Of a stretch of DNA of 64,000 bases, positions 1-64,000 are shown piece after piece. The DNA is from Prevotella sp. (GTDB lineage Bacteria; Bacteroidota; Bacteroidia; Bacteroidales; Bacteroidaceae). Positions within the stretch are counted from its first letter, which is position 1; every line of letters begins with the position of its first letter. Location: positions 19,743 through 83,742 of the forward strand of contig JAGBJJ010000009.1 in the NCBI GenBank assembly GCA_017934525.1, read 5' to 3'. The position numbers and the translations under genes are program-made. The notes beneath the pieces are model-generated. The model did not search any database. It saw only the letters and a list, made by a program, of their open reading frames with translations, and was not told the DNA's origin.

Positions 1-2
1 AG

Positions 3-3000
3 CAGTTTGCACCCCAGGACCAGTCGACGGCCGACTGGTTTCAGGTGAAGGATATCGAGAGTGTCATATCGCTGAAGGCCGAGACCCACAACTTCCCCAC
101 CACCGTGGAACCCTTCAACGGTGCTGCCACGGGCACCGGCGGCGAGATACGCGACCGCATGGGCGGCGGCACGGGCTCATGGCCCATCGCCGGCACGGCT
201 GTCTACATGACGGCCTATCCGAGGTTGAGTGAAGGGTTGGAGCAGAAAGATGAAAGATGTGATTGCGCTCAGGACGGGGTTTCTGGCAGCAAGTCTAATC
301 AGACCTCTCATCTCGGAAGAGACTGGGAGAACATTCTCCCCGTGCGCAAGTGGCTCTACCAGACGCCCGAGCAGATTCTGATTAAGGCCTCGAACGGCGC
401 CAGCGACTTCGGTAACAAGTTCGGTCAGCCTCTCATCTGTGGCTCAGTCCTCACCTTCGAGCATCAGGAGCAGGGTTGCGGGTGTAGTGATTCTGTCGCG
501 CCCTCCTCTACCAAATACGCCTACGACAAGGTCATCATGCTGGCTGGTGGCGTGGGCTACGGCACCAAGCGCGACTGTCTGAAGAAGGAGCCTCAGCCGG
601 GCAACAAGGTGGTCGTAGTGGGTGGCGACAACTATCGCATCGGGCTCGGCGGCGGCAGCGTCTCGTCGGTTGACACCGGCCGCTATAGCAATGGCATCGA
701 GCTGAACGCCATCCAGCGTGCCAACCCCGAGATGCAGAAGCGTGCCTACAATCTGGTGCGTGCGCTCTGTGAAGGTGAGAATAATCCCGTCGTCTCAATC
801 CACGACCACGGCTCGGCAGGACATCTGAACTGTCTCAGCGAGCTCGTCGAGGAGTGTGGCGGACGCATTGATATGACGAAGCTGCCCATTGGCGACAAGA
901 CGCTCTCGGCGAAGGAAATCATTGCCAACGAGAGTCAGGAGCGCATGGGACTGCTCATCGACGAGAAGCATCTGGACCGCGTGCGCCGCATTGCCGAGCG
1001 CGAGCGTGCTCCGATGTATGTGGTGGGTGAGACCACCGGCGACGCCCATTTCTCCTTCGTGCAGGGCGACGGCGTGAAGCCCTTCGACCTCGACGTGGCG
1101 CAGATGTTCGGCCATTCGCCCAAGACCATCATGCGCGACGAGACCGTAGAGCGCCACTATGCCCCCGTTTCGTATTCCGGAGCCCCTGTCGCTCCCGCTC
1201 AGCCCGAGCTACTCCGCGAGTATATAGAGCGGGTGCTCCAGCTGGAGGCCGTGGCCTGCAAAGACTGGCTGACGAATAAGGTTGACCGCTCGGTGACGGG
1301 CAAGATTGCACGTCAGCAGTGTCAGGGCGAGCTGCAGCTGCCGCTGAGCGACTGCGGCGTGGTGGCCCTCGACTATCGCGGACGCAGCGGCATCGCTACG
1401 GCGCTGGGCCATGCCCCGCAGGCTGGATTGGCATCACCGGCCGCAGGCTCCATCCTTTCGGTGGCCGAGGCTCTCACCAATCTGGTGTGGGCACCGCTGG
1501 CGGGTGGTCTTGAGGGCGTGTCGCTGAGCGCCAACTGGATGTGGCCCTGCCGCTCGCAGAAGGGTGAAGACGCACGCCTCTATCAGGCCGTGAAGGCGCT
1601 GAGCGACTTCTGTTGCGACCTGGGTGTCAACGTGCCCACGGGCAAGGACTCGCTCTCGCTCTCGCAGCAGTATCCCGACGGTGAGAAGATTATCTCGCCG
1701 GGAACGGTCATCGTGTCGGCAGGTGCCGAGGTGAGCGACGTGAGGAAGGTGGTAAGCCCTGTGCTCGTCAACGATAAGCGTGCTTCGCTCTACCATATCG
1801 ACTTCTCATTCTGCGAGCAGCGTCTGGGCGGATCGGCCTTCGCACAGAGCCTGAACCATGTGGGCGATGATGTACCGACGGTGATGGATGCTGACTATTT
1901 CGCCGATGCTTTCGGTGCCGTGCAGGAACTCATTCGTCGCGGGTGGATTATGGCCGGACACGATATCTCGGCCGGCGGTCTCGTCACCTGTCTGCTTGAG
2001 ATGTGCTTCGCCAACACGCGCGGCGGCGTGCGCATCAACCTGCACGACCTCTGTGCCGACGGCGATATCGTGAAGACGCTCTTCGCCGAGAATCCCGGCG
2101 TGGTCGTCGAGGTGAGCGATGAGCATAAGGCCGACTTCAAGGAGTTCCTCGAAGACATGGGCGTCGGTTTTGCAAAGATTGGATATCCCGTCGAGGACGG
2201 CCGTATGCTCGTCATCAAGGCTGATGATCAGGAGTTGACCTTCGATATCGACCATCTGCGCGACGTGTGGTATAAGACCAGTTATCTGCTCGACCGCCGC
2301 CAGAGCTTCAATGGCAAGGCCGCCGAGCGCTACGCCAACTACAAGCAGCAGCCGGTGGAAATGAAGTTCCCGCGCGGCTTCCGCGGCACGCTGGCCCAGT
2401 ATGGGCTGACCGCCCGTCATCCTCTCGGACAGTCGGCGGCCAAGGCTGCCATCATACGCGAGAAGGGCACCAACGGCGAGCGCGAAATGGCCTATTCGCT
2501 CTATCTGGCTGGCTTCGACGTGAAGGATGTGACGATGACCGACCTCATCACTGGTCGTGAGACGCTCGACGACGTCCAGATGATTGTCTTCTGTGGCGGC
2601 TTCTCCAATAGCGACGTGCTTGGTTCGGCCAAGGGCTGGGCTGGCGCTTTCCTCTACAATCCCAAGGCTAAGGAGGCACTCGACCGCTTCTACAGCCGCA
2701 AGGATACGCTCTCACTCGGCATCTGCAACGGTTGTCAGCTCATGGTGGAGCTGGGCCTGTTAAATGAAAAGGGAGAAGTGAAGAGTGAGTCAGCGCTTCC
2801 CAAGATGCTGCACAACGACAGCCGTAAGTTCGAGAGCGGTTTCATCACGTTGCAGATTCCTGAGAACAAGAGCGTGATGTTCTCAACACTCAGCGGCACG
2901 AAACTTGGCATCTGGGTGGCCCACGGAGAAGGCAAGTTCTCGCTGCCCGGGGCTGAGAGTGACTATCATGTCATTGCGAAGTACAACCACCACGGCTATC

Positions 3001-3206
3001 CTGCCAACCCCAACGGCAGCGACTACGACGTGGCCGGCATCTGTTCGGCTGACGGCCGACATCTGGCCATGATGCCCCACCTGGAGCGTGCCATCTTCCC
3101 CTGGCAGTGCGGATGGTATCCGCTGGGTCGCCGCATGGATGAGGTGACACCGTGGATTGAAGCCTTCGTCAACGCAAGGAAGTGGATAGAGGGTGTTATG
3201 AATTGA
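3..3206 (+). CDS. purL: Phosphoribosylformylglycinamidine synthase, 5'-truncated by the window
   Basis: This enzyme converts FGAR, glutamine and ATP to FGAM in purine synthesis. The frame is open to the window edge, so the N-terminus is missing; the GTG at 45 is an internal Val codon, not a start. The visible part has the synthetase core (AETHNFPTTVEPFNGAATG near the beginning, GKDSLSLS in the second half) and a C-terminal class I amidotransferase domain with the nucleophile Cys in GICNGCQLM and the terminal PHLERAIFPWQ block. It is therefore the large single-chain form. Two in-frame stretches, around 225-330 and 470-512, look longer and less conserved than I remember for Bacteroidales PurL (see findings). 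The stop lies 5 nt before the next start, so the transporter genes are probably cotranscribed. Confidence 0.97.
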   Translation, partial: QFAPQDQSTADWFQVKDIESVISLKAETHNFPTTVEPFNGAATGTGGEIRDRMGGGTGSWPIAGTAVYMTAYPRLSEGLEQKDERCDCAQDGVSGSKSNQTSHLGRDWENILPVRKWLYQTPEQILIKASNGASDFGNKFGQPLICGSVLTFEHQEQGCGCSDSVAPSSTKYAYDKVIMLAGGVGYGTKRDCLKKEPQPGNKVVVVGGDNYRIGLGGGSVSSVDTGRYSNGIELNAIQRANPEMQKRAYNLVRALCEGENNPVVSIHDHGSAGHLNCLSELVEECGGRIDMTKLPIGDKTLSAKEIIANESQERMGLLIDEKHLDRVRRIAERERAPMYVVGETTGDAHFSFVQGDGVKPFDLDVAQMFGHSPKTIMRDETVERHYAPVSYSGAPVAPAQPELLREYIERVLQLEAVACKDWLTNKVDRSVTGKIARQQCQGELQLPLSDCGVVALDYRGRSGIATALGHAPQAGLASPAAGSILSVAEALTNLVWAPLAGGLEGVSLSANWMWPCRSQKGEDARLYQAVKALSDFCCDLGVNVPTGKDSLSLSQQYPDGEKIISPGTVIVSAGAEVSDVRKVVSPVLVNDKRASLYHIDFSFCEQRLGGSAFAQSLNHVGDDVPTVMDADYFADAFGAVQELIRRGWIMAGHDISAGGLVTCLLEMCFANTRGGVRINLHDLCADGDIVKTLFAENPGVVVEVSDEHKADFKEFLEDMGVGFAKIGYPVEDGRMLVIKADDQELTFDIDHLRDVWYKTSYLLDRRQSFNGKAAERYANYKQQPVEMKFPRGFRGTLAQYGLTARHPLGQSAAKAAIIREKGTNGEREMAYSLYLAGFDVKDVTMTDLITGRETLDDVQMIVFCGGFSNSDVLGSAKGWAGAFLYNPKAKEALDRFYSRKDTLSLGICNGCQLMVELGLLNEKGEVKSESALPKMLHNDSRKFESGFITLQIPENKSVMFSTLSGTKLGIWVAHGEGKFSLPGAESDYHVIAKYNHHGYPANPNGSDYDVAGICSADGRHLAMMPHLERAIFPWQCGWYPLGRRMDEVTPWIEAFVNARKWIEGVMN

Positions 3207-3211
3207 GAACT

Positions 3212-3748
3212 ATGTACTATGAACTCATAAAGACCTTCTTCAAGATTGGCATGTTCACCCTGGGCGGCGGATATGCCATGATACCCATGATTGAGGCTGA
3301 GGTGGTAGACAAGCACCGCTGGATCAGCAAGGAAGAGTTTCTCGACCTCATTGCCATTGCCCAGAGCTGCCCTGGCGTGTTTGCCATCAACGTCAGCACC
3401 TTCATAGGCTATAAGCTGCGCAAGGTGAGGGGAGCGCTGGCCTGTGCCGTGGGCACGGCCCTGCCGTCGTTCCTCATCATTCTCCTCATTGCCATGTTCT
3501 TCCATCAGTTCAAGGACAATCCTGTAGTGGCTGCCATCTTCCGTGGCATTCGTCCGGCAGTGGTTGCCTTGATAGCTGTGCCCACCTTCAACCTGGCCCG
3601 CTCGGCTAAGCTGTCGTGGGCCAACTGCTGGATTCCCATCGGTGGCGCGCTGCTCATCTGGCTGCTGGGTGTTTCGCCTATCTTCATCATCCTGCTGGCC
3701 GGCATCGGGGGCTATGTTTATGGAACCTATATAAAACCGACTGAATGA
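3212..3748 (+). CDS. Chromate transporter family protein, first half-size subunit
   Basis: This is a 178-residue member of the CHR (chromate ion transporter) family in its short, single-domain form. It has the family signature GGGYAMIPMIEAEVV close to the N-terminus, the QSCPGVFAINVSTFIGYKLR stretch, and several hydrophobic helices, as expected for an inner-membrane protein. I start it at the ATG at 3212, because the longer reading from 3182 would overlap purL and only adds a polar tail. Its stop overlaps the next start (ATGA), and the next gene encodes the partner half. Short CHR proteins normally work as such pairs. Chromate is the family name only; the natural substrate here is unknown. 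Confidence 0.93.
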   Translation: MYYELIKTFFKIGMFTLGGGYAMIPMIEAEVVDKHRWISKEEFLDLIAIAQSCPGVFAINVSTFIGYKLRKVRGALACAVGTALPSFLIILLIAMFFHQFKDNPVVAAIFRGIRPAVVALIAVPTFNLARSAKLSWANCWIPIGGALLIWLLGVSPIFIILLAGIGGYVYGTYIKPTE

Positions 3749-4320
3749 TTTACCTCTATCTGTTTATCACCTTCTTTGAAATCGGCATCTTCGGTTTTGG
3801 TGGCGGCTACGGCATGTTGTCGCTCATTCAGCACGAGACGGTGGAACACTGGCACTGGCTGACGTCGGCCGAGTTCACCGACATCGTGGCCATCAGCCAA
3901 ATGACGCCCGGTCCCATCGGCATCAACTCGGCCACCTACTGCGGCTATGAAGCTGTGAAGAATGCCGGCTACGGTATGGGCATGTCGGTGCTTGGCTCGC
4001 TGGTGGCCACGTTTGCGCTGGTGCTCCCCACGTTTATCCTCATGATACTTATCAGTCGTCTGTTCATGAAATATATGAAGACGCAGGCCGTACAGTCGGT
4101 GTTCAGTGGACTTCGCCCTGCCGTCGTCGGCCTGTTGGCCGCTGCCACGCTGCTACTCTGCACGAAGGACAACTTTTCGTCGCCCTCGGAAAACGGCTGG
4201 CAATTCTGGATCAGCGTCTTCATCTTCATGGCAACGTTCGTTGGTACGAAACTGTTCAAGATAAATCCTATCAAGATGATACTGATGGCCGGCTTTGCCG
4301 GATTGCTCTTACTTTATTGA
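3745..4320 (+). CDS. Chromate transporter family protein, second half-size subunit
   Basis: This is the 191-residue partner of the preceding gene, with the same fold: FGFGGGYGMLSLIQHE at the N-terminus, SQMTPGPIGINSATYCGY, then hydrophobic helices up to the C-terminus. The ATGA overlap implies translational coupling and equal amounts of both subunits. The two proteins are diverged copies, not a recent duplication, since they share signatures and little else. The stop is followed by a 9 nt gap to a secreted GH43 gene, which may be read through from this operon because no terminator is visible. Confidence 0.93.
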   Translation: MIYLYLFITFFEIGIFGFGGGYGMLSLIQHETVEHWHWLTSAEFTDIVAISQMTPGPIGINSATYCGYEAVKNAGYGMGMSVLGSLVATFALVLPTFILMILISRLFMKYMKTQAVQSVFSGLRPAVVGLLAAATLLLCTKDNFSSPSENGWQFWISVFIFMATFVGTKLFKINPIKMILMAGFAGLLLLY

Positions 4321-4329
4321 AAATATAAG

Positions 4330-5400
4330 ATGATGACACAAAAACTTCTGACTTTTCTTTTCTGTGCGGCAGTCTGTATGCCGGGCAGTACGCAGCCTGG
4401 CCGCCAGCACCATCGGCGCATGGCCTTTGCCACTGACACCGTGATGGTGCATGATCCCGTCATGGCCTTCGAACAAGGCACTTATTATCTGCTATCCACT
4501 GGCATAGGCCTGCAGTGGGCTACCTCAAAAGACCGCAAGACGTGGATAGTACAACCCTCTCCCTTCATCGAGCATATTCCCGCATGGACACGCGACAGCG
4601 TGCCCGGCTTCAGCAATCATGTGTGGGCGCCCGACGTCATTCGCTGGCACGACTGCTGGTGGCTGGCCTACAGTTGCTCCACCTTTGGCAAGAATACATC
4701 AGCTATAGGACTGATGACTGCCGACAGGCTGAACGGCGAGTGGACTGATCGTGGCTGTCTGGTGGCTTCGAGAGAGCATCGCGACGACTGGAACGCCATC
4801 GACCCCTGCTTCGTGGTTGACGACAATGACCAGCTCTGGCTTGCCTGGGGCTCCTTTTGGGATGGCATACAGATGGCAAAAATAAAGCGTGAAGAGTTAG
4901 GTGTTGGGAGACTTGAAGACGCAGCGACCCCAAACGCCTCACCCCTCGTAGCCAACTCACAGAAGACCATCGCCCGCCGCTATCGGAGCGGCGACCCTGA
5001 GGCAGTCGAGAACCCCACCTCGAAATATGCGGGACGCAACGCCATCGAGGCGCCTTTCATCATGAAGCACGGCGAGTGGTACTACCTCTTTGTGTCGTGG
5101 GACTACTGCTGCCGGGGCGTCAAGAGTAACTATCGCGTGGCCGTAGGCCGTTCGCACTCTGTCGACGGTCCCTATCTCGACCGCGACGGGCGCGACATGT
5201 GCGACGGCGGGGGTACGCTCCTTCTGGAAGGCGACAAAACGGAGTTTGAGGCTGTCGGCCATTGTGCTGCCTATGACTTGCCATCGGGCGAGTCGGTGTT
5301 TATCTGCCACGGCTACAGCACACGTCTCGACGGACAGGCTGTGCTTATACAGCGCACCATCGACTGGACCGACGACGGCTGGCCCATGCTGAATGAGTAA
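4330..5400 (+). CDS. Secreted GH43 glycosidase, arabinan endo-1,5-alpha-L-arabinosidase-like
   Basis: This 356-residue five-bladed beta-propeller enzyme probably hydrolyses alpha-1,5-arabinan from pectin side chains. The three catalytic acidic residues of GH43 are visible: Asp in VMVHDPVMAF (general base), Asp in NAIDPCFVVDD (pKa modulator) and Glu in RNAIEAPFI (general acid). His in AVGHCAAY fits the propeller-centre histidine. WAPDVIRW and LAWGSFWDGIQ are typical of the AbnA-like subfamilies. A hydrophobic N-terminus suggests export. An in-frame segment at about 4888-4960 (around residues 187-210, GVGRLEDAATPNASPL) sits between LAWGSFWDGIQ and NAIEAPF and looks non-conserved. Exact substrate preference is inference. 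Confidence 0.9.
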   Translation: MMTQKLLTFLFCAAVCMPGSTQPGRQHHRRMAFATDTVMVHDPVMAFEQGTYYLLSTGIGLQWATSKDRKTWIVQPSPFIEHIPAWTRDSVPGFSNHVWAPDVIRWHDCWWLAYSCSTFGKNTSAIGLMTADRLNGEWTDRGCLVASREHRDDWNAIDPCFVVDDNDQLWLAWGSFWDGIQMAKIKREELGVGRLEDAATPNASPLVANSQKTIARRYRSGDPEAVENPTSKYAGRNAIEAPFIMKHGEWYYLFVSWDYCCRGVKSNYRVAVGRSHSVDGPYLDRDGRDMCDGGGTLLLEGDKTEFEAVGHCAAYDLPSGESVFICHGYSTRLDGQAVLIQRTIDWTDDGWPMLNE

Positions 5401-5459
5401 ATTTGCTTAAATATTGCTAATAAGACTTCACTTCTTATGGTTTTTAGCCGTCATATCAT

Positions 5460-5467
5460 TATATTTG
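5460..5467 (+). promoter_or_regulatory. Probable -7 box for the OmpA-type lipoprotein gene
   Basis: TATATTTG followed by CACC fits the Bacteroidales sigma-ABfr -7 consensus TAnnTTTG. It lies 31 nt upstream of the ATG in an AT-rich 98 bp gap. The -33 element is weak, with no clear TTTG at 19-21 nt. Confidence 0.6.
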
Positions 5468-5498
5468 CACCCGAATTAATACATAAAACCAACAGATT

Positions 5499-6356
5499 AT
5501 GAGAACAAACAATGCATTTATAACCGCTGCTGTAGCAGTGCTGTTGATGAGCAGCTGCGCCAGCAAGAAAGAACTGGTGAGCTGTCAGGACGAGAACAAG
5601 GCGCTGAGTAGCAAGCTGATGTCGACCAAGGAAGACCTGGCAGGCAAGAATGCCCGCATCGCCAGCCTCGAGGAGCAGCTGAAGGCCCAGCAGGCAGCCC
5701 TTTCTGCACAGGAGCAGAAATATGCTCGTCTGCAGGAAAGCCTCGACAAGAGTCTCACTAATGCCTCGCAGAACAATATCTCGATTGAGAAACTCGTCGA
5801 CCAGATTAACGAGTCGAACCAGTACATACGCCATCTGGTGGAGGTGAAGTCGAAGAGCGATTCGCTCAACATGGTGCTCAGCAACAACCTCACCCGCTCG
5901 CTCTCGAAGGAGGAGCTCAAGGAGGTCGACGTGCAGGTGCTGAAGGGTGTGGTCTATATCTCGCTGGCCGACAACATGCTCTACAAGAGCGGCTCCTACG
6001 AAATCAACGACCGTGCTGCCGAGACGCTCTCGAAGATTGCTAAGATTATCAAAGACTATAAGGACTACGACGTGCTCATCGAGGGTAACACCGACAACGT
6101 GCCCATTTCGCGCGAGAATATCCGTAACAACTGGGACCTCTCCTGTCTGCGCGCCTCGAGCGTGGTGCAGGCCCTGCAGACGAAGTATGGCGTTGACCCG
6201 AAGCGCCTCACTGCCGGCGGCCGCGGCGAATATAACCCCCTGCAGTCGAACGACACCGAACTGGGCAAGCAGCGCAACCGTCGCACCCAGATTATCATCA
6301 CGCCGAAGCTCGATGAGTTTATGGAGCTCATCGGCGAGGCCCCAGAAGCGAACTGA
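5499..6356 (+). CDS. OmpA-family peptidoglycan-binding lipoprotein with long coiled coil
   Basis: This is a 285-residue lipoprotein. The signal peptide ends in the lipobox LLMSSC at about residue 20. It is followed by a charged, heptad-rich region (about residues 25-130, many Glu/Lys/Gln/Leu) that should form a long coiled coil. The C-terminal OmpA-like domain (about 145-280) carries IEGNTDNVPISR, NWDLSCLRASSVVQAL and QRNRRTQIIITP, the residues that grip diaminopimelate in peptidoglycan. It probably tethers the outer membrane to the wall. It has its own promoter and a strong terminator, so it is monocistronic. Confidence 0.92.
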   Translation: MRTNNAFITAAVAVLLMSSCASKKELVSCQDENKALSSKLMSTKEDLAGKNARIASLEEQLKAQQAALSAQEQKYARLQESLDKSLTNASQNNISIEKLVDQINESNQYIRHLVEVKSKSDSLNMVLSNNLTRSLSKEELKEVDVQVLKGVVYISLADNMLYKSGSYEINDRAAETLSKIAKIIKDYKDYDVLIEGNTDNVPISRENIRNNWDLSCLRASSVVQALQTKYGVDPKRLTAGGRGEYNPLQSNDTELGKQRNRRTQIIITPKLDEFMELIGEAPEAN

Positions 6357-6372
6357 TAGGAACTCTCTCCAA

Positions 6373-6397
6373 CCCCCTCCAAAGCGAGGGGGCTTTT
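6373..6397 (+). terminator. Rho-independent terminator after the OmpA-type gene
   Basis: A 7 bp GC stem (CCCCCTC / GAGGGGG, 6373-6379 and 6386-6392) with a 6 nt loop is followed by CTTTTT, 17 nt after the stop codon. Confidence 0.8.
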
Positions 6398-6528
6398 TGG
6401 TTTCATGTCGAAGTTCCGGTTGCACTCATACCTTCCCCAGAAGCCTGTCTTCCTTTCAGACAGACGTGCAGACTGGCGTGCATGAAGGCGCTTGCTATGG
6501 CATTTTATATACTACATAAAACTTCTCT

Positions 6529-7578
6529 ATGATGAAAAAACTACTTCTTTTGGCAGCCATGGGCTGCGCTGTGGGAGCACAGGGCCAGAACATGGTGAAG
6601 GGCGACTACGGCTATCTCTACTGTCACATGAGTGATCGCGGCGAGTTTACCGCCTATGCCCTCAGTCGCGACGGCTATCACTACGAAGACCTGCTTGACG
6701 GCGAGGCCGTGATGGACCCGCAGGAGCATGCCCGCATTGAAGGCGGGCAGCGCGACGCCTATATCACCCGCAGCTATGACGGGCGCGGCTATGTGATGGT
6801 GACCACCGACATGTGTGTGGCTAAGTCGCACGTGTGGGACAACTACGGCATCGACCTGCTCCGCAGCGACGACCTCATCCACTGGCAGTCGGTGACGTTC
6901 GACTACCGTCTGGGACCGCAGATATTCTGCGACCCGCAGTCGCCCAGCGTCTACCGCGACTGGTCGACCATCAACCGCGTGTGGGCCCCGCAGATTTTTT
7001 GGGACCCCAACTATCGCTGGCCCGACGGCGAGTGGGGCGGATATATGATTTACTACTCCATGCTCAACCGCCAGGAGGAGGCCTACGACCGCATGTACTA
7101 CAGCTATGCCGACAAGTCGTTCACGCGGCTGACGCAGCCCCGTCTGCTCTTCGACTGGGGCTATGCCACCATCGATGCCGACATCAATCTGCTCAACGAC
7201 GGCCTCTACCACATGCTCATCAAGAAAGAGGGTGGGCACCCCGGCATCTACACCGCCACCTCGAAGCATCTCACCCACGGCTGGGGGGAGCCGGTGGAAG
7301 ACGACTACGTCTCGTTTGAAGGACGTAAGAACTGCGAGGGCAGCAGTGCCTTCCAGCTCATCGGCGACTCGACGTGGCGCGTGGCCTACATACAGTATAG
7401 CGACAGCCCCAAGCACTACCGTATCTGCAAGGCCGACGAGCACCTGCGGGGCTTTCATGACCCTGTAGACATAGAGGGCGTCACGGCACCGCAGCATGGC
7501 TCGTTTATGCGGCTGACGAAGAAGGAGTATCGCCGGTTGCAGAAGTGGAGCCGCCGGATGACCGCCGCCCGCCGCTGA
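6529..7578 (+). CDS. Secreted GH43-like glycosidase
   Basis: This 349-residue protein has an N-terminal signal peptide (LLLLAAMGCAVGAQGQ) and a single beta-propeller domain of the GH43 type. Likely catalytic residues are Asp in GGQRDAYITRSYDG, Asp in ATIDADINLL and Glu in KNCEGSSAFQL. The order and spacing match a GH43 propeller, but the motifs differ from the arabinanase at 4330, so this is a different subfamily with unassigned specificity (arabinofuranosidase or galactosidase activity is possible). INRVWAPQIFWDP corresponds to the conserved WAP blade. The upstream gap after the OmpA-type terminator has no clear promoter box. A very strong hairpin lies 30 nt past the stop. Confidence 0.82.
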   Translation: MMKKLLLLAAMGCAVGAQGQNMVKGDYGYLYCHMSDRGEFTAYALSRDGYHYEDLLDGEAVMDPQEHARIEGGQRDAYITRSYDGRGYVMVTTDMCVAKSHVWDNYGIDLLRSDDLIHWQSVTFDYRLGPQIFCDPQSPSVYRDWSTINRVWAPQIFWDPNYRWPDGEWGGYMIYYSMLNRQEEAYDRMYYSYADKSFTRLTQPRLLFDWGYATIDADINLLNDGLYHMLIKKEGGHPGIYTATSKHLTHGWGEPVEDDYVSFEGRKNCEGSSAFQLIGDSTWRVAYIQYSDSPKHYRICKADEHLRGFHDPVDIEGVTAPQHGSFMRLTKKEYRRLQKWSRRMTAARR

Positions 7579-7607
7579 CAGAAGTTTACTCTGTGTCTGT
7601 CTTTTTG

Positions 7608-7662
7608 ATATAGACGCATGAAAGCCATGGCAGAGGTAGCCATGGCTTTCATGCGTCTATAT
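7608..7662. repeat. Perfect 23-bp inverted repeat between convergent genes
   Basis: The arms 7608-7630 and 7640-7662 are exact reverse complements (core GCATGAAAGCCATGG) around a 9 nt loop (7631-7639). It lies between the ends of the plus-strand GH43-like gene and the minus-strand GH2 gene, so it probably acts as a shared terminator. A T-rich stretch follows only weakly on either side. The length and perfection are unusual for a terminator. Confidence 0.85.
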
Positions 7663-7707
7663 ATTTGCCTTCTTATGCAGACGGGCCCCTTCTGGCAAAG
7701 ACCATGT

Positions 7708-10248
7708 CTACAGCGTCAGCTCAGCCGACTGGAGCAGTGGCGCTGTGGCCCTCACCTTGATAGGAGCATGCGCTTCCTCTGCCAGTATGTAAGCCACGAG
7801 TCGGCCGCCATGCAGGCGCAGGCGGGAGGGCGCGCGATAGTGTGGAGCGCGGCGCACGGGCGGCACCTGCATGATGTTGCCGTTTTCCATTCCAAGCAGA
7901 CGGGCCGGCCCCTCCAGATGAAGTGCCACCTCGCAGTCGGCCAGGTATGCGGTGCGGCCGTCGCCGTCGACCGCCTCAATGGTGACGATGCTGACGCGTT
8001 CGCCGGCCTTCCGTTCGCCGACGGTTATGCGCAGCCCTTGAGGCTGGCGACAGGTGTATAGCTCATAAGAGGCGCCGTTGGCGGCTTGGCAGCGCAGCGT
8101 GCCTGGCTGGTAGTTCAGGTCCCAGTAGAGAATGGCCGTGGCCGAGTCGCGCTTCGCCTCGCCGCCGACGGGCATGCCGTTCAGCGTGAGGCTGGCCGAG
8201 GCGGCATTGGTGTAGCAAACCACGCGCACGCGCTGCCCCTCGTCGTAGCTCCACACGTCGGGAGCCCACGACGACACATAGTTACCGTCATTGGCCGACT
8301 GAAGCGCCAGAGGGTAAGCGCCAATGTAGCACACAGGCTCTTCGCTCCAAAGGGCGGCGCGATACCAGCCTATGGGCTTGCGCTCGCCCTTCAGGTCGAG
8401 CAGTCCGGCCGATGAGCCGCGTGCGGGCCATATGCCCGCCTCGCCCAGATAGTCGATGCCCGTCCATAGAAACTGCCCGAAGATGTGGTCGTTTTGTTCC
8501 ACAGCCTGCCATGCGGGCAGGTCATGACGGTTTTCAGAGCCGTAGATGACACGCTTGGGATACCTCGCGTGGTCTTCGTCGTAGCGGCTCTCAGTGTAGT
8601 TGTAGCCCACCACGTCGACAGCCTCGGGATAGGCCGTTGCGTTCGACATGACCACACCGGCCAGTGCACCCGTGACGGGGCGCGACGTGTCGATGCCCCT
8701 GACCACGGCTGCCAGCCGCTGCGCGATATGGCCGATGCGCTCAGCATGAGGCTGGCCGGGCTTGTAGCCGCCGTACATGGGCTGGGTGAAGCCGCCGGTG
8801 CCGCCGTCGAGCACGGGATGAGAGTAAGGGTCGTTGGGATAGTCCACCTCGTTGCCGATGCTCCACAGAAACACCGAGGGGTGGCAGCGGTCGCGCCGCA
8901 CCATGTCGGCCACGTCGTGCTCAATCCATTCCTCGAAGAAGGTGTAGGTGCCCTGATAGCCCGGTGCCCCCTGGTTCCATCCCTTCAGCCATTTGCGTTT
9001 GGGAAACTCCCATTCGTCGCTGGCCTCGTCCATGACGAGCAAGCCCAGCTCGTCGCAGAGGTCGTAGAGCTCAGGCATGTGTGGGTTGTGGCTCATGCGG
9101 ATGGCATTGGTGCCGATGCGCTTCAGCTCGGTGAGCCGCTGCCGCCAAACCTCGCGGGGCACGGCGGTGCCCAGTGCGCCGGCATCGTCGTGCAGGCAGA
9201 CGCCTTTCACCTTTATCCACTGGCCGTTGAGGGCAAAGCCACGGTCGGGCGAGAACTGCAGCGTGCGCAGACCGGCCTTCACGGTGGAGCTGTCGCACAC
9301 GGCGGCGGGCGTGGCATCGGTGCCGCCGTTGAGCAGTCTGGTGTGTAGGGTGTATAGATAGGGCTTGTCAAGCGACCAGCGCTGCGGGTTCTTCACACTG
9401 AGGCGCACCGTCTTCTTCTCTTGTGTGCTGATGGGCGTGCGTGCAGTGGCCACGATGCGCCCGTCGGCGTCGGCCAGTTCCACCACAGCGCTCAGCTGCA
9501 CCGGCGTCCTCGTGAGGCGTTCGTCGGTGGTCTCTACATCGACCTCAACGATGGCTTTGCCGCGCGAGATGCTTTGCAGCCGGTAGGCTGTGCCCCATTG
9601 CGCCAGATGTATTTGCGGCGACCGGATGAGCCACACGTGGCGGTTGATGCCCGAGCCGGTGTACCAGCGTGCGTCGGCCTCTTCCGAGTGGTCCACACGC
9701 ACGGCCACCATGTTCTGTCCGTCGGGGCGTAGGTGGGGCGTGATATCGCAGAGAAACGATGCAAATCCGCTTGGCCTGTGGCCGGCACGCTCGCCGTTGA
9801 CAAAGACCTCAGCATGGCTGTAGGCACCCTCGAAGTAGAGGAAGAACTTCTGCTTGGCCCCGCCCCCTTCAGGAAGGAGGGGAGAGCTTGATGCGATAGA
9901 GGCTCCACTCCCTTCGGAGGGGGGTATGTGGAGTAGTCTTCTATACCATCCTATGCCGCCGGGCAGATAGCCCTGACATGATGCCTTGTCGGGCGACATG
10001 GGCAGCTCGATGCCCCAGTCGTGGGGTAGCTGCACTTGTCGCCACCTGGTGTCGTCGTATGAGGGCTGCGCCATGTCGGGCGACTCGACGATGTTCCATG
10101 CCGAGTCGACGCGCAGAAAGCGCCAGCCGTCGTCGAGCAGTGTGGCTTCTCCGAATGATACCTGTGCCCGGCTGTTGGTGCAGAGCAGAGCGAAGAGAAA
10201 GAAGAAGGTAAGACGTAGTAGCATGATGTGCTTAGTTTTTTGTGCCAT
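7708..10248 (-). CDS. Secreted GH2 beta-galactosidase-like enzyme
   Basis: This enzyme hydrolyses terminal beta-galactosides or related beta-linked sugars. The domain order is GH2 sugar-binding jelly roll, immunoglobulin-like domain, TIM barrel and C-terminal accessory beta domains. The acid/base Glu is in LWSIGNEVDYP and the nucleophile Glu is in VIYGSENRHD. I start at the ATG at 10248 (MAQKTKHIMLLRL, then a signal peptide ending NSRAQ); an ATG at 10224 is also possible. The open frame runs to 10368 but would translate the palindrome cluster 10291-10347, so that extension is unlikely to be real. An in-frame insert (plus-strand 9868-9928) after GWYRRLLH is made of two short G/C-rich inverted repeats (see findings). 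The partner genes suggest pectin or galactan degradation. Confidence 0.9.
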   Translation of the reverse strand: MAQKTKHIMLLRLTFFFLFALLCTNSRAQVSFGEATLLDDGWRFLRVDSAWNIVESPDMAQPSYDDTRWRQVQLPHDWGIELPMSPDKASCQGYLPGGIGWYRRLLHIPPSEGSGASIASSSPLLPEGGGAKQKFFLYFEGAYSHAEVFVNGERAGHRPSGFASFLCDITPHLRPDGQNMVAVRVDHSEEADARWYTGSGINRHVWLIRSPQIHLAQWGTAYRLQSISRGKAIVEVDVETTDERLTRTPVQLSAVVELADADGRIVATARTPISTQEKKTVRLSVKNPQRWSLDKPYLYTLHTRLLNGGTDATPAAVCDSSTVKAGLRTLQFSPDRGFALNGQWIKVKGVCLHDDAGALGTAVPREVWRQRLTELKRIGTNAIRMSHNPHMPELYDLCDELGLLVMDEASDEWEFPKRKWLKGWNQGAPGYQGTYTFFEEWIEHDVADMVRRDRCHPSVFLWSIGNEVDYPNDPYSHPVLDGGTGGFTQPMYGGYKPGQPHAERIGHIAQRLAAVVRGIDTSRPVTGALAGVVMSNATAYPEAVDVVGYNYTESRYDEDHARYPKRVIYGSENRHDLPAWQAVEQNDHIFGQFLWTGIDYLGEAGIWPARGSSAGLLDLKGERKPIGWYRAALWSEEPVCYIGAYPLALQSANDGNYVSSWAPDVWSYDEGQRVRVVCYTNAASASLTLNGMPVGGEAKRDSATAILYWDLNYQPGTLRCQAANGASYELYTCRQPQGLRITVGERKAGERVSIVTIEAVDGDGRTAYLADCEVALHLEGPARLLGMENGNIMQVPPVRRAPHYRAPSRLRLHGGRLVAYILAEEAHAPIKVRATAPLLQSAELTL

Positions 10249-10290
10249 AAAAAGTCGTTGCTGCGGTGAAAGGGTGATACTATAGAGTGA

Positions 10291-10347
10291 AATTTTGGCC
10301 GGAATTCTTTTGATTTTGGCCGGAATTGCACGAATTCCGGCCAAAAT
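10291..10347. repeat. Cluster of three GGCC-centred palindromic sites at 21-bp spacing
   Basis: Three copies of ATTTTGGCCGGAATT-like sequence, the third inverted, have their GGCC centres at 10297, 10318 and 10339, exactly 21 bp apart. The cluster lies about 43 bp upstream of the GH2 start, between two minus-strand genes. A second cluster with the same copy number, orientation and spacing is at 32475-32534. This suggests binding sites for a dimeric protein on one face of the helix, or a dispersed repeat. Confidence 0.8.
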
Positions 10348-10455
10348 ATCGCTTAGGTGAGTCTTCACTGCGGGCGGAAAATCATTCCGTTGGCGTAGAA
10401 CTGACGGGCAGAAGAGGGCAGAAGCTGCGCCCGCAGGCAGATGGCGCGAGGGTCT

Positions 10456-11196
10456 TCAGTCGAGGAAGCCCTGTCGTCTGAGCGTGTCGAGCAGTGTGGC
10501 CGACATGGCCTCGTTGTCCTTTCGGGTATAGCGAATGTCGGTAAACACCTGGGCGAGCGTCTCTTTCTGGTTGAGCGTCACAAAGTGGCGGTTCTCTTCC
10601 AGTTGCTCCTTATATTTATAATAGGTGTCGATATCGGCAGGGGTGTAGTCGTGGTAGGTCTCCTGATGCACGAAGCTCTCCGTAGGCAGACGGTCGCTGA
10701 GCGGCGGCTCTTCAGCCGGCCAGCCCACGGTAAGGGTGGCCACGGGCATGACGAGGCGCGGCAGGCGCAGCACGTCGATGATGAGTTGCGGCATGTAGAC
10801 GGTGGTGCCCAGATAGCAGTAGCCCAGCCCCTCTTCGTCCATGAGGTTGCAGAGCGTCTGCGTGTAGAGCAGGGCGTCGATGCTGGCGTTGATAAACGAG
10901 AGGAAGTTATCGTAGCCAGGCTCGGCCTTGCGGCAGCGTGCCCACTGTGTGGTGCGATTGAAGTCGGCGCAGACGGTGAGCACCACGGGGGCTTCAGTGA
11001 TCATGGGCTGATGGAAGTGTGCCGGAGCGAGCCGCTGCTTCATGTCGTCAGCCCGTGTGACGACGACGCTGTAAAGCTGCAGGTTGCCCATGGTTTGCGT
11101 GCGGGCCGCCTCGGTGAGGAGGCGGCCCAGCAGCTTGTCGTCGACGTCGCGGTCGGCATATTTCCTGACGGTGCGTCGGGTGAGAAGACTATTCAT
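10456..11196 (-). CDS. NfsA-type FMN-dependent nitroreductase family protein
   Basis: This 246-residue flavoenzyme-like protein starts with the family hallmark LLTRRTVRKYADRDVDDKLL (FMN phosphate-binding Arg/Ser region), followed by AARTQTMGNLQLYSVVV. It contains the second-half block GLGYCYLGTTVYMPQLII and TLTVGWPAEEPPLSDRLP, typical of the NfsA/FRP branch that uses NAD(P)H to reduce nitro compounds or quinones. There is no signal peptide, so it is cytosolic. It lies 38 nt after the start-side of a minus-strand metalloprotease gene's 3' end and may share its transcript. The physiological substrate cannot be told from sequence. Confidence 0.88.
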   Translation of the reverse strand: MNSLLTRRTVRKYADRDVDDKLLGRLLTEAARTQTMGNLQLYSVVVTRADDMKQRLAPAHFHQPMITEAPVVLTVCADFNRTTQWARCRKAEPGYDNFLSFINASIDALLYTQTLCNLMDEEGLGYCYLGTTVYMPQLIIDVLRLPRLVMPVATLTVGWPAEEPPLSDRLPTESFVHQETYHDYTPADIDTYYKYKEQLEENRHFVTLNQKETLAQVFTDIRYTRKDNEAMSATLLDTLRRQGFLD

Positions 11197-11234
11197 ATTT
11201 CTTAGTTATGAGTTTATATCAGGGAGCGTTCTTC

Positions 11235-13355
11235 TTATTTGAAGAACTTCTTCCCGCCAACGATGTAAAGACCGCGACTGGGCTGGCCGTTCACCTTGCG
11301 ACCCATCAGGTCGTAGACGGCGGAAGCCTCGCGGGCGTCGCGGCTGTCGATGGCCTTGATGCCCACGGTGGGATCGGTCTCGTCGACAGTGACGAGCACC
11401 TCGTCGAGCAGGAAGCGCTTGGCAGGCATGAAGGTCAGCTTGGTGGTGCCAGTGCCCTTGATGGTAGCCTTGAAATCAGTCCATTCAAACGACTTCATCT
11501 CAAATACCGACGGCTCGATGACGGCACCGTTGCTGGCGCTGATGGTCAGGGCCGTGCCGTCCTGATTCCATGATGTAGCCTTGAAGGTGATGACGGCCTG
11601 CCCGTCGGTCAGCTGTATGGTGGGCGTGGTGACGGTGCCTGCCGTGCTGCTGTTGCCGAAGCGTGCGCACTGGTATCCGCCGAAGGCCTTAGTCTGGGTG
11701 AGATCCCATCCCTCATTGTCGGGGGTGAACACCGACGAGGCAATGCTTGTGCTCCACACGCCGTCGTTGCCGCCCGTGCCGTTGCATTTGTTGAACGACT
11801 CATAGAACAGGGTGCCTTCGTGCTGCTCTTCCTCCTTGGCCTTGCCGCGGAAGTAGAACGACATGGTGCCGTCGTCGTTGCGCGTAATCTGCAGCAGTGC
11901 CTTGTCCATCCTCTTGGTGCCGTCGGTGTTGGCATTATAGAGAGTGGCTGCGGGCGACGAGGTGGCCGTCAGCGAGTCGCGTTTGTTGTAGGGGTAGGTG
12001 TCGCCGCTGCTGCCGTATTTCGACTTTTGGTTGTTGGCGTGGAAGATGGTGCAGCGCTGATGGTCGTTGGCAGGCACGCCCCACGACAGTGCGGTGTATT
12101 TCGACACGTTGGTGTTGACGATGTTGTTGGCCCAGATGTCGTAGTCGAAGTCTACATGCAGCACCAGCAGTCCCTGTCCGGGCAGGTAGGCATCCCATCC
12201 CGTCTTCTGTCGGTTTTCCACCAGATAGTATTCGTTGGCATAATTGTCGTTACGCAGCATATATACCTCGGGTGCCTCGCTAATAGCCTTCATGTTGTCA
12301 ATCTGCTGGCTCTCCACGAGTTCTATGGGCTCCACCCATCCGCTGGTGTACTTCTCGAAGCTGGTGTAGTTAGCCGGGCAGAAACCATTGTCGTTGTATG
12401 CGCCGTAGTCCATGAGCGACCAGGCGCCCATGCCGAAGTTGCCGCCATACTGCGTGTCGTACATATCGGGCAGCCCCAGGCAGTGGGAGAACTCGTGGCA
12501 GATGGTGCCAATGCCAGCTATAGAGTTGGCCGTGCGCTCGTTGGTGCAGGCATAGGTGTCGATAGTGACGTCGTCGAGGTGCAGCGTCTTGCCGTAGTCG
12601 CTCTCGCTGAGCTCCCACTCGTGGGGCCATACCGTTGAAGATGCACCGCCGTCGGCCTCGCCTTGTCCGGCATAGATGACGAGCACCTGGTCAACGCGTC
12701 CGTCGCCGTCCCAGTCGTAGTTGGTGAAGTCTACGTCATCGTCGGCAGCATTACAGGCGGCTGCTACCATCTCGCCGGGGCGCAAGTCGTTGCCCTGGCT
12801 GTCGTTCTGTCCGTAGTAAGAGTAGTTGCGGGGCAGTTGATAGGGTCCCACCACGTCGAAGGTGAGCTCAAACTGACCGTAAGACTGGGCTTTGAAGTAG
12901 TCGTAGACCGATCCCACGAAGCCTTCTTCGGAGGTGTAGCCCTCTTCGTTGCAGATGCGCTCATAGAGTGCTTTGTCGTGTTCCTCTTTGAACTTCATGT
13001 TGGCGAAGTTGACCAGTATGACCAGGCCCTTCTTCTTGCCGGTGTAGTGGGTGAAGTCGCCGATGCCCTTCTTGGGCAGGCGGGCAGCGCGGCGGGCTTC
13101 TGCCTTGGCACGCCGTGCCATGGCTTTGGCTTGCATGCTCTCTGCATCGGCCTTGATGAGATGGTCGTTTTCTTCTGCATACAGGGTGCCGTCGGCGGCC
13201 TCCCAGAAATGCACGTGTTCATCGCCTTTGAGCTGCACACGGACCTCTGTGCCGTCGGCAAGTTTGCGAGTAGTCCACAGTCCCTTCTTTGCAGGGATAG
13301 CTGATGCTCCAAGAGTGACAAGGAGCAACGATAAGGTAAAGAATAATTTCTTCAT
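11235..13355 (-). CDS. Secreted M6-type (immune inhibitor A-like) metalloprotease with C-terminal sorting-like tail
   Basis: This 706-residue zinc protease has a signal peptide (KLFFTLSLLLVTLGASA), an Arg/Ala/Lys-rich propeptide region (about residues 75-105) and the catalytic domain with the zinc motif CHEFSHCLGLPDMYD near residue 287. MGAWSLMDYG follows, as in M6 enzymes. A Ca-binding-like DWDGDGRVDQV stretch precedes the active site. The later part is a beta-sandwich module. The last residues (VYDLMGRKV, then GLYIVGGKKFFK) match the tail found on many Prevotella secreted proteins and on two others in this window. It probably degrades extracellular proteins. The start is supported by a -7 box 29 nt upstream. 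Confidence 0.9.
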   Translation of the reverse strand: MKKLFFTLSLLLVTLGASAIPAKKGLWTTRKLADGTEVRVQLKGDEHVHFWEAADGTLYAEENDHLIKADAESMQAKAMARRAKAEARRAARLPKKGIGDFTHYTGKKKGLVILVNFANMKFKEEHDKALYERICNEEGYTSEEGFVGSVYDYFKAQSYGQFELTFDVVGPYQLPRNYSYYGQNDSQGNDLRPGEMVAAACNAADDDVDFTNYDWDGDGRVDQVLVIYAGQGEADGGASSTVWPHEWELSESDYGKTLHLDDVTIDTYACTNERTANSIAGIGTICHEFSHCLGLPDMYDTQYGGNFGMGAWSLMDYGAYNDNGFCPANYTSFEKYTSGWVEPIELVESQQIDNMKAISEAPEVYMLRNDNYANEYYLVENRQKTGWDAYLPGQGLLVLHVDFDYDIWANNIVNTNVSKYTALSWGVPANDHQRCTIFHANNQKSKYGSSGDTYPYNKRDSLTATSSPAATLYNANTDGTKRMDKALLQITRNDDGTMSFYFRGKAKEEEQHEGTLFYESFNKCNGTGGNDGVWSTSIASSVFTPDNEGWDLTQTKAFGGYQCARFGNSSTAGTVTTPTIQLTDGQAVITFKATSWNQDGTALTISASNGAVIEPSVFEMKSFEWTDFKATIKGTGTTKLTFMPAKRFLLDEVLVTVDETDPTVGIKAIDSRDAREASAVYDLMGRKVNGQPSRGLYIVGGKKFFK

Positions 13356-13383
13356 ATTTCTTCGATTTCTATAAATTTGGATG

Positions 13384-13391
13384 CAAAGTTA
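13384..13391 (-). promoter_or_regulatory. -7 box of the metalloprotease promoter
   Basis: Read on the minus strand this is TAACTTTG followed by CATCC, a match to TAnnTTTG. It is the minus half of a divergent promoter pair with the plus box at 13455-13462. No clean -33 TTTG is visible. Confidence 0.65.
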
Positions 13392-13431
13392 CGAAAAAAA
13401 AAGCAAACCATTGCTTTTTGGCTATAGTTTT

Positions 13432-13462
13432 TTTGAAATGTGGTTGATTTTCATTATCTTTG
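13432..13462 (+). promoter_or_regulatory. Bacteroidales-type promoter for the ribonucleotide reductase tail gene
   Basis: TTTG (13432-13435), 19 nt, then TATCTTTG (13455-13462) followed by CACC matches the -33/-7 consensus including spacing. The ATG is 28 nt after the -7 box. Confidence 0.75.
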
Positions 13463-13490
13463 CACCTGAATTTAAATTACGTTTATATCT

Positions 13491-14177
13491 ATGGAACTAC
13501 ATTCTGTAAACACCATCGGGCAGGCCCTGCAGGCTGTGATGTCGGCATGCGGCGGCGAGCAGCAGGTGGTGAAGCGGCTTGCAGAGGCCGAGCGTCAGGT
13601 GGCCGAAGGAGTGGGCGAGGCCCAGATAACGCGGCTGCTGGCACGGCTGCGCGCCATGGTGCCGGCGGAGCAGATGCTGCCCGGCGTGGCTCAGGTGGTA
13701 GAGGTAAGGCCTCAGGTGCTCGAGTGCGATGTGGTGCGCTTTCAGAACAACAAGGAGAAGTGGGTGGCCCTGGTGGGCCTGCTCGACGGCTATCCTTATG
13801 AGATATTCACCGGTCTGCAAGACGACGATGAGGGCATCATGATACCTAAGTCGGTGTCGAAGGGCCGCATTGTAAAGCAGGTTAACGGCGACGGCACCAA
13901 ACGCTACGACTTCCAGTTTGAGAACACACGAGGCTATAAGATTACCGTCGAGGGCCTCTCAGAGAAGTTCAATCCCGAGTATTGGAACTATGCCAAGCTC
14001 ATCTCCGGTGTGCTGCGCTACCGCATGCCTATCGAGAATGTCATCAAGCTGGTAGGCTCGCTGCAGTTGCGCGACGAGAGTATCAATACGTGGAAGAACG
14101 GCGTGGAGCGCGCGCTGAAGAAATACCTGCCGGGCAGTAATGACTCCGACGAAACGCCCTCGGCCGATGAACAGTAG
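13491..14177 (+). CDS. Free-standing C-terminal module of class II (B12-dependent) ribonucleotide reductase
   Basis: This 228-residue protein resembles, from about residue 72 on, the region near the C-terminus of Bacteroidales adenosylcobalamin-dependent ribonucleotide reductase: VVRFQNNKEKWVALVGLLDG, PYEIFTGLQDDDEGIMIPKS, SEKFNPEYWNYAKLISGVLR and SINTWKNGVERALKKY. The N-terminal 65 residues are an unrelated helical segment. No catalytic barrel and no C-terminal redox CxxC are present, so it cannot be a reductase by itself. It may bind or regulate the enzyme, or be a paralogue reused for another job. It has its own promoter and overlaps folB by 11 nt. The assignment rests on remembered family sequence. 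Confidence 0.65.
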   Translation: MELHSVNTIGQALQAVMSACGGEQQVVKRLAEAERQVAEGVGEAQITRLLARLRAMVPAEQMLPGVAQVVEVRPQVLECDVVRFQNNKEKWVALVGLLDGYPYEIFTGLQDDDEGIMIPKSVSKGRIVKQVNGDGTKRYDFQFENTRGYKITVEGLSEKFNPEYWNYAKLISGVLRYRMPIENVIKLVGSLQLRDESINTWKNGVERALKKYLPGSNDSDETPSADEQ

Positions 14178-14541
14178 CATCTTCATCAACAGGGCGCGTT
14201 TCTATGCCTTCCATGGCGTCATGCCGCAGGAGAGTCGCGTAGGAGCCGACTACGAGGTGACGCTGGAGGTGGGCTACGACTTCAGCGAGGCGATGGCTAC
14301 CGACGAGGTGGACTGCACCATCAGCTATGCCGACCTCTATGCAGTGCTGGAGCGCCAGATGGCCGTGCCGTCGCGTCTGCTGGAGCATGTGGCCGGGCGC
14401 ATCGTGAAAGCAATTGTAGATGACTATCCGCAGGTGGAGTGGGTCGACCTCTCGGTAGTGAAGGTCAATCCCCCCATGGGAGCACATTGCGATGGTGCCG
14501 GCGTGCATCTTCACTTAATAAATGATAAAACTGAGAAGTGA
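14167..14541 (+). CDS. folB: Dihydroneopterin aldolase
   Basis: This 124-residue enzyme of folate synthesis cleaves dihydroneopterin to hydroxymethyl-dihydropterin and glycolaldehyde. The typical start IFINRARFYAFHGVMPQE, the conserved VDCTISYADLY and the end VVKVNPPMGAHCDGAGVHL are all visible, and the length is normal for a T-fold aldolase. I choose the ATG at 14167, because the open frame before it (from 14140) lies inside the upstream gene and adds only a polar tail. The 11 nt overlap with the upstream gene suggests coupled translation. Confidence 0.95.
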   Translation: MNSSIFINRARFYAFHGVMPQESRVGADYEVTLEVGYDFSEAMATDEVDCTISYADLYAVLERQMAVPSRLLEHVAGRIVKAIVDDYPQVEWVDLSVVKVNPPMGAHCDGAGVHLHLINDKTEK

Positions 14542-14567
14542 AGTACCATTATCTCGCTAATAATTCG

Positions 14568-14575
14568 TAATTTTG
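14568..14575 (+). promoter_or_regulatory. -7 box of the amidase promoter
   Basis: TAATTTTG followed by CACC lies 20 nt before the amidase ATG. No clear -33 element is seen at the expected distance. Confidence 0.65.
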
Positions 14576-14595
14576 CACCGCACAATTCGAATGGT

Positions 14596-15834
14596 ATGTT
14601 AAAAAGACTTTTCCTTATATGTCTCTTCATCGTTGGCGTGGTGGCTTCGGCAGCTGCCGACAAGCGCAAGTTCGTGCTCGTCATTGATGCGGGGCATGGC
14701 GGTCATGACGCCGGTGCCGTGGGGGCGGTGTCGAAAGAGAAAAACCTGACGCTCAAGTATGCCCTGGCTTTCGGACAGATGGTGGAACGCAACTGCCCCG
14801 ACGTGAGCGTCGTATACACTCGCAAGACCGACCGCTTCCTGGAGCTGTGGCAGCGGGCTGAGATAGCCAACAAGCATAAGGCCGACCTCTTTATTTCAAT
14901 ACATATCAACTCGCTGCCGAAAGGCAGGGTGGCCAGAGGCTTCCAGACCTACACCCTTGGGCGCAGCCGCACCACGGGCTCGGGCAAGGGATACATTGAG
15001 AATCTGCAGGTGGCAAAGCGCGAGAATGCGGTCATCCTGCTGGAGAAGGACTACAAGCAGCGCTATCAGGGATACGATCCTAACTCGCCTGAAAGCGATA
15101 TCATGTTCGAGTTTATTCAAGACGACAACATGGAGCGCAGCGTGGAGCTGGCCAAGCTCATGCAGCGCAATGTGTGTGCTGCCACTGGGCGCAGGGACAT
15201 GGGCGCGCATCAAGACAATCTGGCTGTGCTCCGGCTGACGTCGATGCCCGGCTGCCTGATTGAGCTGGGATTCATCTCCACGAAAGACGAGGAGGCTTTC
15301 ATGAACTCTAAGGAGGCCACCGGCAAGTATGCCCGAGGCATATTCAACGCCTTTGTGGCTTACAAGAAAGCCCGTGGTTGGGCCGGCGTGTCAAAGGTTG
15401 ACGATGCGCCCCAGAACAAGCCGGTGCAACAGTCGCCGAAGCCGGAGGCGCAGCCTGTGCAACCGGAGAAAAACAAACAGCCTCAGACGGCTGACAGTGC
15501 TGCGAAGAGCAGCCTGCCTGCCATCGCGCCGCTCATACAGGCCCAGGCGGAGCCCTCAGGGCTACCTGTGTTTAAGGTGCAGATAATGGCAAGCGACCGG
15601 CAGATTCGGGAAGGAAACAAACTGCTGAAGGGACTCACTGGCGTTGACTGCTACAGAGAGCACGGCATGTGGAAGTACACCGTAGGCGCATCGACCGATT
15701 ACAACGAAATCTACCGCCTGCGCAAAGAAGTGATACAGAAGTTCCCGCAGGCCTTCATCATAGCCTTTAAAAACGGCGAGAGGGTCGATGTGCAGGCTGC
15801 CATACAGGAGTTTAAGAAAAACAAACGAAATTAG
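14596..15834 (+). CDS. N-acetylmuramoyl-L-alanine amidase with SPOR-like C-terminus
   Basis: This 412-residue periplasmic amidase cuts the lactyl-peptide bond of peptidoglycan. After a signal peptide (residues 1-21) comes an Amidase_3 domain. Zinc ligands are His in VIDAGHGGHDAGAVG, Glu in ELWQRAEIANKHKADL and His in LFISIHINSLPKG; the catalytic Glu is in CLIELGFIS. A Pro/Gln/Lys-rich linker (about residues 265-320) leads to a C-terminal domain starting FKVQIMASDRQIREG, which fits a SPOR-like domain that binds septal glycan. Its likely role is daughter-cell separation or wall turnover. The MCE gene follows after 28 nt. Confidence 0.93.
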   Translation: MLKRLFLICLFIVGVVASAAADKRKFVLVIDAGHGGHDAGAVGAVSKEKNLTLKYALAFGQMVERNCPDVSVVYTRKTDRFLELWQRAEIANKHKADLFISIHINSLPKGRVARGFQTYTLGRSRTTGSGKGYIENLQVAKRENAVILLEKDYKQRYQGYDPNSPESDIMFEFIQDDNMERSVELAKLMQRNVCAATGRRDMGAHQDNLAVLRLTSMPGCLIELGFISTKDEEAFMNSKEATGKYARGIFNAFVAYKKARGWAGVSKVDDAPQNKPVQQSPKPEAQPVQPEKNKQPQTADSAAKSSLPAIAPLIQAQAEPSGLPVFKVQIMASDRQIREGNKLLKGLTGVDCYREHGMWKYTVGASTDYNEIYRLRKEVIQKFPQAFIIAFKNGERVDVQAAIQEFKKNKRN

Positions 15835-15862
15835 ACACATTATATAATATATATCAAAATAT

Positions 15863-16765
15863 ATGAAATTCTTCACCAGTGAGGTCAAGATTGGCCTCGT
15901 AGCTATAGCCGGAGTCGTCATCCTGTTCTTCGGACTGTCGTTTCTGAAAGGTCTTACCATGTTCTCATCCGGCAACAACTATTTTGCACGGTTTGAGAAT
16001 ATCAGCGGGGTGAGCGCTTCAAGTCCTGTCTATGCCAACGGCTTCAGAGTGGGCGTGGTGGAGCGCATTGACTACGACTACTCGCGGCCCGACAACATCG
16101 TGGCCATGCTGGGGCTCGACCGACAAATGCGGCTGCCTAAGGGCACCACGGTGGAGATAACCAGCGACCTCCTTGGCAACGTGCAGCTACAGCTCAAGAT
16201 GGGCAACGACATGTCCAGTCTGCTCAGCGTGGGCGACACCATCAGTGGTGCCGTGCAGCAGAGCATCATGAGCAAAGCTGGCGACATGGTGCCGCAGGTG
16301 GAGCAGATGCTGCCCAAGCTCGACTCTATTCTGGCTTCTCTCAATGCCCTGCTGGCCGACCCTGCCCTCAGCAGCTCGCTGCACAACGTAGAACGCGTGA
16401 CGGCCAGTCTCACCTCTACCACACAACAGCTGGGACAGCTCTCTGCCCAGCTGAACCGGCAGGTGCCGCAGATGATGAGCAAGGCCGACGGCGTGCTGGC
16501 CAACACAGAGGGACTCACCCGGAAACTGGGCGACATTGACTTCCAACAGACTATGCAGAGGGTAGACGCCACGCTGGGTAATCTGCAGCAGACAACGGCT
16601 TCGCTCAACAACAACGAAGGCACCCTGGGCCTCATGCTGCGCGATCCGCAGCTCTACAACAGCCTGAATGCAACCGTCAGGAGTGCCGACTCGCTGCTAA
16701 ATGACATCAAACAGCATCCCAAGCGCTATATCAATGTGTCGGTATTCGGCAGAAAAGAGAAGTAA
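15863..16765 (+). CDS. MlaD/MCE family lipid-transport protein
   Basis: This 300-residue protein has one N-terminal transmembrane anchor (IGLVAIAGVVILFFGLSFL, about residues 9-28), then an MCE domain (about 38-118; YFARFENISGVSASSPVYAN, then GFRVGVVERI) and a long helical C-terminal part with repeated Ser/Leu/Gln heptads. This is the MlaD-like subunit of lipid shuttles between inner and outer membrane. The ATPase (MlaF) and permease (MlaE) genes are not adjacent here. It follows the amidase closely and is probably cotranscribed with it. Confidence 0.93.
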   Translation: MKFFTSEVKIGLVAIAGVVILFFGLSFLKGLTMFSSGNNYFARFENISGVSASSPVYANGFRVGVVERIDYDYSRPDNIVAMLGLDRQMRLPKGTTVEITSDLLGNVQLQLKMGNDMSSLLSVGDTISGAVQQSIMSKAGDMVPQVEQMLPKLDSILASLNALLADPALSSSLHNVERVTASLTSTTQQLGQLSAQLNRQVPQMMSKADGVLANTEGLTRKLGDIDFQQTMQRVDATLGNLQQTTASLNNNEGTLGLMLRDPQLYNSLNATVRSADSLLNDIKQHPKRYINVSVFGRKEK

Positions 16766-16946
16766 TTTTTATTTTGTCTAAATAAAAAACGAGTCGGAAA
16801 ACTCTTTTTCCTGTTTGTAATTGCTTGATACATAGTATTTTGAAAACCTGCAACAGGGAGGACAGTCGAAAATTCGTGAAACACCATAAACGCCCATAAA
16901 ATAGTGAGTTACGGAGTTTGTAAACACAGACAATAAAATCGTGCAA

Positions 16947-16978
16947 TTTGCAAGATTAAAAAAAAATTACGAACTTTG
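16947..16978 (+). promoter_or_regulatory. Promoter for dnaA
   Basis: TTTG (16947-16950), 20 nt, then GAACTTTG (16971-16978) followed by CACT. The -7 box is one base off TAnnTTTG. It is 70 nt before the dnaA ATG, within a 283 bp AT-rich gap (16766-17048) that has no other recognisable feature. The same arrangement and near-identical -7 sequence recur at 56102-56133. Confidence 0.65.
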
Positions 16979-17048
16979 CACTCGAATTTGAAAGCAAAAC
17001 AAGACAAAACTTGTAGCTTACTGTTGAAACTATTAATGAACGCCCGCG

Positions 17049-18458
17049 ATGAATCAGAGTCATAAGGCGCTTTGGACTAACTGCCTTCATCTCATCAGGC
17101 AGAACGTCACAGAGCAGATCTTTAAAACGTGGTTCGAGCCCATTGTCTTCGAGAGCTACGACGAAGCGAAGAAGACGGTGCTGGTGCAAGTTCCGAGTCC
17201 GTACATCTACGAGTACTTGGAGCAGTATTACGTGCGTCTGATGGGGTGGGCTCTGACCAATAGTTTCAAGACAAGCGTAAAACTCACCTACAGGCTGGTC
17301 ACCGACATGGAAAACCAGCTGACACAGGATGTGGAGAGTGATTCTGATGTCGATATAGAAGGACCCGCCCCCACCACGCGGGGCAACAAGTCGCCCACCG
17401 TGCTCGATGCCGTGACGCCCCAGAGTCTGAACCCGCAGCTTGACCCGAGGAAAAACTTCGACAACTTCATCGAAGGTGACAGCAACAAGCTGCCGCGCAC
17501 CGTGGGTATCTCAATAGCCGAGCATCCGGGCAAGTCTACTTTCAATCCCTTCTTCATCTTCGGCCCTTCCGGCTGCGGAAAGACCCACCTTGTCAATGCC
17601 ATCGGCGTGCGCTGCAAGAAGCTCTATCCGCAGAAGCGTGTGCTGTACGTCTCGGCACGTCTCTTCCAGGTGCAGTACACCGACGCCGTTAGGCAGAACA
17701 CCACCAACGACTTCATTAATTTCTACCAGACCATCGACGTGCTTATCGTCGACGATATACAGGAGTGGGCCAGTTCACCCAGGACGCTCGACACCTTCTT
17801 CCATATCTTCGATCATCTCTTCCGGCTGGGCAAGCAGATTATTCTGGCCAGCGACCGGCCGCCGGTGGATCTTGCCGGCGTGAAAGACCGTCTGCTGACG
17901 CGTTTCTCCTGCGGACTGATTGCCGAGCTTGAGAAGCCTAACGTGCAGCTGTGCGTCGACATTCTCAACTCGAAGTGCCGTCGCGACGGCCTGAAGATTC
18001 CCGTCGATGTCATCCAGTTTATTGCCCAGACGGCCAATGGCTCCGTGCGCGACCTGGAGGGTGTGGTCAATTCGCTCATGGCCTATAGTATCGTCTATAA
18101 CTCAAACATCGACATGCATCTGGCTGAGCGTGTCATCAAGCGGGCCGTCAAGGTAGACAACCATCCGCTCACCGTCGATGATATTCTCGAAGTGGTGTGC
18201 CGCCACTATGGCGTGAGTCAGCAAAACGTGTTCAGCAAGAGCCGCAAGCGCGACTATGTGCAGGTGCGTCAGGTGTCGATGTATCTGGCACAGAAGTACA
18301 CCAAGATGCCTGCTTCGCGCATCGGCCAGCTTATTGGCGGGCGCGACCACTCCACCGTGCTCCACAGCTGCAGCGCCGTAGAGCAGCGGTTGAAGGTTGA
18401 CAAGGCTTTCTATGAGGAGTTGGGCAGCATTGAGCGCTCCTTCAAGTTGAAGCAGTGA
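17049..18458 (+). CDS. dnaA: Chromosomal replication initiator protein DnaA
   Basis: This 469-residue AAA+ ATPase binds DnaA boxes and melts the replication origin. Domain I starts LWTNCLHLIRQNVTEQIFKT. Domain II is a variable linker (about 95-140). Domain III has Walker A FGPSGCGKTH (about 172-180) and Walker B VLIVDDIQEW. Domain IV ends with the DNA-binding signature IGGRDHSTVLHSCSAVEQ. It is full length. Flanking intergenic sequences show no cluster of TTATCCACA-type boxes, so the origin may lie elsewhere, as is common in Bacteroidales. Confidence 0.98.
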   Translation: MNQSHKALWTNCLHLIRQNVTEQIFKTWFEPIVFESYDEAKKTVLVQVPSPYIYEYLEQYYVRLMGWALTNSFKTSVKLTYRLVTDMENQLTQDVESDSDVDIEGPAPTTRGNKSPTVLDAVTPQSLNPQLDPRKNFDNFIEGDSNKLPRTVGISIAEHPGKSTFNPFFIFGPSGCGKTHLVNAIGVRCKKLYPQKRVLYVSARLFQVQYTDAVRQNTTNDFINFYQTIDVLIVDDIQEWASSPRTLDTFFHIFDHLFRLGKQIILASDRPPVDLAGVKDRLLTRFSCGLIAELEKPNVQLCVDILNSKCRRDGLKIPVDVIQFIAQTANGSVRDLEGVVNSLMAYSIVYNSNIDMHLAERVIKRAVKVDNHPLTVDDILEVVCRHYGVSQQNVFSKSRKRDYVQVRQVSMYLAQKYTKMPASRIGQLIGGRDHSTVLHSCSAVEQRLKVDKAFYEELGSIERSFKLKQ

Positions 18459-18529
18459 GCAGGCCATCCGCCACTCGCTGCTTTTGTTTTTTTTATCATG
18501 GTGCTTAACGTAATTTAACCTGGCAGTCA

Positions 18530-18560
18530 TTGTTTATTTGTGATACTTTCGCTACTTTTG
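18530..18560 (+). promoter_or_regulatory. Promoter for the secreted protein at 18650
   Basis: TTG (18530-18532), 20 nt, then TACTTTTG (18553-18560) followed by CATC. The -7 box fits TAnnTTTG. A leader of about 80 nt precedes the chosen ATG. Confidence 0.6.
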
Positions 18561-18649
18561 CATCAGAAAAAACATGTGCCTCGTCTTTAGAGCAGAAGAG
18601 GGCGGGGCATTTTGCAAATGTCTTAGTTGAATCAAATAATTGTATTTAT

Positions 18650-19897
18650 ATGAGAGAAAGACTACTTTCTACACTTTGCGTTTTGTTTGCCGCCTGCAGT
18701 GTGGCAATGGCTGACGTGTTTCACGTAAACGATGTGAAAATCAGAAAAGGCAGGTTGGGCGAGTTGGCCATACAGCTGACGCTTCCCACCGATGCCCGCT
18801 ATAGAGGCTTCCAGTTTGACCTTAGCCTGCCCCAAGGCTTCAGTGTGAAGGCCGATAACAACCAAGAGCCAGGCTTCACCTTAGGAGATGGCTTCGGGGA
18901 TATCATAGGCAGCTCCAATTATACTGAGAGCGACAACCACGGCGTGGCGCGCTATCTGTTCTATTATATGTCAGTCAGCGAGGAGAGCGGCTTCCTCCCC
19001 GACGGCAGTGTGCTGACGTTGCCCTTGCAGGTGGATGCATCTGTCGAGGAAGGGCAGTATCAGGCCACGCTGCATGATATTGCTTTCTCGCAGCCTGTAG
19101 CCGGAAGCAGTGAAGTAAAGTCGGTCAGTGCCGATGACATCACGTTCAATCTGGAAGTCGTGTCCGACATTCTGATGCTCAGTGAAGACGACGTCATGCC
19201 GCCGGCAGCTACCAATGAGAAAGAGAACATCATAGTGAAACGCACCGTCAAGGTCGGTGAATGGAGCACGCTCTGCCTGCCTTTCGACATGACGGGCGAG
19301 CAACTGGCCGACGCCTTCGGCAGCGATGCTATGCTGGCTTACTTCAGAAGCTATAGTATGGATGAGAATACCAGCACCATCAACGTAAACTTCGAGACGG
19401 TAGACCTCTCGGACGGTCTGGTGGCCAACTATCCCTACATTGTGAAGACATCGGCCGACGTGAGCGAATTCTCGCTGATGGCCGTCTACGAGCCCGACGA
19501 GAGCAATGCCGTGGCAATTTACGAGACAGGCAGCGGACCCAGAAAGACCCTGATGGGCTCCTTCTTCGGCACATTGAGAGCCGGCACGATGGTGCCCGAG
19601 GGTGCTCTCTTCATCAGCGACAACCTGTTCTGGTATTCTGTGGGTAAAACGTCAATCAAGGCTTTCCGTGCCTACCTCGATCTGACTGACAAACTTGATT
19701 TGACTGATGACAGCGCCGCATCGAACGTGAAACTGGTGGTAGATGGCGATGTGACTACAGGCATCGGGTTGGCAGCAGTTGGTCAGCGTGCGGCGGGTCA
19801 TAGCATGGGCGTATTCGATCTGCAGGGACGCCGCGTTGATGTCGTCTCGCAGAAAGGCATCTATGTGAAGGACGGCAAGAAGGTGATAGTGAAATAA
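18650..19897 (+). CDS. Secreted protein with cohesin-like beta-sandwich and C-terminal sorting-like tail
   Basis: This is a 415-residue exported protein of unassigned function. The start at 18650 gives a proper signal peptide (LLSTLCVLFAACSVAMA); the longer frame from 18530 would begin inside the promoter. Residues about 20-160 (DVFHVNDVKIRKGRLGELAI, then YRGFQFDLSLPQGF) look like a cohesin- or carbohydrate-module-type sandwich. The middle, from VGEWSTLCLPFDMTGEQL, is a motif frequent in Prevotella surface proteins. The tail VFDLQGRRV followed by GIYVKDGKKVIVK matches the tail of the M6 protease. The small acidic gene behind it is probably cotranscribed. Confidence 0.75.
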   Translation: MRERLLSTLCVLFAACSVAMADVFHVNDVKIRKGRLGELAIQLTLPTDARYRGFQFDLSLPQGFSVKADNNQEPGFTLGDGFGDIIGSSNYTESDNHGVARYLFYYMSVSEESGFLPDGSVLTLPLQVDASVEEGQYQATLHDIAFSQPVAGSSEVKSVSADDITFNLEVVSDILMLSEDDVMPPAATNEKENIIVKRTVKVGEWSTLCLPFDMTGEQLADAFGSDAMLAYFRSYSMDENTSTINVNFETVDLSDGLVANYPYIVKTSADVSEFSLMAVYEPDESNAVAIYETGSGPRKTLMGSFFGTLRAGTMVPEGALFISDNLFWYSVGKTSIKAFRAYLDLTDKLDLTDDSAASNVKLVVDGDVTTGIGLAAVGQRAAGHSMGVFDLQGRRVDVVSQKGIYVKDGKKVIVK

Positions 19898-19926
19898 AAG
19901 GTTATCAAAAGTATAAAAATCAGAAT

Positions 19927-20115
19927 ATGAGAAAAGAATATTTAATCCCTGCTACTGCCATTGCAACAACCGAGATTCAGCCCCTGCTGAGGGGGTCTGT
20001 GAGATCTGACATAGGCATTGATTATGGCGGTGTAGATGAAGAAGGCACGAAAGAGCCTGCCTCGCGTCAGCACAAGAGCGTGTGGGACGACGAGGACGAG
20101 GAAGACCAGTATTGA
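19927..20115 (+). CDS. Small acidic protein, 62 residues
   Basis: A short frame begins 29 nt after the previous stop and encodes MRKEYLIPATAIATTEIQPL, then a glycine- and aspartate-rich end finishing SVWDDEDEEDQY. Small proteins with this plan (K/R start, a 'P-x-x-x-x-x-E' segment, acidic tail) are common behind secreted-protein genes in Prevotella, which is why I think it is real. It has no signal peptide or membrane segment, and its function is unknown. Weak coding evidence beyond this keeps confidence moderate. Confidence 0.6.
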   Translation: MRKEYLIPATAIATTEIQPLLRGSVRSDIGIDYGGVDEEGTKEPASRQHKSVWDDEDEEDQY

Positions 20116-20291
20116 TACAGCAGCAGACTGCTGAAGAGTGGGGAATGAGAAGCGCGGATTGCCGTTTGTCGTTCCTCACTTTTTTTTCGTGCATCCTCTT
20201 GTCCTTTTTCCTGTTTCCCCCATTCTTTCAGAAAAAAAACTTTGGTTGCCCGTGCAAGATTTTGTAACTATGCAGTTGATAAAAGAAAGAC

Positions 20292-20897
20292 ATGATGAAA
20301 AAAAACAACGACACAACTATGAGACGACCAATACAATTCGTGTGGCTGCTGGTAGCCTTCGTGCTCGGGAGCTGCGCTGTTGACGACGGTGACACGGGCG
20401 CATCCCCCGGTCCCTTCGGAGAAAGCATACTCCCTGCAACATATCTTTGCCAGTGGGATGCCGATGGCGCCGGCAGCTCTACAGTGACGTTGAGCGGCAA
20501 CAGTCTCGTCATAGCCAATCCGCCCGAAGCCTACTGGGCGTCGCTGGCCGGCTGTTACTACCAGTCCGCTGCCGGCGAAGAGCATCGTCTCTGTTTCCAG
20601 CTTACCCATGTGGGCTACTCGTCGCAGTCGAACGTCTACAACCTTTCCTCTGAGCCGTATGACAGTCATGGCGCTCCTTATGCCGTCAGCGTCGCAACGA
20701 CGGAAGACGACGGGCAGCAGCACCGTATGACACTCGGTGTAAGTGCCGACAGCAAACTGCTGGTCAACAAATACAACGGTACGATGGCGCTTTACCTGCG
20801 CCTGCTGTCGCTGAGCATCGACGGAGAGGAAGCTGTGCGCTTCGGCGCCGACGGGTTGCTGATGATGCTCAGCAGCACAGGCGGCAACCACGACTGA
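20292..20897 (+). CDS. Hypothetical lipoprotein upstream of the ECF sigma operon
   Basis: This is a 201-residue lipoprotein with lipobox VLGSC near residue 28. ATGs at 20292, 20295 and 20319 are all possible starts, and the last gives the most ordinary signal peptide. The mature part is a beta-rich domain (SSTVTLSGNSLVIANPPEAY, then LCFQLTHVGYSS) that I do not recognise. It ends 25 nt before the ECF sigma gene and points the same way, so it may be the first gene of that operon and a possible envelope partner of the sensor. Confidence 0.75.
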   Translation: MMKKNNDTTMRRPIQFVWLLVAFVLGSCAVDDGDTGASPGPFGESILPATYLCQWDADGAGSSTVTLSGNSLVIANPPEAYWASLAGCYYQSAAGEEHRLCFQLTHVGYSSQSNVYNLSSEPYDSHGAPYAVSVATTEDDGQQHRMTLGVSADSKLLVNKYNGTMALYLRLLSLSIDGEEAVRFGADGLLMMLSSTGGNHD

Positions 20898-20922
20898 CCA
20901 GTTCACTGACACATCATCGAGA

Positions 20923-21471
20923 ATGGCCGAAGAACAGCTGATCAAACGCATTCACCAGGGCGACCGCAGGGCTCAGCGTGAGCTCTATGATGCCTATGCC
21001 GGCATGGCGATGGCCACGGCCATGCGTTATGTGGCCGACCGTGACGCTGCGTGCGACGTGCTGCAAGAGTCGTTTTGCAAGATTTTCACCACCATCGGCC
21101 GCTTCGAGTATCGCGGCGAGGGCTCGCTCAAGGGCTGGGTGATGCGGGTGGTGAGCAACGAGGCCATCGACTGGCTGAAGCGCCGCCATCGGCTGCAGCC
21201 CATGACGCTCGACGATGTCCCCGAGCTTGACAGTATGACTGACGAAGCACCCGATGTGGGCAGCGTGACGATGGAGACCCTGCAGCAAATGATAGAGCAG
21301 TTGCCCGACGGCTATCGCACCGTGTTCTGTCTTTACGTTCTCGACCGTCTGAGCCACAGGGAAATAGCCCGTCTGCTCGACATTAAAGAAAACACCTCCG
21401 CCTCGCAGCTGCTACGTGCCAAGCGGATGCTCGCCCGAATGATTAACGACTATAAACGCCACCAGATATGA
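20923..21471 (+). CDS. ECF-type RNA polymerase sigma factor
   Basis: This 182-residue group 4 sigma factor has region 2 (QRELYDAYAGMAMATAMRYV, DVLQESFCKIF, LKGWVMRVVSNEAIDWLKRR) and region 4 (LPDGYRTVFCLYVLDRLSH, then REIARLLDIKENTSASQL with the helix-turn-helix). It redirects RNA polymerase to a regulon under control of an anti-sigma factor. The next gene overlaps its stop (ATGA), encodes a membrane protein with a cytoplasmic N-terminus, and is the obvious anti-sigma partner. No own-promoter motif is evident in front of it. Confidence 0.95.
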   Translation: MAEEQLIKRIHQGDRRAQRELYDAYAGMAMATAMRYVADRDAACDVLQESFCKIFTTIGRFEYRGEGSLKGWVMRVVSNEAIDWLKRRHRLQPMTLDDVPELDSMTDEAPDVGSVTMETLQQMIEQLPDGYRTVFCLYVLDRLSHREIARLLDIKENTSASQLLRAKRMLARMINDYKRHQI

Positions 21472-22670
21472 TGCAACAAGACTGGACCGAACAGCTACGA
21501 TCGCGGCTCGACTCCTATGAGGAGCCGGTGCCGGAGCGCGTGTGGGACGAGACGATTCGCCGCTCGCGCGACAAGGCCCGCCAGGTGGCTCTGCGCCGCT
21601 GGGTGGCCGGTGTGGCGGCCGCTGTGCTCCTGCTGGCAGGCAGTTTCATTGTCTGGCAGGATGGTAACAAGCCACAGCCTGAGGCTGACCTTAGGCGTGG
21701 CACAATCAAGTCTGCTGGTATCGCAGAGCACAATGCTTACCAGGCGAATGATGCCACGTCGCATGCCGCCGCAGCTCATGCCGTGCTTTCCAGACGCCCG
21801 CAGCCTGCCAACCTGCAGGCGACTGCGTCCGTGCCGGCCGACACGGTTCGGTTGGTGCTGCAGGAAATGGCGCAGGAAGTGCTGCAGAATGTGGCGCAGG
21901 AAGTGGCGCATGATGTTCGGGCCGACACTATTGACCCGACGATTGCTGACGCCGCCGCGCCAGCCGCCATCAGCGCCAGCCGCCAGCGTGACCAGCAACA
22001 AGGGGCGCAGCTCCCATATCATCGCGGCGGCCATAGTAGTCCGCGGCAGCTGACGTTCTCGCTGCGCACGTCGAACCTGTTAGCCTCTGGCGGCACCACC
22101 ACGCTCACTCCCATGCAAATGAGTCGCAATTATATGGGAGCCGCCAGCGAAGCCTTCTCGCGCCAGTCGCCGATGTATCTGGTGGGCTACGACGAAGAGG
22201 CCCACCACCGTCTGCCCATAATGTTCGGCATGTCGGTCAGCATGCCGCTGAGCAGCCGTTGGTGGCTGGAAACGGGCCTTAGCTACACCCGTCTGTGGTC
22301 TACCTTCACCCACCGCTATGCAGCCATTGTGCAGGTCGACGACCAGCACCTCTGCTATGTGGGCCTGCCCGTTGCCGCAGGCTACAGCTTCTGGCAGACG
22401 CCACGCCTCAGCGCCTATGCCACGGCAGGCGTAGCGGCCGACTGGTGTGTGTCGGCCACCATCACATCGGGCAGCATCCGTCGCGACCGCGTGCAGCTGT
22501 CGGCCTCGGTCGGTGTTGGTCTGCAGTATCGTTTGCTGTCCTCACTGGGTGTCTATGTGCAGCCGTCGATGCGCTATTATCCCGACAATGGCAGTGCTCT
22601 GCAGAATGTCTACAAGGAGAGCCCCGTCCAGCTGGACCTCCAGTTGGGCTTGCGGTATACGTTGAAGTAA
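21468..22670 (+). CDS. Probable dual-membrane-spanning anti-sigma factor (cytoplasmic helix, inner-membrane helix, periplasmic linker, outer-membrane barrel)
   Basis: This 400-residue protein has an unusual order of parts. Residues 1-42 are charged and helical (TEQLRSRLDSYEEPVPERVW), like short anti-sigma domains. Residues about 43-64 form one transmembrane helix (WVAGVAAAVLLLAGSFIVW). Residues about 65-200 are Ala/Gln/Pro-rich low-complexity sequence long enough to cross the periplasm. Residues about 215-400 are a beta-barrel: alternating strands such as WWLETGLSYTRLWSTF and VQLSASVGVGLQYRL, ending in LGLRYTLK, an outer-membrane strand signature. The same plan has been described for anti-sigma factors of Bacteroides thetaiotaomicron that affect vesiculation. 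The ATGA overlap with the sigma gene supports the pairing. Its direct role is inference. Confidence 0.8.
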   Translation: MMQQDWTEQLRSRLDSYEEPVPERVWDETIRRSRDKARQVALRRWVAGVAAAVLLLAGSFIVWQDGNKPQPEADLRRGTIKSAGIAEHNAYQANDATSHAAAAHAVLSRRPQPANLQATASVPADTVRLVLQEMAQEVLQNVAQEVAHDVRADTIDPTIADAAAPAAISASRQRDQQQGAQLPYHRGGHSSPRQLTFSLRTSNLLASGGTTTLTPMQMSRNYMGAASEAFSRQSPMYLVGYDEEAHHRLPIMFGMSVSMPLSSRWWLETGLSYTRLWSTFTHRYAAIVQVDDQHLCYVGLPVAAGYSFWQTPRLSAYATAGVAADWCVSATITSGSIRRDRVQLSASVGVGLQYRLLSSLGVYVQPSMRYYPDNGSALQNVYKESPVQLDLQLGLRYTLK

Positions 22671-22756
22671 CGAGTATAGGGTGTTGTATCTTGAATTATT
22701 CCCGTCTCCTTGCGATTAAGCGTCGGGAAATGATTTCTCGTGGGAACAAACGACGG

Positions 22757-22778
22757 TGCCTGAAAAAGGCATTTTTTT
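22757..22778 (+). terminator. Rho-independent terminator after the sigma operon
   Basis: Stem TGCCT / AGGCA with a GAAAA loop is followed by seven T residues, about 87 nt after the stop codon. Confidence 0.75.
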
Positions 22779-22843
22779 ATTGTTGAAATCAAAAACATCA
22801 AATGATTTAGCAAAAAACGATGGTCAGGGAGAGATAAAACCGC

Positions 22844-22851
22844 TAACTTTG
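22844..22851 (+). promoter_or_regulatory. -7 box for the PL11 fusion gene
   Basis: TAACTTTG followed by CACA matches TAnnTTTG. The ATG is 87 nt downstream, leaving a long leader that contains the 16-nt repeats at 22876-22923. Confidence 0.7.
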
Positions 22852-22875
22852 CACACAAATGCTAACTACTAAACA

Positions 22876-22923
22876 ACTAAGATGTAACCAAACTAAGATA
22901 CAGCTAAACTAAGACACAACCAT
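22876..22923 (+). repeat. Three tandem 16-nt repeats in the 5' leader
   Basis: Units begin ACTAAG at 22876, 22892 and 22908, exactly 16 nt apart, with diverged second halves. They lie in the untranslated leader of the PL11 fusion gene. A single ACTAAGACA copy also occurs in the leader of the FAS1 gene (32745). Confidence 0.7.
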
Positions 22924-22938
22924 TTTTTTAAAAAGACG

Positions 22939-25900
22939 ATGAAGAAGTTTGTCCTACTGACTATGGCGGGAGTGATGGCCGTATGTGCTCAGGCGCAGCG
23001 TGTCACCGACCGTCTTGACCGTGGCCTTGTGGCTGTGCCCGCCATCAGTGGCGGTGGCAATCTTGTGACGTGGCGCATGTTCGGCGAAGAATACTACGAC
23101 ACGCAGTACAACCTCTATCGCGACGGCATGAAGATAGCCGGGCCTCTGAAGAAGACAAACTATCAAGACACCAGTGGCTCGAGCTCTGCCACCTATCAGG
23201 TGGAGTCTGTGGTGAGAGGAGTGCCCCAAGAGATGTCACCCTCGGTGAAAGCCTGGCCGCAGCAGTATATGGAGGTGAAAGTACAGCCTGTAGTGAATCG
23301 TGCGGGGCAGACTATGCCCGACGCCGTGACCAACGGTGCCCAGAACACAGTGGCAGGCTACACACTCAACGATGTCAGCCTGGCTGATGTCGATGGCGAC
23401 GGCGTCTGCGAGTTCCTCGTGAAGCGCAAAAACGAGCAAGGCAACATCTCGCTGACGTCGAACACAACCGATTTCAACCTCTACGAATGCTATAAGACTG
23501 ATGGCACCCGTCTGTGGTGGATTGACCTGGGGCCCAATATGATGGCCGGTCCCGACGAGCAGTGGGACATGATAGGATTCGACTGGGATGAGGACGGGCG
23601 CGCCGAGGTGCTTATGCGCGGTGCCGACAATATGATTATCCACACAGCCAGCGGCATGACCATTAATATTGGCGACATGAGCTACGACAATGGGGCAGGT
23701 GGCACGTCGCGGCCTGAATATACCCACACCGGAGCTGAGTATCTGCTTTATTTAGACGGTCAGACGGGCATGCCTTACGGTTTTGTGCCCACCGAGGGCG
23801 CCAGCGTACAGACATTCACTCCCATGCCCTACCCCCTGCCGCGCTACGAGCAGGGTGAGAGCGACTATGCCTCCGTTTGGGGGCAGGCCGACACCGGCCA
23901 CCGTTCGTCGAAGCACTACTTCGGCGCACCTTATCTTGACGGTCGTCATGCCAGCATCTTCCTGGGGCGAGGATGCTACACACGTCATAAGATGTGTGCG
24001 CTCGATGTGGATCCTGACACCCACGAGCTGACGCAGCGATGGCGCTGGAACTGCTACGACAGCCGCTCGCCGTGGTTTGGCAACGGATTCCATAACTTTG
24101 CCATTGCCGATGTCGACATGGACGGGCGCGATGAAATCGTGTTCGGCTCAATGGTCATCGACGACACTGGCTACGGGCTCGCCACCACTGGCCTCGGCCA
24201 TGGCGACGCTCAGCATTGCGGCGACCTCGATCCCTATCGTTGGGGACTGGAGCAGTTCACCTGCCAAGAGGGCTCAGAAGGCAACAGCTATTGGAGTGCC
24301 ACGACGGGCAACATGTACTATCGGAAGAGCGATGGCGGCGATGACGGCCGCGCATTGGCAGGTAACTTCACCAACGATGTGCCTGGAGGGCAGGGCCGCA
24401 CGGTGTCGTCGGGCATCATAGGCTTGTCGAGCGACAAAGTAATCTACAGCAACGGTGACAGCTATATGGCATGGGGCGACCTCAACAACCGCATCTACTG
24501 GGACGGCGACTTGCTCGACGAGATATTAAACAGCCCTGGTGTGCAGCGCAGTGCAAAAATCACTAAGTGGGGCAACGGCCGTCTGCTCTTCACCAACTCC
24601 TCGGGGCAATACACCCCCGTAGGCATACTCAACAACTCGACAAAGAACAACCCCAGCGCTCAGGGCGACATACTGGGCGATTGGCGTGAGGAGCTGGTGT
24701 TGCGCAGCCCAGACAACAAGTCGCTCTTCATCATCACCACCAACTATCCCACCGACTATGGCATCTATACGCTGTGGCATGACCATGAGTATCGCAACGG
24801 CATGGCCTGGCAGAGCGTGGGCTACAACCAGCCACCCCATGTGAGCTATTTCCTTGGCGAACTGGAAGGCATCACCGTAGCTCCGCCCCCACTGATGCTG
24901 CGCGGGCGCACCGAGGTGCCTGGCGGGTCGACCATCGTCACTACCGACGACCATTTGCTCATCAGCGGCTATCAGGACCTTACCTTCAGCGTGGCCGACG
25001 GTGCCGCTCCCTACATGCTTACCGTCAACACCCCCGCCTGGGTGCAGGGCTCGGGCGACAGGCAGGCCACCAGCTCAACGCCGAAGTCGCCCGAACGAAC
25101 CATCATCAACTATAAACATACGCTCACCGGCGGTGCCTTCAGCGGCAGCATGCGGTTGGTGAAGCAGGGCGAGGGGGCGCTCGTCTTGCCAAATGTCAGT
25201 CAGACCTACACCGGGCCGACCGACGTGTGGAACGGCACGCTGCAGTTCGACGGCACCATGGAGTGCAGCCGCGTGTGGCTCAACCGCCACACAGCGCTCG
25301 AAAGCCACGGCGGCCACTTCATGGGTGGTCTGCAGGCCGACTATAATGCCGCCATTTACCCTGGCGGCCGAGACCATGTGGGCAACATCAGTGTGTCGCA
25401 GCTCGACCTGAGGTTCGGGTCGCGCGTGGTGTTCGACATCGACGGCTGTCAGACCGACCAGCTCCATGCCGAGAAACTTATTGTAGAGGTGAAAAACTGG
25501 GACAACGGTCCGAAATACAAAACGCCCGTCTTCGAGTTTCGCGAAGCCCGCGACCTCGACGAAGGCATCTACGTGCTGGGCAGAATCGACACGCTTGTAG
25601 GCTCGCCCTCCAGCATCCTCATCGAGGGTCTGGGCAATCAGCGCTATTATCTGGACTATGCCGACGGGCAGTTGAGGCTCGTGGTGGAAAACTTCCGCGA
25701 CAACACCACGGTCGTGTGGAACGGCAGCGTGGACAACAATACATGGGATTTGGGCGAATCACGCAACTTCCTTAACGACGGCCAGCCTGACTATGCCGCT
25801 TCGGGCGACGACATCATCTTCGATGACCAGGCACAGCTCACCACTGTGGTCGTAAAGGGAGCTGTCAGACCGCACTCCATCACCTTCAGCAATGAAACCA

Positions 25901-27576
25901 AAAACTATATTATCAACGGCGACAGCATATTGGGCGGAGGCACTATCACCAAAAATGGCGCCGCCACTACGACCATCAATACCGAGAACCGCACCGGCGA
26001 TACCTATCTGAACGGCGGTCGGCTGGTGGTGGGAACCCTGGCCAACGCCAACGGCCAGACCTACGGTGCGCTGGGTGGCGTCAGCAGTACCATCCGGCTG
26101 AATGGCGGCACGCTCAGCGCCAATGGCGTAATCATCACCGACCAGCCTTTCGTGGCCACTGGCACGAATACCATCGATGTGGCCAACGGCATGTCGCTGA
26201 CGTTGGGCAGCGGAATCGTGGGCAGCGGCGCGGGAGCGGAGATAGTGAAGACCGGTGTCGGCGCACTCTCGCTCGGCGTGGGCAACTCGTTTGACAGGCT
26301 TGTCATCAGACAAGGCAACGTGAATGCAGCCGAAAACAACAGTTCCATCGTGCAGCTGCCGGATACGGTGGAGTTTCAGGGCGGTACCCTCTACGACCCC
26401 GCCACCGAGAACTCTTACTCACTCAACACCACCAACTTCGTGGTGCCTGAGGGCCATACGGGCACGTTCTATGGCGACCCGCGCTGCAACTACACTGGCA
26501 CACTCACCGGCAAGGGCACCTTCAACGTCTACGGCACGTGGGTGCGCTGCTACTATCAGGGCGACTGGAGCCAGTTTGAGGGTACCATCGTGCCTGGCTT
26601 GCACGACCGCTCCACAAAGCACGGCTACGCCCCCTCGTTCGACTTCCAGAATGCCAAGGGCCTGCCCAAGGCCACGCTGAAGCTCAACGCCGGCGTGACG
26701 TTCAACAGCAGCCAGAACATTGAGGTGGGCAATGTCACCGGCACCGGCACCCTCGGCGGCACCGGCACCTACACCTTGGGCAGCAACGGCGGCGACATCA
26801 CTGCTACCTTCAGCTCCACGGCACCCATCGTGAAGCGCGGCGATGGCTACCTGCGCGTGACGGCCGCCGGCCGCTTCTCTGCCCCTGTCACCGTGCATGC
26901 GGGCGAACTGCAAATCAACGATGCCACGATGGCGTCGCCCTTCTTCGGCAGCAATGCCCTGCGCGTGCTCGGCACGGGCAGCGTCGTAGGACAGGGGCTG
27001 CTGGCTTCGCTGACCCTTGAGAGCGGCGCCATGCTGACACCCCGCATGTGGTACTCCGAGACGTCGCCGGCCACCATCAAGACCAATGCCGCAGCCAACA
27101 TTCAGGCGGGGGCTACGCTCCACATAATCATCAAGAGCGCCGACAGCTACTCTAAGTTTGAACCGCAGTTTCTCACCATGAACGGCACGCTGCGCGTAAC
27201 TCTGGCCGATGGCTATGTGCCCAAGGCGGGCGACGCGTTTACTCTCTGGACCGTAGGTCGCACCTTCGCGGGCCAGCCCTCCTATGACCTGCCTGCCCTG
27301 CCCGAGGGCCTCTACTGGGACACGCGCGAGCTGGCATCCCGTTTGGGCGTGCTGCGCATCACCGACGATGGCTCAATCGGCATCGACGGCCTTGCCGGCA
27401 GCAATTATGTGTTTTACGAGGTATATACGCCTGGCGGCACCCGTGTGGCTGCGTTCCGTGTGACTCGTTCTGAGGCACCACAGCGGCTTGTTTCACTGCC
27501 TTTGAGCGCGGGCACATATATAATAAAAATGAGATTCCGCAACCATATGGAGACAGAGAAAATGATAGTAAGGTAA
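22939..27576 (+). CDS. Giant secreted PL11 rhamnogalacturonan lyase fused to autotransporter-type beta-helix repeats
   Basis: This 1545-residue protein has a signal peptide (FVLLTMAGVMAVCAQAQ) and an N-terminal PL11 beta-propeller (about residues 20-650). The propeller shows repeated calcium sites: DVDGDGVCEFLVK, DWDEDGRAEVLM, DVDMDGRDEIVFGSM, DILGDWREELVLRSP. It should cleave the rhamnogalacturonan I backbone by beta-elimination. From about residue 750 the sequence changes to Gly/Thr/Asn-rich repeats (ITKNGAATTTINTENRTGDT, then YLNGGRLVVGTLANA, IRLNGGTLSANG), which resemble the PATR passenger repeats of autotransporters. The C-terminus (GTYIIKMRFRNHMETEKMIV) is like a type IX secretion sorting domain. 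PL11 enzymes are usually about 600-650 residues, so the extension is exceptional. Confidence 0.85.
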   Translation: MKKFVLLTMAGVMAVCAQAQRVTDRLDRGLVAVPAISGGGNLVTWRMFGEEYYDTQYNLYRDGMKIAGPLKKTNYQDTSGSSSATYQVESVVRGVPQEMSPSVKAWPQQYMEVKVQPVVNRAGQTMPDAVTNGAQNTVAGYTLNDVSLADVDGDGVCEFLVKRKNEQGNISLTSNTTDFNLYECYKTDGTRLWWIDLGPNMMAGPDEQWDMIGFDWDEDGRAEVLMRGADNMIIHTASGMTINIGDMSYDNGAGGTSRPEYTHTGAEYLLYLDGQTGMPYGFVPTEGASVQTFTPMPYPLPRYEQGESDYASVWGQADTGHRSSKHYFGAPYLDGRHASIFLGRGCYTRHKMCALDVDPDTHELTQRWRWNCYDSRSPWFGNGFHNFAIADVDMDGRDEIVFGSMVIDDTGYGLATTGLGHGDAQHCGDLDPYRWGLEQFTCQEGSEGNSYWSATTGNMYYRKSDGGDDGRALAGNFTNDVPGGQGRTVSSGIIGLSSDKVIYSNGDSYMAWGDLNNRIYWDGDLLDEILNSPGVQRSAKITKWGNGRLLFTNSSGQYTPVGILNNSTKNNPSAQGDILGDWREELVLRSPDNKSLFIITTNYPTDYGIYTLWHDHEYRNGMAWQSVGYNQPPHVSYFLGELEGITVAPPPLMLRGRTEVPGGSTIVTTDDHLLISGYQDLTFSVADGAAPYMLTVNTPAWVQGSGDRQATSSTPKSPERTIINYKHTLTGGAFSGSMRLVKQGEGALVLPNVSQTYTGPTDVWNGTLQFDGTMECSRVWLNRHTALESHGGHFMGGLQADYNAAIYPGGRDHVGNISVSQLDLRFGSRVVFDIDGCQTDQLHAEKLIVEVKNWDNGPKYKTPVFEFREARDLDEGIYVLGRIDTLVGSPSSILIEGLGNQRYYLDYADGQLRLVVENFRDNTTVVWNGSVDNNTWDLGESRNFLNDGQPDYAASGDDIIFDDQAQLTTVVVKGAVRPHSITFSNETKNYIINGDSILGGGTITKNGAATTTINTENRTGDTYLNGGRLVVGTLANANGQTYGALGGVSSTIRLNGGTLSANGVIITDQPFVATGTNTIDVANGMSLTLGSGIVGSGAGAEIVKTGVGALSLGVGNSFDRLVIRQGNVNAAENNSSIVQLPDTVEFQGGTLYDPATENSYSLNTTNFVVPEGHTGTFYGDPRCNYTGTLTGKGTFNVYGTWVRCYYQGDWSQFEGTIVPGLHDRSTKHGYAPSFDFQNAKGLPKATLKLNAGVTFNSSQNIEVGNVTGTGTLGGTGTYTLGSNGGDITATFSSTAPIVKRGDGYLRVTAAGRFSAPVTVHAGELQINDATMASPFFGSNALRVLGTGSVVGQGLLASLTLESGAMLTPRMWYSETSPATIKTNAAANIQAGATLHIIIKSADSYSKFEPQFLTMNGTLRVTLADGYVPKAGDAFTLWTVGRTFAGQPSYDLPALPEGLYWDTRELASRLGVLRITDDGSIGIDGLAGSNYVFYEVYTPGGTRVAAFRVTRSEAPQRLVSLPLSAGTYIIKMRFRNHMETEKMIVR

Positions 27577-27599
27577 AAAACATTGTTATTAGGAAGAGC

Positions 27600-27651
27600 C
27601 TGCCTGCCGCAGCCGTTGTCCCGTTGTCGGGGCGTGGCTTACGGCAGGCAG
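27600..27651. repeat. Long-armed hairpin downstream of the PL11 fusion gene
   Basis: The arms CTGCCTGCCG (27600-27609) and CGGCAGGCAG (27642-27651) enclose a second small stem (CCCG / CGGG). It starts 24 nt after the stop and has no T-run, so its terminator role is uncertain. Confidence 0.55.
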
Positions 27652-27730
27652 TGCTGTGTGTGGAGGTGAGGAGAGAGGGGCCAGTTCTCAAAAAACAAAG
27701 ACGAATGCCAAAAAGTAGTGTTTCCTTTTC

Positions 27731-27761
27731 TTGCTGATTATCAATAAAATGACTATCTTTG
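27731..27761 (+). promoter_or_regulatory. Promoter for the secreted protein at 27835
   Basis: TTG (27731-27733), 20 nt, then TATCTTTG (27754-27761). The ATG is 73 nt downstream. Confidence 0.65.
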
Positions 27762-27834
27762 TCCCCGACTACTGATTGCTTTGCAAATAGAAAACTAAAC
27801 TTTATCTTAACTAACAACAAATTAATTTACCATT

Positions 27835-30720
27835 ATGAAGAAAAGACTACTTATGCAACTCTTTGCGTTGGCATGTGTGGCAGGTGCAGGCGCCGTCAAT
27901 GTGGGCGATTACATCTATACACCCATGGCAAAGTACAGAGTGACGGGTGCCAACGTGGTGACCAACGGTACGTTCAGTGAGGGTATCGGAGGCCTGGAAG
28001 GCTGGGTCAACGAAAACGGCGGCGACCTGAATGGCAATGTGTGGGGCGTGGTAACCAACCAGCTGCTCCCCGCAGGTGTGAGCGGTAATGCGTTGCAGAG
28101 CCTCACCGGTGCAGGCGAGCCCCCCTTGGCCGTTACCAATGTCTGGCCTGCGCCTAACGCCGGCCTCTTTACGGTGTCTTATTGGGTGAAAGGCGTCGAC
28201 AACGGCGTGACCAGCATATCGGCCACTACTGTCGACGGCAAGACCACCTACGGCACCAACTACATCAACTTCTTCGTCAACAGAGACGCTACCAACACCA
28301 TCGTGCGTGGCGTGTCGGATGTGGAGAGCTTCACCAACGAGTGGAAGCAGATTGTTGACACCGTAGAGCTGCACACCGGCGACTATCTGGTGTTTAATGC
28401 TGCCAATCTGGCTACGGGCATGCTGCTTACGGGCTTCGAGCTTCACGAGGTGGTGCCCGTCTACGACACCCGCATCGGCCAGCGCTACGTCGATTATGTG
28501 GAGAGTGTGCTCGCCGAGCCCGACTTTGCCGAAGGGGCCGACGAGGTGAGGGCCATGCTCGAGGCCGTCAAGGGCGAGCTGGCCACTGCCGAGAGTGAAG
28601 AGGCCTTCAGCGCACTGCTCGATCAGTTCAAGGAGCAGTTCGACCTGTTTGTCGACTCGAAGGCTGCCAGTGCCGTCGGCATCTTCCTGACCGACTGGAC
28701 AACCTGGGCGAAGTACAACTGGAACAGCTTCAGCAACGCATGGCGCAACGAGTGGTACTTCATGGGCGCCCGCTGGGGCTTCTCGGCCAACGATGGGTCG
28801 CTGGAGCGCCCCGAGGGCGACGGCTATGTGGCGTCGGCCGGCATCCAGACGTCGTTCGACCTGTCGGGCAACGGCGTCATGGGCGAGAATGCCCTGCTGC
28901 CCCCGGGCCGCTATATGTTCCAAATCGAGGCACAGGCTGTGGCAGCTTCTGGCAAGGCACAGCCCTACGGCGCCAACCACAGCCTGGCCATCGTAGGTCC
29001 GCAGGTATTCGTGGGCACTGACACGCTGAAGCTGGAGAGCGACACCATCAGCGGCTACTACTGGAAGACTTACTACCACATTGCTGAGGTGGCCGAGGGC
29101 GACACCGTGCGCGCCGGATTTATATTCCCCACCTACACCGACAAGCGCGGCGGACGCTACAGCCTGCGCAACCCGCAGCTGCGCGCCATCGGCAAGACCG
29201 CCGAGGAGCTGCAGTATGTGAAAGACGTGAACAGCGTGATTGTACAGCAGGAGGCTCTCAAACTGCGCCTCGAACTGGCCCGTGAAGACTTGCTCAAGAC
29301 GAAGGCCGACGGCTATCCTTGGGGGCATGCTGACCTGCAGCAGGCCATCGATGACAACCAGGCTGCTTACGATGCCTCGCTGCTTATAGTCGATGCCGAC
29401 GGCCACGTGCTGGAGCCCAGCAAGGTGACCTCCGACTATGCCGACGAGCTACTTGAGAACGTGAGGGCCATGAACAGTGCCCGAAATGCCTATGAGGCAG
29501 TCAACAAGGTCTACCAGACCCTGCTGGAAAGTGTGGCGACCGCCAAGAACGTCATCGCTGCTCCGGAAAATGCCGGTGGCGACAAGGCTCCTTTCCAGGC
29601 TGTCATAGATGAGGCTGACGCCCTGCTGGCTGCTGTCACCGAGAATGAGCAGGTCGACGAATACAACGAGATGATCGGCCGTCTGCTGAAGGCCCAGCAG
29701 ACATTCAGCATGTCGTGTGCCACCTATGCCAACCCTGCGCTTATCAACATTGAGAACGGTGACTTCACGCAGTTTGCACTGAAGACCAAGGTGGGCGACG
29801 GTCTGCAGAAAGGCTGGTACTTCACCTATGGCAAGGATGCGCGCCCGAACAACGACGTGAAGATTGAGGAGCGTCAGAGCCCTGACGGCCCGCTCTATGC
29901 AGCCAACGTCTGGCGCGGCACTACCGTCGGCCCCGACTTCAAGGCCAACCAGCGCATCAGCATCACTGAGCCCGGCATCTATGAATACCGTGCCAAGGCC
30001 TTCGGCACAGACGACACGTGGAGTCAGTACATGGGTATAGCCACCATCATCTACGACGAGACTGGCGAGGTGCCTGTAGACACAACCTACTGTCCCAACA
30101 TCCGCCTGTTCTTCGGGCTCGACGGAGCTCCCGACTCGGTCGTCGTGTCGAAGAGCTACAACGTTGAAGGCATGGGCAACCGCTACTTCTGCACGTCCTA
30201 TGCCGTGTTCTTCGAGAAGACCGACAACGCCGAGACAACAGTGGAGTTCGGCTTCGAGGGTGCTGACAACAGTGCCACGGCCGGTGCCAATGCCTACGGC
30301 TTCGGCGACAGCAAGGTGTTCTATGTGCGCAACGTCAGCCAATACATTGCCGACGCCAAGGAGGCCATGAACGTCGAGATACAGAGGGCCTACGACGTCA
30401 TCGCTGTCAACGAGGGCAAAGAGGACGTGGCCTATCTGCTGACGAAGATGCGCCGCTACATCAGCGCGGCTGCCTCGGTCGACAGAGCGACAAATGCTGA
30501 GACGGCCAAGAACGTGCAGAACATCACGCTCTCGCTGCGCGAGCTGCAGTATCTCGTGGGCAACATCACGTCGGGCATAGAGCCCACGCTGACTGGCGAG
30601 CAGAGCGGACGTCGTGTGAAGGGCATCTACACCATCACGGGCGTGAAGCTGCAGGGCGACGCCAGCAGTCTGAAGCCCGGTCTATATATCATCGACGGCA
30701 AGAAACATCTGGTGAAGTAG
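27835..30720 (+). CDS. Large secreted protein, probably carbohydrate-binding, with C-terminal sorting-like tail
   Basis: This 961-residue protein has a signal peptide (LLMQLFALACVAGAGA). Two regions look like galactose-binding-type beta-sandwiches: one near the N-terminus (NVVTNGTFSEGIGGLEGWVN) and one around residues 640-820 (INIENGDFTQFALK, GDGLQKGWYFTYG). Between and after them are helical stretches (about 205-265, 450-630, 840-920), rich in Ala/Glu, resembling FIVAR-like helical bundles. The tail IYTITGVKLQGDASSLKPGL followed by YIIDGKKHLVK is the same type as in the M6 protease. I find no catalytic motif. Its position behind the PL11 fusion suggests a role in pectin binding, which is inference. 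Confidence 0.7.
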   Translation: MKKRLLMQLFALACVAGAGAVNVGDYIYTPMAKYRVTGANVVTNGTFSEGIGGLEGWVNENGGDLNGNVWGVVTNQLLPAGVSGNALQSLTGAGEPPLAVTNVWPAPNAGLFTVSYWVKGVDNGVTSISATTVDGKTTYGTNYINFFVNRDATNTIVRGVSDVESFTNEWKQIVDTVELHTGDYLVFNAANLATGMLLTGFELHEVVPVYDTRIGQRYVDYVESVLAEPDFAEGADEVRAMLEAVKGELATAESEEAFSALLDQFKEQFDLFVDSKAASAVGIFLTDWTTWAKYNWNSFSNAWRNEWYFMGARWGFSANDGSLERPEGDGYVASAGIQTSFDLSGNGVMGENALLPPGRYMFQIEAQAVAASGKAQPYGANHSLAIVGPQVFVGTDTLKLESDTISGYYWKTYYHIAEVAEGDTVRAGFIFPTYTDKRGGRYSLRNPQLRAIGKTAEELQYVKDVNSVIVQQEALKLRLELAREDLLKTKADGYPWGHADLQQAIDDNQAAYDASLLIVDADGHVLEPSKVTSDYADELLENVRAMNSARNAYEAVNKVYQTLLESVATAKNVIAAPENAGGDKAPFQAVIDEADALLAAVTENEQVDEYNEMIGRLLKAQQTFSMSCATYANPALINIENGDFTQFALKTKVGDGLQKGWYFTYGKDARPNNDVKIEERQSPDGPLYAANVWRGTTVGPDFKANQRISITEPGIYEYRAKAFGTDDTWSQYMGIATIIYDETGEVPVDTTYCPNIRLFFGLDGAPDSVVVSKSYNVEGMGNRYFCTSYAVFFEKTDNAETTVEFGFEGADNSATAGANAYGFGDSKVFYVRNVSQYIADAKEAMNVEIQRAYDVIAVNEGKEDVAYLLTKMRRYISAAASVDRATNAETAKNVQNITLSLRELQYLVGNITSGIEPTLTGEQSGRRVKGIYTITGVKLQGDASSLKPGLYIIDGKKHLVK

Positions 30721-30726
30721 TAGGGA

Positions 30727-30752
30727 GTGGGAGCCTGCACGCAGGCTCCCAC
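30727..30752 (+). terminator. Strong hairpin terminator after the secreted protein
   Basis: GTGGGAGCCTGC pairs perfectly with GCAGGCTCCCAC, about 11 effective base pairs with a tight loop, directly after the stop. The following T-run is weak (TTAATCTG). Confidence 0.75.
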
Positions 30753-30824
30753 TTAATCTGCTAATGACAGGACCATGAAAATCGTTTCGAGTTCGCTCGA
30801 TTTTGTAAAGTTTAACTAATAAAT

Positions 30825-31043
30825 ATGTTTTTAATGTAGTTTTTATTTTATGCGCAACATTCTTTTTTGGGTTGCTCAGAAGATGTGTTTCAAATAGAAG
30901 ATGCAAGTGCTGTAGATATTGAACCGGAAACGGATATTCTTGGTAGGTTTACATCAAAGAATAAATTTTCTTTAGGTAGGCAATCCTCAAAATCCAGATT
31001 TGACAAATTTTCAATTCGATACGTATTTTTACTCCAATATTAA
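30825..31043 (+). pseudogene. AT-rich remnant of a small lipoprotein gene, interrupted by an amber codon
   Basis: The 343 bp gap 30721-31063 contains, after the terminator, an open frame of 67 codons from 30840 to a TAA at 31041-31043. An ATG in the same frame is at 30825, but a TAG at 30837 separates them. The translation reads FLFYAQHSFLGC, then SEDVFQIEDASAVDIEPETD. This looks like the end of a lipoprotein signal with LGC lipobox followed by an acidic mature part. The segment is clearly more AT-rich than all neighbouring genes. I take it as a decayed or foreign gene fragment; it may instead be non-coding leader sequence of the serpin gene. Confidence 0.35.
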
Positions 31044-31063
31044 ACCTATAAATTATTAAAGTT

Positions 31064-32329
31064 ATGAAGAGTATTTATCAAAGCACAGTTTCTTTATTGT
31101 TGATGCTGATGTTTTCTGTGGCACTCTTCTCGTGTAGCGACAGCGACAGTAACAATGATGTGGCTGACGAAGCGGTGGTCAATATGCTTCCGGCCACTCA
31201 GCCAGTGGTTTTGAACAGCGAGCAGCGTGGTCTGGTGGCCAACTGCAATGCGTTCTCCTATCGTCTCTATCAGAGCATCGGCCAGCAGGAGGCCGGCAGC
31301 AACGTTTTTTCGCCTGCCAGTGTCACCTTCCTGCTTTCCATGCTGAGCAACGGGGCGCAGGGCGGAACAGAGCAGGAGATTATGCGCCTGTGGAACATCG
31401 ACGCCAAGGACAGAGAAGACATGACCGAACTTTGCAGCAAACTGATGGAGGAACTACCGCAGACCGACCCTTCGGTCACCTTGCAATTGGCCAACATTAG
31501 CGTGGCCAACAACACTGAGCTGAGCGAGGCTTACCGCTCGCTGCTGCGCGACGAGTATTCGGCAGAAGCCGTCACCCTTGACTTCACGCAGCCGTCGGCC
31601 ACCCAGTACGTCAACGATTGGTGCAGCGAGCATACTGACGGCATGATTCCCGAAATAGTAGACCGGCTTGATGCGTCTTTGAAGTTTGTGATGATGAATG
31701 CCGTCTTCTTCAAGGCCACGTGGGCAAAGAAATTCGACCCCAAGGACACGCGCAAGGGTACCTTCACCACCATCGGAGGCTCGCCGGCAGAGGTGCCTTT
31801 CATGCACCAGAAGATAGCGGCTCTTTACTCTGAGAACGACACTTACTCCACCGTGACCCTGCCCTACGGCAGTGGCGACCGCTGGTGCATGACCATTCTG
31901 CTGCCCAACGAGGGGAGCACCGTGGCCGACGTGGTCAGCATGCTGGACCATCAGCCTTGGCAGCAGAGCGACAGCAGGGCACACGAGATTGAAGTCAGTC
32001 TGCCACGCTTTAAAACCTGCAGCGAGTTTGTGCTGAACGATGCTCTCTCAGAGCTTGGTTGCCGCGCAATGTTTACGCCAGGTGAGGCCGACTTCTCGCT
32101 GATGACGAGCGCCGACGACCTGTTCGTGTCTCTCCTCAAGCAGAAGGCAGCCATAGAGGTGACCGAGGACGGAACCCAGGCTTCGGCCGTTACAGTGACC
32201 GAAATGAACAGTTACGCCGACTTCAAGTTGCCTCAGGCTAAGTTCTATGCCGACCACTCCTTCGTCTACCTCATCCATGAGACCAGCAGCGGTTTAGTGC
32301 TCTTCATGGGTACATACGACGGCGACTGA
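31064..32329 (+). CDS. Serpin-family protease inhibitor, lipoprotein
   Basis: This 421-residue protein is probably surface- or periplasm-anchored through its lipobox (VALFSC, Cys about residue 24). The serpin fold is clear: NVFSPASVTFLLSMLSNGAQ, GTEQEIMRLW, LKFVMMNAVFFKATWAKKFD, VPFMHQK and the C-terminal DHSFVYLIHETSSGLVLFMG. The reactive-centre loop hinge is EVTEDGTQASAVTVTEM, close to the inhibitory consensus (EEGTEAAAAT), so it should be an active inhibitor. The following loop residues (NSYADFKLPQ) would set specificity. In gut bacteria such inhibitors may block host or competitor proteases. No convincing promoter is seen in the AT-rich gap before it. Confidence 0.93.
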   Translation: MKSIYQSTVSLLLMLMFSVALFSCSDSDSNNDVADEAVVNMLPATQPVVLNSEQRGLVANCNAFSYRLYQSIGQQEAGSNVFSPASVTFLLSMLSNGAQGGTEQEIMRLWNIDAKDREDMTELCSKLMEELPQTDPSVTLQLANISVANNTELSEAYRSLLRDEYSAEAVTLDFTQPSATQYVNDWCSEHTDGMIPEIVDRLDASLKFVMMNAVFFKATWAKKFDPKDTRKGTFTTIGGSPAEVPFMHQKIAALYSENDTYSTVTLPYGSGDRWCMTILLPNEGSTVADVVSMLDHQPWQQSDSRAHEIEVSLPRFKTCSEFVLNDALSELGCRAMFTPGEADFSLMTSADDLFVSLLKQKAAIEVTEDGTQASAVTVTEMNSYADFKLPQAKFYADHSFVYLIHETSSGLVLFMGTYDGD

Positions 32330-32345
32330 TTCTGAACTCAACAGT

Positions 32346-32412
32346 TTCGCGGGTTAAACAGATTTGCAGCATACTGGCAATCAGCATGTGGGGAATCCGT
32401 TTAACCCGCGAA
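32346..32412. repeat. 19-bp inverted repeat with one mismatch downstream of the serpin gene
   Basis: The arms 32346-32364 and 32394-32412 share TTCGCGGGTTAAAC plus GATT after one mismatch, with a 29 nt loop. It could be the serpin terminator but has no T-run. The gap 32330-32793 (464 bp) also holds the 21-bp palindrome cluster, several short GC-rich hairpins (32540-32660) and the promoter of the polysaccharide utilization locus. Confidence 0.7.
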
Positions 32413-32474
32413 TTTCGTTGCACCTTCTCCGCAGCACGTCCGCCGTTGTCGCGTTGTTGCTTTTGCTCTGAATG

Positions 32475-32534
32475 AAATTTTGGCCAAAATCCGTTCAATT
32501 TTGGCCAAAATTGATTGAATTCCGGCCAAAATTT
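32475..32534. repeat. Second cluster of three GGCC palindromes at 21-bp spacing
   Basis: Centres lie at 32482, 32503 and 32524. The sites read AATTTTGGCCAAAAT, the same again, and AATTCCGGCCAAAATTT. Number, spacing and the inverted third copy match the cluster at 10291-10347. Confidence 0.8.
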
Positions 32535-32687
32535 CAGTGCAGTCGCTCAGCCGTCGGGTGCGTTTCCCGGCACGGCGGCCGTGCCAGAGCGGCGGTTTCC
32601 CGAGGTTGCGCCCTTCACGCCCGTCGGGCGGGAACGCGGCGAAAACCAAAAAACGCGGTAGTTTGTCAATAATTGCAGAAGGATTTT

Positions 32688-32718
32688 TTTGTCATTTCGT
32701 TTTTTTTTAGTTATTTTG
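32688..32718 (+). promoter_or_regulatory. Probable promoter of the FAS1/SusCD locus
   Basis: TTTG (32688-32691), 19 nt, then TTATTTTG (32711-32718) followed by CACA, one base off the -7 consensus. The leader to the first ATG is about 70 nt and contains an ACTAAGACA motif at 32745. Confidence 0.55.
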
Positions 32719-32793
32719 CACATTGAAACTCAAACTACCGACTTACTAAGACATAAAACAAAAAAATATTAAAACTAGCAAATAGCATTTCTT

Positions 32794-35655
32794 ATGAAGA
32801 AAATCTTTTTCTGTGTCAGCCTTGCGTTAGCAGGACTGATGGCTGCCTGCAAAGAGGAGGTGGTCGATGCCGACTCAAAGCCTGGATGGCTTGGGGAGAG
32901 CATCTATCAGGAACTGAGGAATCCCGACCCTTCGCGGCTGACGGGCACCTTCGATACCTATCTGCGGCTGGTTGACGACCTCGGCCTCGCCGAAACACTC
33001 GACCGCACGGGTTCGAAGACCGTGTTTCCTGCCAACGATGAGGCCTTCGCACGATTCTTCCAGAAGAACGACTGGGGAGTGACAAGCTATGGGCAGCTCT
33101 CCGACGCCCAGAAGAAGTTGCTGCTCTACAACTCGATGCTCGATAATGCTTTGCTTGTCAACATGCTGTCGAACATGAGCAACACGGGCAATGCCGGACA
33201 GGCCACGGTGATGAAGGGCATGGCCATCAAGCACCAGTCGAACATGAGTGTCATCGACACCATACAGCACGTGACCCGCGCTGCCGACCTGCCGCAGAAC
33301 AACAAGTACTGGGACCGCTTCCGTGCCGACGGCAAGGGCATATACATGGTGAGCGATGCCACGCGCCCGATGATTGTGCACTTCACGCGCGAGCATATGC
33401 TGCAGAACAACATCACCACCCTGGGAGAGCAGAGCGACTTCGCCGTGCTCACCGGATCGCCCTATACCGAAGGCACGGCCTACGTCTTCGGCGACCGCAT
33501 CGTCAGTCCCGACGTGACCTGTCTTAACGGCTATGTGCATCAGATGGAGCATGTCATCGTGCCGCCGGGCAACATGGCGCAGGTGCTGCGCCGCACTGCC
33601 GACACGCAGTATTTCAGCCGTATCCTCGACTATTTCTCGGCGCCATACTACAGCGAGGGCACCACTAACGACTACAACGCCTGGGCCCTGCAGAACGGGC
33701 GCCCTACCATCGACTCAATCTTCCAGGTGCGGTATCTCAGCAACCAGACGGGGCACAACATCACCAACGACCCCGACGGCAACTTGGTGTCAAACTCTAC
33801 TGTGCTGGCCTTCGATCCCGGGTGGAATCAGTATAGCCCGCAGCAGTCGTCGGGTGGCGTCGACTATGCCATCAGCGACATAGGTGCCCTGTTCGTGCCT
33901 GTCGACGAGGCTGTGGAAAGCTTTTTCCTCGAGGGTGGCGACGGAGCCTACCTGATTGACATCTACGGCGACAAACCCAACACGAAGGGCAACCTGAACG
34001 AGAATCTCGACTCGCTCCACTCGAAGCGCCCCGACATACTGACCAACTTCATGAAGAACCTCATGAAGCCTTCGTTTGTCAACACCGTGCCCAGCAAGTT
34101 CTATGCTATTCAGAACGATGCACAGGAGAACATGGGCATGAAGCTCAGCTTGCTGCAGCAGACTGACGACAAGTATGACATAGCCATTGCCAACAACGGC
34201 GTCATCTACAAAATCAACGAGATGATTGCCCCCGACCGCTACCGGAGCGTCATGGCCCCGTCGTCTACCTATCTCGACATGCAGGTGATGAACTGGGCCG
34301 TCACTGACCCTGAGCCCAGCGGCAGCGCGGCCCAGCTGAACGTGGGTTTCAGCTACTATCTGCTCGCCATGAGCGCCAACCTCGGTTTCTTTGTGCCCGA
34401 CGACGAGGCCTTCGCCAATTTCTATGTCGACCCCACCTCGCTGGGCCACCAGCAGCCTGAGGCACTCAGGTTCTATTACGACCCCACGGCGCGCATCACG
34501 CTGCGCTGCGACCGCTATGCCTTCGACCCCGCCACGGGCCAGATAGGGGAGCGCATCGGCGAGGTGGCCATCGCGCGTGTGAAGTCGCTGCTCATCGATA
34601 TCCTCAACTGCCACACCGTAGTGCTGGGTGAGGGTGAGGTAATCGGGCAAGACGGCCGCCACTACTACAAGACCAAGCATGGCGGCGAGATATACGTCGA
34701 TGCCGGTACCACCGGCACACGTGTCATGGGCGGTCTGCAGATAGACGGCATCATGGAGCCGGCCCTCATTGAGAATATCTACACCGAGAAAAACGGACGC
34801 ACCTACCGCTTGGACCATGTCATACAGCCCACGGTGAACAGCGTCAGCAAGACGCTGCGCAGCGACAGCCGTTTCTCTGACTTCTACGATGTCTGTGCAG
34901 GCTTCTCGGCCTCGGCTCTGCTCAAGTGGGTCGGCATAAGCGATTCGCTCACTGCCTTTGGCACCACGGCGCAGGATGCCTACATCATCTTCACGGCCGA
35001 CCGCGGCTCGGGCGCCGCACGGGTGCCCAACAGCTGTCTGGATGAAAACGTGAAGATGTTTAATACTTACAACTACACACTCTATGCTCCTGACAACGAT
35101 GCCATGGCGAAGGCTCGGCAGGCGGGGCTGCCTACGTGGGGTGAGATTGAAGAGCTGTTCAACCGCTATTCGGAACTGGATCAGAACAGCGCCGAGGTGG
35201 AGGCCGCCAAGGCTGAGGCCTACGCTAAGATAAAAGTCCTGCGCGACTTTGCCCGCTACCACTTCCAGAGCTCGTCGCTCTATGCCGACAATGTCACCTT
35301 GCCGGCACAGCCCTACCAGAGCCTCTCGCGCGATGAGCTGGGCATTGCCGTCGACCTGACGGTGAGCGGCAGCAACGGCAGGCTCGTCATCACCGATGTG
35401 GCCGGCAGAGAGCATGTGGTTGATGCCGGCGATGCTTCTAAAATATCAAACAGGATGGCACGCGACTACTGGTTTAATGCCGGCAGGACGTCGGCCACGG
35501 AGATATACACCTCGTCCTTCTGTGCTGTTCATGAAATAACCGACCCGCTCTATGTCTATGCCAGCGGACGCTTCGACGATGCATGGGCCAGCCGACAGGC
35601 CAAAGAGCAAGCTCTGAAGCAGTATCAGCGACTGAGAAAAGAACATAAACTCTAA
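32794..35655 (+). CDS. Multi-domain FAS1 (fasciclin) surface lipoprotein, first gene of the locus
   Basis: This 953-residue lipoprotein has lipobox LMAAC at about residue 19. At least four FAS1 units are suggested by the repeated conserved motif: TVFPANDEAFARFF (about 75), LFVPVDEAVESFFL (about 366), FFVPDDEAFANFY (about 532) and LYAPDNDAMAKA (about 763). FAS1 domains are adhesion or binding modules. In Bacteroidetes such proteins often accompany SusC/SusD pairs and may hold glycan or stabilise the importer at the surface. The SusC gene starts 16 nt downstream. No enzyme motif is visible. Confidence 0.85.
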   Translation: MKKIFFCVSLALAGLMAACKEEVVDADSKPGWLGESIYQELRNPDPSRLTGTFDTYLRLVDDLGLAETLDRTGSKTVFPANDEAFARFFQKNDWGVTSYGQLSDAQKKLLLYNSMLDNALLVNMLSNMSNTGNAGQATVMKGMAIKHQSNMSVIDTIQHVTRAADLPQNNKYWDRFRADGKGIYMVSDATRPMIVHFTREHMLQNNITTLGEQSDFAVLTGSPYTEGTAYVFGDRIVSPDVTCLNGYVHQMEHVIVPPGNMAQVLRRTADTQYFSRILDYFSAPYYSEGTTNDYNAWALQNGRPTIDSIFQVRYLSNQTGHNITNDPDGNLVSNSTVLAFDPGWNQYSPQQSSGGVDYAISDIGALFVPVDEAVESFFLEGGDGAYLIDIYGDKPNTKGNLNENLDSLHSKRPDILTNFMKNLMKPSFVNTVPSKFYAIQNDAQENMGMKLSLLQQTDDKYDIAIANNGVIYKINEMIAPDRYRSVMAPSSTYLDMQVMNWAVTDPEPSGSAAQLNVGFSYYLLAMSANLGFFVPDDEAFANFYVDPTSLGHQQPEALRFYYDPTARITLRCDRYAFDPATGQIGERIGEVAIARVKSLLIDILNCHTVVLGEGEVIGQDGRHYYKTKHGGEIYVDAGTTGTRVMGGLQIDGIMEPALIENIYTEKNGRTYRLDHVIQPTVNSVSKTLRSDSRFSDFYDVCAGFSASALLKWVGISDSLTAFGTTAQDAYIIFTADRGSGAARVPNSCLDENVKMFNTYNYTLYAPDNDAMAKARQAGLPTWGEIEELFNRYSELDQNSAEVEAAKAEAYAKIKVLRDFARYHFQSSSLYADNVTLPAQPYQSLSRDELGIAVDLTVSGSNGRLVITDVAGREHVVDAGDASKISNRMARDYWFNAGRTSATEIYTSSFCAVHEITDPLYVYASGRFDDAWASRQAKEQALKQYQRLRKEHKL

Positions 35656-35671
35656 AGGCCAACATCACATT

Positions 35672-38600
35672 ATGACTATCAAGAACGTATTTTTTGCAGT
35701 CCTGCTCACTGCCGTCTCGCAAGCAGCAATGGCACAGCAGACACGTATCTCGGGCACGTTGACCGACGATGACGGACCTGTCATGATGGGCAACGTGGTA
35801 GAGCGCGATGCCAACAACCGTATCGTGTCGGCCACCCAGACAGACTTTAATGGCAACTTCTCCATGGAGGTGAAGAGCACTAAAAACAAGCTGGTGTTCT
35901 CATATGTGGGCGACAAGACCAAGGTGCTCAACATCGGGAACCAGACGGTTTTCAGGGTGAAGCTGGAATCAGAGAACACCACGCTGCAGGAGGTTGTGGT
36001 ACAGTCGAGAAGAAGCAGCACCAGCGGACTGATGATTCCGAAGAAGGAGGTGTCGGTGTCGCAGCAGATATTCAATATGGAGAACGTAGAGGGACTGGCC
36101 TTCACTTCGGCCGACGAGGCCTTGCAGGGTGAGATTGCCGGACTTGACATCGTGTCGAACTCAGGCAACCTGGGCTCTGGCACCACCATGCGCCTGCGCG
36201 GCGTGACTACTATCAACGGCGATGCCAACCCGCTTATCGTGGTCGACGACAAAATCTTCGACAATCCCGACGAGAGCTTCGATTTTGCCAATGCCAACGA
36301 GGAACAGTATGCCGCCCTGCTGTCGGTCAACGTTGAGGACATTGCGAGCATCACCGTGCTGAAGGATGCTGCCGCCACGGCTGTATGGGGCGCGAATGGC
36401 GCCAACGGCGTGATTCAGATTACCACCAAGCATGGCGTGAGAGGAAAGACACGCGTAAACCTATCGTATAAGTTCACTGGCACGTGGCAGCCCGACGGCT
36501 ACACGTTGCTTAGCGGCGACGACTACACCATGATGCTGAAAGAAGAGTTCTACAACCCTGCCCAGCTCTCTACGGCTACGACGAGCATCCGCGAGCTCAA
36601 CTACGACCGTTCGTGGGGCGACTATGAAAACTGGAACAACAACACCGACTGGGTGGGGGCGGTCAAGCAGTTTGGCGTGATGCACGATTGGAACGTCAAC
36701 CTCTCGGGTGGCGGCCAGAAAGCCACCTTCCGCATCTCTGCGGGATATAAGCATCAGACGGGCTCCATCATCAAGCAGAAGTTCCAGCAGTTCACCACGC
36801 GCATGGTGCTCGACTACAACGTGTCTGACCGCATACGCTTCTCCACCAACTTCGCGCTGACCTATTCGGGCAACGACCAGAACTACGAAGGCAAGATAAA
36901 CGGCGTGAATCACGAGGGACTGCTGGCCATTGCGCAGAAGATTGCCCCCAACATGAGCATCTACCGCCAGGATGCCGACGGCAACGACACCGATGAATAC
37001 TATATCATGAACCGCAGCGTGGCGGGCCAGACCCCTTACACAGGCAACTACTCATCGCCCAATCTGTCGGCCATACGCGACTTGGGCAACCCTGTGGCCA
37101 TAGGCAACCTGGCTTGGAAAAAAGACCAGACCTACCGACTGACGCCCGACTTCCTCATCAAGTATGAGCTGCTTGACACCCAACCCGAGAGCAGCCGACT
37201 GACGTTCAACGGCCGTGTAGACTTCGACATCTATGCACGCAGCAATCCTACGTTTTATCCTGCTGCGCTGCGCAATGAGCTGTTCACCGGCAACGAATAC
37301 AACCTAAGCACCAGTTTGGAGTCAAACCGCGTGAAGATAGGCGGAAGGGCCGAGTTGGTGTTTACCCCATACTTCAGAAACACCGACTGGTCGGTTACGA
37401 TGCTCGGACGCTATGAGATGAGCACCGCAAAGTCAAACCAGCAAACCATCGTCACCAACCGGCTGGCACCCGGCATTGAGACGCCTGCGGTGGATGCCGA
37501 CCTGCGCGACATGGCGAGCAGCAACAGCCGCTCCAACTCGCAAAACCTGCTCTACAACGGGCATGTGAGCTATAAAGACGGGCGCTATAGCGCCAGTGCC
37601 TCGCTGCGTGCCGACGGCAACTCGCTTTTCGGACCGAAGCATAAGTGGGCCGTATTCCCCGGGGTGTCGCTGCGCTATAACATCAGCGACGAGCCTTTCT
37701 TCAAACCCGTCAAGGGCAACTGGATGTCTATGCTCGGCCTGCGCGCCTCGTGGGGCATAGTGGGCAAGGCCCCAAGCTCAAACATTGGCTTCTACAACAC
37801 CTACAGCACGTCGGCCGGTGTCTACGGCAATGACGGCACGCCCATCTCCACCGGCTCACTCGACGGCTTGAAGCTCGACGACCTGCGCTGGGAGAAGACC
37901 ACAAGCTATAACCTGGGCTTCAACCTGACATTGTTCGGCGATCTCATCGACGTGGACTTCGACTACTATCACAAGGCAACGCGCGACTTGCTGATGAAAG
38001 ACGTGCGCATACCGTCGATGGCCGGCTACAGCACGGTGGCGTGGATGAACGTAGGGCGTATGGACAACGATGGCTGGGAGATGAACATCACCGCCCGCAG
38101 GTTTGTCAAGGCTGGCAAGTTCTCCATGGACGCCAGTCTCAACATAGCCCAAAACTCAAACCTGCTCAAGGAGATGGATACCCGTGTGCTCGATGCCATC
38201 AACAGCGACTGGGTGGCCACCGACCGCGGAACCTATGTGAATCGCGTGCAGCTTAACAACTCGCTCGGCTCTATCTATGGCTTCCGCTATAAAGGCGTCT
38301 ACCAGTATTCTTACGACTATCTGGAGAACCTGCAGAAAGAAAATGGCTGGGATGCCGACACCTACGAGCAGGAAATCAACAAGCGGCTGGCTGCCGGCGA
38401 GACTTTTCCGGTGGCTCTCAACAAAGACGGCACTGTGCTGATGAACCAGGGCCATCCGCAGCACATGGTCTACAACTTCCGCAACAATGCTGGCACTGCC
38501 TCGCAGACATATACCTTCCAAGGCGGCGACGCCATCTATGAAGACATCGACCACAACGGCAACATCGATGCCCTCGACATTGTGTATCTGGGCAATTCGC

Positions 38601-39091
38601 TGCCGAAGGTGAACGGCGGCTTCAACCTTACGTTCCGCTACGGCAGGTGGTCGCTGAAGACACGCTTCATGTATCGCTTCGGCAATAAGGTGGTCAATCT
38701 GGCCCGTATGAACCTGGAGCGCATGATCAACACCTACAACCAGTGTGCCACCGTGAACTACCGTTGGCGCAAAGACGGACAGACGACGCCCATACCGCGC
38801 GCCATGTATAATGCCGGCTACAACTTCCAGGGCTCCGACCGCTTCGTGGAGGACGGCGGCTTCGTGCGCTTCCAGAACCTGCAGCTGGCCTACAACTTCG
38901 ATAAGAAGCAGATTAAGCGACTCGGCCTCAATCAGCTACAGCTCTATGCTTCGCTCAACAATCTTTTTCTCTGGACAAAGTACAGCGGCGTAGACCCCGA
39001 GGTGTCGCCCAAGGGCTATGGCGTGGCGGCCGACAACTCGCAGACGCCGCGCTCGAAGCAGCTCACCGTCACGCTCAATGCAGGATTTTAA
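35672..39091 (+). CDS. SusC/RagA-type TonB-dependent outer-membrane transporter, first copy
   Basis: This 1139-residue importer has a signal peptide (VFFAVLLTAVSQAAMAQ) and an N-terminal carboxypeptidase-regulatory-like domain (about 25-100; ISGTLTDDDGPVMMGNVVE, then DFNGNFSMEV). A plug domain follows (ALQGEIAGLDIVSNSGNLGS, TMRLRGVTTINGDANPLIVV, ITVLKDAAATAVWGANGANG, VIQITTK), then a 22-strand-type barrel up to the C-terminal strand LTVTLNAGF. It works with the SusD protein encoded 24 nt downstream to import oligosaccharides using TonB energy. The plug motifs vary from the usual RAGV series, like other members of this subgroup. Confidence 0.95.
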   Translation: MTIKNVFFAVLLTAVSQAAMAQQTRISGTLTDDDGPVMMGNVVERDANNRIVSATQTDFNGNFSMEVKSTKNKLVFSYVGDKTKVLNIGNQTVFRVKLESENTTLQEVVVQSRRSSTSGLMIPKKEVSVSQQIFNMENVEGLAFTSADEALQGEIAGLDIVSNSGNLGSGTTMRLRGVTTINGDANPLIVVDDKIFDNPDESFDFANANEEQYAALLSVNVEDIASITVLKDAAATAVWGANGANGVIQITTKHGVRGKTRVNLSYKFTGTWQPDGYTLLSGDDYTMMLKEEFYNPAQLSTATTSIRELNYDRSWGDYENWNNNTDWVGAVKQFGVMHDWNVNLSGGGQKATFRISAGYKHQTGSIIKQKFQQFTTRMVLDYNVSDRIRFSTNFALTYSGNDQNYEGKINGVNHEGLLAIAQKIAPNMSIYRQDADGNDTDEYYIMNRSVAGQTPYTGNYSSPNLSAIRDLGNPVAIGNLAWKKDQTYRLTPDFLIKYELLDTQPESSRLTFNGRVDFDIYARSNPTFYPAALRNELFTGNEYNLSTSLESNRVKIGGRAELVFTPYFRNTDWSVTMLGRYEMSTAKSNQQTIVTNRLAPGIETPAVDADLRDMASSNSRSNSQNLLYNGHVSYKDGRYSASASLRADGNSLFGPKHKWAVFPGVSLRYNISDEPFFKPVKGNWMSMLGLRASWGIVGKAPSSNIGFYNTYSTSAGVYGNDGTPISTGSLDGLKLDDLRWEKTTSYNLGFNLTLFGDLIDVDFDYYHKATRDLLMKDVRIPSMAGYSTVAWMNVGRMDNDGWEMNITARRFVKAGKFSMDASLNIAQNSNLLKEMDTRVLDAINSDWVATDRGTYVNRVQLNNSLGSIYGFRYKGVYQYSYDYLENLQKENGWDADTYEQEINKRLAAGETFPVALNKDGTVLMNQGHPQHMVYNFRNNAGTASQTYTFQGGDAIYEDIDHNGNIDALDIVYLGNSLPKVNGGFNLTFRYGRWSLKTRFMYRFGNKVVNLARMNLERMINTYNQCATVNYRWRKDGQTTPIPRAMYNAGYNFQGSDRFVEDGGFVRFQNLQLAYNFDKKQIKRLGLNQLQLYASLNNLFLWTKYSGVDPEVSPKGYGVAADNSQTPRSKQLTVTLNAGF

Positions 39092-39115
39092 TGCAAAAAC
39101 AAGGAGATATCAGTT

Positions 39116-40882
39116 ATGAAGATGATGATGAAAAAATATATGGTAATGGCAGCAACATGCCTGATGGCTGTGTCGTGTATTGACACCGTCATCCTGCCCG
39201 ACGACAAAACTGTCGACGAAGACTTCTGGAAGACCAAAGGCGACGTGCAGCTGATGACAGGCGGGGCCTACAGGTCGATGCTTGCTGCCGACGTGGTCAG
39301 GCGTCTCATCGTCTGGGGCGACCTGCGGTCTGACGAACTGCTGCCCGTGGCCAGTGTGCCTACAAACCAGGCCGTGCTCGAGGACCTTGTGGAAATCAAT
39401 ACCGGCAATACGCAGTACGACAACCAGTTTGCCACATGGTCAGCCTTCTATGCCGTCATCAACAACTGCAACCTGGTGCTGGCCAAAGCCGGGGCCGTGG
39501 TGAGCGAAGACCCCTCTTACACCGAGGGCGACTATCTGGCTGACCGTTCGCAGATGCTGGCCCTCAGGGCCCTTTGCTACTTCTATCTGGTGCGTGCCTA
39601 CCGCGATGTGCCTTACACCACAGAAGCCTTCATGAACAGCAGCCAGAATATGAACATCCCGCAGAGCGACCCCGAGTCGGTGCTGCTGGCCTGCATCGCC
39701 GACCTGGAGGAGGCTGAACCCAATGCCATCTCTCCCCTGGCATTCAACGACTGGCGCCGCACGGGCTACTTCAACCGCGACGGCATCAATGCCCTGCTGG
39801 CCGATATATATCTGTGGCTGGGCAGCGCCGAGCGCAACGCTTCCTACTGCCAGAAGGCGGTGGATTATTGCGACAGGGTGATTGAGTCGAAGAAAGAGCA
39901 ACGCCGCCTTGCGCGTAGAGGCACATTGGCGGCCGAGGCTGACGACGACGGCTATCCGCTGGCCGAAGGCCGCAACGCGTTCAATGAGCTGTTTGTCACG
40001 CAGAATGCCGAGGAAAGCATCTTCGAGCTGCAGTTCAACGGCTCCAACAGCAACACGGGCGTCTGTGAAATGCTTAATATGTATGCCAACAACCGCGACC
40101 GCTCATACCTGGTGGCTCCTGTCATGTTTGCCAAAGGCAACACGGTCTATAAAACCACCGGCACGAGCGACAACGACTATCGCGCACTGATGAACACCTA
40201 TCGCGGGTCGGGCGACGAGCTGGGAGTGCGCAAGATGGTGGCCCAGAATCTTTGGCTTGTCAACAGTGCCGGCGGCGATGCCGAGGCTGCTGCCACCCGG
40301 CGGGCCTACAACAACTATGACCAGAACTACATCATCTATCGTCTGACCGATGTGATGCTGATGAAGGCCGAGGCCCTGATGGCTCAGGCGGCGGGAAGCA
40401 CCGACAGCATCGGGAAGGCCGCTGATGCAGTCTGTCTGCGACAGGCTTTCAATCTGGTACAGGCTGTCAACCTCAGGTCGAAGGAACAGCCCGGCGACTC
40501 GATGCGCTGGAACACCTACAGCAGCGGCGTGCAGGCCGTGGAAGAGCTTATACTTGCCGAACGCCTGCGCGAGCTGGCCTTCGAAGGCAAGCGCTGGTAC
40601 GACCTGCTGCGCTACAACTATCGCCGGGCCGGCGGCACGGTGAATTATAATAAGACACTGGCCGACATCAAGGCCGAGGGTGGCGCCTTCATGCCCACCT
40701 ATGCACTGATGCTGGCCTTGATGGCCCGCAAGCTGGGAGCCCAGGGCAGTGCTGTTGCGGCTAAGCTCAATACAGAGCCTGCGCTCTACATGCCAGTGCC
40801 GAAAAACGACCTTGAGGTGTGTGACGCTTTGCGGCAGAACCCCGCTTACGGCACTGTGGGCAACTATGAGAAGAACTATTAA
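39116..40882 (+). CDS. SusD/RagB-type glycan-binding lipoprotein, first copy
   Basis: This 588-residue lipoprotein (lipobox MAVSC, about residue 21) forms the lid of the SusC importer. SusD hallmarks include WSAFYAVINNCNLVLAKAG, QMLALRALCYFYLVRAYRDV, YFNRDGINALLADIYLWLG (TPR-like helices) and the C-terminal AERLRELAFEGKRWYDLLRY. An extra Ala/Gly/Asp-containing loop (GGDAEAAATRR) lies near residue 385. Four short genes of the same locus follow on the same strand with gaps of 50 nt or less. Confidence 0.95.
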   Translation: MKMMMKKYMVMAATCLMAVSCIDTVILPDDKTVDEDFWKTKGDVQLMTGGAYRSMLAADVVRRLIVWGDLRSDELLPVASVPTNQAVLEDLVEINTGNTQYDNQFATWSAFYAVINNCNLVLAKAGAVVSEDPSYTEGDYLADRSQMLALRALCYFYLVRAYRDVPYTTEAFMNSSQNMNIPQSDPESVLLACIADLEEAEPNAISPLAFNDWRRTGYFNRDGINALLADIYLWLGSAERNASYCQKAVDYCDRVIESKKEQRRLARRGTLAAEADDDGYPLAEGRNAFNELFVTQNAEESIFELQFNGSNSNTGVCEMLNMYANNRDRSYLVAPVMFAKGNTVYKTTGTSDNDYRALMNTYRGSGDELGVRKMVAQNLWLVNSAGGDAEAAATRRAYNNYDQNYIIYRLTDVMLMKAEALMAQAAGSTDSIGKAADAVCLRQAFNLVQAVNLRSKEQPGDSMRWNTYSSGVQAVEELILAERLRELAFEGKRWYDLLRYNYRRAGGTVNYNKTLADIKAEGGAFMPTYALMLALMARKLGAQGSAVAAKLNTEPALYMPVPKNDLEVCDALRQNPAYGTVGNYEKNY

Positions 40883-40903
40883 ACATGACAGGAGAACCGA
40901 GAT

Positions 40904-42961
40904 ATGAAAAAAGACATCTTATATGCCACACAGTGCCTCTTCGTGGCAGGCATGGGCATGGCGGCCGTCGCGCTGACTGCCTGCAACCCCGAACCTGACG
41001 AGTCGGATCTCTACACGTTTACGGGCCAGACCATCACATCGTTTATTGAGGGCGACAGCTCGCTCACGTCCTTCGCCTATGTGTTGCGGCGGGTGCGCTA
41101 CGACCGACTGCTGGCTGCCTATGGCACCTACACCTGCTTTGCCCCCACCAACGAGGGCGTGGCGGCCTATTGCGACAGCCTCTACGACGACCCTGAGGCC
41201 GTGTTGCCGCACAATGGCATGAGCGAGCGCTCCGTCGAGGGACTCTCTGACAGCCTTTGTCTCGACATGGTGCGCTATCACCTGACATCGAGCATACGCT
41301 CTGCCGTCAGTCTGACGGGAACTGGCGAGGTGTCGACCATGCTGGGCTATGAGTTCAGCTATTCGGCCGACCCGTTGGGGCGTCCCGTGTTCAATGGCAA
41401 GGCGGTGGCCCTCAGTACCGACAATGAGGTGACCAATGGCGTGGTGCACGTTATCAACAACGTCATACCCCGCGACACCCGCCTGCTGGGTGATGTGTTC
41501 GAGCGCAATCCGCAGTACTCTATTTTCTGTGAAGCCTTCCGGCGCACAGGACTGGCCGACTCGGTGGTGGTACACACCAAAGGCTCCTTCACCTTCACGC
41601 AACGCCCGCGCGAAAACTACAGTGGTATCCTCTATGCACAGGAGGAGTGCCGCGTGGGCTACACCGTTTTTGCCGAGAGCAACGAAGTGCTGGCCAGGAA
41701 GGGCATCAGCAGTTTTGAAGACCTGGTGCGCTTTGCCAACGAGCAGTATGCCAACGCCGCCGAGTGGTATGACTATGCCCGCGAGAACGGCATCGTCATC
41801 AGCACGGGCGACGACTATACCAACCGCTTCAATGCGCTCAATATGTTTGTGGCCTACCATATACTCTATGCCTCGATGTCGGAAAACCAGCTTGTCTTCG
41901 AGAAAGGCACCAGCAGCTTTTGGAACTATGCTCCCGATGCTGACCTCTACGACTACTATGAGACTATGTTGCCCCACACCATGCTGAAGGTTTGGATGCC
42001 CCATGAGTATATCACGCAGCGCAACCTCTACATCAATCGCTACCAGACCAACAACACGCTGACCAACGAGGTGGGCACCCAGGGCACCAACCACCAGCTG
42101 GTGCGTGCCGGAGCAAGGGTGAACCGCGGCGAGCAGCTGCGTGCCTATAACGGCTACATCATCTCCATCAACGACTTGCTGGTATACGACCGCCTGGTGC
42201 CGCGAGGCGTGTTCAACGAGCGCATGCGGTTCAATGTGACGTCGATACTGCCTGAACTCATCACCAACCGTCACCGCTACGACGGCGCCATCACCATACC
42301 TTCGGGCTACGACGGCTCACGCATCGGCGTGCCGGCTCACTATTTCGACAATGTGGAGCTCTACGACGAAGGCATCTGCTTTGCCTTCGCCCCCCATGGC
42401 GCCTGGCGCTGCTATCAGGCCGACCAGCTGCAGTTCTGGGGACGCTACGATTTTGCCTTCAAGCTGCCGCCCGTGCCGACGGGCACCTACGAGGTGCGCA
42501 TTGTCTATCCGCCGCTCAGCTATGGCAGTTTCATGCAGTATTACATGGGTAATTCGCGCAACGTGCAGTCGATGGAGGCTCTCGGACTGCCGCAGGACAT
42601 ACGCATCGACGCCGAAGACCCGCGCATTGGCTGGACATCGCCCCTCGACGAGGAAGACCAGGGCATTGCCACGGATGTGGCTATGCGCAACCGCGGCTAC
42701 ATGCGCGCTCCCCATTCGTTCTGCGGACATGGCGAGAATGGCTGGAAGGAGGAAACCAGCTGCCGCAATGAAGGCGGCTATGGCACCATGATTATCCGTG
42801 CTATCTTGGGCACCAAGGAGATACGCCAGGGCGAGGACACTTGGATGCGCATCAAGTCGCTCAACCCCGACAACCCTAACGCCATCTCAGGCATCGACTT
42901 CATTGAGCTGGTTCCTGTGGGAGTTGTGGGCAACCAAGAGTATTCTGAAGACTGGTATTGA
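40904..42961 (+). CDS. FAS1-domain lipoprotein with C-terminal beta-sandwich, second FAS1 gene
   Basis: This 685-residue lipoprotein (LTACNPEPDES, Cys about residue 27) has a FAS1 unit with CFAPTNEGVAAYC near residue 78 and a probable second unit around GYTVFAESNEVLARKG (about 250). The last 250 residues are a beta-rich domain containing VPTGTYEVRIVYPPLSYG and, near the end, GIDFIELVPV, resembling carbohydrate-binding sandwiches of the CBM6/35 type. It looks like a surface glycan-binding protein of the locus. It starts 21 nt after the SusD stop. Confidence 0.82.
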   Translation: MKKDILYATQCLFVAGMGMAAVALTACNPEPDESDLYTFTGQTITSFIEGDSSLTSFAYVLRRVRYDRLLAAYGTYTCFAPTNEGVAAYCDSLYDDPEAVLPHNGMSERSVEGLSDSLCLDMVRYHLTSSIRSAVSLTGTGEVSTMLGYEFSYSADPLGRPVFNGKAVALSTDNEVTNGVVHVINNVIPRDTRLLGDVFERNPQYSIFCEAFRRTGLADSVVVHTKGSFTFTQRPRENYSGILYAQEECRVGYTVFAESNEVLARKGISSFEDLVRFANEQYANAAEWYDYARENGIVISTGDDYTNRFNALNMFVAYHILYASMSENQLVFEKGTSSFWNYAPDADLYDYYETMLPHTMLKVWMPHEYITQRNLYINRYQTNNTLTNEVGTQGTNHQLVRAGARVNRGEQLRAYNGYIISINDLLVYDRLVPRGVFNERMRFNVTSILPELITNRHRYDGAITIPSGYDGSRIGVPAHYFDNVELYDEGICFAFAPHGAWRCYQADQLQFWGRYDFAFKLPPVPTGTYEVRIVYPPLSYGSFMQYYMGNSRNVQSMEALGLPQDIRIDAEDPRIGWTSPLDEEDQGIATDVAMRNRGYMRAPHSFCGHGENGWKEETSCRNEGGYGTMIIRAILGTKEIRQGEDTWMRIKSLNPDNPNAISGIDFIELVPVGVVGNQEYSEDWY

Positions 42962-43002
42962 ACGATTGCTGAATGAAGAATGATAAAAGCTAATTGATAC
43001 TT

Positions 43003-44841
43003 ATGAAGACTTATATATATATAACAATAGGTGTTGTGCTGACGGCGGCCGGCCTGCTCGCCGCCTCGTGCACTGACTACAGCGACTATAATGAGGTGAA
43101 AGGTGACCCTGCAGTCTCTGGCAACCTGACGCTTTGGGAGAATATCCGGCAGAATGCGCAGCTCAGCGACTTCGCCTCGCTCGTGCAGAAAGCCGGCTTC
43201 GACGACGAACTCAGCCAGTCGCACTACTACACCGTATGGGCACCGCTCAACGGCACCTTCGACGCGTCGGCCTGCATGCAGCTTGACGATGCTTCGTTGC
43301 TGCGCCAGTTTGTGCTCAACCATATTGCTGACTTCGGCCACCATGCCACAGGGCAGGTCAACGAGCGGGTGCGCATGCTCAACGGCAAGTCATACAGCTT
43401 TGTGGGCAGCGGCACCTACACTTTCGACGAGCGTGTGGTCAGTCAGCCCAACCAGCCCAGTAGCAACGGCGTGATGCACGTCATGGACGGCGCTGCCGTC
43501 TATTTACCCAATCTCTACGACTTCGTCACCGACAGCATGGTCTCTGCCGGTAAGGGTATTGACTCGCTGCGCAGCTACTTCAAGAGATATGAGCAGACCT
43601 ATCTCGACGAGAATGCATCGGTGGTGGGACCCATTGTGAATGGCGTGCAGACCTACATCGACTCGGTAATGGTCACCTACAATACGCTGACCAGAGCCAT
43701 GAGGGCCAGCATAGAGCAGGAAGACAGCCTTTACACCTTCCTGATGCCGTCGAACACGGCATGGGTGAAAGCCTATGAGCGCATCAAGCCCTGTTTCAAC
43801 TATATTGCCTCCACCACCTCGCAAGCCTTTGTGGAACAGGCTGGTTCGACAGTCATCTCAAACACCCCTGCCACATTCGTGGTGGAAGACCCGTCCTATC
43901 TGCAAGATTCGGTTGCTAAGGCGTACTTGGTGCGCAACCTGGTGTTCAGCCATAACGACGGCTACAACCGCTGGTTGCAGGGCCAGCCAACCTCGCAGGG
44001 TGCCGACACGCTGCGCAGCACCATGCGCAGCAAGTTTTCCAACCCGGCCGATGTGCTGAGCGATGCCTATCTGCACGAACAGCTGCAGATGAGCAATGGC
44101 GTGGCATGCATCGTCGACTCACTGGCTTTCTATCCGTGGGAGAGCTTTGCCTACGGGCGTTCGTTTGGAGCTCGCGCCTATCTGGCCCGTGTGGCCACGG
44201 GCAACACCCACTATACCAGCGTCAACTTGACCGGTATGTCGGAGTATGAGTTCGCCCGCGATGGCAGTCTGCGCTACGTGTGGGCCGAGCCTAACGGCGG
44301 TTATTCCAAGCCCGAGGTAGATATCTATCTGCCCGACCTGGTGAGCACTACCTACGACTTCTACTGCGTGTTTGTGCCTGAAGCCTTCGACAACCCTAAG
44401 GCCGACGGCGACTACCTGCCAAACCGCGTCATGTTCTCGCTCAGCTATTGTGATGCCGACGGCCGGCTGAGGTCTGTCGACTTCCTTGACGAGCGCGACG
44501 AGAACAAGGCCGCCTGCCTGGACTACCTTAACCGCGTGAAAGAAGAGAAAGGCACCACGGGCGTCGTGGCCGACAATGCGTCAAACCGTACCACGCTGTT
44601 TGGCTTCTCCAACGATCCGGACAGAGTCGACACCGTCTATATAGGGCGCTTCACCTTTCCTGTATCGTACTTAGGGCTGGGTTCAGAAAACAACATGATC
44701 TGCCCCAACATCAAAATCACGTCGCCCTTCTCGGTGTTCAACAATACGTTTATGGCAGCTTTCAGTCGCGACCTCCGCGTGGCAGCCATTCTGGCTAAGC
44801 CAGTGGAACTCGTGGAATATGAAGAATCAAACAAACAATGA
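43003..44841 (+). CDS. FAS1-domain lipoprotein, third FAS1 gene
   Basis: This 612-residue lipoprotein has lipobox LLAASC (about residue 22) and two FAS1 units with YTVWAPLNGTFDAS (about 77) and LYTFLMPSNTAWVKAY (about 243). A C-terminal beta-rich region follows (TTYDFYCVFVPEAFDNPKAD, VDTVYIGRFTFPVSYLGLG). I start at the ATG at 43003, because the TTG at 42994 adds only three residues. The stop overlaps the next SusC start (ATGA), so this FAS1 protein is translationally coupled to the second importer, which supports a structural partnership. The upstream 41 nt gap is AT-rich. Confidence 0.83.
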   Translation: MKTYIYITIGVVLTAAGLLAASCTDYSDYNEVKGDPAVSGNLTLWENIRQNAQLSDFASLVQKAGFDDELSQSHYYTVWAPLNGTFDASACMQLDDASLLRQFVLNHIADFGHHATGQVNERVRMLNGKSYSFVGSGTYTFDERVVSQPNQPSSNGVMHVMDGAAVYLPNLYDFVTDSMVSAGKGIDSLRSYFKRYEQTYLDENASVVGPIVNGVQTYIDSVMVTYNTLTRAMRASIEQEDSLYTFLMPSNTAWVKAYERIKPCFNYIASTTSQAFVEQAGSTVISNTPATFVVEDPSYLQDSVAKAYLVRNLVFSHNDGYNRWLQGQPTSQGADTLRSTMRSKFSNPADVLSDAYLHEQLQMSNGVACIVDSLAFYPWESFAYGRSFGARAYLARVATGNTHYTSVNLTGMSEYEFARDGSLRYVWAEPNGGYSKPEVDIYLPDLVSTTYDFYCVFVPEAFDNPKADGDYLPNRVMFSLSYCDADGRLRSVDFLDERDENKAACLDYLNRVKEEKGTTGVVADNASNRTTLFGFSNDPDRVDTVYIGRFTFPVSYLGLGSENNMICPNIKITSPFSVFNNTFMAAFSRDLRVAAILAKPVELVEYEESNKQ

Positions 44842-47800
44842 ATATGAAGAGCACTCTATTACAAGTATTGCAGGGCAGCCACCTCAGGCTGATAGTTTGC
44901 GCACTCGCACTGGTTCTTTCTGCGGCAGTCGGCGCACAGACCGGCGTCGACGGTGAGGAGGAGGAAGTGGAAACCGGCATCAAGAAGCCCTCACGCTCGC
45001 AGATGCCACAAGACAACTACCCCACGGTGACGTTGCGCGGCATCGTGACCGACCTTGCCACCGGTAAGCCGCTGGCCGGCATACAGCTGCGCTCGCTCAG
45101 CAGCGTGCGCTATACCGCCATGACCGAGGAAGACGGCACGTTTGCCATCAAAGTGCCCACGTTTGCCACAGCCCTCTATGTGCATGCTCCCCAGTATCTG
45201 CCACAGCAGGTGGCCGTCGTGGCCAGCGACTCTGCGCAGCACATCGTCGTCAAAATGCTGAGCGACAGGTTTTCGCCTATGTATGGCACCGAAACCAGCT
45301 ACACTGCCCGCAAGACGGCAGAGAACATACGCTTCGGCGTCACCATCGACAATGAGGTGGCCGGCAAACTGGGAGCCGATGTGCGCAGCATCTTCCACTC
45401 GGGAGCCGTAGGCGGCGGAGCCTCCATGTTCATTCGCGGACTCAACAGCATTACCAGCGACGCTCAGCCCCTGGTGGTGGTCGACGGCGTGGAGCAGGAT
45501 ATGCAGCGCAGCCGTGGCACGCTCCACGACGGACAGTTCAACAACATTCTGGCCAACCTCTCGCCCGGCGACATAGAGAAAGTCACCGTGCTGAAGAACG
45601 CCACCGCCCTCTATGGCGCACGCGGCGCTGGCGGCGTCATCCTCATCGACACCAAGCGTGGCCATAGCATGGCCACCCGTATCGATGCCAATATCTCGGC
45701 CGGCGTTCAGCTCATCCCCCGGCTGCCAACGATGATGAACGCGGCACAATGGCGTGTATATGCCTCCGAGATGATGGGCACACCCGCCATACAGCAGGTC
45801 ATACGCCAGCGCTTGCAGCGTATGGGGCTGCAGGAACTGAGGTTCAACTTTCTCAACGACGATCCTGACGGCTACTACTATCATACCTATCACAACGACA
45901 CCGACTGGAAAGACTACGTCTATCGCAACGCCCTGACGCAGAACTACAGCATCAACGTGCAGGGGGGCGACGACATTGGCATGTATAACCTCTCGGTGGG
46001 CTATGTGAAGTCGGAAAACACCGTCAAGGAGAGTGCCTTCGACCGCATGAACGTGCGTTTCAATACCGACATCAGCATTCTGTGGAACCTTTCCACTAAG
46101 TTCGACATCTCGATAGCCCGCACCAACAACACCGTCTACGACGACGGCATGCCTGCCAGCTTCCAGAGCGGCACCGTCACTTCGCCCACGGCCCTGGCCC
46201 TGATTAAAGCGCCCATCGTGGCTCCCTATCAGTACAACCGGCTCGCCGACGGCGGTCGTGGTGGCTTCACATCGCTGCTGTCTGATTACGACGAGATATT
46301 CTCAGCCCTTGGCCCCGACTATTCGCTGGCCAATCCTGTTGCCATCCTTGGCAATGCCTCTGGCGACAACAAGAATAAAGCGGAGAATACCTACTTCAAT
46401 GTGCACGTGGCGCCTGCTTACCAGTTTGCACGCTACTTCTCGCTCTCGGCCGACCTCAGCTATACGCTCAACCGCAATGCGCAGCGCTACTTCAGACCCA
46501 ATGAAGGCGTGCCCGGCTTCGAGGTGGAGGGCCTGGGGCGTGTCACGTCGCTCGTAGGCTCGATGTTTGCCAAGGAGCAGAATTTCATGGCGCAGGCCCG
46601 ACTTGAGTGGAACCGTCAGTTTGGACCGCACACATGGAAGGCCTTCGCGGGAGGGCGCTACAACTATTTCTCTTATGACAATAGCGACCTGAGCACGGAG
46701 TACCGCACGCGTCAGAACGACAAGAACCCCGCGCTCAGTACCAACGGTTTTCCTGGCATAGTGGGGGCCAACGATGTGTGGAAGACCCTTCAGTGGTATG
46801 GCAATGCAGACTACAACTACATGAACCGCTACTATGCCACGCTCTCGCTCATGGCCGAGGCCAACAGTCGCTTTGGCAAGCATGCCGACGGCCTGGGACT
46901 TTTCGGCACGCAGTGGGCCCTGTTCCCCAGTCTGCAACTGGGCTGGGTGCTCACCAACGAGGCATGGTTTCCCAAGCGTATGGGCATCAACTTCCTCCGC
47001 CTGAATGCCGGCTTCGACATCAGCGGCAACGACGACATCTCCAACTATGCCGCACGCACCAGCTTCTCGCAGGTGAAGTTCAACAACACCCTTGGTGGCC
47101 TGCAGCTCACCAATATAGGCAACGACAAGATACAGTGGGAGTCTACGCGGAAGATAAACATCGGCATGGAGGCCAACATGCTGCATAACCGCCTGGCCGT
47201 CAGTTTCGACTACTTCATACACAACACCGACAACCTGCTGACGCTCAAGTCGTTTTCAAACCCCATTGGCGGCATCAACCGTTATTGGAGCAATGGCGGC
47301 AAGCTGCAGAACACCGGCTTCGAGGCAGCACTCTCGCTGAAACCCATAGTAGCGAAAAACTGGCGCGTGGAGCTGGGGGCCTCGGTGGGGCATTATGCCA
47401 ACAAGGTGAAGGAGCTGGCCGACGGCGACTACACATCGTCAATCTACGCCACCGACAACATACTGACCTCTGTGGGCAATCCCGTGGCCATGTTCTACGG
47501 CTACAAGACCGCCGGCGTCTTTGCCACCGATGCTGAGGCAGCTGTCGCCGGCGTCAACGGCTATCTCTACATGGTAGACCATGCCAACAACGTCTATACC
47601 TTCGCTGCCGGCGACGTGCATTTCGTCGACCTTAACGGCGACGGGCGCATTGATGATGCCGACAAGACCATCATCGGCAATCCCAATCCCGACATCTATG
47701 GAAACATCTTCGCCATGGCCAACTGGAAGAACCTGACGCTCGAGGCCCGCTTCAGCTACTCGCTGGGCAACGATGTCTTCAACTATCAGCGCTCGGTGCT

Positions 47801-48182
47801 CAACTCCGGTGCGTCGTTCTTCAATCAGCAGGTGGCGGAAGTGAGTCGCTGGCGCTATGAAGGGCAGCTGACCGACTTGCCGCGCGTGAACTATGGCGAC
47901 CCCATGGGCAACAACCGCTTCAGCGACCGCTGGATTGAAGACGGCAGCTACCTGCGCCTGAAGTCGCTCAGCCTCTCCTACCAGGTGCCCATACCCGGCG
48001 CGTGGGAATGGCTGCAGGGGCTTTCCGTGTGGGCCGAGGCACAAAATCTGTTCACACTCACCCGCTATCTGGGCAACGACCCCGAGTTCTCCGTGGCTGG
48101 CGGTGTGCTTTACCAAGGCATCGACTGCGGCTACCTCTCACAAGGCCGCTCGTTTCTGCTGGGTCTGAAGATTAACCTCTGA
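44838..48182 (+). CDS. SusC/RagA-type TonB-dependent transporter, second copy
   Basis: This 1114-residue importer has a signal peptide ending VGAQ and then an acidic stretch (VDGEEEEVETG). A carboxypeptidase-regulatory-like domain follows (VTLRGIVTDLATGKPLAGIQ), then a plug (MFIRGLNSITSDAQPLVVVD, IEKVTVLKNATALYGARGAG, GVILIDTK) and a barrel ending GRSFLLGLKINL. It is clearly diverged from the first SusC in the locus, so it is not a recent duplicate and may import a different fragment of the same glycan. It is coupled to the FAS1 gene before it, and its SusD partner follows after 52 nt. Confidence 0.95.
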   Translation: MNMKSTLLQVLQGSHLRLIVCALALVLSAAVGAQTGVDGEEEEVETGIKKPSRSQMPQDNYPTVTLRGIVTDLATGKPLAGIQLRSLSSVRYTAMTEEDGTFAIKVPTFATALYVHAPQYLPQQVAVVASDSAQHIVVKMLSDRFSPMYGTETSYTARKTAENIRFGVTIDNEVAGKLGADVRSIFHSGAVGGGASMFIRGLNSITSDAQPLVVVDGVEQDMQRSRGTLHDGQFNNILANLSPGDIEKVTVLKNATALYGARGAGGVILIDTKRGHSMATRIDANISAGVQLIPRLPTMMNAAQWRVYASEMMGTPAIQQVIRQRLQRMGLQELRFNFLNDDPDGYYYHTYHNDTDWKDYVYRNALTQNYSINVQGGDDIGMYNLSVGYVKSENTVKESAFDRMNVRFNTDISILWNLSTKFDISIARTNNTVYDDGMPASFQSGTVTSPTALALIKAPIVAPYQYNRLADGGRGGFTSLLSDYDEIFSALGPDYSLANPVAILGNASGDNKNKAENTYFNVHVAPAYQFARYFSLSADLSYTLNRNAQRYFRPNEGVPGFEVEGLGRVTSLVGSMFAKEQNFMAQARLEWNRQFGPHTWKAFAGGRYNYFSYDNSDLSTEYRTRQNDKNPALSTNGFPGIVGANDVWKTLQWYGNADYNYMNRYYATLSLMAEANSRFGKHADGLGLFGTQWALFPSLQLGWVLTNEAWFPKRMGINFLRLNAGFDISGNDDISNYAARTSFSQVKFNNTLGGLQLTNIGNDKIQWESTRKINIGMEANMLHNRLAVSFDYFIHNTDNLLTLKSFSNPIGGINRYWSNGGKLQNTGFEAALSLKPIVAKNWRVELGASVGHYANKVKELADGDYTSSIYATDNILTSVGNPVAMFYGYKTAGVFATDAEAAVAGVNGYLYMVDHANNVYTFAAGDVHFVDLNGDGRIDDADKTIIGNPNPDIYGNIFAMANWKNLTLEARFSYSLGNDVFNYQRSVLNSGASFFNQQVAEVSRWRYEGQLTDLPRVNYGDPMGNNRFSDRWIEDGSYLRLKSLSLSYQVPIPGAWEWLQGLSVWAEAQNLFTLTRYLGNDPEFSVAGGVLYQGIDCGYLSQGRSFLLGLKINL

Positions 48183-48234
48183 GGAAGAGAAGAATGGTTT
48201 AACAACGTAAGGAATCAATGCAAAAAGATAAATT

Positions 48235-50100
48235 ATGAAACGACTAAGCATCTTGATATCACTGTTTGGCATCCTGCTTTTCACGGGCTGCTCTGACATG
48301 CTCGAGACTGATAGTGCCCGCCAGGTGTTCGACCCCAGGCTCGACCAGAAGACCGACTCCATGTTCTTTGCCTTAGGCATCCTTGAGGCCATGCAGCAGG
48401 TGGCCGACCAGTATGTGTTCCAGGGCGAACTGCGTGGCGACCTGGTTACCACCACGCAGCACACCGACAGCATGCTGACCCAGCTGGCCGTCTTCTCGGC
48501 CACTACGGCCAACCGCTACGACTCGGCCTATGCCTACTATCGTGTAATCAACAACTGCAACTACTACATTGCTCACCGCGACACCACACTGCTCACCGGC
48601 GCCACCAATGTGGTCATCGACGAGTATGCCGCTGTGAAGGCCATCCGTGCCTGGGCTTACTTGCAGCTGGTGCGCTCCTATGGCAGTGTGCCGTTCTTCA
48701 CCGAGCCGCTGACGCAGATTACACAGATAGAGAACAGCAGTTTCCCCGAGCTTGACCTGGCCGGCATCGTCAGGGAGCTGGCCCCCGACTTGGAGCAGTA
48801 CACGGGTTTCTCTGCCCCCACCTATGCCAACGTGGTCGTGCCGGTGGGCGCCACCAACAGCGGTCAGGCGAAGACGCTCTATACGGGCTGTCTGATGATT
48901 CCGGTGGATGTCATACTGGGCGACCTCTACCTTGAGAACAACGATTATGCCGCCGCTGCCCGCCACTACATCGTATACCTGACACAGGTGGCTCCTACCA
49001 ACAGCTCGGCCTTCTTCTCGTTCTTCAGCGGGCGGCGTGGAGCGCAGGGCATGGGCTACGGGCAATACGCCGACCGTCCCAGTGATTGGGACGTGCAGGC
49101 GAACGGTACACTCGCGGGTGCCGGATCTTGGGCGCAGTCCATCTTCATCACCCGCAACACTACAGAAGACATCATCACCTACATACCCATGGCCGTCAAC
49201 CGCACGCTGGGCCCCACCACTCAGGTGCCTGCGGCCTTCGGCTACAACTACTACGCCACGTCGACCGAGACACAGCTCAGCGGCGGGCTCTATGCCGACG
49301 AGATACAGATTGAGCCCAGCCAGGCACTCTACGACCTGTCGGACTCTACCGACTACTATTATTACGTGGCAGGCAATGCCATTGCCCGCTCAGAGATAAA
49401 ATTTGCCAGACTGGGCGACCAGCGCCTTGCAGGCGTCATCCGCCAAGGCACGGGGCAGGATTCTACCAAGGTGTGGGTGCGTAAGTATGAGAATGGCAAC
49501 ATCGTGCTCTACCGCACATCGACCGTGCTGCTCCATCTGGCTGAGGCCTTCAATCGTCTCGGCATGACCGATGCGGCCTTTGCCATACTCAAGGATGGCA
49601 TAGGGCCTCATCTGCTGGAACCCGATGCGGCCTACATGACCGAGGCTACCCGCCAGGCCCTGCAGACCACCTACCCGCTGCTGTCGGCGCAAAACATGTC
49701 ACGTTTCAGCCTGCCGCGTCACCGCTTCGGCATCCACATGCACGGTGCTGGACAGGTGCGTGACTTCAACGGTCAGGACTATGTGTTCTCGCCTTATCAG
49801 CCTGACACCATCGTGGGCAACAAGATGCGGCAGATTGCACGCACTTTCCACGTCAGTGTGGGCACCACGAAGCAAGACACCATCAATGCCATGGAAGACT
49901 TGCTGTGCGATGAGTATGCGCTGGAGCTTGCCTTCGAAGGCACCCGCTACTTCGACCTCATGCGGCTGGCCCGCCACAAGAACGAGGCAGGGCTATATGA
50001 CCCCAACTTCGGCAGCAAGTGGCTGGCCGCAAAGCTGGCTTTCAAGAATCCTGCGGTCAATCTGGAAGACCCTCGCAACTGGTATTTGCCGTTTAAGTAA
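48235..50100 (+). CDS. SusD/RagB-type glycan-binding lipoprotein, second copy
   Basis: This 621-residue lipoprotein has lipobox LFTGC (about residue 19). SusD family motifs include YYRVINNCNYYIAHRDT, AAVKAIRAWAYLQLVRSYGS, VPFFTEPLT, VLLHLAEAFNRLGMTDAAFA and the C-terminal LLCDEYALELAFEGTRYFDL, MRLARHKN. It shares little with the first SusD beyond family features. Its stop overlaps the next ATG by one base (TAATG), coupling it to the GH115 gene. Confidence 0.95.
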   Translation: MKRLSILISLFGILLFTGCSDMLETDSARQVFDPRLDQKTDSMFFALGILEAMQQVADQYVFQGELRGDLVTTTQHTDSMLTQLAVFSATTANRYDSAYAYYRVINNCNYYIAHRDTTLLTGATNVVIDEYAAVKAIRAWAYLQLVRSYGSVPFFTEPLTQITQIENSSFPELDLAGIVRELAPDLEQYTGFSAPTYANVVVPVGATNSGQAKTLYTGCLMIPVDVILGDLYLENNDYAAAARHYIVYLTQVAPTNSSAFFSFFSGRRGAQGMGYGQYADRPSDWDVQANGTLAGAGSWAQSIFITRNTTEDIITYIPMAVNRTLGPTTQVPAAFGYNYYATSTETQLSGGLYADEIQIEPSQALYDLSDSTDYYYYVAGNAIARSEIKFARLGDQRLAGVIRQGTGQDSTKVWVRKYENGNIVLYRTSTVLLHLAEAFNRLGMTDAAFAILKDGIGPHLLEPDAAYMTEATRQALQTTYPLLSAQNMSRFSLPRHRFGIHMHGAGQVRDFNGQDYVFSPYQPDTIVGNKMRQIARTFHVSVGTTKQDTINAMEDLLCDEYALELAFEGTRYFDLMRLARHKNEAGLYDPNFGSKWLAAKLAFKNPAVNLEDPRNWYLPFK

Positions 50101-52475
50101 TGCTGCAGCTGAAACGAATCTCCGTCATTTGTGCCCTCACCGCTCTGACCATGTCAGCGGCGGGGGCGCAACTCGTCTGGGCCGACGCTGGAAGGGCAGT
50201 CAGCTATCAGGTGAATGGCAGCGCATCGCCTGTAGTGAGCATCGCGCTTCAGATGTTCAGTGCCGACATGCAGCTGGTGACCGGCCGCCCGGCCGAGAGC
50301 AGCGCGCAGGCCGTCATACAGATATATGAGCTCGGTTGCAACAAGACTGCCTGGCCCCTATTGGCCAGGATGGGCGTACCTGTAGGGCAGTTGGACGGCC
50401 GGGCCGATGCTTTTTATATAGGCGTCCATGGCGACCACATTGTCGTGGCGGGCAGCAACGGGCGTGGCTGTGCCTACGGGCTGCTCGAGTTGAGCCGCAT
50501 GGCTGGTGTATCGCCGTGGGTGTGGTGGGGCGATGTGGTGCCTGAGCGTCGCCGCCAGCTGGTCATCGACCGCCAGTACACTACCCTTCAGGTTCCCTCG
50601 GTGGAGTATCGGGGCATCTTCATCAATGACGAAGACTGGTCGTTGCGGCCCTGGTCGGCACTCACCGTCGAGCCTGACGCCAAGCCTGGACAGATGGGTC
50701 CGCGCACCTATAAGAAACTGTTCATGCTTCTGCTGCGCCTGCGTGCCAATACTATCTGGCCCGCCATGCATCCGGGCACGGAAGCCTTTTTTGCCGTGGC
50801 GGGCAACAAGGAGATGGCCGACTCGTGCGGCATCGTGGTAGGCTCGAGCCACTGCGAGCCCTTGCTCCGTAATAATGTGGCTGAGTGGGATGTGACGCAG
50901 CGCGGTGCCTACAACTACATAACCAACCGCACCGAGGTGCAGCACTACTGGGCAGAGCGCCTTGAGCAGATGCGTGGCAGCGAGGCGCTCTTCACCATCG
51001 GCATGCGCGGCATTCACGACGGCTCTATGGAGGGCGTGAAGACTCCGGAGGAGAAGCTGCTGGGCCTGCAGCAGGTCATTGACGACCAGCGACAGCTCAT
51101 AGGCCGACACTACAGTGAAGACGTGGAGCGCGTGCCTCAGGTGTTCATCCCCTATAAGGAGGTGCTCGGCATCATGGAGAGTGGGCTGCGCGTGCCGGCC
51201 GACGTGGCGCTGGTGTGGTGCGACGACAACTATGGCTACATGACCCGTCTGGGCGATGCCGTGCAGCAGCAGCGACAGGGTGGGGCAGGCATTTATTATC
51301 ACCTGAGCTATTGGGGGCGCCCACATGACCATCTGTGGCTCACTACCACGCAGCCCGGGCTGATTTACCATGAGATGCGCATGGCCTACAACCGCAACGC
51401 GCGCCGCATCTGGATTGCCAATGTGCACGACCCGAAAGTGGCTGCCTACGACCTGCAGCTGTTTCTCGACATGGCTTGGGATATTGACTGTGTCGGGTCA
51501 CGCACGCTTAACGACCATCTGCTGCACTGGCTCACCACCCAGTTTGGCCAGGAGGTGGGCCGGGAGCTGGCGCCGGCTATGCGCGAGTACTACCGGCTGA
51601 ACGCCATCCGCAGGCCTGAGTTTATGGGCTGGACTCAGGTGGAGCTCGACAAGCGTAAGTTTGCCGGCGGTATGTCGCAGGTGGGGCAGCTGCAGCTCAC
51701 CGCTGCTGAGGCGGCAGACCGTCTGGAAGCCTTCGGGCGCATCAAGGCCACGGTAGACCGCTGTCGGCTGTTGCTGCGGCCTGAGCTGCGTGATGCCTAC
51801 TTTGCCCATGTGGTCTATCCCGTGTGTGCTGCCGCTGCCATGACGCGCAAACTGGTGAGCGACTCGGCAGAGAGCCGCCAGGCCTATGCCGAGATACAGC
51901 ACCTCACCGACCGCTATAATACGCTTGCCGGCGGCAAGTGGCGCGGACTGATGGACGCTGCGCCGCGCCGTCTGCCCGTCTTCGGCAATGTGTGCGGGCG
52001 ACTGGCTGCTGCTGATACGACGGCTGCGGCGTCGCTCATAGCCCGACGGGCCTCTGACTTCACGCGCTCTTCGGTAGCCGTAGAGCCAGTGCAGATGCTG
52101 GGCCACTCCATGAATGCCGTGCCCCTGCCCCGCGGGGGAGTGCTCACCTACGAATTTGATTGCAGGCAGGAGGGCGATGCCACGCTCTACACCGCCATGA
52201 TTCCCACGCAGCCCAGCGATGATGGCGACCTGCGCTACACGGTGCAGATAGATGACCTTCCGCCTGACACCATCTCGCTGAAAGAGCCTTTCCGTTCGGA
52301 GCGCTGGAAGCTGAATGTGCTGCGGGGGCAGGCACTGCGGCAGACGCCGGTCAGCGTGCAGAAAGGACACCATACCTTGCGCATCGCAGCCCTCGACGAC
52401 CATGTCATCGTCGACCAGTGGATGCTCGACTTCCTGCCGTCGCGGTCTTTTTATGTCATCCCTGCCGCAGAATAG
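50100..52475 (+). CDS. GH115 alpha-glucuronidase
   Basis: This 791-residue exported enzyme removes (4-O-methyl-)glucuronic acid side groups, typically from internal positions of glucuronoxylan, and some members act on arabinogalactan. After a signal peptide (ICALTALTMSAAGAQ) the family blocks are clear: VEYRGIFINDEDWSLRPW, MLLLRLRANTIWPAMHPGTE, IGMRGIHDGSMEG, VALVWCDDNYGYMTRL, AGIYYHLSYWGRPHDHLWL and ANVHDPKVAAYDLQLFLDMA. The length is near the short end of the family, which often carries an extra C-terminal module; here the last 130 residues form such a beta domain. It is the only glycosidase in the SusCD operon, so glucuronic-acid-decorated glycan is the likely target. Confidence 0.93.
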   Translation: MLQLKRISVICALTALTMSAAGAQLVWADAGRAVSYQVNGSASPVVSIALQMFSADMQLVTGRPAESSAQAVIQIYELGCNKTAWPLLARMGVPVGQLDGRADAFYIGVHGDHIVVAGSNGRGCAYGLLELSRMAGVSPWVWWGDVVPERRRQLVIDRQYTTLQVPSVEYRGIFINDEDWSLRPWSALTVEPDAKPGQMGPRTYKKLFMLLLRLRANTIWPAMHPGTEAFFAVAGNKEMADSCGIVVGSSHCEPLLRNNVAEWDVTQRGAYNYITNRTEVQHYWAERLEQMRGSEALFTIGMRGIHDGSMEGVKTPEEKLLGLQQVIDDQRQLIGRHYSEDVERVPQVFIPYKEVLGIMESGLRVPADVALVWCDDNYGYMTRLGDAVQQQRQGGAGIYYHLSYWGRPHDHLWLTTTQPGLIYHEMRMAYNRNARRIWIANVHDPKVAAYDLQLFLDMAWDIDCVGSRTLNDHLLHWLTTQFGQEVGRELAPAMREYYRLNAIRRPEFMGWTQVELDKRKFAGGMSQVGQLQLTAAEAADRLEAFGRIKATVDRCRLLLRPELRDAYFAHVVYPVCAAAAMTRKLVSDSAESRQAYAEIQHLTDRYNTLAGGKWRGLMDAAPRRLPVFGNVCGRLAAADTTAAASLIARRASDFTRSSVAVEPVQMLGHSMNAVPLPRGGVLTYEFDCRQEGDATLYTAMIPTQPSDDGDLRYTVQIDDLPPDTISLKEPFRSERWKLNVLRGQALRQTPVSVQKGHHTLRIAALDDHVIVDQWMLDFLPSRSFYVIPAAE

Positions 52476-52595
52476 ACAGACTGTTGCGTTGGGTGACAGC
52501 TTGGATGCGACTTCTTTAGCAGGAGAATGACTGACACCAAGGAAACTACGATTTAATATTCTCAAAAACTATAGCACTTTGTGAAAGATTTATGC

Positions 52596-52603
52596 TATCT
52601 TTG
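52596..52603 (+). promoter_or_regulatory. -7 box for the esterase gene
   Basis: TATCTTTG followed by CACA matches TAnnTTTG, 33 nt before the ATG. It implies that the esterase can be expressed separately from the SusCD operon. Confidence 0.6.
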
Positions 52604-52636
52604 CACACAGATAACTAATCAACAACGATACTACAG

Positions 52637-54097
52637 ATGATGAAGCGACTATTCACCCTGATGATTGCTGCGCTGGCGACCACTGCACTGCAGGCACAGA
52701 CCGCCCGCCGGTTCACCGTGAACATTTCGCCCGACGGGGCTGCAAAGATGGAGGCTTTCCTGCCTGACCACGCCATGGGGCGCGCCATCGTTGACTGTCC
52801 GGGGGGCGGCTATAGCCATCTGGCTGTAGACCATGAAGGCTACGACTGGGCTTCCTACTTCAACAAGCAGGGCATTGCCTACTTCGTGCTTACCTACCGC
52901 ATGCCCAAGGGCGACCGCACCATCCCCCTCGGCGATGCCCAGACGGCCATACGCACGGTGCGCGACTCTGCCCGTACGTGGGGCGTCAACCCGCTCGACG
53001 TGGGTATCATGGGCTTCTCGGCCGGCGGCCACCTGGCTTCGGCCGTGTCGACGCACAGCGAGTACGACTGCCGTCCGGACTTCACCATCCTCTTCTATCC
53101 AGTCATCTCGATGGATAAGCGCGAGGGCCACCGCGGCTCGGCCGTCAGCTTCCTCGGCGAGGAAGGCAGCAACGACGAGCTGCTGGTGAAGCAGTGGTCG
53201 AGCCAGAACAGCGTGCGCAGCCACCTGACGCCACCTGCCATCATACTGGCGGCCAGCGACGACGGCGTCGTGCCTGTGCTCACCAATGGCATGGCCTACT
53301 ACTCGGCCATGCGCCGTGCGGGCAACGACTGCGCCCTCTACGTCTATCCGTCGGGCGGCCATGGCTTCGGTTTCCGCAGCACGTGGACTTATCATGAGCA
53401 GATGCTCATCGACCTGGCCTGTTGGCTGGCCATGCTGCCCTCACCGCGCACCAATGCCGTGCGCGTGGCATGCATAGGCAACAGCATCACCCACGGTTCG
53501 GGCATCGACATGCAGGAGCACAACAGCTATCCGGCTCAGCTGCAGCGCTTGCTGGGTGACGCCTACTACGTGAAGAACTACGGGGTGGGAGCCCGCACAA
53601 TGCTCAACAGCGGCGACCACCCCTATATGAAAGAGATGGCCTGGCGCGACGCGCTGGCCTTCCGCCCCGACGTGGTGGTAATCAAACTGGGCACTAACGA
53701 CGCGAAAGACTACAACTGGAATGCCCACAAACAGGAGTTTGAGGCTGACATGCAGCAAATGATAGATGCGCTAAGCCCGATGCTCCCTGTGCGCGACAAG
53801 AAGGGGCGCCCAACGAAGACGATGGTGCGCAGCAAGCGTCCTGTCATACTGCTCTGCACGCCCATTAAGGCCTTTCGCGACAAGTGGGGCATCACCGACT
53901 CGGTCATCGTGGGCGAGGTGGCACCGGCCATACGTCGGGTGGCGCAGCGCAACGGTCTGACCGTGGTCGACCTGCACGACGCCATCGCTGATGAGCGCGA
54001 GATGACCACCGACATGATTCACCCCAATGCCAAAGGAGCCGCCCGTCTGGCTGAAACCATTGCTGAGGAAATCTTGAAGCTGAACCTGGCAGAGTGA
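52637..54097 (+). CDS. Two-domain secreted esterase: alpha/beta-hydrolase plus SGNH hydrolase
   Basis: This 486-residue protein has a signal peptide (LIAALATTALQAQ). The first half is an alpha/beta-hydrolase with oxyanion block DCPGGGYSHLA, nucleophile elbow MGFSAGGHLAS and His in SGGHGFGF. The second half (from about residue 273) is an SGNH hydrolase with block I CIGNSITHGSGID, block III KLGTNDAKD and the Asp/His block DMIHPNAKG. Fusion of two esterase folds is typical of acetylxylan or other plant polysaccharide deacetylases, where each half may remove a different ester. It fits with the GH115 to its left. Its substrate is inferred from context. Confidence 0.92.
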   Translation: MMKRLFTLMIAALATTALQAQTARRFTVNISPDGAAKMEAFLPDHAMGRAIVDCPGGGYSHLAVDHEGYDWASYFNKQGIAYFVLTYRMPKGDRTIPLGDAQTAIRTVRDSARTWGVNPLDVGIMGFSAGGHLASAVSTHSEYDCRPDFTILFYPVISMDKREGHRGSAVSFLGEEGSNDELLVKQWSSQNSVRSHLTPPAIILAASDDGVVPVLTNGMAYYSAMRRAGNDCALYVYPSGGHGFGFRSTWTYHEQMLIDLACWLAMLPSPRTNAVRVACIGNSITHGSGIDMQEHNSYPAQLQRLLGDAYYVKNYGVGARTMLNSGDHPYMKEMAWRDALAFRPDVVVIKLGTNDAKDYNWNAHKQEFEADMQQMIDALSPMLPVRDKKGRPTKTMVRSKRPVILLCTPIKAFRDKWGITDSVIVGEVAPAIRRVAQRNGLTVVDLHDAIADEREMTTDMIHPNAKGAARLAETIAEEILKLNLAE

Positions 54098-54222
54098 GCA
54101 AGTGCTGCATTAACACACACCACGGCGGTGACCTGATTGAAGACGGCACTGAGTCCGTGGTGACCTTGTGCTCGCACGACATGGAGATGATGCGGGTGTT
54201 AAAATCGGTACGAAAAGTGTAA
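54094..54222 (+). CDS. Possible 42-residue small ORF overlapping the esterase stop
   Basis: A GTG at 54094 overlaps the esterase stop (GTGA) and opens a frame to TAA at 54220-54222. It would encode SKCCINTHHGGDLIEDGTES and then VVTLCSHDMEMMRVLKSV. Overlap placement is the only support, and no family is recognised. It may be a gene remnant. Confidence 0.2.
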   Translation: MSKCCINTHHGGDLIEDGTESVVTLCSHDMEMMRVLKSVRKV

Positions 54223-54271
54223 CAAATCTTAATTTATGAAAGAGGTGAGGTGCTCTCTCCCTTTTTTTTCA

Positions 54272-54279
54272 TATTTTTG
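54272..54279 (+). promoter_or_regulatory. Possible -7 box for the AraC-type regulator
   Basis: TATTTTTG lies 12 nt before the ATG at 54292, in a T-rich stretch. The very short leader would be unusual, so this is tentative. Confidence 0.4.
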
Positions 54280-54291
54280 TGGAGTATTTTT

Positions 54292-55896
54292 ATGAGTTTC
54301 TTCTATAGACTATTACTGCTGTTCCTAATGGTGTTTGGCGGCCATGTGAGAGCTGCTAACACTGTTGTCGAAGACTACGACTCACTGTCGCGCTTGTCTT
54401 CCGAACAACTGATGGCCAGCGGGAGGGGCTATTTTGAGCAGCGTGCGGCCGGCAAGTCGCTGGCGTGCTTTACCATTGTGGCCGAGCGCTTCGACGAGAG
54501 CATGGACAGCAAGGACGTGCGCATGTCGATACGTGCCATCAACAACATTGGCTGCGTCTACAAATACTTCTATTTTGACTATGCACAGGCTTACGAGAAC
54601 TTCACCAGGGCTGTAGACCTGTGCGAGAACTACCACTACGACGAGTTCATACCCGTGGCACTGGTCAACTTGGGCGACCTGCTCAACGACTACGGCTTGA
54701 AGTACGTGTCGCAGCCGATGGCCGACCAGGCCATGCACATCTTCGAGCGGTGTATGGACGAGGCTATGAAAGGCAAGAACTGGGAGGTGCTCACCACGGC
54801 TTTCTTTAATCTCGCGAACCAGAACTTCGACCTTGACCTCGACAAGTTTAAGGTGATTTTCTCAAGCGAGATAGCAGAAGATGCGCCCGACCTGCAGTAT
54901 GTGCGGCTGCAATATCGCGGCATAGAGCATACGCAGCAGGGACGCTACGATGAGGCGCTGAAATGCTTCTTCGAGCAGTTCAGCGTGGTGAATGCACGCT
55001 GGGAGCCAGAGCGCGACACGCTGTCGACGCTGATGAGCATTGCCCATGTCTATAAGCTGAAGAACGACTTGCAGCATGCCGTGGACTATCTGCAGAAGGC
55101 GCTGCAACTGTCGGAACAATACCACATAGACGATCACTCGGCTGGCATCTGCCAGCTGCTGTCGGAGTATTACCGCCTGATGGGCAACGAGGCGCAGGAG
55201 CGCGAATACCACCTGCGTTATCTGGAGAAAAGCGAGACGATACACAGTCACCGGCTGGCCAGCATAGGCGAACTGACCTACGTGCATGAGCTGAAGAAAG
55301 AGCAACAGCGGGCCCGTGAACTCGCTATCAGGCAGCAGCGGCAGCAGTATGTCCTGCTCATGGGCGGCTTTGCGCTGCTGGTGGTGCTCGTCTCGGCGGT
55401 GCTGCTGTGGCGCAAGAACCGCGAGCTGATGTCTCGCAACAAGAGCCTTTTTGAAAAGACGCAGCAGGTGATGCGCGTGGAGGAGGAGCAGCAGAAGCTG
55501 CGCCATACCACCTCGCAGAGCACAGAAAACCGCGAGAGCCTGATACTACGTATCCAGGAGGTGCTCGACGCGCCGGAGCAGATATGCCAGCAGGACTTCA
55601 CCGTGGCGCGGCTGGCCAAGCTGGTCGGGTCGAACACCACCTACGTGTCGCAGGCCATCAACGAGAAGTACGGCATGGCATTCAGCAACGTGCTGGGCAC
55701 CTACAGGGTGCGCGAGGCATGTCGCCGCATGAACGATGTGGAACACTACGGCCACGTCACCATCGAGGCGGTTGCCATGGGGGTGGGCTTCAAGTCGCGC
55801 ACGGCTTTCGCCAATGCCTTCAAGCGCGAGACGGGTCTGACACCGTCGGAGTATCTTCGCATGGCTTCTGATGTGCCCTCGGCTGCTGAGACATGA
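54292..55896 (+). CDS. Membrane-bound TPR sensor with AraC-type DNA-binding domain
   Basis: This 534-residue regulator is probably the transcription factor of the neighbouring locus. It has an N-terminal signal or anchor (FFYRLLLLFLMVFGGHVRA) and a periplasmic TPR-like region (about 20-340; for example IRAINNIGCVYKYFYFDYAQ and RYDEALKCFFEQ). One transmembrane helix follows (VLLMGGFALLVVLVSAVLLW, about 350-372), then a cytoplasmic coiled coil and a C-terminal AraC HTH domain (FTVARLAKLVGSNTTYVSQA, IEAVAMGVGFKSRTAFANAF, GLTPSEYL). This layout has no kinase, so signal probably passes by conformational change. I reject the earlier in-frame start at 54250. Confidence 0.9.
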   Translation: MSFFYRLLLLFLMVFGGHVRAANTVVEDYDSLSRLSSEQLMASGRGYFEQRAAGKSLACFTIVAERFDESMDSKDVRMSIRAINNIGCVYKYFYFDYAQAYENFTRAVDLCENYHYDEFIPVALVNLGDLLNDYGLKYVSQPMADQAMHIFERCMDEAMKGKNWEVLTTAFFNLANQNFDLDLDKFKVIFSSEIAEDAPDLQYVRLQYRGIEHTQQGRYDEALKCFFEQFSVVNARWEPERDTLSTLMSIAHVYKLKNDLQHAVDYLQKALQLSEQYHIDDHSAGICQLLSEYYRLMGNEAQEREYHLRYLEKSETIHSHRLASIGELTYVHELKKEQQRARELAIRQQRQQYVLLMGGFALLVVLVSAVLLWRKNRELMSRNKSLFEKTQQVMRVEEEQQKLRHTTSQSTENRESLILRIQEVLDAPEQICQQDFTVARLAKLVGSNTTYVSQAINEKYGMAFSNVLGTYRVREACRRMNDVEHYGHVTIEAVAMGVGFKSRTAFANAFKRETGLTPSEYLRMASDVPSAAET

Positions 55897-55967
55897 TGTC
55901 CAGGCAGCCCGTATTCCATACAATGATGTCCTCTTAAAGGTAAGACTGAGTGTGTATTTCTGGTGAG

Positions 55968-55997
55968 CGACGACCGTTTGCGGCCGCCGTTTTTTTT
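55968..55997 (+). terminator. Terminator after the AraC-type regulator
   Basis: Imperfect stem CGACGACCG / CGGCCGCCG (7 of 9 pairs) with a 4 nt loop is followed by eight T residues. An AT-rich 9 bp hairpin (56033-56052) lies further on in the same gap. Confidence 0.7.
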
Positions 55998-56101
55998 GAT
56001 GCATCTCAGCAGCCGATGAGCTGAAAACCGATGTCTTTTTTGTAAAAAAGACCGGTATTTGGACTGAATTTATAAATATGGTCACACGAAAGCTGCAATT
56101 A

Positions 56102-56133
56102 TTTGTTATTTTGAGAAGTATTTACGAACTTTG
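56102..56133 (+). promoter_or_regulatory. Orphan promoter pointing into the gap before GH97
   Basis: TTTG (56102-56105), 20 nt, then GAACTTTG (56126-56133) followed by CACT. It is the same layout, spacing and -7 box as the dnaA promoter, but no plus-strand gene follows. Confidence 0.6.
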
Positions 56134-56139
56134 CACTGT

Positions 56140-56312
56140 CAAAAAAAAGGTGAAAGCACACATACATGATAAGGGCTGAAAGGATAAACGCCCAGCGTAG
56201 AATGATTGTTTTACAAGAATGCAACCTAAAAATCACTATGTCATTGCACGTCGAGGGTGACACGTCAGGCTGCTTACCGCAGTGTATGAGTGTCACGCTC
56301 GATGGCTTTTTT
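56140..56312 (+). ncRNA. Candidate intergenic small RNA, about 173 nt
   Basis: Transcription from the orphan promoter would begin near 56140. It would end at a strong terminator: the arms 56249-56263 and 56290-56304 pair over 15 positions (one G-G mismatch, one G-U), followed by GGC and six T residues (56307-56312). A smaller stem (CTGC / GCAG) lies inside the loop. Only a 13-codon frame (56219-56260) fits fully inside; a 98-codon frame from 56166 runs past the terminator and has no recognisable domain. This explains most of the 554 bp gap 55897-56450. It is not recognised as a known RNA family, so the call is inference. Confidence 0.45.
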
Positions 56313-56404
56313 ATGGGGTTGGTTAGTTTGGCTTTCGTCTGTGAATGGGGTTGCCGCAACGCTTTCAGAGTGACTGTATCGTGTAAGAGTTGCAAGAGCT
56401 CGGT

Positions 56405-56445
56405 GAAAAGAGTGAGGGCTGCCCTGATACCTCAAGGACAGCCCT
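56405..56445 (-). terminator. Terminator of the minus-strand GH97 gene
   Basis: On the minus strand AGGGCTGTCC pairs with GGGCAGCCCT around an 11 nt loop, followed by CACTCTTTTC, just past the GH97 stop. Confidence 0.75.
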
Positions 56446-56450
56446 GCTGC

Positions 56451-58430
56451 TTACATGGCTGATGTGATGATGAGCCCGCCATTGGGCTGTATGGTTACCT
56501 TGGCTTGACCCTTCTTCCCGATATTCAGAGTCTTCTTTACGCAGCCGGCCACGGCACCGTTCTTGTTGGCATAGTCGGTAATCAGCGTGGCGGCTGACGA
56601 GCCGATGAAACTCAGGTCGAGTGTCAGCCGGAGTGGCTGCTGCCCTGCATTCAGCCCTGCCACATACCATTGGCTGCCGTGGCGTCGTGCCATGACGACG
56701 TAGCGGCCCGGATAGCCGTCGATGAAGCGGGTCTCGTCCCAGGTGGTGGGCAACTGCCGGAGGAAGTCGAGCTCTACGTCAGGCAGCTCGTCGAGGTTGT
56801 TGGGCTGCATGGCCACACACTGCAGGGCCGACTGGTTGGTGATGCCCGATGCCAGCTCGAAGGCATTGGTGGTGTGGCGCTGATGGCGGCTGCGATTGTC
56901 TTTCGACAGATATTTGTTCATGATGATGCCGCCCCAGTCCATCGCGCCTACAGCATTGCGGCAGAAAGGGTGTATGGTGAGCTGGAAGGGCTCCTGCTGG
57001 GCGTGGTAATCGGTGAAGAACACGTTCTCACTGGCCAGCACAGCCTCGCTCGACACATAGTTGGGATACATGCGCTCCCAGCCGCGGGGCAGCGTGCAAC
57101 CGTGGAAAATGCACTGCAGACCGTAGCGGTTGGCATCGTAGAGTATATCTTCGTAGAGTTTCATCGTCTCTTGCTTGTCGCCGCCGAAGAAGTCCACCTT
57201 GATGCCTTTCACACCGATTTCCTTCAGCCATGCCATCTCGCAGTCGCGTGCCATGGCCGTGTTCATGCAGTTGCGTGGACCTTGCGGTGCGTCGTTCTCA
57301 TAGCCGTTGCTGTTGTACCACAGCATCAGAGCCACGCCTTTCGACAGGGCGTAGGCCGACAGCTGGGCCATGCGGTCGCGCCCGATGTTCTGGTCCCACC
57401 AGTTGTCTATCAGGCAATATTCGAATCCCATCTTGGCTGCCAGGTCGATGAAGGCCACCTGGTCGTCCCAGTTGATGCTGTTATCTTGCCAGATGAGCCA
57501 GCTCCACGTGTAGCGGCCGTAGCGGTAGTCTTCGGAAGGGGCGTAGAGGGGCTCCACTACGTCGTAGGCTATGGTGGTCTCTACGATGGGTTTCAGCGTG
57601 AAGCCCACAGTGATGGTGCGCCATGGCGTGTAGCCGGGCAGGGTGATGCCTGCCGAGGTGGTGCCGTTGCCGTTGTTCTCGCCGGCCATGGGGTAGGCAA
57701 TGGTGTAGCCCGCGGCCTCGTCGTAGTCGGAGAGATGGGTGCCGCAGTACTGGCTGCTGACGCCGGTCTCTGAGATGAGCACCCAGCCGCCGCTCTGCGC
57801 GTCGGCCGTGGCAGGTGTATGAAACAGACATGGGAACGTGTAGCCCTCGCCGTACTGTGAGCGCCCGTTCATCGGGGCGTCGGCTTTATACTCCTCTTCG
57901 TAGCTTGGCTTAGTGCGCTCCCATCCCACCATGGCACTGCTTTGCGGACAGATGAACGTGGTGGTGCCGTCGGGCAGGCGGAATGCTGTGGCCTCGCTGC
58001 TGATGGTGGCGCATTTGGGCTTGTCGTTGGCCTGGCGGGGAAGCATGTAGCGGAAGGCCACATCGTTGTCTGACACGGAGAACTGCACCGACAGCTTCTG
58101 CTGTTTTTCATTCTCGAAATCTACGTTGAGCAGTGTGGCCACATAGCGCATGTGCGACTGCTTGGTCTGCCGCATCTCGTAAGTGCGGTCGATTGGCTGT
58201 GCACTGGTGGCAGTGATTTTCATCTGACGGGTGAAGTCGGCGAAGTCAGCCTTCAGGCCCAGCGCCGATGGCAGCAGCATTTGTTGTCCGTCGAGAGCGA
58301 CGCTGTAGGTGGGGAGTCCGTCGTGGTCGCTGACGGTCACGACGAGTTTACCGTTGGGCGAGGCTACGGTGGCTTCGCGTGCCATGACTGCCAGAGGCAG
58401 CAACATGAGGGGGATAAGCAGTTTTTTCAT
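56451..58430 (-). CDS. GH97 family alpha-glycosidase
   Basis: This 659-residue periplasmic enzyme has a signal peptide (LLIPLMLLPLAVMA). The GH97 order is visible: N-terminal beta-sandwich (VASPNGKLVVTVSDHDGLPT, DNDVAFRYML), catalytic TIM barrel (FEYCLIDNWWD, GVALMLWYNS, GVKGIKVDFFGGDKQ, CIFHGCTLPRGWERMYPNYV, then SSEAV) and a C-terminal beta domain. The Asp in GIKVDFF is compatible with the retaining, alpha-galactosidase-type branch, not the inverting SusB branch, but I cannot confirm this without alignment. I start at the ATG at 58430, because the longer frame adds a non-signal tail. It lies 43 nt after a PL11 gene and is probably cotranscribed with it. Confidence 0.92.
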   Translation of the reverse strand: MKKLLIPLMLLPLAVMAREATVASPNGKLVVTVSDHDGLPTYSVALDGQQMLLPSALGLKADFADFTRQMKITATSAQPIDRTYEMRQTKQSHMRYVATLLNVDFENEKQQKLSVQFSVSDNDVAFRYMLPRQANDKPKCATISSEATAFRLPDGTTTFICPQSSAMVGWERTKPSYEEEYKADAPMNGRSQYGEGYTFPCLFHTPATADAQSGGWVLISETGVSSQYCGTHLSDYDEAAGYTIAYPMAGENNGNGTTSAGITLPGYTPWRTITVGFTLKPIVETTIAYDVVEPLYAPSEDYRYGRYTWSWLIWQDNSINWDDQVAFIDLAAKMGFEYCLIDNWWDQNIGRDRMAQLSAYALSKGVALMLWYNSNGYENDAPQGPRNCMNTAMARDCEMAWLKEIGVKGIKVDFFGGDKQETMKLYEDILYDANRYGLQCIFHGCTLPRGWERMYPNYVSSEAVLASENVFFTDYHAQQEPFQLTIHPFCRNAVGAMDWGGIIMNKYLSKDNRSRHQRHTTNAFELASGITNQSALQCVAMQPNNLDELPDVELDFLRQLPTTWDETRFIDGYPGRYVVMARRHGSQWYVAGLNAGQQPLRLTLDLSFIGSSAATLITDYANKNGAVAGCVKKTLNIGKKGQAKVTIQPNGGLIITSAM

Positions 58431-58473
58431 TTCTCTGATATATGTAATAATGTATAGTCGCACGGCAGTTGCT

Positions 58474-60363
58474 CTACTTCAGGTAGTCTTGCTTGTCGGG
58501 GCCTAAGTAGAACCCAGGCTCAGGCGGCTGGTTGTAGCCCACATTCTCGGTGGCCACAGAGAGACGGTAGGGCACGTCTTGCATCAGGCAGTCGATGCGG
58601 TAGGGCGTCGGTATAGTGGTGGAATAGAGGCGCAGCTCGGTCGACTCGTGGTTTCTGATGAGCACCTCCTCGCGCCAGTCGCCCAGCAGGTCGGCCGAGA
58701 GGCAGGGAGTCGACTTGGTGCCGTTGTTAAATGTTCCGTCGAAGTACTGTATGTCTATCACCTGACGGTTTTCCCAGTCGAACTTGCTGACGGTCTCGTG
58801 GTCGAGCAGTTCGCGCAGCAAGTCGGCGTCCCACCATATGCCGAAGTTGATGGAAAGCCCGCGGCCGTTGAACATGAGGTGCTGGCTGTGCTGCGGATCA
58901 GCTGCATCGCTGGTCTGACAGACCAGCTCGCCCTTGATGTTGCGTATGCCGTGGCTGTCAGACGACCACATCTCCACGCCTGGGTTGACGGGGTCGATGT
59001 CGGCGGCCATGGCACGCCCTACATCGCTTGAACTCGGAATCTGGAAGAGCACCTGTCCGGTAGCCGCATCGCGGAAGTCGCTTCCGTCGCGTCGGTTCTC
59101 ATGGCAGTCCCATACCTGCAGACGGTCGGTAGAGGGGTCGAAGGCCATCAGGTGGATGGCATCGCCGTGCCCCATGCGTGTGTTGTAGAGGCCCCGCCCG
59201 TCGTTGTCTATGGCCATCGAGCCGTAGGTTATCTCATCACATCCGTCGCCGTCGACATCGGCCACGCGCAGGTTGTGGTTACCCTGCCCGGCATAGTCGT
59301 GCCAAGGCTCTTCGTTGGTGTCAAACACCCATCGGCGTTTCAGCTCGTGTCCGTCCCAGTCCCATGCGGCCAGCACGGTGCGCGTGTAGTAGCCGCGGCA
59401 GAAGATGGCGCTGGCATGCTCGCCGTCGAGATAGCCCACGGCAGCCAGATAGCGCTCAGAGCGGTTGCCGCGGTCGTCACCCCAGTCTGACAGGTTGCCG
59501 CGTTCGGGGATGTAGGGCTTGGTGTCGAGCACTTCGCCCGTGAGTGCGCTGAACACGCTGATGTACTCTGGTCCTTCGAGGATACGGCCCCTCTTCGGCA
59601 GCCGCTTCTGTGGCGTGTCGGCGCCGTAGCGATAGTCGGCCGTGGCGTCGCCTATGATGTTGCCTTTGGCATCGCGTGTGCCGTCGGCAGTCTTCACCAT
59701 CAGTTCTGCGCAGCCGTCGCCGTCGAGGTCGTAGACGATGAAGGGCACGTAGTGTGCGCCGCTGCGTATGTTGCGCCCCATGTCGATGCGCCACAGGTGG
59801 TGGCCGTTCAGGCGGTAGCAATCGAAGAGCGTAGGGCCGGTGAAGCCGTCGTGAGCATTGTCGTGTGAGTTGGTGGGGTCCCATTTCACGATAATCTCGT
59901 ATTGTCCGTCGCCGTCGACATCGCCCACGCTGCAGTCGTTAGCCGTGTAGTCGTAGGGCCAGCCGTCGGGGCTGGTGCCGCCTTCGGGCTTGTTGATGCT
60001 GATGGGCAGATAGCCTACGGGGGCATCGCTGCGCAGCGTAAATTCGCCGTTGCGCTCGCCGCCCTCCACGCGGTAGACGGCGTCGTCGGCTGTAGGAGCC
60101 TCGTCGATGAAGCACGTGCCGCCCTCGGTGAGCGGCGTGGCATTGAGCAGCAGCCCGTTGCGATAGATGTTGAAGGGCTCTGCCTTACGGTCGGATCTCA
60201 GTGTGCGCCAGCTGACGAAGACGCGCCCGTCAGTTTGGCGGATGGCCACCACGCCGCGGTCGAGCTGCTCCATACGGAGCTTCGAGTAGTCGTAGCGTGG
60301 CTGTGCCCATGCTGCAAGAAGCATGAGCATGCTGAAGCTTGTAGTTAGTAGTAGTCGTTTCAT
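58474..60363 (-). CDS. PL11 rhamnogalacturonan lyase
   Basis: This 629-residue secreted enzyme has the canonical size for PL11. The signal peptide (LLTTSFSMLMLLAAWAQ) is followed by MEQLDRGVVAIRQTDGRVFV and an eight-bladed propeller with calcium motifs CSVGDVDGDGQYEIIVKWDP, VYDLDGDGCAELMVKTADG and VADVDGDGCDEITYGSMAID, plus ADLLGDWREEVLIR and ATENVGYNQPPEPGFYLG at the end. It cleaves rhamnogalacturonan I by beta-elimination. It is independent of the giant PL11 fusion at 22939: the shared motifs are family ones, and the flanks differ. It pairs with GH97 in a pectin-side-chain set. Confidence 0.95.
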   Translation of the reverse strand: MKRLLLTTSFSMLMLLAAWAQPRYDYSKLRMEQLDRGVVAIRQTDGRVFVSWRTLRSDRKAEPFNIYRNGLLLNATPLTEGGTCFIDEAPTADDAVYRVEGGERNGEFTLRSDAPVGYLPISINKPEGGTSPDGWPYDYTANDCSVGDVDGDGQYEIIVKWDPTNSHDNAHDGFTGPTLFDCYRLNGHHLWRIDMGRNIRSGAHYVPFIVYDLDGDGCAELMVKTADGTRDAKGNIIGDATADYRYGADTPQKRLPKRGRILEGPEYISVFSALTGEVLDTKPYIPERGNLSDWGDDRGNRSERYLAAVGYLDGEHASAIFCRGYYTRTVLAAWDWDGHELKRRWVFDTNEEPWHDYAGQGNHNLRVADVDGDGCDEITYGSMAIDNDGRGLYNTRMGHGDAIHLMAFDPSTDRLQVWDCHENRRDGSDFRDAATGQVLFQIPSSSDVGRAMAADIDPVNPGVEMWSSDSHGIRNIKGELVCQTSDAADPQHSQHLMFNGRGLSINFGIWWDADLLRELLDHETVSKFDWENRQVIDIQYFDGTFNNGTKSTPCLSADLLGDWREEVLIRNHESTELRLYSTTIPTPYRIDCLMQDVPYRLSVATENVGYNQPPEPGFYLGPDKQDYLK

Positions 60364-60396
60364 GTGTGGTTTGTTTTTGCGTGCTGGCCAGGGTGG

Positions 60397-62250
60397 TCAG
60401 CTCTCGTAGTCAATCTCATGGTCGAGCAGGTCGAGGAAGTCGTCGAGCACTTGCTGTTCCACGTCACCCATGGCATATTCTTTCTCAGCATCCTTCCGTA
60501 TCTCGGCAATCCATGCGCGGCGGGCTTTCACGTAGTCTTGGCGGATGCGCTCGCAGGCCCTGTCGTCGATTTCGTCGAGATGGTAATAGTCGAGAATCAG
60601 CTGATAGCTCCATGCCCATCGGTAGTCGCTGTAGTGGCAGTTGATGTCTTCGAAGCGGTCGAGCACCTGCTGTATGTTCTCCAGCGTACCGCTCTTCAGG
60701 TCGTTGACAAGTCTCAGCTCTTCGCTCTCAGGCAGCAACAGGCCGGAGAGGTCGCACCAGGGACCTTTGCCTACATCAGACTTGGGTTTGCCGAAGAAGC
60801 CTTCCTTCATGGCTCGCTTCAGTACGGCGCCCATGTAGATGCGCAGGGCAATATCATAGTATTTCAGACCCTTCTGCAGTGAAGATACATTGATGACGTA
60901 TTCGTGGAAGTTGTAGTTCGACACGTTGTCGCCACTGGCATGGCGCAGGTTTTCGAGCACCTTGATGCCCTGCATGATTTCGCCTACGGTGAACGGTGAG
61001 AGCCAGTCGAAGTTGATAATCGACTTCTTCGACTGCTTGGAGCGCTTGTCGCGCTTGGGCCATTTCTTGATGTCGCGGTAGAGTCCCACGGTGGTGATGT
61101 TTCGACCTGGCACGAGGCACATCGTGTCGCCGTAGGCAATGAGGTATGAGAAAGGCAGGTTGCGCGTGTCGGGGTGGTGCATCAGCTTGCCGAAGCACAC
61201 GGAGAAAGCGCCGATGGTGGCGGGCATGAGCACGTAGGCGCCGCTGGCGGTCTTTGTACCTCGCTCCAGCGTGCCGTAGTGTAGGGGTCCCATCTTGTAG
61301 GCGTGGTTAGAGAAGTTGGTGTTCGAGCCGGCATTGTAGAAAGAGAATTGCCCGCCGATGAGCAGGCTCGACTTGTGGTGGCTTGCCGAGAAGGGGCCGC
61401 AGAAGGCAGCGCAGGCTTCGCCGTTGGCCATGTAGGAGTTGGCGAAGAAAAGACTTGCCTCGGCCGTGAAGCCGTTGGTAATCTGGCATGCCTCGCCCAC
61501 GAAGCAGTCTTGCATCTTCACCGAGTTGTTGATGGAGCAGCCGTCGCAGATGATGCTGTTCTCGCAGATGACGCCGGTGCCGATGTAGACGGAGGCGTCT
61601 TCAGAGCTGAGGATGGTGCAGTCGGAGAGGCGCGAGGCGCCGCTAATCTCGCAGTCGCCCTTGATGACGGTGTTGGTGATGTCCTTCGTGTTGACAATCT
61701 TCACGCGGTTGCCTATGATGCCGCGCTCGGGCCGACTGACTCTCACCTCGTCGTCGATGAGCTGTCGGAGCGTGTTGGTGAGCACTTTGTCGTTGGAATA
61801 CTTCACCATGAGGGCGGCCAGCTGCGAGTTGAGTTCGCGGAAGAGCGTCACGTTGCCGTCGCCCATCTCGTTAAGCACTGATATGGTCGAGCCTGCCCCA
61901 TAGCTGGCCCCTTCAAGTGTCTCGAGTGTGCAGACGTTTGAGATGTAACAGTCATCGCCGATGGTGTAGTTGTTGATGAAGCCCGACACCTTCTCGATGA
62001 GACAGTCGTCGCCCACGGCCACATTGCGTAGTGTGGCGTCGTTGATGCCGGAGTGTTTCAGAAATCCCTTCGACACCTCTACTTGTTTGTGGAATGCTCC
62101 CAGACGTATGTCGCCGTAGAACATGACGCGGTGAAAATTATAAGGGCGAAAGTCGGTAGCCACTCTCACGCGGTTCCAGTCTTCTGCCCAGCAGGCATTC
62201 TGTTCGAGCACGCTGATTTCGTCTTGGCTCAGTTGTCTGTATTCTCTCAT
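60397..62250 (-). CDS. DUF4954 family protein with left-handed beta-helix
   Basis: This 617-residue cytosolic protein has hexapeptide-type repeats in its N-terminal half (for example VGDDCLIEKVSGFINNYTIG, DDCYISNVCTL, DCTILSSEDASVYIGTGVIC, ENSIICDGC, CSINNSVKMQDCFVG), which build a left-handed beta-helix as in acyl- or nucleotidyltransferases. The C-terminal half is helical (MQGIKVLENLRHASG, YDYRWAWSYQLILDYY-like segment). The whole matches what I know as DUF4954, common in Bacteroidetes, with no proven activity; a sugar-nucleotide-related role is often guessed. It lies between PL11 and hflX and may belong to either transcript. Confidence 0.85.
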   Translation of the reverse strand: MREYRQLSQDEISVLEQNACWAEDWNRVRVATDFRPYNFHRVMFYGDIRLGAFHKQVEVSKGFLKHSGINDATLRNVAVGDDCLIEKVSGFINNYTIGDDCYISNVCTLETLEGASYGAGSTISVLNEMGDGNVTLFRELNSQLAALMVKYSNDKVLTNTLRQLIDDEVRVSRPERGIIGNRVKIVNTKDITNTVIKGDCEISGASRLSDCTILSSEDASVYIGTGVICENSIICDGCSINNSVKMQDCFVGEACQITNGFTAEASLFFANSYMANGEACAAFCGPFSASHHKSSLLIGGQFSFYNAGSNTNFSNHAYKMGPLHYGTLERGTKTASGAYVLMPATIGAFSVCFGKLMHHPDTRNLPFSYLIAYGDTMCLVPGRNITTVGLYRDIKKWPKRDKRSKQSKKSIINFDWLSPFTVGEIMQGIKVLENLRHASGDNVSNYNFHEYVINVSSLQKGLKYYDIALRIYMGAVLKRAMKEGFFGKPKSDVGKGPWCDLSGLLLPESEELRLVNDLKSGTLENIQQVLDRFEDINCHYSDYRWAWSYQLILDYYHLDEIDDRACERIRQDYVKARRAWIAEIRKDAEKEYAMGDVEQQVLDDFLDLLDHEIDYES

Positions 62251-62289
62251 AATTGTGTATTGTGTGTGGTTGTTGCTTGAAAAAGCCGT

Positions 62290-63630
62290 TCATACAGTTT
62301 CCTCGGTGGGGTAGAGGAAGTCGTTGTATGGGTATTTCTGCACGTGGAGCTGTCTTACCTTATTATATAATATAGTGCGCAGCTCGTCGATATTCTTCTT
62401 CTCGCGTGCCGAAATGAATAGGCAGTCGTCGTTGAGTTTTGCCATCCAGGTCTTCATCAGGTCGTCGAGTGACAGATTCTCGCGTGTGGCAGGCGTCAGG
62501 TCGTCGGCTTCTTTCTCCACCCATGTGTAGGCATCAATTTTGTTGAATACAATCATCGACGGTTTCTCAGAGCATCCCAGCTCAGCCAGCGTCTGCTCTA
62601 CCACGCGAATCTGTTCTTCGAAGTCAGGGTGGCTGATGTCTACCACGTGCACCAGCAGGTCGGCCTCACGCACCTCGTCGAGGGTCGACTTGAACGATTC
62701 AACCAGGTCGCTGGGCAGCTTGCGTATAAAGCCCACCGTGTCGGCCAGCAGGAAAGGCAGGTTGTCGATGGTCATCTTCCTGACGGTGGTGTCGAGTGTG
62801 GCAAAGAGTTTGTTCTCTGCAAACACCTCGCTCTTGGCCAGCAGGTTCATCAGGGTCGACTTGCCCACGTTGGTATAGCCCACCAGAGCCACACGGATGA
62901 GGCGTCCGCGGTTTTTGCGCTGTGTGGTCTTCTGCTTGTCAATCTCGGCCAGCCGCTGCTTAAGCAGTGTGATGCGGTGTAGAATGATACGGCGGTCCAT
63001 CTCCAGCTGGGTCTCACCGGGGCCACGCAGTCCTACGCTGCCTTTTCCGCCGCCGCTTCCCGATCCTCCGGCTTGTCGCTCAAGGTGGGTCCACAGTCGC
63101 TGCAGGCGGGGCAGCATATAGCGGTGCTGGGCCAGCTCCACCTGCGCCTTGGCTTCGGCCGTCTGCGCCCGCATGGCAAAGATGTCGAGTATGAGCGAGG
63201 TACGGTCGAGGATTTTTACACCGAGCTCTTTCTCTATGTTGCGTATCTGCTTCGCCGAGAGCTCGTCGTCGAAGATGACCATGCCTACTGGCTCGGCGTC
63301 AGGCGGCACGCTGTGTTCCTTCTTGTCGGCAGCATTGCCGTTGTCGGCCATTTCGGCTCTCTCGGCTTTCAGCCATTCTTCCCAGCGGTCTTCCCGCTGC
63401 TTGATGTAGGCTCTTATTTCCTGCAGCTTGCCGCTGCCCACGTAGGTCACCTGGCTGGGGCCTCCCACGCGTTGCGTAAATCTTTTTATGGTGCGTGCTC
63501 CGGCAGTGTCAGCCAGAAATTCCAGTTCGTCAAGGTATTCCTGCGTTTTGGCTTCATCTTGCTGTGGGGTAATGAGTCCCACAAGCACAGCCGTCTCAGC
63601 CTTAGCTTCTGAGATGACAAATTCCTTCAT
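62290..63630 (-). CDS. hflX: Ribosome-associated GTPase HflX
   Basis: This 446-residue GTPase splits or rescues stalled ribosomes under stress. The N-terminal HflX domain shows [19 protein letters not shown] and [19 protein letters not shown]; the linker has the family motif [15 protein letters not shown]. The G domain has G1 [13 protein letters not shown], switch/G3 [20 protein letters not shown] and G4 FNKIDAY. A Lys/Asp/Asn-rich insertion near residues 90-115 ([14 protein letters not shown]) is longer than usual. A -7 box lies 32 nt upstream on the minus strand. Confidence 0.96.
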
Positions 63631-63661
63631 TTACTATGTTCCAAATTATTTATAACCGCTG

Positions 63662-63669
63662 CAAAGTTA
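63662..63669 (-). promoter_or_regulatory. -7 box of the hflX promoter
   Basis: Read on the minus strand this is TAACTTTG followed by CAGC, matching TAnnTTTG. It lies 32 nt upstream of the hflX ATG. Confidence 0.65.
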
Positions 63670-63768
63670 CTGTAAATTAGGCGAATCACCAAATTTTTGC
63701 TCTATTTTTTACAGACCATGCAGGGGGGGTGACGAAAAACGCTTGGCGGCCGTCTGCGTCCAACAGAA

Positions 63769-63823
63769 GTCTCCGCCGTCTCGCTTCTCTTTCATCAAGA
63801 AAGATTGGCGAAACGGCGGAGAC
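63769..63823. repeat. Long hairpin between the partial gene and hflX
   Basis: The 11-bp perfect outer arms GTCTCCGCCGT (63769-63779) and ACGGCGGAGAC (63813-63823) enclose further pairing (TCTTTC / GAAAGA). It is probably the terminator of the minus-strand gene ending at 63860. A T-run (CGTTTTTC on the minus strand) lies about 30 nt beyond. Confidence 0.65.
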
Positions 63824-63859
63824 CGCTATGCTGTAGCCTGACAGCTGTAATGCCTGCTG

Positions 63860-64000
63860 TTATTTGCGCAGGAACTGCACGGCTTTCTCAATGAGCGGAT
63901 ACATGACGACGTCGTCGGAGATGAAGGGCACCTCCTTGCGGAAAGCCTCGTGAATCTTCATGATGGCAGGCGACGACTTCTTGGGGAAGCGGAACTCCAG
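63860..64000 (-). CDS. 3' end of an unidentified minus-strand gene, cut by the window edge
   Basis: Reading the minus strand from the window edge gives 46 codons without a stop, ending in TAA (plus-strand 63860-63862): LEFRFPKKSSPAIMKIHEAF, then RKEVPFISDDVVMYPLIEKA and VQFLRK. Codon use resembles the neighbours. I do not recognise the family from so short a tail. A strong hairpin follows its stop. Confidence 0.7.
   Translation of the reverse strand: MEFRFPKKSSPAIMKIHEAFRKEVPFISDDVVMYPLIEKAVQFLRK

Follow-up and report, generated by a model that had tools for sequence, protein, structure and literature searches.

The locus examined here raises the question of what a transcription unit is, and where it comes from, when it has a promoter and a terminator and probably contains no protein gene. 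The unit is located in a window of 64,000 nucleotides, which is the whole stretch of Prevotella sp. DNA that was analyzed, and the genome from which it is taken is a 2.6 Mb assembly that is 76.5% complete and consists of 101 contigs. The candidate RNA unit lies between two convergent genes: a TPR-AraC regulator gene of 548 aa on the plus strand (54250–55896), with the Pfam domains TPR_12 and HTH_18/HTH_AraC, and a GH97 glycoside hydrolase gene on the minus strand (56451–58463), also assigned using Pfam. According to Pfam, the flanks of the unit consist of SusD, GH115, and esterase genes (48235–54097) on one side and a GH97-PL11 pair (56451–60363) on the other side, and these two clusters converge at the unit. 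A sequence-only reading of this DNA had interpreted the unit as a candidate autonomous small-RNA gene that might tune the use of glycans.

The promoter proposed in that reading, TTTG-N20-GAACTTTG, was found on the plus strand at 56102–56133, where TTTG at 56102–56105 is followed by a 20-nt spacer and by GAACTTTG at 56126–56133. The assignment as a sigma-ABfr-type promoter is based on motif counts in the window, in the genome itself, and in relatives. The motif occurs 272 times in the genome, compared to 36 times for the reversed control pattern. When both strands of the window are counted, TTTG-N19-21-nAnnTTTG has 4 sites, and the other three are located 29, 71 (dnaA), and 32 nt upstream of ORFs of at least 100 codons. 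The likeness to the dnaA promoter (16947–16978) was also borne out: the 14-mer TACGAACTTTGCAC of the −7 region has exactly two copies in the 2.6 Mb genome, one at dnaA and the other at the unit, and in both promoters the −7 box opens with GA, not TA.

The surroundings of this motif were evaluated for the first 30 of the 272 sites in the genome. Two sites at contig ends and two within reading frames were left out, so that 26 were evaluable, and an ORF was defined as a frame of at least 60 codons within 150 nt. An ORF was found at most 150 nt away at 24 of these 26 sites; 23 of the 24 ORFs have at least 119 codons, and 21 of the 24 have a codon score above 0. The remaining two sites (L105 and L109) stand before tRNA clusters. 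One site of the sample, L094, has just an 89-codon frame with a codon score of −0.52, and when this rule is applied to the window unit, it gives the 98-codon frame with a score of −0.35. It is thus uncommon in the 26-site sample, but not unique, for the promoter to lack a clear gene behind it, as the frames at both L094 and the window unit are poor.

At the other end of the unit, an intrinsic terminator is located at 56249–56312 on the plus strand, which consists of a 22-pair hairpin and T6. The sequence-only reading had described it as a 15-position stem with six T residues, and the calculated fold agrees with this description: the region of 56249–56304 has a fold energy of −33.7 kcal/mol. 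Its outer stem consists of seven pairs, a mismatch, and seven pairs, and is followed by GC and then by T6 at 56307–56312. This terminator is the strongest among the 25 hairpin+T6 sites in the window, where the runner-up has −31.7 at 20180. In a Markov control of 400 kb, none of 420 hairpin+T6 sites reaches −25 kcal/mol, and a simple terminator scan gave one terminator-like site, within the same hairpin, compared to 0.6 expected in shuffled sequences.

The two neighboring genes had been said to have separate terminators of their own, which would insulate the unit on both sides. Both terminators are present, but they are unequal. That of the regulator gene (55968–55997, plus strand) is weak, with −9.5 kcal/mol for the fold of 55960–55997 followed by T8, and the hairpin of the convergent GH97 gene (56405–56445, minus strand) has −22.1 kcal/mol for the fold of 56400–56448 and a poor T tract. 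To call the unit insulated is fair, but this falls short of proven. Between the regulator terminator and the operator-like site described below there is another inverted repeat, whose stem is A/T-rich (56025–56060, −10.5 kcal/mol), and it could be a backup terminator. Short matches to 56024–56060, outside the unit, were found at L044 and L049 in the DNA search of genus genomes.

The start of the RNA was placed at approximately 56140 on the basis of the promoter spacing, which gives a predicted transcript of about 173 nt (56140–56312). The fold of the whole transcript has a z value of −3.77. The part upstream of the terminator hairpin (56140–56248, plus strand), which is predicted to be an unstructured and non-coding RNA body, has a z value of −0.32, as in shuffled sequence. 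It is therefore the terminator that makes the fold of the unit as a whole significant, because the body folds no better than the shuffles.

The RNA had been described as belonging to no recognized family, and the Rfam search of the whole window is in agreement with this, as no family reached the gathering score in the unit. With loose thresholds up to E 5 in the region of 55880–56480, the only hit was to a CRISPR repeat, which was attributed to chance and does not lie in the unit. The searches for DNA homologues of the RNA in 150 and 398 genus genomes, together with a 28-mer pattern search in 150, gave short matches only, and no match to the unit was found in the phage collection. Several of the short matches were considered as RNA homologues and rejected. 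L045 and L048 are both a promoter and leader ahead of a frame, the match of L046 is promoter-like, that of L002 lies inside a reading frame, and that of L047 is an exact match of 22 nt in the RNA body, but it is within a 920-codon gene.

The origin of the promoter was considered using 15 relatives of the TPR-AraC regulator for which the 3′ end of the gene is available, with best aligned segments that are 41–65% identical to the regulator in the window. These relatives are from the same genus, where the named ones are Prevotella, Prevotellaceae, or Bacteroidales, and they are partly non-independent; for example, L198 and L037 are mutually close. A palindromic site, TCGTTCANATTTGTAAATATGAACGA, is found 10–403 nt past the regulator stop codon in 14 of the 15 relatives (L196–L203, L006, L035, L037, L038, L041, and L042). 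The sole relative without the site is L204, which has the lowest identity of 41%. The distance from the start of the site to the TTTG of the −7 box is 70 nt in eight and 71 nt in six of the 14 relatives. The window has an operator-like palindrome, TGGACTGAATTTATAAATATGGTCAC, at 56060–56085 on the plus strand as the counterpart of the site kept after the regulator gene in relatives, and its offset to the −7 TTTG is 70. As judged from these sequences, the TPR-AraC regulator is the presumed reader of this operator. We consider it very likely that the promoter of the unit is by ancestry the target promoter of the regulator, because the same site is found at an offset of 70 after the regulator gene, as in 14 of the 15 relatives.

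A search downstream of 22 further TPR-AraC homologues (700 nt for 20 of them and less than 300 nt for two) did not find the operator motif in any case, and in the GH97 loci its regular expression matched once in 279,932 strand-bases, which corresponds to about 0.0025 per 700 nt. The exact operator core has one copy in the genome itself. With one mismatch, there are 33 matches compared to 6 for the reversed control, which indicates that look-alike operator sites exist; these may include the sites of related TPR-AraC regulators.

The operator in the window has diverged from those in relatives. Four of its positions have bases that are absent from all 14 relatives, and its score is 14.5, compared to 31–43 in the relatives (leave-one-out), so that the regulator may not bind it. 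The helix-turn-helix residues of the regulator are kept among the six proteins compared. A TTTG at −33, with a spacer of 18–23, is present in one of the 14 relatives (L042, spacer of 22) and in the window with a spacer of 20. In L005/L197, L008/L198, L035, and L041, a hairpin directly after the operator has its 5′ arm over the right half of the operator. These hairpins were found by eye, those of L005 and L035 were scored, and some are accompanied by a T run; the regulator terminator and the operator may therefore share bases.

What follows the promoter differs between the window and the relatives. An ORF of 141–1616 codons, in some cases reaching the end of the available stretch, begins 13–120 nt past the −7 box in 13 of the 14 relatives, and the 14th, L038, has an open 85-codon frame that runs to the contig end. 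In the window, no frame of 100 codons follows the promoter. Most of the target ORFs in the relatives start like secreted proteins, as judged by eye. In L035, neither Pfam nor NCBIfam gave a match for the first target product, and the second has choice-of-anchor D / HYDIN-like Ig domains. In L200 (G180), the promoter with the operator is separated from the large gene by a 141-codon gene, 424–849 nt past the regulator stop; the first target gene therefore appears to be exchangeable. On the evidence of these alignments, the conserved operator appears to tie the TPR-AraC regulator to long-protein operons in same-genus relatives, and the circuit could be annotated genus-wide. The sequences suggest a circuit from the regulator to secreted proteins across the genus. 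A literature search on TPR-AraC regulators of this kind and on the birth of sRNAs gave nothing direct. The claim that the unit is autonomous does not agree with these results, as its promoter corresponds in position to the TPR-AraC target promoter of 14 of the 15 relatives, which is followed by a long gene in 13 of these 14.

No clear remnant of the operon was found at the locus. The best blastn match between the RNA and the lost operon has an E value of 0.66, and the best tblastx match of the region, with an E value of 0.012, lies outside the RNA and comes from the minus strand. A search for the first target protein of L035 in the genome of the window gave no match; the absence of the operon elsewhere in the genome is weak evidence, because the assembly is incomplete and fragmented. 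A simple deletion model, in which GH97 would lie beyond the operon in the relatives, was rejected, as no GH97 ORF is found in the 0.5–14.9 kb stretches downstream of the 15 regulator relatives. None of 58 GH97 loci (2.7–5.1 kb) has a match to the regulator.

What is observed is an operator and promoter kept at a fixed spacing in relatives and, in the window, the absence of a long gene, the presence of a −33 box, and a terminator at about 173 nt. The explanation that we prefer, and consider probable with some reservation, is that the unit is the TPR-AraC regulator's own target promoter, which has been cut from its protein operon and now makes a short non-coding RNA. The promoter was most likely severed from the operon through a deletion or rearrangement, and the event in which the target operon was lost may also have brought the two glycan clusters together. 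The operator would be bound by the neighboring TPR-AraC regulator, RNA polymerase with sigma-ABfr would initiate near 56140, and the 3′ end of the RNA would be at 56312. The contribution of the regulator to initiation may be weak or gone, because the operator is weakened while the −33 box is present; the promoter would thus have shifted from regulator-dependent towards regulator-independent expression. That a terminated transcript is made is likely, as predicted from the promoter and the terminator. That the RNA has a selected function is rather doubtful; the −33 box and the terminator were counted for a function, and the weak operator and the unstructured body were counted for a vestige. If the RNA has been kept, it would act as a base-pairing sRNA through its unstructured 5′ part, which is considered slightly less likely than a vestige.

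The possibility that the unit encodes a small protein, either in the 98-codon frame beginning at 56166 or in the part of it before the terminator, is very remote in our estimation. The frame (56166–56462, plus strand) extends across the terminator and was judged to be no gene on the basis of the family, codon, and relative searches. Its first ATG is located 32 nt past the −7 box, the leader is A-rich, and many ORFs of the genome itself begin 19–50 nt past the promoter motif, all of which would suit a gene. However, the terminator lies inside the frame, and the codon score is −0.35 bits per codon, which is anti-coding compared to the mean of 0.62 for the ORFs in the window and to the positive scores of most ORFs in the promoter sample; the portion before the terminator has a score of −0.74. 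The 98-codon frames on both strands have no Pfam or PHROG match, and the search of 396 genus genomes for the plus-strand frame gave its own genome and one match of 31% with three stops, which is not a credible relative. The earlier description of a body of about 173 nt without a protein gene is in agreement with these results. The ORF rule alone separates neither the window unit nor L094 cleanly from the other sites, and for this reason our confidence in the main reading was lowered slightly and that in a small protein was raised. It is also improbable, although less so, that the end with the regulator and the end with GH97 are of separate origin and that the metagenome assembly put them together. 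The regulator and GH97 are found together in no other genome examined (15 relatives and 58 GH97 loci), the assembly is fragmentary, and the very large genes found here in relatives could break an assembly; however, the contig is continuous across the region, and the promoter and terminator form a coherent unit. An autonomous base-pairing sRNA that tunes the neighboring glycan-use genes, like GibS, FopS, or DonS, is unlikely. A promoter, a terminator, and no ORF constitute the anatomy of the high-confidence intergenic sRNAs of B. thetaiotaomicron as given in the consulted part of PMC7366714, and the unit is flanked by glycan-use genes, with the SusD, GH115, and esterase cluster to one side and the GH97-PL11 pair to the other. 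Against this reading, the promoter bears the site of the neighboring regulator, the unit matches no Rfam family, and no convincing pairing target was found among the start regions of 35 ORFs in the window, against which the RNA was evaluated with 60 shuffles each. The best pairing was with a distant ORF at 7708–10368 (z = −4.0, reached by 0 of 60 shuffles) and the second-best with the ORF at 18530 (z = −2.75); both are distant ORFs with uncertain starts, and they were discounted as targets. The best local pairing was with the regulator itself (z = −1.5). The proposed tuning of glycan use thus finds no direct support from an RNA homologue, from structure in the body, or from pairing to start regions in the window.

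A vestige from the loss of the operon accounts for the same data as a glycan-tuning sRNA. In this case, the target operon has been deleted, and the promoter, leader, and terminator are left joined, perhaps with a short inert transcript, while the operator decays. We give this slightly less than an even chance; it is the no-function branch of the preferred explanation, and the likelihoods of the two overlap. The operator is weakened even though the helix-turn-helix residues of the regulator are kept, the RNA is without a homologue, body structure, or coding signal, and the first ATG at 32 nt is within the leader range of the relatives, all of which are consistent with a vestige. However, a decayed remnant does not readily account for a consensus −33 box that is missing from 13 of the 14 relatives or for a terminator that exceeds all other hairpin+T6 sites of the window in strength, and the lost operon has left no recognizable remnant. 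A bolder form of the preferred explanation is that the TPR-AraC regulator exchanged its protein operon for an sRNA. In this scenario, the loss of the operon would have joined the activator-controlled promoter to a terminator, the promoter would have acquired a −33 box, and the 173-nt RNA would have become the output of the circuit. This is a tentative proposal, which we consider more doubtful than a selected function of the RNA as such.

If such an exchange occurred, the unit would be an sRNA gene shortly after its birth, with the ancestral state of its promoter readable in living relatives. The likely ancestral state is legible in the 14 relatives, which have the same regulator, operator, and spacing but a protein operon downstream. 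To our knowledge, ancestry is seldom visible for sRNA candidates found by sequence alone. If the RNA is made and active, the locus would offer a directly testable case in which a regulated promoter gave rise to an sRNA gene. An RNA that is made without any effect would instead cleanly illustrate the kind of orphan transcript that may be counted in surveys of sRNAs.

The closest known systems include the TPR-AraC target promoters of the relatives themselves. Like the window, they have a palindromic site right after the regulator gene and 70–71 nt from the site to the −7 box; unlike the window, they are followed by a long protein gene and, in 13 of the 14, are without a −33 box. Of the features of this class, the window has the operator in diverged form and the spacing, but not the long protein gene. 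Among sRNAs, SrcF of Segatella copri is a known example. MasB is an sRNA activated by Cur, as described in the part of PMC10994844 considered here, and its resemblance to the candidate is in its narrow conservation and its control by a transcription factor; it is about 100 nt long and has a tested target, whereas the presumed regulator of the candidate is the TPR-AraC protein encoded next door. GibS, DonS, and FopS are sRNAs that act on glycan use according to the portion of PMC11697453 used here. FopS and GibS, as described there, share with the candidate a 5′ part that lacks structure, a terminator after it, and a setting of polysaccharide utilization. The structure of FopS was deposited in Rfam, as stated in that portion of PMC11697453, and no family in the searched Rfam copy, which may include the FopS model, matches the candidate at the gathering threshold.

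The intergenic sRNAs of B. thetaiotaomicron provide the broadest comparison. In the sections of PMC7366714 drawn on here, 124 intergenic sRNAs are given, 49 of which have a terminator, and 27 of these 49 high-confidence sRNAs are strain-specific; sigma-ABfr promoters are present at 76% of the intergenic candidates. These sRNAs, as characterized in those sections, resemble the candidate in having their own sigma-ABfr-type promoter, no ORF, and a Rho-independent terminator, and the unit shows the sequence features of a Bacteroidota intergenic sRNA, namely, a sigma-ABfr-type promoter, a 3′ intrinsic terminator, and no coding signal. The starts and expression of the B. thetaiotaomicron sRNAs were measured according to the same sections (PMC7366714), whereas the candidate is known from prediction alone. 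In a search of 398 genus genomes, the RNA was not found to be conserved in any other species, which is compatible with membership among the sRNAs, because more than half of the high-confidence B. thetaiotaomicron sRNAs are strain-specific in the account cited above. In contrast to those sRNAs, as far as the consulted sections of PMC7366714 describe them, the promoter of the candidate can be traced to a promoter that stands before a protein operon in relatives. An unconserved sRNA candidate of such anatomy is ordinary; a promoter ancestry that can still be read is unusual.
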